Made by a program: the position numbers and the translations under genes
The notes under the pieces: model-generated
What the model was told of the DNA's origin: nothing
What the model saw: the letters and a program-made list of their open reading frames with translations, nothing else
Database searches by the model: none
Shown here: positions 1 to 30,335 of the stretch, one piece after another
Layout: every line of letters begins with the position of its first letter
Numbering within the stretch: position 1 is the first letter of the stretch
From: a virus
Length of the DNA: 30,335 nucleotides
Direction: 5' to 3' (one strand)
IMG/VR virus record: IMGVR_UViG_3300030382_000340
Location: 1-30,335 of that record

Positions 1-108
1 GATCGCTTAATGTATGAAGGTAAAGCACCTGAATTAGTTGAGACTAAGAGAGCTAGGATGCCTGCCTTCTTTGAACATTCAAATGCAAACCTCCCACAAT
101 ACGCTTGA
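1..108 (+). CDS. C-terminal end of an unidentified upstream protein
   Basis: An open frame runs from the first base of the window to a TGA at 106-108, giving 35 residues that end in ...FFEHSNANLPQYA. The start lies outside the window. The codon choice is ordinary for the phage and the next gene overlaps its end by 26 bases, as in other gene junctions here, so it is probably a real gene end. The piece is too short to identify. By position (just before the late genes of a T7-like phage) it could belong to a nucleotide or DNA metabolism gene, but nothing in the residues proves this. Confidence 0.5.
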   Translation, partial: DRLMYEGKAPELVETKRARMPAFFEHSNANLPQYA

Positions 109-274
109 GAGTGTACTAGGTCCTGACTTTAAGTACATTCTCAAGGAGTTGCAAGACAATTTTCCACGACACACACCGCATCCTAAAGAGGAGTTATCAG
201 TTATTATGTACAAAGCAGGACAACGCTCAGTAGTAGAGTGGATAGAACACAGATTGGAGGAGGGTAATGGCTGA
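83..274 (+). CDS. Small conserved phage protein, possibly Bbp19-like
   Basis: A 63-residue protein starting at ATG 83; a TTG at 38 would add 15 residues but would overlap the upstream frame further. The C-terminal half contains IMYKAGQRSVVEWIEHRLEEG, a helical segment with the GxRSVV.xI pattern that I recall from small phage proteins of the Bbp19 type, encoded near head genes. That link is a weak inference. It overlaps the upstream gene by 26 bases and the next gene by 8. Function is unknown. Confidence is fair that it is translated and low for the family. Confidence 0.55.
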   Translation: MQTSHNTLESVLGPDFKYILKELQDNFPRHTPHPKEELSVIMYKAGQRSVVEWIEHRLEEGNG

Positions 275-1328
275 GCAAAATTACTGGGATACCGTTGAAT
301 TAGGTAAGGAAGAAGTTAAATCTAAATCTAAAGAAACTGAGTATCGTAGAGACTTAGGTGACATACATACCTTTCAAGCTTTGGCGGACCACACTGAGGA
401 TAAAGAGGTCAGAGGCGACTTCAGGGTCGAAGCTAAGTTCGGTAAAGGTGAAAGCAAAACCAAATATGTAGTAGACCCTGCTTACATTGATCTTGAAACT
501 AAATTCATCGATGAGATGTATGGTACTGCTGAACTTAAAGATAGTAAAGGTAACGTAATTACACCTCAAACACCAGGTGCTATTGCAGAAGGTAAAGCTA
601 CTGCACTTTGGGGCTTAGATTTACAACGTGTTCTGAAGAATGATGATGGCACAGATATAAATGTAGGTGATGCTAATTACTATGAAGCAATAACCCGTGG
701 TGAAGTAGACTGGGCTCATTATGATAAGGACCCTGCTTATCAAAAAGCCTTGAATGATTATATTTCAAAAGGTAATAAAGATAATATCATGCAAGGTAAG
801 ATAGATACACCTGAAGAAGTAAGAGCTTTACATCAGTTTGATAAGAGAACTTATGAAGGTGTTTTAAATGAAGCAAGGACAGGTGAAAAGAGGCCATGGG
901 AATGGGATGATTGGAAGGTTGAGTATGATGTAGATCAAATTAAAATGGAAGGTGATGACTTATACATAGATGGTGAAAAAAAGATAGGTATGGATGAACG
1001 TCTTGAGATCCCTTATAAATTAGATGGTGATGGTAAGCTGGTAGGTAAAGAGTTTGCTGTCGGTAAGAATGAAGATGGTACTACTAAATACAAGACTATA
1101 GATTCTCCATATCTAAATGTTGGTAAAGCTTATGATCCTAAATCATTTAAGGGTGAAGCTCATGAATGGAAAGGTATCGAAGTAGAAGCTATGGAGCCAG
1201 AGCGTCCAGATATAGATAGTAAGCCAACTTTAGGTGGCTATGTTAACTGGGATAGTGGTTCACCTAAGATGACTAATCCAGTCAAGGCTGCTGCTCCATT
1301 AAAAATTAATCCTGTATCGGTGAAATAA
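267..1328 (+). CDS. Hypothetical phage protein upstream of the portal
   Basis: A 353-residue acidic, charged protein that I do not recognise. The ATG at 267 follows a clear Shine-Dalgarno stretch (GGAGGAGGG, 256-264). It has no signal peptide or membrane segment. Around residues 134-147 it carries GDANYYEAITRGEVDW, which resembles GADYFEALKRG in the next gene product, so the two may be related or modular. The C-terminus is proline, alanine and lysine rich and ends LKINPVSVK, comparable to SLKVNTLNM at the end of the next protein. Its place directly before the portal suggests a virion or assembly role, but that is inference from position only. Confidence 0.75.
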   Translation: MAEQNYWDTVELGKEEVKSKSKETEYRRDLGDIHTFQALADHTEDKEVRGDFRVEAKFGKGESKTKYVVDPAYIDLETKFIDEMYGTAELKDSKGNVITPQTPGAIAEGKATALWGLDLQRVLKNDDGTDINVGDANYYEAITRGEVDWAHYDKDPAYQKALNDYISKGNKDNIMQGKIDTPEEVRALHQFDKRTYEGVLNEARTGEKRPWEWDDWKVEYDVDQIKMEGDDLYIDGEKKIGMDERLEIPYKLDGDGKLVGKEFAVGKNEDGTTKYKTIDSPYLNVGKAYDPKSFKGEAHEWKGIEVEAMEPERPDIDSKPTLGGYVNWDSGSPKMTNPVKAAAPLKINPVSVK

Positions 1329-1330
1329 TT

Positions 1331-2182
1331 ATGGCATGGGAAGATGGATTCCACTGGGAACCCGGTGGCGATTATGACAGAGGTCGTAGGGGCAAGAGAC
1401 TAGAGGATGGAACGTTCACGGAGAGTAAAGGTACCTTTGGTGGTGCTGATTATTTTGAAGCATTAAAACGAGGTGGCACTGGTAGAGATCAATTAGGTCA
1501 AACCAGAGACGCTATTAGAAGTTGGATGCAGAAGAAACAAGGTGAAGGAGTAGATTGGTTTGAAGATAGTCCTGTTGCAGGTATGATACAACAAGGTACT
1601 AAAATAGGTGAGACTACTTGGGGTGATTGGTCTGGGTCAAATGAACTCGGACTCGGAGCTGACGAAGGTAAGAAATATACCAAAGCTGATTTATATGCTG
1701 ACCTTGCTCAAGGTCATGACTATGGAGAGATCTCTAGGCATTTTGAATCCGACCCATCAAGGTTAAGTAAGTTTGCTGGTGACGATACCTATAAACTACT
1801 GCAAGAAGGAGCTAGAGATCAGACCAGAGAAGATGCAGCACGTGGTCCTCAAGAAAGAGCGGCAGAGCAAGCGCGTCATGCAGAAACTTTCAAGTCTGAG
1901 CGTGATGTCGCTTTAGGTGATTTAACAACAGCTCAGCAAGATTTAACTACAGCACAAACTGGTTTTAAATCCTTACAGACTAAATATGATACTGAATTAA
2001 ATCAATTAAAAGCTGCTCAAGCATCAACTAGAACTAATGCACCTAGATCAGTAGGTGGTCCTGGTAGTGCAACTAGTATTGCATTCGCCAAGTCACCAAC
2101 CAGAAGACGTGCAACACTGTCTGGACTAACAAGACCAGCAGCACCTGCACAAAGTTTAAAAGTAAACACACTTAATATGTAA
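1331..2182 (+). CDS. Hypothetical phage protein with coiled coil
   Basis: A 283-residue protein that I do not recognise. The N-terminal part is rich in Gly, Asp and Trp and has GADYFEALKRG near residues 37-47, echoing the previous gene. Residues ~160-235 are a long charged, Ala, Gln and Thr-rich helix (ERAAEQARHAETFKSERDV, then DLTTAQQDLTTAQTG), which looks like a coiled coil. The C-terminus is basic and Pro, Ser and Arg rich. The ATG lies two bases after the previous stop (TAA-TT-ATG), without a clear Shine-Dalgarno, suggesting reinitiation. Its stop overlaps the portal start. A structural role is plausible from position but unproven. Confidence 0.75.
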   Translation: MAWEDGFHWEPGGDYDRGRRGKRLEDGTFTESKGTFGGADYFEALKRGGTGRDQLGQTRDAIRSWMQKKQGEGVDWFEDSPVAGMIQQGTKIGETTWGDWSGSNELGLGADEGKKYTKADLYADLAQGHDYGEISRHFESDPSRLSKFAGDDTYKLLQEGARDQTREDAARGPQERAAEQARHAETFKSERDVALGDLTTAQQDLTTAQTGFKSLQTKYDTELNQLKAAQASTRTNAPRSVGGPGSATSIAFAKSPTRRRATLSGLTRPAAPAQSLKVNTLNM

Positions 2183-3717
2183 TGACAGCTAAATCCAGGT
2201 ATGACGCTTTAGTAGGATACCGTTCTGAGTATCTAGATCAAGCGGACGTAGCGGCTAGACTAACACTTCCATATTTAATTCGAGACGAAGAACAAACTAA
2301 AGGTGGAGTCCGTGATCTTAAAACACCATGGCAAAGCATTGGAGCAAAGGGGGTAGTCACTCTAGCATCAAAGTTGATGTTAGCTTTACTACCTGCTCAA
2401 ACCAGTTTCTTTAAACTCCAAGTAGATGATTCACAACTAGGGGATGTACCTCCAGAAGTTAGAACCGAATTAGATTTATCCTTTGCAAAAGTTGAGAGAA
2501 CAATCATGGATGCTATTGCAGCATCTGATGATAGAGTTGTTATACACCAAGCGCTGAAGCATTTGGTAGTAGCAGGCAACGCTCTTATCTTCATGGGTAA
2601 AGATGGACTAAAACTCTATCCGTTGAACCGTTTTGTTATAGATCGAGATGGCAATGGTAATGTAATTGAAATCGTCACAAGAGAAAAAATAGCCAAGAAA
2701 TTATTAGCTGATGTTCTAGATGACTATGAACAACCAGCTGATATGGATGAAGACAGAGAAGATTGTGATGTATACACACATGTGAAAAGAGAAAACAATC
2801 GTTTTGTCTGGCATCAAGAAGTATTCGATAAAATCATCCCAACTTCTAGAGGTAAAGCACCTTTAGAGACTAACCCGTGGATTCATATAAGGTTCAATAC
2901 TGTGGACGGAGAGAGCTACGGTAGAGGACGTGTAGAAGAGTTTGTTGGAGACTTAAAAAGCCTTGAGGCATTATCGCAAGCTATTGTAGAAGGATCAGCA
3001 GCGGCAGCTAAGGTTGTCTTTGTTGTGTCTCCAAGCTCAACTACTAAACCACAAACATTAGCCCGTGCTGGTAACGGAGCTATAGTCCAAGGACGACCCG
3101 AAGACATCGGGGTAGTTCAAGTCGGTAAGAGTGCTGACTTTGCTACAGCATATCAAATGATAGGTGAGTTATCTAAACGATTATCTGAAGCCTTCCTTAT
3201 TCTGAATGTAAGACAGTCAGAAAGGACAACAGCTGAAGAAGTTAGAATGACACAGATGGAACTAGAGCAACAGTTGGGTGGATTATTTAGTCTACTAACA
3301 GTTGAGTTCTTAGTACCATATTTAAATAGAAAATTATCAGTCTTTCAAAAGATAGGTAAGATACCTAGACTACCTAAAGAAGTTGTTAAACCTACTATTG
3401 TAGCAGGTGTGAATGCTTTAGGTCGTGGTCAAGACAGAGAAGCTCTTGGTATGTTCTTAACAACCATCTCCCAAACGATGGGACCAGAAGCTACTCAACA
3501 ATATATTAATCCAGAAGAGGTTATCAAAAGGTTAGCTGCTTCACAAGGTATAGATACACTTAACCTTGTAAGATCTATGCAAGAAATACAGCAAGAACAA
3601 CAGGCAGCACAACAACAACAGATGCAGTTAGAACAAGATAAAGTAGCTACATCTGATCCTATGAATGACCCAAGTAAAAACCCACAATTAGCGGAGGAAC
3701 TCAGTGGACCAGGTTAA
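2182..3717 (+). CDS. Portal protein (T7 gp8-like head-tail connector)
   Basis: A 511-residue protein, close to the 536 of T7 gp8. It forms the dodecameric ring at one capsid vertex through which DNA is packaged and ejected, and it carries the tail. The sequence shows the family pattern: an N-terminal RSEYLDQADVAARLTLPYLI segment, the TPWQSIGAKGVVTLASKLMLALLP block, WIHIRF...GESYGRGRVEEFVGDLKSLE in the middle, and SERTTAEEVRMTQMELEQQLGG followed by a Gln-rich helical tail. The ATG overlaps the preceding stop by one base. The 3' end overlaps the next small gene by 14 bases, and scaffold follows, as in T7-like phages. The family call is confident. Confidence 0.95.
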   Translation: MTAKSRYDALVGYRSEYLDQADVAARLTLPYLIRDEEQTKGGVRDLKTPWQSIGAKGVVTLASKLMLALLPAQTSFFKLQVDDSQLGDVPPEVRTELDLSFAKVERTIMDAIAASDDRVVIHQALKHLVVAGNALIFMGKDGLKLYPLNRFVIDRDGNGNVIEIVTREKIAKKLLADVLDDYEQPADMDEDREDCDVYTHVKRENNRFVWHQEVFDKIIPTSRGKAPLETNPWIHIRFNTVDGESYGRGRVEEFVGDLKSLEALSQAIVEGSAAAAKVVFVVSPSSTTKPQTLARAGNGAIVQGRPEDIGVVQVGKSADFATAYQMIGELSKRLSEAFLILNVRQSERTTAEEVRMTQMELEQQLGGLFSLLTVEFLVPYLNRKLSVFQKIGKIPRLPKEVVKPTIVAGVNALGRGQDREALGMFLTTISQTMGPEATQQYINPEEVIKRLAASQGIDTLNLVRSMQEIQQEQQAAQQQQMQLEQDKVATSDPMNDPSKNPQLAEELSGPG

Positions 3718-3919
3718 ACCGTCACGCCCTCGTAAGGCAAAGCGGGCACCCGTAAAAAAAGTCCAACCACCCGAAGAGTCTACTAATAAGTATGCTCCAA
3801 AGATGAAGGTTGGCAAACCAACTATTAAAGCACCAGGTACTAAAGTGGTTACAACAGTTGGTCTTGGAAATTTACAAGTAGAAACAATCAATGGCAGAAG
3901 CACAGACACTAACGTATGA
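3704..3919 (+). CDS. Small basic protein between portal and scaffold
   Basis: A 71-residue Lys, Arg and Pro-rich protein (begins VKPSRPRKAKRAPVKKVQPP after the first two residues). It starts at GTG 3704. The start is supported by GCGGAGGA at 3691-3698, the best Shine-Dalgarno in this part, with about six bases of spacing. It overlaps the portal end by 14 bases and the scaffold start by 29 bases, so it is embedded in the head operon. It has no membrane segment or recognised domain. Its charge would suit nucleic-acid or acidic-protein contact, for example with the very acidic scaffold, but that is speculation. Confidence 0.6.
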   Translation: MDQVKPSRPRKAKRAPVKKVQPPEESTNKYAPKMKVGKPTIKAPGTKVVTTVGLGNLQVETINGRSTDTNV

Positions 3920-4661
3920 TGCTAACGAACAGGCTGAGGGTGAACTCAGTACTGAAGAGAAAGAAGCTCTAGAAGTTGGCGAGAAGTTAGCTGAACAGCA
4001 GAATGAATTACTTGCTGGTAAGTTTAAAGATGCTGAAGAATTAGAAAAAGGTTACATAGAATTACAAAAGAAACTAGGTGACCCAAATAAAGAAACTGAA
4101 GAATCAGAAGTTAAAGAAGAAGTCAAAGAGGATACTAAAGAAGAAGTTGAAACCGCTTTCTTAGACACTCTTTGGGATGAAGCTAATGATGAGTTTACTA
4201 AAGAAACAATGGATAAACTCAACGGCATGGATCCTAAAGATGTAGCTCAAATGTATCTAGAGTATAGATCTAATCAACCAGGACAACAAGTTTTGAGTAC
4301 AGAGAATGTTACTCAATTGAAAGATGTTGTAGGTGGTGAAGAGCAGTATGGTCAGATGATGCAGTGGGCAAACAGCAACCTAACTGAAAAAGAAACTCAA
4401 ATGTATGATGCTGTTATGGAACAAGGTAATCCACTTGCCGCGTTCTTTGCAGTACAAGCTTTGAAATATAGATTTGATGATTCACAAGGAGTTGATGGTC
4501 AAATGTTAAGTGGTAAGACAGCTTCAAATAGTAAAGGTGATCAATTCAGAAGTCAAGCTGAAGTGGTCCGAGCTATGGCTGACCCTAAATATGATAACGA
4601 CCCTGCTTATCGTCAGGATATTTACGATAAACTTGAACGATCTAAAAACTTGCAATTCTAA
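3891..4661 (+). CDS. Capsid assembly scaffolding protein (T7 gp9-like)
   Basis: A 256-residue strongly acidic, helical protein (T7 gp9 is 307). Scaffolds fill the procapsid, guide coat-protein assembly and leave before DNA packaging. It shows the family layout: an N-terminal acidic stretch with FKDAEELEKGYIELQKKLG near residue 45, a Glu and Lys-rich linker around 65-85, then a C-terminal helical region (EEQYGQMMQWANSNL, NPLAAFFAVQALKYRF) ending in a mixed-charge tail. It directly follows the portal block, as expected. Unusually, about 1.6 kb of other genes separates it from the capsid gene instead of a short gap. Confidence 0.9.
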   Translation: MAEAQTLTYDANEQAEGELSTEEKEALEVGEKLAEQQNELLAGKFKDAEELEKGYIELQKKLGDPNKETEESEVKEEVKEDTKEEVETAFLDTLWDEANDEFTKETMDKLNGMDPKDVAQMYLEYRSNQPGQQVLSTENVTQLKDVVGGEEQYGQMMQWANSNLTEKETQMYDAVMEQGNPLAAFFAVQALKYRFDDSQGVDGQMLSGKTASNSKGDQFRSQAEVVRAMADPKYDNDPAYRQDIYDKLERSKNLQF

Positions 4662-4663
4662 TT

Positions 4664-4735
4664 ATGCCAAAAGGTCCTGGAACATACGGTACTAAAAAAG
4701 GTAGACCTCCTAAAAAAGGAACAAAGAAAAACTAA
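4664..4735 (+). CDS. 23-residue basic peptide with GRPPKK motif
   Basis: A very short frame, ATG 4664 to TAA 4733-4735, encoding 23 residues with the core GTYGTKKGRPPKKGTKK. It lies two bases after the scaffold stop in the same TAA-TT-ATG arrangement used by other genes here. Peptides of the form MPKGxGTYGxxxGRPxKK recur, as I remember them, next to head genes in marine phages, so it is more likely a gene than chance. The GRP core flanked by lysines resembles an AT-hook-type minor-groove binder. Binding to DNA is inference. Confidence 0.55.
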   Translation: MPKGPGTYGTKKGRPPKKGTKKN

Positions 4736-4754
4736 CTAACTATAGGATAAAATT

Positions 4755-4952
4755 ATGGGAATGGCTTACAATCCTAGAGACGCTTCTAGGGCAAATGACT
4801 TTCAAATAGAATATGCTGTTGGTACCACAGGTAATCGTTGGTTCATACCATATAACGATAACGACAGCATGGCAGATCAGCTAGCTCAATGTAAAAAACT
4901 AGTTGGTCAAACTACTGATGGCACCGATTGCGGAGTAGAATCAGTAGTATAA
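4755..4952 (+). CDS. Small hypothetical protein
   Basis: A 65-residue protein starting at ATG 4755, with an AGGA seven bases upstream (4744-4747); ATG 4761 is an alternative start. It contains NRWFIPYNDNDSMADQLAQCKKLVGQTTDGTDCGVESVV, with two cysteines and no signal peptide or membrane segment. I do not recognise the family. It lies between the scaffold and the riboswitch cassette, and its stop codon overlaps a TATAAT element that may start the next transcript. Confidence 0.6.
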   Translation: MGMAYNPRDASRANDFQIEYAVGTTGNRWFIPYNDNDSMADQLAQCKKLVGQTTDGTDCGVESVV

Positions 4953-4953
4953 T
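4948..4953 (+). promoter_or_regulatory. Candidate host-type -10 promoter element
   Basis: A perfect TATAAT overlaps the stop codon of the preceding small gene. No good -35 hexamer lies 16-18 bases upstream; TTGCGG at 4928-4933 is too close. Many picocyanobacterial promoters have a clear -10 and weak -35, and transcription from about 4960 would put the riboswitch-like RNA some 40 bases into the leader. Such a hexamer can occur by chance in AT-rich DNA. Confidence 0.35.
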
Positions 4954-5002
4954 ATAAGTGGCGGCTCGCTTGTCGAAGCAGTAGAAGCCAACTGGGTCCG
5001 CG

Positions 5003-5067
5003 TCCGTTCACCTTCTTTTGAAGGCGCATGAAAACAACTCATGGAACGGGGGGTTGTTACTAAGGAG
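5003..5067 (+). promoter_or_regulatory. Downstream-peptide / glutamine-II riboswitch
   Basis: The sequence folds as an H-type pseudoknot with these elements. P1 is CCGTTC (5004-5009) with GAACGG (5044-5049). Inside it are hairpin CCTTC-TTTT-GAAGG (5011-5024) and hairpin CATGA / TCATG (5027-5031 with 5039-5043). The loop AACAAC (5033-5038) is complementary to GTTGTT (5053-5058). The Shine-Dalgarno AAGGAG (5062-5067) follows four bases after the pseudoknot strand, and a tiny ORF starts at 5074. Motifs such as CGTTCACC...GAAGGCGCA and a short peptide downstream match what I recall of the cyanobacterial and cyanophage downstream-peptide RNA, later shown to bind L-glutamine. Ligand binding would be expected to stabilise the pseudoknot and block ribosome access. 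A covariance-model search was not run. Confidence 0.8.
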
Positions 5068-5073
5068 AAGACT

Positions 5074-5124
5074 ATGAAAGTCCAACTAAAGTATCGCGGT
5101 ATCCCTTATACCAAAACTATTTAA
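5074..5124 (+). CDS. Riboswitch-controlled 16-residue peptide (MKxxYRG type)
   Basis: A 17-codon frame encoding MKVQLKYRGIPYTKTI, starting six bases after the strong AAGGAG (5062-5067). Short peptides of this kind directly follow the downstream-peptide RNA in marine cyanobacteria and their phages. The LKYRGIPY core resembles the N-terminal KLxYRGxxY signature of the cyanobacterial DUF4278 family, here without the rest of that domain. It ends nine bases before the start of the secreted protein. It may be a functional micropeptide or a leader whose translation couples to the next gene. Confidence 0.7.
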   Translation: MKVQLKYRGIPYTKTI

Positions 5125-5133
5125 ACTTTAACA

Positions 5134-5502
5134 ATGAAAACAATTGCACTTGCCGTCCTGGCATCCACCGCACTGGCGGCACCTGCAACAGCTGGTATCT
5201 ACGCCAACGTAGAAAACAATGCTGCACGTGTCGGCTCGGAATATATCGGAGCTGTTACAGATCTACACGTAGGTTATGAAGGTGGCGGAGAAACTGTTTC
5301 TTACTACATTCAAGGAGGCCCAGCTGTGGTTTCTGAACAAGGTGAAGAGTCAGACTGGCGTCTTTCAGGTAAAGTAGGAGCTAGCGTACAAGCTAGTGAG
5401 AATGCTTCTGGTTATGTAGAACTATCTCTCCTTACTGCTGATGAAGATACAGATGATGACAACTCTTGGGGAACCAAAATCGGAGTTAAGTATAACTTCT
5501 GA
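5134..5502 (+). CDS. Secreted beta-rich, outer-membrane-like protein
   Basis: A 122-residue protein with a clear Sec signal peptide: a Lys at position 2, a hydrophobic Ala and Leu core and PATA-G cleavage near residue 20. The ~102-residue mature part alternates polar and hydrophobic residues in about six short strands (for example VSYYIQGGPAVV and GYVELSLLTAD) and ends in GTKIGVKYNF, a C-terminal phenylalanine typical of outer-membrane barrels. It is small for an eight-stranded barrel, so it may oligomerise or be periplasmic. Codons near the start (GCCGTCCTGGCATCC) are more GC-rich than in neighbours. It follows the riboswitch peptide by nine bases. A role in altering the host envelope during infection is inferred. 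I recall similar proteins in cyanophages, but without known function. Confidence 0.75.
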   Translation: MKTIALAVLASTALAAPATAGIYANVENNAARVGSEYIGAVTDLHVGYEGGGETVSYYIQGGPAVVSEQGEESDWRLSGKVGASVQASENASGYVELSLLTADEDTDDDNSWGTKIGVKYNF

Positions 5503-5539
5503 TACCCAACGTGCGAAACCACAGAAAACTATTAACCCT

Positions 5540-5558
5540 TATACGGCGGAACCGTATA
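5540..5558 (+). other. RNA hairpin after the secreted-protein gene
   Basis: TATACGG (5540-5546) pairs perfectly with CCGTATA (5552-5558) around a CGGAA loop. No T-run follows, so it is not a standard intrinsic terminator. It could be an RNA stability or processing site between the riboswitch cassette and the next gene. GAGGAA at 5560-5565 is too far from the ATG at 5588 to be a normal ribosome site. Confidence 0.45.
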
Positions 5559-5587
5559 TGAGGAATTAACTAATACTAATTTAAATC

Positions 5588-6142
5588 ATGCCTTATTATT
5601 CAAACGCGGGCCAAGGTACTGTACGTTATAGTCCTTCAGGCTTTTATGATAGCGGTCTTTTACTAGACGCTAATAGTGCTAGTGTTACTAACAGCGTAAC
5701 TGTTGTAACAGCTGGTACTGACATACAGATACCTATTGGTAAGTATGATAGAGTTGTTGGTGAGTACTTTATTTGGTACGATACTGATGCAGATAACGAC
5801 TTCCGTTTCTGTCTTGATACTACTGATTCAAGTGGTACAGCATTTAACTCAAACATTAACTATGCTGTTCAAGCTGTAGTTGGTGGTGATGCTCTCAGCT
5901 CAGAAACTGCAACCTCTGCACCTTCTCTGTCTGCTAGTGCTACCGTGACCGACGGTAGCGGTACAGAACTACTACTAGTAGATGATGGTGATGAGGATCA
6001 CTTTGCTCGTATTGCATTCAAAGTAGAAAATCAAACTGCAACTTCAGGTAAGATAGATCTGCTATTCGCACAGGGTACAGCAACTGGATCAACGGCTACA
6101 TTAATTTATGCCGGTTCACATGTGATGTACAAGAAGTACTAG
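5588..6142 (+). CDS. Probable virion surface (head decoration or fibre) protein
   Basis: A 184-residue, Ser, Thr, Ala, Gly and Asp-rich protein with a strongly beta pattern and no signal peptide. The N-terminus MPYYSNAGQGTVRYSPSGFY and the C-terminus AGSHVMYKKY are the most distinctive parts. Such composition is usual for phage capsid decoration or fibre proteins, and I recall similar proteins next to marine phage capsid genes. It sits immediately before the capsid leader and gene. A virion role is therefore likely; the exact place in the particle is inference. It lacks the peptide motifs of immunoglobulin-fold Hoc proteins that I would recognise. Confidence 0.65.
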   Translation: MPYYSNAGQGTVRYSPSGFYDSGLLLDANSASVTNSVTVVTAGTDIQIPIGKYDRVVGEYFIWYDTDADNDFRFCLDTTDSSGTAFNSNINYAVQAVVGGDALSSETATSAPSLSASATVTDGSGTELLLVDDGDEDHFARIAFKVENQTATSGKIDLLFAQGTATGSTATLIYAGSHVMYKKY

Positions 6143-6149
6143 ATACTTC

Positions 6150-6232
6150 GGAAGGGAGGCACCTCAGAGTCGGACCTCTCTTTCATTGGCATCGGCCCGT
6201 ACGCGGATACCCTTTGCCGTCTAGACGGTGGG
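6150..6232 (+). promoter_or_regulatory. Structured leader before the capsid gene
   Basis: The 160-base gap before the capsid gene is more GC-rich in its first half and can fold. GGAAGGGAGG (6150-6159) pairs with CCTCTCTTTC (6175-6184) over ten pairs including two G-U. CCG-TACG-CGG forms a small hairpin at 6197-6206. CCC...CCGT (6210-6220) pairs with ACGG.GGG (6225-6232) around CTAG. The remaining 6240-6302 is AT-rich. It may stabilise or regulate capsid mRNA; no known RNA family is claimed. Confidence 0.4.
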
Positions 6233-6302
6233 AAAGACCACAACAAATTTTAAATTTTCAATCGATTGAGAGACTGTTAAATAATACAATTATTCTCGCA
6301 TA

Positions 6303-7316
6303 ATGGCTAATACACTTTCAACCAGTATTGGTACTATTAACAATACTAGCACTACTCCGTTAGATCCTAGTGTTGCTTATGATACCAAATACGCAACCTA
6401 TCTAAAGCTGTTCTCTGGTGAGCTTTTCAAAGCTTATGAGTCAGCAACGATAGCTAAAGGAACTGTACAGAACCGTCAACTAAAGAACGGTAAGAGTCTA
6501 CAGTTCATCTTCACTGGTCGTATGCAAGCGGCTTATCATACTCCAGGAGAACCCATTCTCGGATCGGGTGATCCTCCAGTAGCAGAGAAGACTATCGTCT
6601 GTGACGACCTTCTCATAAGCTCAGCTTTCGTATATGATCTTGATGAAACACTTGCTCACTACTCCCTGAGAAGTGAGATCTCTAAGAAGATCGGTCATGC
6701 TTTGGCCGAAGCTTACGACAAGAAGGTATTCCGTACCGTCGCACTAGCAGCTCGTGAAGCACATCCAATCACTGCATCACCAGGCCCAGAGCCAGGTGGT
6801 TCAATCATTAAGATTGGTGCTAACAACGAGTATGATGCTCAGCGTTTGGTTGACGCTTTCTTTGAAGCAGCTTCAATTCTTGATGAAAAGAACCTACCTA
6901 AGACTGGACGTACTGCAGTACTCGCACCTCGCCAGTACTACGCTCTAGTATCTCAGGTTGATTCTAACATCCTTAACCGTGACTACGGTAACTCACAGGG
7001 TAACTTGAACTCTGGTGAAGGACTGGTATCTATTGCCGGTATCGACATCAAGCGTTCCAACAACCTACCTTTCCAAGCTGGTACAGTTAATGCACAAGCT
7101 GGTGAGAACAACGATTACTCTGGTGCATTCGCAGACCATGCAGGTCTAATCTACCAGAAGGACGCAGCTGGTGTCGTGGAAGCCATCGGCCCACAAGTAC
7201 AGACAACTGGAGCTGACGTTAAAACAATGTATCAGGGTGACTTGATCGTTGGACGTTTGGCAATGGGTGTAGGTACACTTAACCCTGCTGCTGCTATTGA
7301 AATCCAAACTGCTTGA
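6303..7316 (+). CDS. Major capsid protein (T7 gp10-like)
   Basis: A 337-residue protein (T7 gp10A is 345) that forms the icosahedral shell with an HK97-type fold. Diagnostic stretches are YLKLFSGELFKAYESATIAKG and LKNGKSLQFIFTGRMQAAYHTPGEPI near the N-terminus, then IVCDDLLISSAFVYDLDETLAHYSLRSEISKKIG..LAEAYDKKVFRTV, and a C-terminal QGDLIVGRLAMGVGTLNPAAAIEI. The codons are richer in C-ending and G-rich choices than in most neighbours, as expected for the most highly expressed gene. A structured 160-base leader precedes it and a terminator lies downstream after two small genes. Confidence 0.96.
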   Translation: MANTLSTSIGTINNTSTTPLDPSVAYDTKYATYLKLFSGELFKAYESATIAKGTVQNRQLKNGKSLQFIFTGRMQAAYHTPGEPILGSGDPPVAEKTIVCDDLLISSAFVYDLDETLAHYSLRSEISKKIGHALAEAYDKKVFRTVALAAREAHPITASPGPEPGGSIIKIGANNEYDAQRLVDAFFEAASILDEKNLPKTGRTAVLAPRQYYALVSQVDSNILNRDYGNSQGNLNSGEGLVSIAGIDIKRSNNLPFQAGTVNAQAGENNDYSGAFADHAGLIYQKDAAGVVEAIGPQVQTTGADVKTMYQGDLIVGRLAMGVGTLNPAAAIEIQTA

Positions 7317-7324
7317 GGTATACT

Positions 7325-7483
7325 ATGTCAGTTAAACCTGGAGTAGCAACAACAAGAACTATCCCTGCAGGTCAAGCTGTGGGGACTACACGTTCTGAAA
7401 CACAAGGCGCTAAGACCCCTTTAGAGTATGGAAGACAGTTACAATCTGACGGTCTTACAGCTAGAGGTGACGCTAATACTTAA
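7325..7483 (+). CDS. 52-residue hypothetical protein after the capsid gene
   Basis: ATG 7325 lies nine bases after the capsid stop. The frame runs to TAA 7481, followed by a second in-frame TAA. It encodes a Thr, Gly, Ala and Arg-rich peptide with KPGVATTRTIPAGQAVGTTR and EYGRQLQSDGLTARGDA, which looks flexible. The bases between the capsid gene and the terminator are fully used by this and the next ORF, supporting co-expression with capsid. A virion or capsid-associated role is possible; I do not recognise the family. Confidence 0.6.
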   Translation: MSVKPGVATTRTIPAGQAVGTTRSETQGAKTPLEYGRQLQSDGLTARGDANT

Positions 7484-7492
7484 TAAATAATT

Positions 7493-7699
7493 ATGGCAAA
7501 CGCTGCAACAGCCGCTGGAAACAATGGCGTTTCTGGCGCTACCGCTGGTATAAGCGGTGGTAACACAGCAATACGTAAGTCTGTATCACAAACTGAAGGC
7601 GGATCTTATTCTGCATCTGATGTTTATTCTGATACCAAGAACCTACGCTTTGCATATACTGGCGTCGAATGTGACGCACCTGCGCAATCTCGCAGTTAA
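7493..7699 (+). CDS. Small Gly/Ala/Ser-rich protein before the terminator
   Basis: A 68-residue low-complexity protein (ANAATAAGNNGVSGATAGIS at the N-terminus, then SVSQTEGGSYSASDVYSDTKNLRF and a single Cys near the end). The ATG is preceded by TAATT, the stop-start arrangement used at several junctions here. It is the last gene before the intrinsic terminator, so it should be transcribed with the capsid gene. Composition suggests a structural or disordered protein; function is unknown. Confidence 0.65.
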   Translation: MANAATAAGNNGVSGATAGISGGNTAIRKSVSQTEGGSYSASDVYSDTKNLRFAYTGVECDAPAQSRS

Positions 7700-7705
7700 C
7701 TATAA

Positions 7706-7731
7706 GAGGGGGCTTCGGCTCCCTTTTTTTT
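7706..7731 (+). terminator. Strong intrinsic terminator after the capsid block
   Basis: GGGGGC (7708-7713), a TTCG tetraloop and GCTCCC (7718-7723) form a stable stem, followed by eight T (7724-7731). This is a textbook rho-independent terminator. It is the only clear one in the window and lies just after the capsid genes, where T7 has its T-phi terminator. Confidence 0.92.
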
Positions 7732-7748
7732 ATTTACAAATATTAACT

Positions 7749-8375
7749 ATGGCTTTCCCTACCACTAACGCTGCTGAAGAACTACCTGCTGTCAATCAAA
7801 TACTGGCGTCTGTGGGTCAGGCACCTGTCACCACCCTCGATCAAACCAACCCGGACGTTGCGATTGCTTATGATACATTAATTAGTGTATCACGAGAAGT
7901 GCAGGCAGAAGGCTGGACATTTAACAGAGAAGTTTATGTTAAATTTACTCCAGATTCTGATGACCAAATAGTAATACCTAATAATATATTACAAATAGAT
8001 TTAAATGATGAAGTAGATAATCAATATGAAGCCGTTAGAAGAAGTGGTAAATTATATGAAAAAATAAATCATACTTATACTTGGGATTCAACTAAATGGA
8101 GTGATGGTGTAAGATGTGATGTTGTTTATTATTTTGATTGGGTTGATCTACCTATACCTATTCAAGACTATATTATAGCTAGAGCTGCAGCCATTGTGTC
8201 TAGTAGAATTGTAGGTGATGCTCAACAGTATCAAATACTTTCTCAGAAAGAGCAATGGAATAGAGCTCAAGCTTTAGAATATGAATGCAATCAAGGTGAT
8301 TATACTATCTTTGGACATCAAAGAGGTAAGAAACCTTATGATGCTTACAAACCTTATCAAGCACTGTATCGCTAA
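7749..8375 (+). CDS. Tail tubular protein A (T7 gp11-like)
   Basis: A 208-residue protein (T7 gp11 is 196). It forms the ring linking the portal to the tail nozzle and gives the fibres part of their binding site. The start ATG 7749 (MAFPTTNAAEELPAVNQILASVGQAP) is chosen because it gives the conserved family N-terminus and lies just after the terminator; the longer open frame upstream crosses the terminator and is noncoding. Family signs are AVNQILASVGQAPV, then VSREVQAEGWTFN, then PIPIQDYIIARAA and VGDAQQYQILSQKE. It overlaps the next gene by one base (TAATG). Confidence 0.93.
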   Translation: MAFPTTNAAEELPAVNQILASVGQAPVTTLDQTNPDVAIAYDTLISVSREVQAEGWTFNREVYVKFTPDSDDQIVIPNNILQIDLNDEVDNQYEAVRRSGKLYEKINHTYTWDSTKWSDGVRCDVVYYFDWVDLPIPIQDYIIARAAAIVSSRIVGDAQQYQILSQKEQWNRAQALEYECNQGDYTIFGHQRGKKPYDAYKPYQALYR

Positions 8376-11300
8376 TGGCTGCTGTAACTCAAACAATACC
8401 AAATTTTTTAGGTGGTGTATCAAACCAACCTGATGATAAGAAAAAAGTAGGACAAGTATCTGAAGCTATAAATGCTTATCCTGATCCTACATTCGGTTTA
8501 ACAAAAAGGCCTGGTTTTAAATTTATATCTGAACTAGCTGATGGTATAACTACTGGAGGTTCAGATTATGATGCAACAGATTTAGACAATGGTAAATGGT
8601 TTTATTATAACCGTGACTCAGATGAGAAATATATAGGATGTATAGTAGGTAAAAAGACATCATCTTATGGTGAAATCCATATGTGGAATACTGTACTTGA
8701 TGATGACGTGGTAACAACTGTTGATTCTGATACTATTGTACCTGGGACTGGTTACTCAGAAACAGCAAGTACTGCATATCTTAATACAACATCAGATGGC
8801 TCTGGTACTGGATTAACCCTTAGAATAACTTCTGTAGGTGGTAGTGGTGATATAACAGGTGTCGCAGTTGTTGACGGTGGTAAGGGCTATGCAGAGAATG
8901 AAACAATTACTATTCCTGGAGGTAATGGTGCTGGTAGAGTAGATGTAGCTACTATATCAAATGGTGTCTTTAAAAAGTGTCATATGACTTATGGCACTGA
9001 TGCTAGGAATTACTTAGGTAAGGAAGAAACAGCTGATGCTGTCGCTTCTGTGAATGCAGAAGATTATGATTTCTTGACTATTAGAGATACTACTATTATT
9101 ACAAATAAAAATAGAGTAGTAACTGAGCAGGCTTTAAGCCCTGCTTTTGTATCTAAAAAAGTAGCTACTATTAGAATACATTTAGTAGAATACAGTTCTA
9201 AATATGAGGTATCAGTTACCCACAGTGGTTCAGGTAGCAGTGCTGTATATACATGTAGAGTATCAACTAGAGCTGGGGATACTGCTACTAATGATGCAGA
9301 TACTACTTACTTCCTTAGTGCTAATGATATATTAAATGACTTAAAAGATGGCACTGAATCTGGTGATAACACATACAGCCATTTCAAAGATGGATCTGGA
9401 GGGACTAGTGACACAGAAGCTGGTGTGCATGGTATACCTTCCATAACTGCTGAAATTATTGGTCAATCTCTTGAATTAACAGGTACTGTTCCTTTTACAG
9501 TTACTGTAACAGGTGGTAGAACTGGTTCAGCTTTAACATCTTATCAAGATACAGTTGACCTTATTACTGAACTACCAGCTGAAAGTAAGCATGACCGTAC
9601 AGTAACAATAAATAATACAGCTTCTCCTTATGATACTTACTATGCTAAATTTGTAGCTACTAATGGTACAACAGGTGCAGGTGTATGGGAAGAGACTAAA
9701 TCACCTGCTGTTACTCCTGGACTTAAAGATGAATCATTACCTCATAAATTATATAATGATGTAAGAAATCATTTTACATTTTCACAGATTAGTTATAATG
9801 ATAGAATTGTAGGTGATGATACAACAAACGAACACCCATCGTTTAATGGTAAAACAATACAACAAGCTTTTTATTATAACAATAGACTTGGTTTCTTAAC
9901 AGAAGATAATGTCTCAATGAGTAAGTCTGATGACTTCTATAATTTCTACATGACTACAGCTCAGACATCTACGGATGCTGATCCTGTTGACCTTAGTTGT
10001 TCTAGTATTAAACCTGCTGTATTGCATGGCATTGTACCCTCAGCTAGTGGTTTACTGCTATTCAGTCAGAACCAACAGTTTGTTATGTTCTCTGCTGATG
10101 GTAATTTAACACCTAATACAGCATTGATACGGAGCCTTTCTAATTATAAAATGGAGACGGATATAGACCCTGTTGATGTAGGTAATTATATATGTTTTGT
10201 TAGTAAGACGCATGCTACAGCTGGTTATACTAGAGTATTTGGGTTTCAGCCACAAGGTATCGGACAATTACCAAGGGTTGTTGATATAGCTAGAGTTGTG
10301 TCGGAATATATACCTGCTAAAATTGATAGATTAATAGCTAGTCCTCAAAATAGTTTTATTGCTATATATGGGAAGGATGCTGATTTAGAAGGTAATATAT
10401 ATTTTTATCGTACTTATAGTGACGGTGAAAAAGATTTAATGCAGACATGGTTTAATTGGAAATGTCCTGGTGATGTACACTATGTGACTGTTGATTCTGA
10501 TACTATGTATTCTATTATAAAAACAGGATCTGGTTCAGATGCTAGATATAATTTAGTTAGTGCTACTATGACTCAAACTCCTGAAGAGGAGATTATAGTG
10601 ACTGCAGAAGGTATACAGGTTAACCCTCATATGGATTTTTATAAAGCAGCAACTGCTGTTACTGCATATCCTGTTGATAGTATAACTGTAACAGCTGCCG
10701 GAACAGGTTTTGGTGGGTCCGTTGCTGTTACAATCGCAGCACCTTCTGATGGTGTACAAGCTACAGCTGATGCTGTTAAGGATGGTGGAGCTATAGCTTC
10801 TATTACCATTACAAATCCTGGTAGTGGCTATGATCCTGCAAATTTACCTGCAGTAACTATTGCTGGTATTGGTGGAAGTGGAGCTACTGCAACAGCTTCA
10901 GTATTTGATGGGTCTTTCTGTGAGATACCTTTTAGTAATATAACAACATTAGATCCTGTTGTAGTTATCTCTGGTAATGCTAGTTCTGACTGGACTGGTA
11001 CTACTGAATCTGGTCTTACAATTACACCAGGACGTATAACAATTGATAATAAGAATTATTATACAGTACCACGTAAGGATCTATCAGCTTTTGCATCTAA
11101 TGTATTCTTAGGTTATAAATATAATTATGATGTAACTTTACCTAAATTATACTTTAGAAAACCTACTGAAGGTGCGTCAGCTGATTATACAGCTAATCTT
11201 ACTATAGCTAGAATGAAGTTCTCTATTGGACAATCTAGTGTTGTAGGTTTTAAAATGAAAAGAGAGGCTGTACAAGTGGAGACTGAATCATTCACAGCTG

Positions 11301-11965
11301 ATGGTACTACTACTGCATTTCATCCTAATTTCAAAGTGATAGATAAAAGTGATGTGATTGTTAAAAGGAATAAAGCTAAACAAACACTGGTAACAGCATT
11401 TTCAGGTAGCTCTGATGATCAAAAGAGTCAATATACACTTACTGATCATTCTACTCTTGAAGATCATGTAACAGTTACATTCGGCACAGAACCAGCAAAG
11501 ACTACATTTCCTGTAGAGTCTGGTCTTACACTTGGTACTGGATATTCTAATGGTAATAATGTTGCTACTACTGGAGGATCTGGTACAGGATTAACAGTTG
11601 ATATAACTACATCTACAGGTAAAATAACTACTTGTACTGTAAATAAATCTGGAACAGGTTATAAGATAAATGATATTATAACTGTTACTACTGGTGATGC
11701 AAACGCTCAATTAAGAATTGCAACATTACCTGATGAAGTTGAAATATATGTAGACAATTGGTTCACTTTACTGCCTACACAAGAAGCTAATTATTATTTA
11801 GCAGATGATGTACCTTTAGATACTCAATCTATTTTTACTGTACCTATACATCAACGTACAGATAATTATACACTTAGAGTATTTAGTAACTCACCCTTCC
11901 CTCTTGCACTAACATCTTGTACATGGGAAGGTAATTATTCACCCCGTTATTACAGAAGAACATGA
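8375..11965 (+). CDS. Tail tubular protein B (T7 gp12-like), enlarged
   Basis: A 1196-residue protein, much longer than the 794 of T7 gp12, which forms the tail nozzle. The N-terminus TIPNFLGGVSNQPDDKKKVGQVSEAINAYPDPTFGLTKRPGFKF is a clear family signature, as are NRLGFLTEDNVSMSKSDDFYNFY and DADPVDLSCSSIKPAVLHGIVPSASGLLLFS in the middle and the ending FPLALTSCTWEGNYSPRYYRRT. The extra length comes from three Gly-rich beta modules (residues ~120-197, ~768-846, ~1049-1118) and a segment at ~970-1047 resembling the T7 fibre anchor domain. It overlaps gp11 by one base and the next gene by four. Confidence 0.93.
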   Translation: MAAVTQTIPNFLGGVSNQPDDKKKVGQVSEAINAYPDPTFGLTKRPGFKFISELADGITTGGSDYDATDLDNGKWFYYNRDSDEKYIGCIVGKKTSSYGEIHMWNTVLDDDVVTTVDSDTIVPGTGYSETASTAYLNTTSDGSGTGLTLRITSVGGSGDITGVAVVDGGKGYAENETITIPGGNGAGRVDVATISNGVFKKCHMTYGTDARNYLGKEETADAVASVNAEDYDFLTIRDTTIITNKNRVVTEQALSPAFVSKKVATIRIHLVEYSSKYEVSVTHSGSGSSAVYTCRVSTRAGDTATNDADTTYFLSANDILNDLKDGTESGDNTYSHFKDGSGGTSDTEAGVHGIPSITAEIIGQSLELTGTVPFTVTVTGGRTGSALTSYQDTVDLITELPAESKHDRTVTINNTASPYDTYYAKFVATNGTTGAGVWEETKSPAVTPGLKDESLPHKLYNDVRNHFTFSQISYNDRIVGDDTTNEHPSFNGKTIQQAFYYNNRLGFLTEDNVSMSKSDDFYNFYMTTAQTSTDADPVDLSCSSIKPAVLHGIVPSASGLLLFSQNQQFVMFSADGNLTPNTALIRSLSNYKMETDIDPVDVGNYICFVSKTHATAGYTRVFGFQPQGIGQLPRVVDIARVVSEYIPAKIDRLIASPQNSFIAIYGKDADLEGNIYFYRTYSDGEKDLMQTWFNWKCPGDVHYVTVDSDTMYSIIKTGSGSDARYNLVSATMTQTPEEEIIVTAEGIQVNPHMDFYKAATAVTAYPVDSITVTAAGTGFGGSVAVTIAAPSDGVQATADAVKDGGAIASITITNPGSGYDPANLPAVTIAGIGGSGATATASVFDGSFCEIPFSNITTLDPVVVISGNASSDWTGTTESGLTITPGRITIDNKNYYTVPRKDLSAFASNVFLGYKYNYDVTLPKLYFRKPTEGASADYTANLTIARMKFSIGQSSVVGFKMKREAVQVETESFTADGTTTAFHPNFKVIDKSDVIVKRNKAKQTLVTAFSGSSDDQKSQYTLTDHSTLEDHVTVTFGTEPAKTTFPVESGLTLGTGYSNGNNVATTGGSGTGLTVDITTSTGKITTCTVNKSGTGYKINDIITVTTGDANAQLRIATLPDEVEIYVDNWFTLLPTQEANYYLADDVPLDTQSIFTVPIHQRTDNYTLRVFSNSPFPLALTSCTWEGNYSPRYYRRT
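8732..8966 (+). repeat. Gly-rich GxGY module, copy 1 in tail protein B
   Basis: Codes for GTGYSE...GSGTGLTLRITSVGG, then DITGVAVVDGGKGYAENETITI. It aligns residue by residue with copy 3 (11520-11727), with the same GSGTGLT.xIT, GxIT and GxGYxxN.xIT pattern. Probably a surface beta domain. Confidence 0.7.
10677..10913 (+). repeat. Gly-rich GxGY module, copy 2 in tail protein B
   Basis: Codes for SITVTAAGTGFGGSVAVTIA, then AIASITITNPGSGYDPANLPAVTIAG. It has the same GxGY and ITVT pattern as copies 1 and 3 but is more diverged and Ala-rich. Confidence 0.6.
11520..11727 (+). repeat. Gly-rich GxGY module, copy 3 in tail protein B
   Basis: Codes for LGTGYSNGNN, then GSGTGLTVDITTSTGKITTC, then GTGYKINDIITVTTG. 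It is the closest match to copy 1 and lies just before the conserved C-terminus of the nozzle protein. Confidence 0.7.
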
Positions 11966-12414
11966 CCACTCAAGAAGAACGAGATGCTTATGAAGAGGCA
12001 ACACGTTTAATTATTAGAGAAGCTGCAGGTGACAACATGGCTGCAGCTCATTATCTTTTAAATTTAGCTTATTTATCACGTACTATTGATGATATATATG
12101 ATCAAGATAAAAAGGTAACTAGAACAAAAATGTTAGATGCCGTTGAGTACCTATTAATTGAAATGCCTTTCAATCCGTTCTTCGTAGAGCATAGAGATAC
12201 TCTTCAATCTCAACACGTCTCAATGTATAATGCATGGATGGCGGCTAATCTTTGGGAACAAGGAGATGATACTGATAAAGTATATGCACATGTTTGGCGG
12301 GATTTCTTTCATGAAGTCTGGCCTGTTGTAGCTTTACTTACACAAGGGCCGAAAAAGATGAATGAAGTATCTTTAAAAATTCGTACACTATTTAAGAAAC
12401 AACTAGGAGAATAA
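11962..12414 (+). CDS. Hypothetical helical protein in the T7 gp13 position
   Basis: A 150-residue mainly helical protein starting at an ATGA overlap with the tail protein B stop. Conserved-looking parts are NMAAAHYLLNLAYLSRTIDDIYD, then VEYLLIEMPFNPFFVEHRDTLQ and VYAHVWRDFFHEVWPVVALLTQG, with several Trp and His but no membrane signal. It occupies the place of T7 gp13 (138 aa, needed for internal core assembly), although I see no sequence similarity I could vouch for. A role in assembling or carrying core proteins is inference from position. I recall similar proteins in other T7-like marine phages without known function. Confidence 0.75.
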   Translation: MTTQEERDAYEEATRLIIREAAGDNMAAAHYLLNLAYLSRTIDDIYDQDKKVTRTKMLDAVEYLLIEMPFNPFFVEHRDTLQSQHVSMYNAWMAANLWEQGDDTDKVYAHVWRDFFHEVWPVVALLTQGPKKMNEVSLKIRTLFKKQLGE

Positions 12415-12416
12415 TT

Positions 12417-13787
12417 ATGAGTGGAGGTTCTGATAATAAGGAATATGTAGAGAAGCAGTTTGAGTATGATACTACTGTTTGGAAGTATGAATGGGACGAA
12501 ATGAATCGTTCGGCAAGTCATGCTATGAGTTCTTACCTTGCTGAAACACATAGTAATCAACAAATAGCAGATTATGAATATAATGAAGCTGTAAATAATT
12601 GGCAAGATGCAAACGCTATACAAGATTTTGATTATGCTAATCAAATGAAAGCTTATAATAGTAGTATAGAGACTTATGATAAACAATTATCTTATAATGA
12701 TTTAGCAGAAGAGATAGCTTTAAATGATAACAAACGTAGACGAAATGATAGGCATACAGAGATAGGTTTTCAAAATGAAGAGTTATTAATGAATCATGAT
12801 TTCACTCAAACTGTGAAAGCATTTGAAACAATTCATGCATTGGAAGCAGGTCAAGTTAAAACAATTCGTCTGGGTAAAGGAATAAAAGATGCTTTTGATT
12901 CTGCTACTTTAGATTCTCACTCACTATTAAATCAATTTAATGCAGCCCGAGATGAAGCCGCTAGAAAAGGCACTGACTTAACTTTAGAAGGTCTTCAAAA
13001 GCAAGGACAAGTATTAGCTTCAGGTCAAACTGGTAGAACTACTAGGAAAAATCTACAAACAGTACTATCTGAAATAGGTAGAGGTCAGAAAACTCTATCT
13101 GATATGTTAACTAAAGAGGAATTAGGTTATACATTAAATATGGAAAAAATGGCTATAAAACTTGATAGTTTAAAGGGTGATGCTAAAATAGGTTATAATG
13201 AATTAGCAGTTCAATTGGCTCAAACGGCTGATAAAGCATCAATGGCTATATTACAATCTAAAATTAAAACTGGTGTAGGTCAAAGACAGTTACAAGAAAG
13301 TTTAAAAAGTGCTGATCAACAATATCTAGCTGATGTACAACAAATTGCTTTAAAAAAATACGAAGGTGATTTAGGTGCTGAAGCTAATATAGCACCAGAA
13401 GCAGTAAAGGCTCCTGCTGCAAGTCAACCTGTTAAAGCCCCTGAACCATTCACACAGCCACCTCCATCAGCCGTAAGTTGGGATGAGTACGCTAAAATTC
13501 ATCCTCTTAAGGGTGCTATTAGTAAATCACCTGGTTTGTTAGAATCAATATTCTCTGATGATAGATTGAAATATGATATTAACCGTGTAGGTACATCTAA
13601 AAAAGGTGTTCCTATATACACATTTAAATATAGATTTGATGGTAAACATGGTCCTAAATATAAAGGTACTTCTGCCCAAGATCTACTGAATACTAAATTT
13701 AAAGATGCAGTAGGACAAACTGAAAATGATGGTTTCCTCTACGTTAATTACAGTAAGCTGGACGTAGAGTTTGAAAAAATAACTTAA
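12417..13787 (+). CDS. Internal core protein (gp14-like) with S74-type C-terminus
   Basis: A 456-residue protein at the gp14 place; T7 gp14 has 196. The first ~330 residues are long helices rich in Gln, Asn and Tyr, with GQTGRTTRKNLQTVLSEIGRGQKTLSDML typical of gp14 relatives. A Pro and Ala-rich linker (~333-355) leads to a C-terminal domain starting SDDRLKYDINRVG, then VPIYTFKYRFDGKHGPKYKGTSAQDL. That pattern is the peptidase S74 / endosialidase chaperone signature, and Ser380 and Lys385 fit the Ser-Lys autocleavage dyad spacing. S74 domains usually sit on tail spikes, so this fusion is notable. Shine-Dalgarno AGGAGA (12405-12410) precedes ATG 12417. Confidence 0.82.
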   Translation: MSGGSDNKEYVEKQFEYDTTVWKYEWDEMNRSASHAMSSYLAETHSNQQIADYEYNEAVNNWQDANAIQDFDYANQMKAYNSSIETYDKQLSYNDLAEEIALNDNKRRRNDRHTEIGFQNEELLMNHDFTQTVKAFETIHALEAGQVKTIRLGKGIKDAFDSATLDSHSLLNQFNAARDEAARKGTDLTLEGLQKQGQVLASGQTGRTTRKNLQTVLSEIGRGQKTLSDMLTKEELGYTLNMEKMAIKLDSLKGDAKIGYNELAVQLAQTADKASMAILQSKIKTGVGQRQLQESLKSADQQYLADVQQIALKKYEGDLGAEANIAPEAVKAPAASQPVKAPEPFTQPPPSAVSWDEYAKIHPLKGAISKSPGLLESIFSDDRLKYDINRVGTSKKGVPIYTFKYRFDGKHGPKYKGTSAQDLLNTKFKDAVGQTENDGFLYVNYSKLDVEFEKIT

Positions 13788-13794
13788 GGAACTA

Positions 13795-16539
13795 ATGACT
13801 TTATTTAAAGGGTACGCTGAAGCTAGAGGCTTCAGACCCATTAGAATTCCCGGCCTTTCCGATAAAATACGTCAGCAAGGTCTGACGAAAATGCGTGGTA
13901 TGGAACAGGCTTTAGCCGCCAACCGCCGACAAGATGCTAACACAGTACGTCAGTTAGAACGAGCAGCTGCGAAGAGCAAAGAAATTCACAATACTAATTT
14001 CCAATTAAAACAAGGTTATCGTGATATTCTTGCTAAAGGAGAATGGAAAAACTTTGAACGTGGAATTAAAAATGAACAGATAAAAAACAAAAATCGGGAA
14101 CAAGATATGAAGGCTTTGCTTTCACTTGTTCCTACTGGACTTAAGCTTGTTCAAACATGGGATGCTAAACGTAAAAAAGATATTGATGAATTTGCCCATG
14201 AAATATACGATAAGTATGGTATTGGTAGTAAAAGAGCTACTCTGATACAAAATTATAAAGGTAATCTTACTCAACAAGCTATGCATCAAGAGGGATTTTT
14301 AATCTCTCCGAATGGTGAAACATTACCAGCAGACGTTGCTAATCGCATACGCAGTATGGGTGGTTATGGTACCCTTAAGGTCCATGAATTAACAGCTCAA
14401 CGTATAGGTAGAAATAGAATAGGTCTTTACCTTGATAATGCTCAGACTAAGTTTACAATAGCTGGGCAAGAAGTTAATTTTATGGATGCGAATGAAGATA
14501 TTGAAGATTTAATACTTACTAAAATAAGTGCAAAGCAAAGAGAAGAGATGGGTGCTGATTTCCCATCTACTAATATATGGCACGGTTCAGGTGCTCATCA
14601 ATCAGATGTAGAAGCTAAAGCTCAGATGAAAAAGCTTAAGCATAAGCAGAGAAAGGAGCTTGCTGTAAAGAAGCAACATGATAATGAGATATCAGATATT
14701 AAATGGTTCATAGGCCAAAATAATGATCAAGGTGTTTGGGCTGGTCCTGTGGGAATACAACAAGTTATCCTTCACACTGCTGGTGGTCCAGATGCTCCAC
14801 GTGAGGCTTTAGGTAAAGCCCGTGTTAGAGTAATATCAGCTGTTGAACATGCATTAAAAACTGGTCAATTAGATTGGGAAGATGTTAAAGGTTTAGAAAC
14901 ATTAGAATTTACTCCAAGAGGTTCTACTAAACCAGTATTATGGGGAGATCATTTTGATAAAGAATGGTTTCAACTTGAAGCAGCTGGTGTTGAAAGATCT
15001 AGAATAGAAAATCAAAATGCCTTAGCTGGTCCTAAACGTCGTGATACTGAAGATTTAACTATGAGAGAAAAGATGATAGAGTTAGATGCATCAGAAGAAG
15101 TCGGAGCAAGCACATGGGGTAAATTTGCTGGCATTGCCGATAAAAAAGGATATACAAAAACTAAAGCATGGATTATTAAGCAAATATCTACTGGTCAAAA
15201 TGCAGAGATGGATGTAGAAAATGGTCTGCTCATAAAAGCAAGGATGGATAGAAATGAAATTGTTACAGCAACAGAGATAGATCTAATGCAGTTTAGTGAT
15301 ACTGCTAGAACTCAAGCAAAACAACTTGCTCTGGCAAATAATAATATGTTACCAAAAGGTGAAAATGTTACACGTCTTCAAGAACGTATTAAACGAGAAT
15401 TAGAGTTTATTATACCTCCGATGAATTCATATTCTAGTAATGCTAGTCATGAGGATGCTGCTCGTCAGGCTTTTTTGGATGCTTCTGGTCATTATAGAAC
15501 ACACTTTGAACAGAATGGTAAAGCAGAAGACGCGTATAAATATGCTAGGGATATGATTACTAAAGATATAAAACAACCAGACGGTCTATATTCACCAGGT
15601 GAAGTTAATGAAGATGGATCAAGAGAATTTAAAGGTTTCCAAGCAGATACGACTAGAAAACGTATTAAAGTTACTAACCCTTCAACACTTAAATTAGAAT
15701 TAGGTAAGGATCAATCCCTTTTATTTACTAAACCTTATATATCAGAAATAAGTATACGAGAGAAATTAACTAGATTACATAAAGGTTTGCATACTGGTGT
15801 CTTGCCATCCACTGAAGTTATACGTTCTATTACTGGTATACCTACTATAGATACATTATTAGCACAGCGTGAATACTGGGCTAATCAAGAGATAGCTGAG
15901 ACAGGTAAGACTACTCTACCTGAAGTACCAAAATGGTATATTCAGAAGGCAAGGAAAGTAGAATCTTTAGTTAATCCTGGGCCTAAATCACAACGTCTGC
16001 TTTCTTACTATAACCCTGTATATGTAAATCAGGCTTTAATTCAAAGCGGTTCGAATCCTGTTTATACAGATCCTTTATATAATAAAGTACGGCCATCTGC
16101 CTTACAGATGTCTGGGTCTGATTACAATTCAATAGGAGATGGTATGTCCAGTTTCGATGCTCATGGATTCAGATTAATAGGTCAAACAGTACGAACTATA
16201 TTAGAGATATTTGAAGCTGGTAATTTACAAGTTGCTGGTGGTTATCTTTTTACTGGAGATCAGATTAAAAAAGGAATGGAAACTGCAGGCTTATCTTATG
16301 ATCGTATGTTTGATGAAAAAACACAAGATTTAATATTTGATTCTTTGTTTAAAACAGGCGATTATGAATTACCTCCTGCTGCTACTGGATATGAGGCTCT
16401 ATTAAGAGATAATGTAGTAAAGAGTCTAAACGGTGGTGCTAAAAGAGATACAACTTATTCTTGGCGTGCTCCTCACCTTGTGAGCGACAAAGCTGGAAAA
16501 TATTTAGCAGAGATAGGGTATTATGACACAACAGCCTGA
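13795..16539 (+). CDS. Internal virion (core) protein, gp15-like
   Basis: A 914-residue, mostly helical protein (T7 gp15 is 747). In T7, gp15 forms the middle of the ejection core and is pushed into the host periplasm with gp14 and gp16. Support is position between gp14-like and gp16-like genes, size, and the N-terminus with LSDKIRQQGLTKMRGMEQALAANRRQDANTVRQLERAAAKS, which is common in cyanopodovirus core proteins. No enzyme motif, signal peptide or transmembrane segment is visible. AAGGA (13786-13790) precedes ATG 13795, and the end overlaps gp16 by 17 bases. The family is called mainly from synteny. Confidence 0.8.
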   Translation: MTLFKGYAEARGFRPIRIPGLSDKIRQQGLTKMRGMEQALAANRRQDANTVRQLERAAAKSKEIHNTNFQLKQGYRDILAKGEWKNFERGIKNEQIKNKNREQDMKALLSLVPTGLKLVQTWDAKRKKDIDEFAHEIYDKYGIGSKRATLIQNYKGNLTQQAMHQEGFLISPNGETLPADVANRIRSMGGYGTLKVHELTAQRIGRNRIGLYLDNAQTKFTIAGQEVNFMDANEDIEDLILTKISAKQREEMGADFPSTNIWHGSGAHQSDVEAKAQMKKLKHKQRKELAVKKQHDNEISDIKWFIGQNNDQGVWAGPVGIQQVILHTAGGPDAPREALGKARVRVISAVEHALKTGQLDWEDVKGLETLEFTPRGSTKPVLWGDHFDKEWFQLEAAGVERSRIENQNALAGPKRRDTEDLTMREKMIELDASEEVGASTWGKFAGIADKKGYTKTKAWIIKQISTGQNAEMDVENGLLIKARMDRNEIVTATEIDLMQFSDTARTQAKQLALANNNMLPKGENVTRLQERIKRELEFIIPPMNSYSSNASHEDAARQAFLDASGHYRTHFEQNGKAEDAYKYARDMITKDIKQPDGLYSPGEVNEDGSREFKGFQADTTRKRIKVTNPSTLKLELGKDQSLLFTKPYISEISIREKLTRLHKGLHTGVLPSTEVIRSITGIPTIDTLLAQREYWANQEIAETGKTTLPEVPKWYIQKARKVESLVNPGPKSQRLLSYYNPVYVNQALIQSGSNPVYTDPLYNKVRPSALQMSGSDYNSIGDGMSSFDAHGFRLIGQTVRTILEIFEAGNLQVAGGYLFTGDQIKKGMETAGLSYDRMFDEKTQDLIFDSLFKTGDYELPPAATGYEALLRDNVVKSLNGGAKRDTTYSWRAPHLVSDKAGKYLAEIGYYDTTA

Positions 16540-19500
16540 TAACATATTTGAAGAGGATAAGGTTGAAATAGATCCGTATCATCAAAAACATTTCGAAGAA
16601 CAACAAGCAGGGGCTGCTCTGTATGATAATATAGAAAACCCTCCTGAAGTTCCTCCAAACACTGAACTAGAAGCACAAGCAGCTCCTCAAGAAGTAACAC
16701 AAGAAGATACATTTTCTGATATAGGTGATGTAGCTAGAGGTGTAGCTGAAACAGCCTTACAACCTGTATTAGGTGTAGGTGATTTTGCATCTGATGCTGT
16801 AGGTCTTGTACCTTGGCTTAAACCAGTTGATGAATGGTGGGATGCTAATTCTTATCGTTCAACACACCCTGGTCATAAAATGATAAGAGATGCATCTTCT
16901 ATTATTGTACCTAGTTTAGCTGGAGCTAGTTGGGTAGTTGGTGGTGCAAAAGCAGCAGTAGCTGCAAGAGCTCTTACTCTCCCTAAATTTACACATACTC
17001 TTGGAACTATAGCTGCTTATACTGGTGTTGATACTGGTGTAGCTATGATCTCATCTCACTCAAAGACAGATGATAATATGGCAGCTACTCTTAATAACTG
17101 GTTAGGTTGGAACATACCTTGGGCTACTAGACCTGGAGATGATCCTGATACTAGATGGAAATTGAATGTAATGGAAGCTGCTGGCTTTGCTGGTGGTGTA
17201 GAATTAATAGGAGCTGCATTTACTTTTGGTAATAAAGCTAAACTATTCCCACGTGATAAAGCTGCAGCAGAGCTGATAAACGCTAAGAAAATTAGATTAA
17301 CAAATGAAGATGGTGATTTACTTACAGCTGCTGTAGAGCCCCGTAGAGCTGCTAGAGAAGCTGCTCAAACTGATGAGATGATAGAAGCTATTAAAAGGGA
17401 TCCATCAGGAAGTGAATACAATGCTTTTGTTAATGATATAGGAGAAGACTCAGCCGGTAAGGCAGTACAGAATTTACAAGCAGATGCACTAGAAGCTAAA
17501 TTACATCAAGCACAAATACAAGGTAATGTAGGTACTCTACATGGTAGAGCTGCACCTGTAGCTGATGAATCATTTGCTAAACGATTCGCACAAGCTATGA
17601 ATGGTAATGAACGTGCTAAATATTTAGATGAGTTATTTGAAAGAATATCTCCTAATTTTGATGCTGTTGTAGTTAATGGTCCTAAACAAACTAATATATC
17701 TGCAGAAGCAATGAATAGGGCTGTCGATAATTTAACTCAATCTATATATGGACAAGATGTTAGTTTTCAAGAGTTTTCGGCTATTGTTGATGATATGAAA
17801 ACTACAGTCTTTAATTCTAATCAGATGTTAGATGAAGAGGGCTGGGTAGCAGCTTCTCAAGCGTTTAAACAAGCTTATGATACACTCTTTGATCCTAATC
17901 AAATGAGAGCTTCTGCAATGCTTTCTCAACAAGCTGCAGACAATGTATCAGATGCTGCTGCAGCTGCAAAAATGATAGGAGATTCAGCTGATACTTCTAG
18001 GCAATTTGAGATGATGTTTGAAAAGCTTAACTTACTTGATAGTGAAGTTAAAGCTAATAAATTCATTATGAGTAAAGCTGATGAATATAAAAAATTAAAA
18101 TCAAGTGGTTCTGTAGAAGGTACCATATCTTGGCTAAACAATCAAGCTAAAACTTTTGATACTTATATAACTAGAATTAGAGCCAATAATGCTAATTTAA
18201 ATAATGAACTTATTTCTGTAGCAAAAGAAAATCCTCAATACTTTGATGCTCTTAAAGAAGCTTTCTTTGAAACTAATGGTAGTGTAGATGAACTACATAA
18301 ATTACATACATGGGCTGAAAAGCATATTGGTGTAATTAAAAAAGGTGTAATTGATAGCGATCCAGAAGTACCAAGTATGGTTATAAAAGGTCTTCATGGT
18401 GTTAGAATTAATAGTTTACTTAGTGGCTTAGCTCCTATAAGAGCTGCTGTAGGTAACTCTATGATGACAGCCTTAAAACCAGTTTCCGTTTTTACTGGTG
18501 CATTTATGGGTGGAGATCAAGAAATACTTAAACGTGCTATGTATACTTATGGAGGTATTACAGAGAACTTTAAACGTGGTTTCAAAGTCCTGAATAGAGA
18601 ATGGAAACTTGCTAGTCAATTCCCAGAAGAAGCTATGATGCGTGGTCGTGCAGATATGCGTTTAGCTAAAATGCAAGACTTGACTGCTATGGATGCTATG
18701 GCTGAAGGATGGATAAAAGATGGAGAACAAGGTAAAGTAGCTCTATGGAATATGGCTAAAGGTCTGTCTTGGTGGAATAAACAGTCCTTTGTACGTTATG
18801 GTACTAATGCTTTATATGCTATTGACGGATTTACTAACTCCTTTATGGCTAGTGGTATGGCTAGAGCAAGGGCATATGATGAACTCTTCCAAGCTACAAA
18901 TGGTGTATTTAAAGATGATGATTTTATTAAACTACAACGTCAACTTTATGATAATGCATTTGATTCAACAGGATTATTAACTGATGAGGCTGCTAAACAC
19001 GCTTCACGTGAAATAGCACTTAACTTAGATAATAATACAGTTAAGAAGTTTGAAGAATTTATGGATCGAGTACCTGCTGCTAAAGCTTTATTCTTATTTC
19101 CAAGGACTGGTGCCAATGCATTTGAACTAGGTTGGACATTTAATCCACTTAGTAATTTAGGTCCAGCAATGACTAAAGCTAGAAGAACTTTAGGTGCTAG
19201 AACTAGACAACAAAAACTAGCTGCTCTTGCTGAACATGGTATTGATGCTACACAAGATGCTGATTTAGCATTCCAATCTCTTAAATCTGAGTATATTGGT
19301 AGACAAATCATGGGTAGTGCTGTGGTTATGGGTGCTGGTATGTGGGCATTAGAAGGTAACTTAACTGGTAATGGACCACAAGATGCTGGTGAAAGAGCAC
19401 GTATGATGTCTATGGGATGGCAACCTAACTCTATTAGAAACCCTATTAGCGGTGAATGGCGTAGTTATAAAGGTTTTGCCCCGTTTGACAGCCTTCTTGG

Positions 19501-20395
19501 TCTAACAGGTGATTTTATATATCAAGCTAATCGTGCAGATCAAGCAATAACTGAAGATTGGTTTAGGAAATTATCATTTTCTATTAGTATGAATCTTACT
19601 AATAATACTTTTATTGGAGGATTTGAACCACTTGTAGGTCTTATATCTGGAGATCCTAGTGCTTGGACTAGATTCTGGTCAGGTCAAGTCGACCAATTAA
19701 CACCATATAAAGGAATGAGAACCGTTCTCAATAACGCTATTACTCCTCAATTAAAAGATGTAAGTAATGACTTCTTTGCATATCAGAAAAATGCTCATAA
19801 ATACTTATTCCATGCTGGAAAACAAGGAGATCCATTAGTTGACCTTTTAGATATTTATACAGGTAAGCCTATTAGATATCAGGAACCAATGAATGCTGCA
19901 GCTAATGCGGTATTACCTATGTTCAAAACTAATGGAGACTTTGAACCTTGGAGGCAGTGGTTATTAAGTACTGGATGGGATGGTTTACAAAAGATTAGAA
20001 GGAATAAATTTACTAGGCAACCATTAAGTGATCAAGATAGATATTTTATAAATAATTGGATAGCTAAAAATGCTAATCTTAAAGGCTCTATATTAAATTT
20101 AATGACTGAAAGCGATGGTTTTTGGAACAAAAAATTAAAAGAGTATAAGAAAAAAAGAGGCTTACGGTCTCAAAATGACTTTCCAATTAAGCAATCAATA
20201 CTACATAAAGAATTAGATAGAATACATGACAGAGCATTTACTGGTGCATGGAATGCATTACAAGCATATAATGAGCAATTCACAATACTTGGTAGAGAAT
20301 TAAAACATAGGAATTATGAACTAAATAGAGGTAAATACGATGCTGCTGCATCTACTCAAACCCGGATAAACAAATTACAAAATATGCGTAAGTAA
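16523..20395 (+). CDS. Internal virion (core) protein, gp16-like, no lytic domain
   Basis: A 1290-residue protein, near the 1318 of T7 gp16, which builds the outermost core part and the inner-membrane channel. It begins with an acidic, Pro and Gln-rich segment, then helical, Ala and Gly-rich regions (IIVPSLAGASWVVGGAKAAVAARA). Near the C-terminus are GNGPQDAGERARMMSMGW, RNPISGEWRSYKGFAPFDSLLGLTGDF and a hydrophobic IMGSAVVMGAGMWALEG that could touch a membrane. T7 gp16 carries an N-terminal transglycosylase; I find no such active-site pattern (E...S...GLMQ) here, so the cell-wall activity is missing or elsewhere. It overlaps gp15 by 17 bases. Confidence 0.85.
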   Translation: MTQQPDNIFEEDKVEIDPYHQKHFEEQQAGAALYDNIENPPEVPPNTELEAQAAPQEVTQEDTFSDIGDVARGVAETALQPVLGVGDFASDAVGLVPWLKPVDEWWDANSYRSTHPGHKMIRDASSIIVPSLAGASWVVGGAKAAVAARALTLPKFTHTLGTIAAYTGVDTGVAMISSHSKTDDNMAATLNNWLGWNIPWATRPGDDPDTRWKLNVMEAAGFAGGVELIGAAFTFGNKAKLFPRDKAAAELINAKKIRLTNEDGDLLTAAVEPRRAAREAAQTDEMIEAIKRDPSGSEYNAFVNDIGEDSAGKAVQNLQADALEAKLHQAQIQGNVGTLHGRAAPVADESFAKRFAQAMNGNERAKYLDELFERISPNFDAVVVNGPKQTNISAEAMNRAVDNLTQSIYGQDVSFQEFSAIVDDMKTTVFNSNQMLDEEGWVAASQAFKQAYDTLFDPNQMRASAMLSQQAADNVSDAAAAAKMIGDSADTSRQFEMMFEKLNLLDSEVKANKFIMSKADEYKKLKSSGSVEGTISWLNNQAKTFDTYITRIRANNANLNNELISVAKENPQYFDALKEAFFETNGSVDELHKLHTWAEKHIGVIKKGVIDSDPEVPSMVIKGLHGVRINSLLSGLAPIRAAVGNSMMTALKPVSVFTGAFMGGDQEILKRAMYTYGGITENFKRGFKVLNREWKLASQFPEEAMMRGRADMRLAKMQDLTAMDAMAEGWIKDGEQGKVALWNMAKGLSWWNKQSFVRYGTNALYAIDGFTNSFMASGMARARAYDELFQATNGVFKDDDFIKLQRQLYDNAFDSTGLLTDEAAKHASREIALNLDNNTVKKFEEFMDRVPAAKALFLFPRTGANAFELGWTFNPLSNLGPAMTKARRTLGARTRQQKLAALAEHGIDATQDADLAFQSLKSEYIGRQIMGSAVVMGAGMWALEGNLTGNGPQDAGERARMMSMGWQPNSIRNPISGEWRSYKGFAPFDSLLGLTGDFIYQANRADQAITEDWFRKLSFSISMNLTNNTFIGGFEPLVGLISGDPSAWTRFWSGQVDQLTPYKGMRTVLNNAITPQLKDVSNDFFAYQKNAHKYLFHAGKQGDPLVDLLDIYTGKPIRYQEPMNAAANAVLPMFKTNGDFEPWRQWLLSTGWDGLQKIRRNKFTRQPLSDQDRYFINNWIAKNANLKGSILNLMTESDGFWNKKLKEYKKKRGLRSQNDFPIKQSILHKELDRIHDRAFTGAWNALQAYNEQFTILGRELKHRNYELNRGKYDAAASTQTRINKLQNMRK

Positions 20396-20401
20396 AGCAT
20401 T

Positions 20402-22663
20402 ATGGCTACAACCTATAACACATATACAGGAGACAATTCCATCGTTGATTTCTCCTTCACATTCCCATATTTAAACGCTACTGATATTAAAGTAAGTCTT
20501 GATAAAGTAGTTCAGACACTTACAACTCATTATACTTTACATAATGCAACAACAATTAGATTTGGATCTGCTCCAGGTACTGGTGTAGCAATTAAAATCT
20601 ATAGAGATACAGATAGCACACAGTTATCATCAACATTTTACCCAGGTTCTGCTATTAGATCTGGTGATTTAAATGAAAATTTTACACAAAACTTATATGT
20701 TACTCAAGAAGCAGAGAATGATGTAGCAGACGCAATTAGATTATCTGAAGCGAATGTCTTTACAGCTACTCAAACATATGATAATGATAATGAAATAAGA
20801 TTTAATGAAGCGGATGCCAACGGTTCCGCGTATGTAGGACTTAAAGGAGCAACTGATAAAGGTACTTCAGATAGTTATACTTTATCTTTGCCAGCTGCAC
20901 CACCAGCAGTTAATCAGATACTTAGAGCAGGTGCGGATACAGGTGCTTTACTAATATGGGCTGATGAAGCTATAAATTCAACTCATGTTAAAGCTACAGA
21001 TAACGAGAGTGCTAATGAGAAAAACTTAATCACATTCGTAGAAGATGAAGTTATTACTACTGGTAATGTAGGTTTAGAGATGGATGGGCACTTCCATTAT
21101 AATCCTAGTACAGGAACTGTTACAGCACAAAATGCTTCTATAGATAGTTTAATACAAACAAATAATCTTTCAGTAGACGGTGTATTAGAAGCGGATTCTA
21201 TTACAGTTAACGGAACAGGATTGCAAGCTTTTATTAGTGGAGTATCATCAGACAGTGCTGTTACTGCGACTACTGCTACTAATTCAACTCATGTCTATGC
21301 TGTTGTTAATGACTCTACTGATGAAGATAATCGAATTACTTTTATAGAAGATGAGACTAGTGGTACAAATAATGTTGGCTTAGAATTTGATAATGACTTC
21401 CATTATAACCCAAGTACTGGTACGGTAACAGCTACTAACTTTAAAGGAGATGTAGATGCTAATAATATTTCAGTAGACGGTTTATTAGAAGCTGATAATA
21501 TAACTGTTAACGGAACAGGATTACAAGCTTTTATTAGTGGAGTATCAGCAGATAGTGCTATTACTGCTACTAATTCTACTAACTCAACTCATGTACTTGG
21601 TACTGTTAATGACTCTACTGATAAAGATAATCGAATTACTTTTATAGAAGATGAGACTAGTGATACAAGTAATATTGGCTTAGAATTTGATAACGACTTT
21701 CATTATAATCCTAGTACTGGTAAAGTCACAGCTACCATGTTTAAAGGAGATGTGGATGCTAATAATATTTCAGTAGATGGCTTATTAGAAGCTGATAATA
21801 TAAGTGTTGATGGCGCCACACTGCAGACTTACATTGGCGGAGTATCTACAGACAGTGCTGTTAGTGCTACTACTGCTACTACTGCTACTAATTCTACTCA
21901 TGTACTTGGTACTGTTAATGACGCTACTAATGAAAATAATCGAATTACTTTTATAGAAGATGAGACTAGTGATACAAGTAATATTGGCTTAGAATTTGAT
22001 AACAACTTTCATTATAATCCTAGTACAGGAACTGTTACAGCTACTACATTTGCTGGAAATTTAGTAGGAGACGTAGATGCAAATAACGGTGACTTTGATG
22101 GTACATTAGAAGCTGATGCTTATACAATCAACGGTGTAACACTTGCAAGTTATATCAGTGGAGTATCATCAGACAGTGCTATTACTGCAACCAATGCTAA
22201 CCATGTGACTATAACAAATAACGCGAGTACAAACGAGAATAATCTCATTACTTTCATTGAAGATGCCGCTGGTGCAGGCGATAGAGGACTAGAGTCTGAT
22301 GGAGACTTACACTATAATCCTAGTACAGGAACTGTTACAGCAACTGTATTTAAAGGAAGAGTTCCAAATATACCTGAGAATGCACAAGGTTCTTACACTT
22401 TAGTTGCTACAGATGCCGGTAAATTTATCAATAGTACAGGAACAGTAACAGTCCCTAACTCTATATTTAGTGCTGGTGATATGGTTACTATTTTCAATAA
22501 CAGTACTGGCGATAGAGATATTACTCAAGGTACTGGAGTTACTATGTATCTTGGAGATGGTGATGGAGGTAATGATAGTGTAAAACTTGGGCAACGATGT
22601 GTTGCTACAATTCTATTTATAACTACTAGCATTTGTGTAATTCAGGGGGGTGACTTAACATGA
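20402..22663 (+). CDS. Tail fibre protein with T7 gp17 N-terminal domain
   Basis: A 753-residue fibre. Residues ~1-110 match the T7 tail fibre anchor: TYNTYTGDNSIVDFSFTFPYL, then VSLDKVVQTLTTHYTLHNATTIRF, then GVAIKIYRDTD and FYPGSAIRSGDLNENFTQNLY. That domain attaches to the gp11/gp12 tail. Residues ~192-650 are four full and one partial ~100-residue tandem repeats (HYNPSTGTVTAT, RITFIEDET), which probably make the shaft. The last ~100 residues (KFINSTGTVTVPNSIF) form a beta tip. The shaft length may vary by repeat number. It ends by ATGA overlap with the kelch-repeat gene. Confidence 0.92.
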   Translation: MATTYNTYTGDNSIVDFSFTFPYLNATDIKVSLDKVVQTLTTHYTLHNATTIRFGSAPGTGVAIKIYRDTDSTQLSSTFYPGSAIRSGDLNENFTQNLYVTQEAENDVADAIRLSEANVFTATQTYDNDNEIRFNEADANGSAYVGLKGATDKGTSDSYTLSLPAAPPAVNQILRAGADTGALLIWADEAINSTHVKATDNESANEKNLITFVEDEVITTGNVGLEMDGHFHYNPSTGTVTAQNASIDSLIQTNNLSVDGVLEADSITVNGTGLQAFISGVSSDSAVTATTATNSTHVYAVVNDSTDEDNRITFIEDETSGTNNVGLEFDNDFHYNPSTGTVTATNFKGDVDANNISVDGLLEADNITVNGTGLQAFISGVSADSAITATNSTNSTHVLGTVNDSTDKDNRITFIEDETSDTSNIGLEFDNDFHYNPSTGKVTATMFKGDVDANNISVDGLLEADNISVDGATLQTYIGGVSTDSAVSATTATTATNSTHVLGTVNDATNENNRITFIEDETSDTSNIGLEFDNNFHYNPSTGTVTATTFAGNLVGDVDANNGDFDGTLEADAYTINGVTLASYISGVSSDSAITATNANHVTITNNASTNENNLITFIEDAAGAGDRGLESDGDLHYNPSTGTVTATVFKGRVPNIPENAQGSYTLVATDAGKFINSTGTVTVPNSIFSAGDMVTIFNNSTGDRDITQGTGVTMYLGDGDGGNDSVKLGQRCVATILFITTSICVIQGGDLT
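20975..22360 (+). repeat. Tandem ~300-base repeats of the fibre shaft
   Basis: Units begin with codons for NSTHV/NANHV at 20975, 21281, 21581, 21890 and 22193, so lengths are 306, 300, 309 and 303 bases plus a partial fifth. Each codes for an ITF(I/V)EDE segment, HYNPSTG.VTA and mostly a following VDG.LEAD block. Units 2, 3 and 4 are nearly identical in places at the DNA level, pointing to recent duplication or gene conversion. Confidence 0.92.
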
Positions 22664-23598
22664 CACCTCCTATTCAACAAATGCTATATGGTGCTGTTTC
22701 TGCAGAAATACCTTATGCATCTGGCACTTTTATGGGTGAAAGAGGTGTCTTTGGAGGAGCCTGGACTGGCTCAGCTAATATAAAGAATATAGATTATATT
22801 ACTATTAGTTCAACAGCTGATGCTAATGATTTTGGAGAGATGACATTGGCAAGTCATGGTAGAGCTGCTGCGTCAGGAGGAACTCGTGGAATATTTGGTG
22901 CAGGTTATGGAAATGCAGGAGATTCAAATGTTATTGATTATATAACTTATGCTTCAACAGGTGATGCTACTAATTTCGGAGATTCTACAGAAGCACGTGA
23001 CAGTGTAGCAGGTTGTGGAGATGGTACTCGTGGCTTAATTGGTATGGGTGGTTCTACTATTAATACTATTGATTATGTTACTATCGCTACACTTGGAGAT
23101 GCTGAAGATTTTGGTGATTTAGCACAAGGTCGGCATGGCGGCGGAGCTTGTTCAAACGCTACTTATGGTGTTTGGCTTGGTGGTGGTGGCGGTGGAAAAC
23201 GTGATGAAATGGATTATGTTACTATCGCTACACTTGGAGATGCTACTGATTTTGGTAATTTAGATACAGCTCGTGATAGAAATACAGCTGCTTGTTCAAA
23301 TTCAGCAGATCGCGGTGTTAATGCAGGTGGTAATACAGGAAGTGGTAATACAGATATGATTGATTTTTTTACTTTTGGTTCATGGGGTGATGCCACAGAC
23401 CTTTGTAATTTACAAACAACAAAGAAATCTTTAGGAGCATGCTCTAATGGCACTATTGGTACCTTTGCTGCTGGTGGTAATGGATCCGTACTTAATGTAA
23501 TAGATTATAAAACAATTTCAAATACCGGTGATTGCGGTGATTTCGGTGACTTAAATTTTTCTGGACATTATCCTGCCTCTAGTTCAGGCACTACTTAA
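22660..23598 (+). CDS. Kelch-like repeat protein, probable receptor-binding tip
   Basis: A 312-residue protein made of six ~45-50-residue repeats. Each carries an IDYVTIATLGDATDFGDL-type core and a Gly-rich RGVFGGG turn. Repeats start at residues 44, 92, 137, 184, 234 and 281. Six to seven such blades would fold as a beta-propeller. The type is common in marine cyanophage tail regions. It has no T7 anchor domain or signal peptide. The ATGA overlap with the fibre gene ties expression to the fibre, so it likely attaches to it or to the tail and contacts the host surface. That role is inferred. Confidence 0.8.
   Translation: MTPPIQQMLYGAVSAEIPYASGTFMGERGVFGGAWTGSANIKNIDYITISSTADANDFGEMTLASHGRAAASGGTRGIFGAGYGNAGDSNVIDYITYASTGDATNFGDSTEARDSVAGCGDGTRGLIGMGGSTINTIDYVTIATLGDAEDFGDLAQGRHGGGACSNATYGVWLGGGGGGKRDEMDYVTIATLGDATDFGNLDTARDRNTAACSNSADRGVNAGGNTGSGNTDMIDFFTFGSWGDATDLCNLQTTKKSLGACSNGTIGTFAAGGNGSVLNVIDYKTISNTGDCGDFGDLNFSGHYPASSSGTT
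22789..23550 (+). repeat. Six kelch-like repeat units
   Basis: Cores at 22789, 22933, 23068, 23209, 23359 and 23500 give periods of 45-50 codons. The 33 bases at 23071-23103 and 23212-23244 are identical, in units 3 and 4. Confidence 0.85.
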
Positions 23599-23602
23599 AC
23601 TT

Positions 23603-24424
23603 ATGCGTACTTCCGAACTTGTAAAACAAGACTTAATGGGGTTTGATATCTCCAATACTACTAATATCAACAGCAAAGCAGTTGAAAAGGTAAATAAATT
23701 CCTCCCTGAACTTTTAGAAAAAACAAAAGCATTTGGGAGTAAAAATAGCCAAACAACTTTAACTTTAATGACTCTAAATATGCTTTGCGGACAATCTCCG
23801 TATCGTATGCTTAGACAAATTTTAGCAGAAACTGAAAAGAGAAAAGGAGCACTTTCAGAAGCTCAAGTTGCTCATGCATTACTATTAAAAAAAATTAAAG
23901 CTGCAGAAAATAAACCAACTACTGCAGTAGAAACTGCAAAATATCGTAAAAATTGTATTACTATATCAACATTAGAAAATAAAATAAACGGTTCTTTTAG
24001 AGATATTGCTACTTTAATTGATGCTTATAATAACATTAAAGAAGTTAATGGTATTAAAGATTGGGATGAAGTAGCTTTTGAACAAGAAGAAAAACGGCAT
24101 CATGTAAGACGTTGTTTTGAACTAATGTATCGTAATATATTATCAGTTGGTAGAGCTCAAACTGCTACAATTGAATACTGTCAACAATATGGCATACATC
24201 CACAATTATGTCTTACTGAAGTAACAGGTTATATTAATTATGCAGCAGAAGTTATTGCAAATAAAGAGCTGCCACATGCAAATCATTTAGAAGAATTTTT
24301 AGATACCATGACTGATAAATATCATATGAATGTAGATAAAACTGCTGAACGACTTTTCGGTAAAGCTGATTTTACTAATAAAGATCATATGTATGAAATG
24401 ATGAAAGAGAGGGTACGAAACTAA
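23603..24424 (+). CDS. Uncharacterised conserved phage protein
   Basis: A 273-residue, mostly helical protein with four cysteines and no signal peptide. Distinctive parts are LNMLCGQSPYRMLRQILAETEKRKGALSEAQVAHALL, the RHHVRRCFELMYRNILSVGRAQTATIEY region and IHPQLCLTEVTGYI. I recall similar proteins in cyanophages and other marine phages near tail or structural genes, but no function. It follows the kelch gene by four bases and overlaps the next gene by one (TAATG). It could be a non-virion assembly factor or a fibre-associated protein; neither is shown. Confidence 0.75.
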   Translation: MRTSELVKQDLMGFDISNTTNINSKAVEKVNKFLPELLEKTKAFGSKNSQTTLTLMTLNMLCGQSPYRMLRQILAETEKRKGALSEAQVAHALLLKKIKAAENKPTTAVETAKYRKNCITISTLENKINGSFRDIATLIDAYNNIKEVNGIKDWDEVAFEQEEKRHHVRRCFELMYRNILSVGRAQTATIEYCQQYGIHPQLCLTEVTGYINYAAEVIANKELPHANHLEEFLDTMTDKYHMNVDKTAERLFGKADFTNKDHMYEMMKERVRN

Positions 24425-24720
24425 TGATCTATGATTACACACTTGAAAATGGTAGATGCCCATCTTGGATAGAAGATGGTGGTTATTATAAAGATCCAAG
24501 TAATAATAAAATGATAGGATATTCTACAGTAAATGAAGATCTTATCCCTGATACTTCAGTTAAGTATACTAAAGATGAATTAATTACAAGAGTTCTTAAT
24601 ATTCATGCATCTTATCCATTATATAAAACTTCAGTATTAGCTACCACAGATGATCAAACTTTAACTAATGCTGAAGTAACTGCTTCAGTTCAAACCTGGG
24701 CAGCTGCAAGAGGTTTATGA
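24424..24720 (+). CDS. Hypothetical protein, 98 residues
   Basis: A 98-residue protein that begins at a TAATG overlap with the previous gene, indicating coupled translation. It contains NGRCPSWIEDGGYYKDPSNNKMIGYS and a helical DELITRVLNIHASYPL segment, ending TNAEVTASVQTWAAARGL. It has no membrane or signal segment. I do not recognise the family. The place between fibre and lysis-type genes would suit a fibre or assembly helper, but this is only positional. Confidence 0.7.
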   Translation: MIYDYTLENGRCPSWIEDGGYYKDPSNNKMIGYSTVNEDLIPDTSVKYTKDELITRVLNIHASYPLYKTSVLATTDDQTLTNAEVTASVQTWAAARGL

Positions 24721-24724
24721 TTAA

Positions 24725-25168
24725 ATGGGTAATAATTTAAACCCACCTATATTACCTTCATTTAATCTTCCTCCCCAGATGTTACCAGATCCACCGAAGT
24801 TACCACGTCCTATTTTGGATGCACCTTCTGCAGATCTACCATCATTTAATCCTATGTTAGTACCAGCTGAAGCCTTGAAAGGACCTGAAGGTACAGAAGA
24901 AGAGGAAGAAGATGATGAAGTTAATGCACTTCCTGAAGTACAAAAGGTCACTATACCTTTTATAAATCGTGAAATACCGATACCACAGGAAGAAATAATG
25001 GTTACAGCAGCTACAACTGCTGCTATTTCAGTAGCAGCTACTTTGACAGCCACCAGTCTTTTTAAACAATGTGTGAAGGTCTTCAAACCTTTAATTATGC
25101 AGTTTGTTAAACGAATACAAAAGAAATTCACCAATGGAGACACCACAAAAAAAGAATCTTCTGGATAA
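24725..25168 (+). CDS. Pro-rich protein with one membrane segment
   Basis: A 147-residue protein. Residues 1-50 are very Pro-rich (PPILPSFNLPPQMLPDPPK). Residues ~57-65 are a Glu and Asp run, residues ~91-112 an Ala and Thr-rich hydrophobic segment (MVTAATTAAISVAATLTATSLF) that could cross the membrane, and the C-terminus is strongly basic. The layout suggests an extended domain anchored in the inner membrane. It overlaps the holin-like gene by 35 bases, so a lysis or envelope role, such as an unusual spanin or tail-linked membrane protein, is possible. No lipobox is present. The family is not recognised. Confidence 0.65.
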   Translation: MGNNLNPPILPSFNLPPQMLPDPPKLPRPILDAPSADLPSFNPMLVPAEALKGPEGTEEEEEDDEVNALPEVQKVTIPFINREIPIPQEEIMVTAATTAAISVAATLTATSLFKQCVKVFKPLIMQFVKRIQKKFTNGDTTKKESSG

Positions 25169-25439
25169 ATTAAAAGATGGAATAGATGATAAGGAAGAAC
25201 AGATACAAATTCTAGGTACATTTGTACGTTTAGGAGTTGTTGTCTGGGCTGGCTTTATCATCACCCTTAACTATGTAGAATTACCGATGATTAAGAAAGG
25301 TTCAAGCGGCGACATAACTTTTGTAGCATCCGTTTTTACAGGGGCGCTGGCGACATTTGGGCTCAATACTAGTAATTCTAAAGGTAAAGGAAACAATACA
25401 CCCGTAAATTGTCCTATGGCTAAAAAGAAAGAAGAATGA
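25134..25439 (+). CDS. Holin-like small membrane protein
   Basis: A 101-residue protein with an N-terminal charged helix (KNLLDKLKDGIDDKEEQIQ), a hydrophobic segment at ~25-46 (FVRLGVVVWAGFIITLNYV), a polar turn and a second hydrophobic segment at ~61-77 (ITFVASVFTGALATFGL), then a basic tail. Size and two membrane helices fit a class II holin, which would perforate the inner membrane at lysis. I recall similar proteins annotated as holin in marine podoviruses. ATG 25134 was chosen over TTG 25104 because it removes an unneeded overlapping extension. No endolysin is seen nearby, so the lysis role is inferred. Confidence 0.6.
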   Translation: METPQKKNLLDKLKDGIDDKEEQIQILGTFVRLGVVVWAGFIITLNYVELPMIKKGSSGDITFVASVFTGALATFGLNTSNSKGKGNNTPVNCPMAKKKEE

Positions 25440-25822
25440 AACGATGGCTAATTCTCTTAGCACTGTTATCCCCCTCCGTGGCAAGAGCAAACACAGTAAC
25501 ACCAGCCTTTACACAAGGCTCAATGAATGCCACCACCACGACTGTACAAACAGTCACAGAAACAGTAGAACAAAAAGTCTATGGCGGAGAATTAAACAGT
25601 TGGACTGGAACCAATGTAACCGCTACTTCAGCTTCAAGCGGAGGTATAACAGCCTCAGATGCTATCTTCAGTATAACTACAGCAGGAGGAGACTTTCAAC
25701 TAGAAACAGTAACCAGAACAGCAGACGCAACGACTGGTTTAGTTCTATTAGAAACAATAGATATAGACAGATCAATTTCAACAAATGCTACTACTACCTC
25801 CTTATCGGTATTCTCACAATAG
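25436..25822 (+). CDS. Secreted Thr-rich protein
   Basis: A 128-residue protein with a clear signal peptide: MKRW, a hydrophobic core, then SVARA with cleavage after residue 18. There is no lipobox cysteine. The mature part is extremely rich in Thr, Ser and Ala (TVTPAFTQGSMNATTTTVQT, ETVEQKVYGGELNSWTG) and beta-like. Similar short secreted proteins occur, as I recall, in cyanophages next to the gene that follows here. It overlaps the holin-like gene by four bases. An out-of-frame ATG at 25444 opens a long shadow frame over it, which is noncoding in this stretch. Function unknown, probably periplasmic, envelope or virion related. Confidence 0.7.
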   Translation: MKRWLILLALLSPSVARANTVTPAFTQGSMNATTTTVQTVTETVEQKVYGGELNSWTGTNVTATSASSGGITASDAIFSITTAGGDFQLETVTRTADATTGLVLLETIDIDRSISTNATTTSLSVFSQ

Positions 25823-26322
25823 GAAACCCAGCTTATGCTGATGGAGATGAAACATATAATACAGCGGCACCTGAAAGCACTGCAACTGGCAATGTGACCA
25901 ATCAAGCAGTGCAATTCCAGAATAATGGTGCCCCTAGTAGGCAACAAATGGGTGGATATAATGGTCGTGGTATAGTCTGTAATGGACCTACCATGACTTT
26001 TTCACCTTTCTGGCTAGCTACTGAAAATAAACCTAATGATCCTGATAGTTATTCGAGAGGCTGGAACTATGGCGCTCAAATAAACTTTATGGTTCCTATG
26101 GATGGTACCATCACTGAGATGTGTAAGTCTCTAGCTAGACGACAAAACGAAAAGATGAGGATAGATTATGAACTTGTACGTTCTTTAAAATGTGCTGAAC
26201 TAATGAAGAAAGGTTTTACCTTTAGACCTGGTTCACGTGTTGAACATATGTGCAGTGATATAGTCCCCATTGTCTCATTACTTAAAAAACAACCAAACGA
26301 AACCAATGATCACCCTAATTAA
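25771..26322 (+). CDS. Secreted cysteine-containing protein, start unresolved
   Basis: The frame ending at 26322 encodes a typical cyanophage protein: GNVTNQAVQFQNNGAPSRQQ, CNGPTMTFSPFW, GAQINFMVPMDG and ARRQNEKMRIDYELVRS, then LMKKGFTFRPGSRVE, with four Cys that could form two disulfides. A hydrophobic stretch ending GNPAYA-D looks like a signal peptide, yet no ATG, GTG or TTG precedes it at a sensible distance. Given coordinates assume a rare ATC start (25771, INFNKCYYYLLIGILTIGNPAYA). ATG 25785 would instead give MLLLLLIGILTI after removal of one C near 25797, implying an indel or sequencing error. The far upstream ATG 25444 is unlikely. Function is unknown. Confidence 0.6.
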   Translation: MNFNKCYYYLLIGILTIGNPAYADGDETYNTAAPESTATGNVTNQAVQFQNNGAPSRQQMGGYNGRGIVCNGPTMTFSPFWLATENKPNDPDSYSRGWNYGAQINFMVPMDGTITEMCKSLARRQNEKMRIDYELVRSLKCAELMKKGFTFRPGSRVEHMCSDIVPIVSLLKKQPNETNDHPN

Positions 26323-26461
26323 ACCACTTTTAATCGCTTTCATCCAAACAGAATCAGTTAAAAATCTAATTATAGATTTACTTGCTGTATGTGCAGCTAG
26401 AACTGATAATAAAATTGATGATCAAGCCGTAAAGCTTATTAAAGAAAAGCTATTAGCATGA
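26306..26461 (+). CDS. Small hydrophobic-helical phage protein
   Basis: A 51-residue protein from ATG 26306 (start of MITLIKPLLIAFIQTESVKN) to a stop that overlaps the terminase small subunit start (ATGA). It has an N-terminal hydrophobic helix of about ten residues and a C-terminal amphipathic helix. An earlier possible start at 26270 would overlap the previous gene by 53 bases and is less likely. I recall similar short peptides upstream of terminase genes in cyanophages. Function is unknown; a membrane association is possible. Confidence 0.6.
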   Translation: MITLIKPLLIAFIQTESVKNLIIDLLAVCAARTDNKIDDQAVKLIKEKLLA

Positions 26462-26703
26462 AAAAAGCAACAGAAGAGAAGTTCAATGAGCTTCATAACC
26501 TTGTCACCCTTGAGTTTCTTAAGAGAGTCAAGAGTGGTGAGGCTTCTGCCCATGAACTTAAAGCAGCTTGTGACTGGCTGAAGACAAATGATGTCACTGG
26601 TGTTGCCTATAATGGTAATCCACTTGATACATTAAATAAAATAATGCCTAAGGTAGATCCTGAACTAGTAAAAACGAGGCTTTATGGCAAGCAAAAGTAC
26701 TGA
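26458..26703 (+). CDS. Terminase small subunit (T7 gp18-like, DNA maturase A)
   Basis: An 81-residue protein, near the 89 of T7 gp18, which recognises DNA concatemers for packaging and works with the large subunit. It contains LVTLEFLKRVKSGEASAHELKAACDWLKTNDVTGVAYNGNPLDTL, the RVxSGEAxxxELxAAxxWLKxND pattern seen in many small T7-like terminases. It overlaps the previous gene by four bases and the next by twenty. The large subunit starts about 3.6 kb downstream rather than adjacent, which is unusual for this family. Confidence 0.75.
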   Translation: MKKATEEKFNELHNLVTLEFLKRVKSGEASAHELKAACDWLKTNDVTGVAYNGNPLDTLNKIMPKVDPELVKTRLYGKQKY

Positions 26704-26929
26704 TTACTATAAATCTCATTCTAATGCACTTAAAATTAAGCAAGCATACCAGAGTGAATATAATAAAAAACCAGCTCAGAAAAAGAAAAGAGCTACGCTT
26801 AACGCTGAAAACCGAAAACGAGGTACTTATGGGAATGGAGATAAGCTGGATGTCTCGCATAAACAAGGCGGTGGCACCAAGCTCGAAGGACAAAGCAAAA
26901 ACAGAGCGAGAAACAGGGGGAAAGCGTAA
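26684..26929 (+). CDS. Basic protein next to the terminase small subunit
   Basis: An 81-residue very basic protein. It has SNALKIKQAYQSEYNKKPAQ, then KKRATLNAENRKRGTYGNGDK, then LDVSHKQGGGTKLE and an Arg and Asn-rich end. The RxLNxxNRKxGTYGNGDxxDxSH pattern is widespread in phages, in my recollection without a proven function, and sometimes placed near HNH or terminase genes. A nucleic-acid-binding role is likely from charge. GAGG (26676-26679) precedes the ATG by four bases, and the gene overlaps TerS by 20 bases and abuts the next gene. Confidence 0.7.
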   Translation: MASKSTDYYKSHSNALKIKQAYQSEYNKKPAQKKKRATLNAENRKRGTYGNGDKLDVSHKQGGGTKLEGQSKNRARNRGKA

Positions 26930-28060
26930 ATGAGTTGGTCAGCAGGTTATGAATTCTTGGGTCTAGAACCAGGAACAGTAGGTGGAGTAAAGGGTTATTT
27001 AGATCCACGTTATCCAGATATAAAAAAGTTATTACCAAAATTAAACTCATTAGGCGCAACCCAAGAAAGGTCACTACTTAAAGAGTTGAGGGAGTTTAAA
27101 TATCCTGATACAAAACCTTGGATGGAGAGAACAGTTAAAAAAACTAGACCTGATTTAACACCAGTTAAAAACGTTGGCGGTAAAGAAGGTATGCGTTCCA
27201 GCCTACAACAACATGCTAAAGATTTAAATTGGCAGAAAGATTGGTCATTACTTAATCCAGATCAGATAAAAGAATTAGGTGGTACAGGTGATCGTGTTAC
27301 TAATCTAGAAGCAGAACGACTTATGTCTGCTGATGAATCTGCAATTCAGAAGTCTCTGGGAGAAGCGGATGCCGTACTACAAGCAGAAGAAAATGAAGCC
27401 GCTCAGAGTCTAACACTTGGTTCTATACCAGAGAAGTCTACTTCTAGATTAGAAGTTCCTGAAGGTGCATTTGACCCAGAGAGATTAGAAAAAATCTTTG
27501 GTGATTCTCGGTTAAATATTCCATCCGAAGGTGGCGAAGACTTGGTAAATGTAATAAATGAAAGTTTAACAAAGCGCTTACAAAACAAGGCTCGAGGTAA
27601 TACTCTAACTAGCACAGGTTCTGTAGGTGGTAAAGGTTCTATTGCTAACAATGCACAAAGATTACTTGAAAGGCAAGGTGCAGGAGTAAACCAAGCTTCA
27701 AAAGCAGCCAGTAAGGCTGTAGAAGAAGTGGTCCCACAAATACCATCATTAGAAGGATTAGAAGTTCCTGAAGGTGCATTTGACCCAGATCAATTAGAAA
27801 AATTCTTTGGTACTGGTGCAGAGAAGGCTGCAGATGTTGCTGAGAAAGGAATGAACCTATCATTTGGCCCACTGGGGATGGGCTCATTTAATACAGCAAC
27901 AGGAGCATTAGGTTTGGCGAATCCCTGGATGATAGGATTGAATTTCCTTAAGAAAATAGCGGAAACTAATCAAGCAAAAGCAAATCTACCTAAAAATGTA
28001 CCATCAACTTTTAAGCCTGGTTTAACAAAGAAAAAGTTTCCTTACTATGTGGGTAGGTAG
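26930..28060 (+). CDS. Unrecognised protein with a duplicated motif
   Basis: A 376-residue protein that I do not recognise, starting at the base after the previous stop. The N-terminal ~130 residues are mixed (SWSAGYEFLGLEPGTVGGVKGYLDP). It then has two copies of LEVPEGAFDPxxLEKxFG at residues ~174 and ~277, and ends with a Gly, Phe and hydrophobic stretch (LSFGPLGMGSFNTATGALGLANPW) and a basic tail. The motif copies share 32 identical bases. It lies between the terminase genes with the next large protein and may act with it. A virion protein with docking motifs is possible, but unproven. Confidence 0.7.
   Translation: MSWSAGYEFLGLEPGTVGGVKGYLDPRYPDIKKLLPKLNSLGATQERSLLKELREFKYPDTKPWMERTVKKTRPDLTPVKNVGGKEGMRSSLQQHAKDLNWQKDWSLLNPDQIKELGGTGDRVTNLEAERLMSADESAIQKSLGEADAVLQAEENEAAQSLTLGSIPEKSTSRLEVPEGAFDPERLEKIFGDSRLNIPSEGGEDLVNVINESLTKRLQNKARGNTLTSTGSVGGKGSIANNAQRLLERQGAGVNQASKAASKAVEEVVPQIPSLEGLEVPEGAFDPDQLEKFFGTGAEKAADVAEKGMNLSFGPLGMGSFNTATGALGLANPWMIGLNFLKKIAETNQAKANLPKNVPSTFKPGLTKKKFPYYVGR
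27449..27480 (+). repeat. 32-base direct repeat, copy 1
   Basis: Identical over 32 bases to 27758-27789. It codes for LEVPEGAFDP(E), followed by LEKIFG. Confidence 0.9.
27758..27789 (+). repeat. 32-base direct repeat, copy 2
   Basis: Second copy, 309 bases after the first and in the same reading frame. It codes for LEVPEGAFDP(D), followed by LEKFFG. Confidence 0.9.
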
Positions 28061-28063
28061 GTT

Positions 28064-29899
28064 ATGATAAATCCTGATTTAGCTCATAAAGCTTGGCTTG
28101 ATATATGGAATCGTGATAGAAACAGACTTTTAACAAAAGAAATAGATGCTGTCTCAGAAGCTACACGAAACTTACCTGGTATCAAGCAGACTTTAGATCA
28201 ATATGATCGTTATCAAAATTGGGAGCAGGAAATAAAAGCTAAACAGCGTGCATATAATGAACAAAAAGGAGGCTTTCATGCCTTCTTAAATCGTAGTGGA
28301 GATGCTATAGATAAAGCAACTCAAATCGTAACGTCACCTGTTCCTCTTGCTATAGAAGGAATTTCTAGAGTAACTAATGTTGATCCAAGAGCTGTAACTG
28401 GTATAGCTACTGCAGTTGGTTTAATGAAAGCTCCAATTGTACCAAAAGGTAGTAAATTCTATAAAACTGTACAGTCTCTTAAAACTAAGAAACCTTCTGT
28501 ACGTAAAAAGCAACCAGGTTCTATTGATGTTGAAGCGTTTGATCCGAGTACTATGATTGTAGATAGAACATCTGCTTCTGTTTTAAAGAAAGGGAGTATG
28601 TTTAGGAAAGGAAGTAAATCTGAATCGAAAGCTATAGAACAATGGCGCTTCAATAGAGCAATGGAAGGCGATCCTACTGCAGGCGTGTTTGCTTATGAAG
28701 GTACAGGTACTAGACCCGATCCTTATAAATATGGTGGTCGTAAAGATTCTAAAGCTTTAAAACATCATTTCTCTGGGGACTTAATTGATTTATTTATTAA
28801 TCAAAAGGAACGAGGCATTACGGTACATAGCAGAGGTTCTGCAATTAAAGAGTTTAAAGACTTTAGAACTAATATAGCTGTAAAAAATGCTGAAGATGTT
28901 GCTCAAAGATTTACTGGTATTAAAAGTGCTGTACAGTTAATGGAAGAATTAGATAGTCAAGGTAAATTAGATAAGAGTTCAGTTGCTCAGATTGCTGAAA
29001 CATTATCCTGGGGTGGTGTAGAGAAATCAAGTTCAACTAAAGAACGACTTCTTAAAGAGCAATATCCTGAAGATGAAGGAAGAGCATATGCAAAAGTAGT
29101 ACATGGTTTAAAACCTGACGAAATAGATCAGGTTATGAAGCTTTGGAGTAAACATTCTAAAACAGGATTCGGTCGGGTAGGTGAAGTAGCTAGACAAAGA
29201 TCTCTCGCACCACCAGATCTAGCTAAAGAATTGCTACATGGTGAAAGAGTTGCTTTTGATGATAGATTACCTGGTGGTGACCCTGAAGATAAAGGTCACT
29301 TTATACCTGCTAAACACTTATTAGAGCATCCAAATAAAGAAAAACTACGAGCAATACTTGCACAAGAAGGTGTAGAATTAGATAGATTAGCTGATCCAGC
29401 TACAAGTGCTTTAACTGGTATGTCTGAAAAACGATTAGGACCAGAAGGTAATATTGCTGGGTCTAATAAACCAGAACATGCGATGCATTTTAAATTAGCT
29501 CAGTTATTGGATATACCTACTAATTGGGCAGAAGATTTAGATTATGTAATCCGTCTATATAAAGGAGAAGCTGTTACTAGTTGGAAGGAACAATATCCTC
29601 CTAAGCTGATACAAAAAGCATTAAAATTCGATACATTTGCTAGTGATGAAGCTGCTGTAGAATACTTTAAAAAAGAAATTGAACCTTTTAAAATTAAGCC
29701 TGATATAAAGAATATTCAAAGACAAGAGAAATACAGTAGAACAGATGAATGGAGAGATCCAGATTATACTTCTACTGATGAACTTGAAGGTCCAATGACT
29801 GAAGCAGAGCGGAAAGCATTTGATAAGGAAATTAAATCTAACCAACTACAATGGGAGCAGTCCTGGGGCCTCTTAACGAGGCCTTGGCTAACCGCATGA
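28064..29899 (+). CDS. Large unrecognised protein with an HNH-like motif
   Basis: A 611-residue, charged, mostly helical protein. Residues ~409-475 contain DKGHFIPAKHLLEHPN, then about 40 residues later GPEGNIAGSNKPEHAMHFKL. The Asp-x-Gly-His, Asn and His spacing recalls DRGH or HNH-type (beta-beta-alpha metal) nucleases, and D409, H412, N463, N468, H472 and H475 are candidate metal or catalytic residues. This is a motif-level inference. The N-terminal part (DIWNRDRNRLLTKEIDAVS and the hydrophobic ATQIVTSPVPLAIEGISRV) is unassigned. It starts three bases after the previous stop and lies between TerS and TerL, where HNH proteins often assist packaging in other phages, or it could be a virion-carried or homing nuclease. 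Confidence 0.65.
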   Translation: MINPDLAHKAWLDIWNRDRNRLLTKEIDAVSEATRNLPGIKQTLDQYDRYQNWEQEIKAKQRAYNEQKGGFHAFLNRSGDAIDKATQIVTSPVPLAIEGISRVTNVDPRAVTGIATAVGLMKAPIVPKGSKFYKTVQSLKTKKPSVRKKQPGSIDVEAFDPSTMIVDRTSASVLKKGSMFRKGSKSESKAIEQWRFNRAMEGDPTAGVFAYEGTGTRPDPYKYGGRKDSKALKHHFSGDLIDLFINQKERGITVHSRGSAIKEFKDFRTNIAVKNAEDVAQRFTGIKSAVQLMEELDSQGKLDKSSVAQIAETLSWGGVEKSSSTKERLLKEQYPEDEGRAYAKVVHGLKPDEIDQVMKLWSKHSKTGFGRVGEVARQRSLAPPDLAKELLHGERVAFDDRLPGGDPEDKGHFIPAKHLLEHPNKEKLRAILAQEGVELDRLADPATSALTGMSEKRLGPEGNIAGSNKPEHAMHFKLAQLLDIPTNWAEDLDYVIRLYKGEAVTSWKEQYPPKLIQKALKFDTFASDEAAVEYFKKEIEPFKIKPDIKNIQRQEKYSRTDEWRDPDYTSTDELEGPMTEAERKAFDKEIKSNQLQWEQSWGLLTRPWLTA

Positions 29900-29926
29900 T
29901 TATAACCCTATGAAACACATTACAAA

Positions 29927-29946
29927 CCCCTTGGAGGCGATTTAAA
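29927..29946 (+). promoter_or_regulatory. Duplicated translation leader, copy 1
   Basis: CCCCTTGGAGGCGATTTAAA leads straight into the ATG of the 50-aa ORF (the last A is the first base of ATG). It holds a strong Shine-Dalgarno, TTGGAGG, eight bases before the ATG. The 20 bases recur exactly before the next small ORF. Confidence 0.8.
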
Positions 29947-30098
29947 TGGCTAAAGAGACTTATTCTAAGTTCCTCAAAGAAGAGAAAAAGAAACTCATTA
30001 AAAAATATGGTCTTGACAAAGGTCTAGAACGTTGGAATATACTACAAGAAAAAGGATGGGTGAAAAATAAATCTAATCTGAAAATCAGACAAACATGA
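29946..30098 (+). CDS. 50-residue basic protein between terminase genes
   Basis: A short, Lys-rich frame of 50 residues (SKFLKEEKKKLIKKYGLDK, then GLERWNILQEKGWV), helical, with no membrane segment. The start is decided by the strong GGAGG leader at 29927-29946. It is similar in size and charge to the next small ORF, which has the identical leader, so the two were probably created or shuffled as a cassette. Function is not recognised. Confidence 0.6.
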   Translation: MAKETYSKFLKEEKKKLIKKYGLDKGLERWNILQEKGWVKNKSNLKIRQT

Positions 30099-30114
30099 CT
30101 AATGTTAACACAAC

Positions 30115-30134
30115 CCCCTTGGAGGCGATTTAAA
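30115..30134 (+). promoter_or_regulatory. Duplicated translation leader, copy 2
   Basis: An exact second copy of the 20 bases at 29927-29946, again ending in the first base of an ATG. An extra C precedes it. Confidence 0.8.
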
Positions 30135-30274
30135 TGGGCAACAAGAAGCCACATGAATGGTTCCGTGAGATGTTAATCCGGAAAAGCAAGGAGCTTCCCG
30201 GTAAAACAGATCTTGGAAAAGTACTTAAGACAAGCACAAAACGAGACGATATAATTAAACAATTACTTAAATGA
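30134..30274 (+). CDS. 46-residue basic protein before the terminase large subunit
   Basis: A 46-residue protein with KKPHEWFREMLIRKSKELPG and KVLKTSTKRDDIIKQLLK, helical and basic. Translation should be efficient through the GGAGG leader copy 2. Its stop overlaps the terminase large subunit start (ATGA), suggesting coupled translation of TerL. Unrecognised; a packaging accessory is a reasonable guess from place only. Confidence 0.6.
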   Translation: MGNKKPHEWFREMLIRKSKELPGKTDLGKVLKTSTKRDDIIKQLLK

Positions 30275-30335
30275 CTAACGTCATAACCGCCTTACAAGAC
30301 GACTTTAAACTGTTCCTACAAGCTTTGTGGGAACA
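30271..30335 (+). CDS. Terminase large subunit (T7 gp19-like), 5' end only
   Basis: The first 21 codons are in the window: MTNVITALQDDFKLFLQALW, then Glu. The LxxDFxxFLxxLW pattern matches the N-terminus of T7-family large terminases, whose ATPase and nuclease domains would lie beyond the window edge. It starts inside the stop of the preceding small gene. Identification rests on this short stretch, its place downstream of TerS and the late-gene order. Confidence 0.75.
   Translation, partial: MTNVITALQDDFKLFLQALWE

Follow-up and report, generated by a model that had tools for sequence, protein, structure and literature searches.

A Glutamine-II riboswitch aptamer, followed by a conserved gene for a 16-amino-acid peptide, was found upstream of the major capsid gene of a T7-like cyanophage. 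The window, that is, the whole stretch of DNA that was analyzed, corresponds to a single IMG/VR virus record (30,335 bases), in which genes for the portal, scaffold, major capsid, and tail proteins of such a phage were recognized. Judged by capsid protein, its nearest sequenced isolate is Prochlorococcus phage NATL1A-7 (85%). Taken together, the results make it highly probable that a Glutamine-II riboswitch operates in the late operon of a T7-like cyanophage, where it would switch on a host-derived microprotein, act on the neighboring outer-membrane-like protein (OMP) gene by coupling, and serve a role in nitrogen metabolism. The computed part of this reading comprises the aptamer, its conserved place before the major capsid gene, and purifying selection on the peptide. 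The features of the region are as follows.

3891..4661, plus strand: head assembly (scaffold) protein (phrog_1052, 1.6e-49), upstream of the cassette
4948..4953, plus strand: TATAAT, overlapping the TAA stop of the open reading frame (ORF) at 4755-4952
5002..5058, plus strand: Glutamine-II aptamer (RF01704, 60.2 bits; own model R1, 71.8 bits; covariation in 40 relatives)
5005-5009 (CGTTC) with 5044-5048 (GAACG), plus strand: crossing pseudoknot helix, part of the aptamer
5011-5015 (CCTTC) with 5020-5024 (GAAGG), plus strand: aptamer hairpin
C5027 with G5049, plus strand: long-range pair of the aptamer
5033-5040 with 5051-5058, plus strand: helix P2, containing AACAAC (5033-5038) and GTTGTT (5053-5058)
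5062-5067, plus strand: Shine-Dalgarno motif AAGGAG, read from the sequence, shortly 3' of P2 and before the peptide ORF
5074..5124, plus strand: 16-amino-acid peptide MKVQLKYRGIPYTKTI and stop, a single YRG module related to DUF4278
5134..5502, plus strand: Phage_OMP, a small outer-membrane-like beta barrel (PF24653, 3.1e-38; phrog_417 'gp222', 1.3e-34)
5588..6142, plus strand: 184-amino-acid ORF between the OMP and capsid genes, with relatives in a few of the compared loci
6150-6184, plus strand: hairpin H1 in the capsid-gene leader, separate from the riboswitch
6186-6241, plus strand: structured RNA2 in the capsid-gene leader, separate from the riboswitch (own model R2, 74.3 bits, E 7e-15)
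6303..7316, plus strand: major capsid protein (phrog_267, 2.4e-78)

Aptamer fold and the peptide gene

The Rfam covariance model RF01704 (Glutamine-II) matched positions 5002 to 5058 of the plus strand with 60.2 bits, compared to a gathering score of 33, and an E value of 2.1e-12. No other Rfam family matched anywhere in the window. The original prediction of a Glutamine-II (Downstream-peptide) riboswitch was borne out by this search, by covariation, and by the identical placement of the RNA in isolates. Assignment to the glnA type (RF01739) was rejected, as its covariance model gave no match and RF01704 was the sole Rfam hit. The helices that had been predicted are real, but the pairing of AACAAC with GTTGTT, proposed as the pseudoknot, corresponds to P2 in the literature, and the crossing pseudoknot is formed by CGTTC and GAACG.

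The fold was evaluated in an alignment of 40 related phage RNAs, and its covariation score was compared with that of 500 shuffles. Standard pairs occupied 97% of the aptamer pair cells, and compensatory changes were present at 12 of the 19 pairs, so that the covariation in relatives agreed with the predicted class. The score was 0.42, compared to 0.13 in shuffles, none of which (0/500) scored as high. In the hairpin and in P2, the sequence varied while pairing was kept. The two pseudoknot strands, the CGCA linker, and CATGGAACGGGG were invariant among the 40 relatives; because the pseudoknot helix never varies, covariation is uninformative on this helix.

The ligand-contact positions could be assigned from PDB entry 6QN3, the crystal structure of which is described together with its glutamine contacts in PMC6698751. 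Nucleotides C1, G2, C39, G40, G18, and C19 of 6QN3 correspond to window positions 5005, 5006, 5047, 5048, 5026, and 5027, respectively, and the A33:G42 pair corresponds to 5041:5050. All of the glutamine-contact nucleotides are kept in the window and are invariant in the 40 relatives. The published Kd for L-glutamine is 0.19 mM (PMC6698751). By sequence and fold, the window RNA is a genuine member of the Glutamine-II riboswitch class, and it is predicted by class membership to sense glutamine here. It could be argued that phages have kept the fold while the ligand changed or ligand control was lost. The phage RNAs do have features in common that the crystallized host RNA lacks, among them CATGG before AACGGG and a GCATGA linker, after which P2 is different, and no expression platform was demonstrable; however, the ligand-contact positions are invariant in the 40 relatives, and we regard this explanation as very improbable. 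Just 5' of the riboswitch, at 4960-4989, the window contains the hairpin-forming sequence GGCGGCTCGCTTGTCGAAGCAGTAGAAGCC, which is shared by no more than its closest relatives (L106, L113, and L127), with an altered form in L114.

The small ORF that had been predicted after a strong Shine-Dalgarno motif was recovered as the 16-amino-acid ORF at 5074-5124, preceded by AAGGAG. Many phage relatives are without a clear Shine-Dalgarno motif before the peptide. A YRG peptide followed the RNA in 118 of 124 loci, the remaining six being cut by contig ends. The motif Y-R-G-x-x-Y was invariant in 156 phage loci while codons varied, and pN/pS was approximately 0.11 in close pairs, as determined by a simple count rather than a full model. 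The peptide is protein coding and under purifying selection.

Peptides of the T7-like phages fall into two length classes, one of 13 to 20 amino acids and the other of about 33 to 40 amino acids with an added N-terminal part. In comparison with DUF4278 (PF14105), one 35-amino-acid phage homologue scored 29.9 bits (profile 39-57), compared to a cutoff of 25.3 bits, other T7-type peptides scored 15.5 to 17.3 bits, under the cutoff, and the window peptide, extended by four appended alanines, gave no match at this gathering score. In IF17, the glutamine synthetase inactivating factor, DUF4278 forms the N-terminal part, which is reported to be dispensable for inhibition and important for stability (PMC6316151). 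Since it is dispensable for inhibition by IF17, a function of the peptide as a direct glutamine synthetase inhibitor is possible but not favored.

Placement and distribution in cyanophages

The cassette had been placed in the capsid operon of a cyanobacterial virus, between the scaffold and capsid genes. The former holds, as the virus is a T7-like cyanophage and the placement is identical in isolates. The position is likewise right, with the addition of two more genes, Phage_OMP and the ORF at 5588-6142, before the capsid gene of the window. The TATAAT motif at 4948-4953, which had been included as a cassette element, is present. It overlaps a stop codon, and only 11 of 175 loci have a TATAAT no more than 70 nt 5' of the RNA; the motif therefore does not support a dedicated promoter and is probably not a functional one.

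A pattern scan of IMG/VR for the RNA yielded at least 120 contigs. Among the matches listed, the capsid gene was downstream and on the same strand as the RNA in 92 of 92 capsid-holding contigs, with a median RNA-to-capsid-gene distance of 335 nt, and scaffold or portal was upstream of the RNA in all 57 contigs with either gene. A looser pattern scan returned mostly glnA-type RNAs in T4-like contigs and chance matches, with a few variant Glutamine-II copies, and a scan of genome contigs gave mostly chance matches outside Prochlorococcus and Synechococcus.

Because the IMG/VR scan sample was chosen by the RNA itself, two samples chosen otherwise were evaluated. The first consisted of 20 cyanopodovirus isolates, 17 of which were picked by capsid gene only; NATL1A-7, P-SSP10, and P-SSP6 were first found via similarity to the cassette region. 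RF01704 scored above the cutoff in 12 of the 20 isolates (P-SSP7, P-SSP2, P-GSP1, SS120-1, S-TIP28, S-TIP37, S-RIP2, S-CBP1, S-CBP4, NATL1A-7, P-SSP10, and P-SSP6), whereas no RNA was found in seven (DSL-LC07, S-SRP01, S-CBP42, S-CBP2, Syn5, P60, and S-B28). With at least 120 IMG/VR contigs and 12 of 20 isolates, glutamine riboswitches are not rare in marine cyanophages, contrary to the rarity in phages that had been claimed. Two variants were observed. Synechococcus phage S-SBP1 (L342:2585-2641; own model, 37 bits) has kept P2 and the YRG peptide and has lost the CGTTC pseudoknot strand, and its sequence identifies this copy as a natural case of aptamer loss. In S-CBP1 (L326:2501-2586) and in contig L032, the P1 hairpin is greatly enlarged and the rest of the riboswitch is intact.

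The second sample comprised the 80 IMG/VR loci whose capsid proteins were closest to that of the window, and the RNA was scored where the DNA upstream extended over at least 1,450 nt. Sampled by the capsid gene alone, loci L126 to L178 contained the RNA in 27 of 27 cases with this length of upstream DNA. Loci L179 to L205 contained it in only 1 of the 21 contigs with enough upstream DNA, the other 20 being without it. In a tree of capsid proteins, L200 of the latter set groups with DSL-LC07 and S-SRP01, which are lake and reservoir isolates, and the absence from L179-L205 possibly reflects a split between salt and fresh water or between nitrogen regimes. The same tree places the RNA on both deep branches of the cyanopodoviruses, and it is present in L295. 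Its occurrence on both branches fits an old presence with several losses; spread by transfer between phages is a possible alternative.

The operon slot of the cassette also holds other accessory genes, e.g., psbA and hli. This raises the question of whether riboswitch and peptide came from the host and persist at a tolerated operon site as a passive passenger, similar to a moron insert. Such a passenger would agree with these other genes and with the lack of the cassette in several isolates and in most of one clade. However, both deep branches of the capsid tree include phages with the cassette, its stems covary, and its peptide is under strong purifying selection, and we consider a passive passenger very improbable.

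Proposed control of the peptide and capsid region

According to the reading that we prefer, a glutamine-responsive switch in the late operon, high host glutamine, as a measure of nitrogen status, would stabilize the pseudoknot fold, and the stabilized fold would turn on translation of the single-module DUF4278-like microprotein. In phages with the layout of the window, the beta-barrel gene would rise with the peptide by termination-reinitiation. The switch and the shortened DUF4278 gene were most likely acquired from a picocyanobacterial host, and late in infection the phage probably uses the cassette to sense or modify the nitrogen metabolism of the host. Type 2 glutamine riboswitches in picocyanobacteria are reported to be DUF4278-associated ON switches, and ON behavior was reported for a Prochlorococcus relative (PMC6316151).

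The distance from the end of P2 to the start codon of the peptide is 15 nt in the window and nearly equal in most relatives. Sequestration of the Shine-Dalgarno motif was considered as the expression platform and was not supported. Comparing free and aptamer-folded states of 128 sequences in a Boltzmann model, accessibility of the ribosome site did not change systematically (mean, +0.01; 18 up and 11 down).

The Phage_OMP gene starts 9 nt after the stop of the peptide in the window. In the 21 loci of this type, including the window, the median gap is 6 nt, and in one locus stop and start overlap as TAATG. A Shine-Dalgarno-like motif was found before the OMP start in none of these 21 loci, compared to 17 of 21 before the peptide. 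With its start close to the peptide stop and no ribosome-binding site of its own, control of the OMP gene by translational coupling is plausible. It should be noted that only 7 of 24 window genes are preceded by a Shine-Dalgarno-like motif and 17 are without, and because its absence is this common, support for coupling is moderate and suggestive only. Most of the remaining contigs have 150 to 300 nt between the peptide and the capsid gene that comes next.

The leader of the capsid gene contains, within its final 150 nt, a second structured RNA, RNA2 (6186-6241), for which no family exists in Rfam 15. It was analyzed with a gap-free alignment subset and a covariance model, and a cutoff of E 0.01 was applied. 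At this cutoff RNA2 was detected in 56 of 66 loci, in phages both with and without the riboswitch. In the alignment fitted to this model, 98.5% of the cells are standard pairs, 11 of the 14 pairs show compensatory changes, and none of 500 shuffles scored as high. An independent parse by regular expression found the two inner hairpin pairs formed in 91 of 91 sequences, with four or five pair types each; 50 loci did not fit the expression. Four loci have a complete tRNA directly 5' of RNA2, and elsewhere this slot is taken by a T-arm-like hairpin or by another hairpin, with the loop CACCTCAGAGTCGGA in some phages. The last base of each of these tRNA genes (Gly, L002:4741-4811; Cys, L180:2786-2856; Trp, L188:173-245; and Trp, L192:1878-1950) coincides with the first base of RNA2 or lies just before it. 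RNA2 represents a candidate new RNA family that is located immediately 5' of the major capsid gene in T7-like cyanophages, and its junction with tRNAs suggests processing of the capsid mRNA similar to tRNA punctuation.

A structured leader between peptide and capsid gene also bears on what the riboswitch controls. Its main role may be to adjust expression of the long capsid operon that lies 3' of it, either via mRNA stability or via coupling, in which case the peptide would be a mere leader ORF that protects or opens the message. The place of the cassette is fixed relative to the capsid gene and not to any metabolic gene, and in most contigs the peptide and a leader of about 150 to 300 nt directly precede the capsid gene, as expected under such tuning. 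On the other hand, the peptide shows the evolution of a protein and keeps YRGxxY invariant, which a mere leader would not need, two genes separate peptide and capsid gene in the window layout, and no terminator or antiterminator was seen. We judge capsid-operon tuning to be a possible explanation, although not a likely one. Equally tentative is a broader proposal, in which the cassette would be a core, probably ancestral sensor of host nitrogen in the structural operon of T7-like cyanophages. It would gate a one-module DUF4278-like microprotein acting on host nitrogen control (e.g., glutamine synthetase or PII partners) and tune capsid production to nitrogen, and T4-like phages would do similarly via another aptamer and a two-module protein.

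Significance and comparison with known systems

In much of the surface ocean nitrogen is limiting, and phage particles are rich in it. In most of the T7-like cyanophages examined, the model phage P-SSP7 among them, a glutamine sensor fixed upstream of the capsid gene would directly link host nitrogen status to virus production, and the conserved 16-amino-acid peptide may be among the smallest auxiliary metabolic genes of phages. Both the RNA and the peptide are missing from the annotations of the isolates examined. We found no open-access paper on the Glutamine-II RNA or the peptide in podoviruses; Klahn 2018 and Ames and Breaker 2011 lay outside this search. What is new, and apparently undescribed, is that the cassette has a conserved place upstream of the capsid gene in most of the T7-like marine cyanophages examined.

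The window cassette shares with the RF01704 class its sequence, fold, ligand-contact nucleotides, and small downstream YRG ORF. Most of the host Prochlorococcus Glutamine-II RNAs found precede DUF4278-like proteins of 33 to 58 amino acids with two or three YRG-type modules, whereas the phage copy is located in a capsid operon and precedes a single-module peptide (13 to 20 or about 33 to 40 amino acids). A YRG-type motif and an upstream glutamine riboswitch are also common to the window peptide and to DUF4278 (PF14105) and IF17. However, the window peptide, at 16 amino acids, is under Pfam detection, and the glutamine synthetase-inhibiting part of IF17 is not DUF4278 (PMC6316151). Methylophage Melnitz likewise represents a marine phage with a glutamine aptamer; its riboswitch is of the glnA type, lies next to tmRNA in a T4-like phage of OM43 bacteria, and has a different target (PMC9004378).

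T4-like cyanophages are known to carry Glutamine-I (glnA) riboswitches (PMC9964418). Similarly to the window cassette, the glnA RNAs (type 1, RF01739) of these phages, e.g., S-CREM1, combine glutamine sensing with a small YRG/DUF4278-like protein. They differ in aptamer class, in that the proteins have two YRG modules, and in their location, which is amid genes for phoH, thymidylate synthase, and ribonucleotide reductase and not in front of a capsid gene. In our T4-like contigs (L206-L325, e.g., L214, L272, and L285), glnA-type riboswitches, some of them in tandem, were observed in the vicinity of phoH, thymidylate synthase, and manA RNAs, where they precede two-YRG-module proteins of 40 to 65 amino acids. 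The two large groups of cyanophages thus use different glutamine aptamers with related microproteins.
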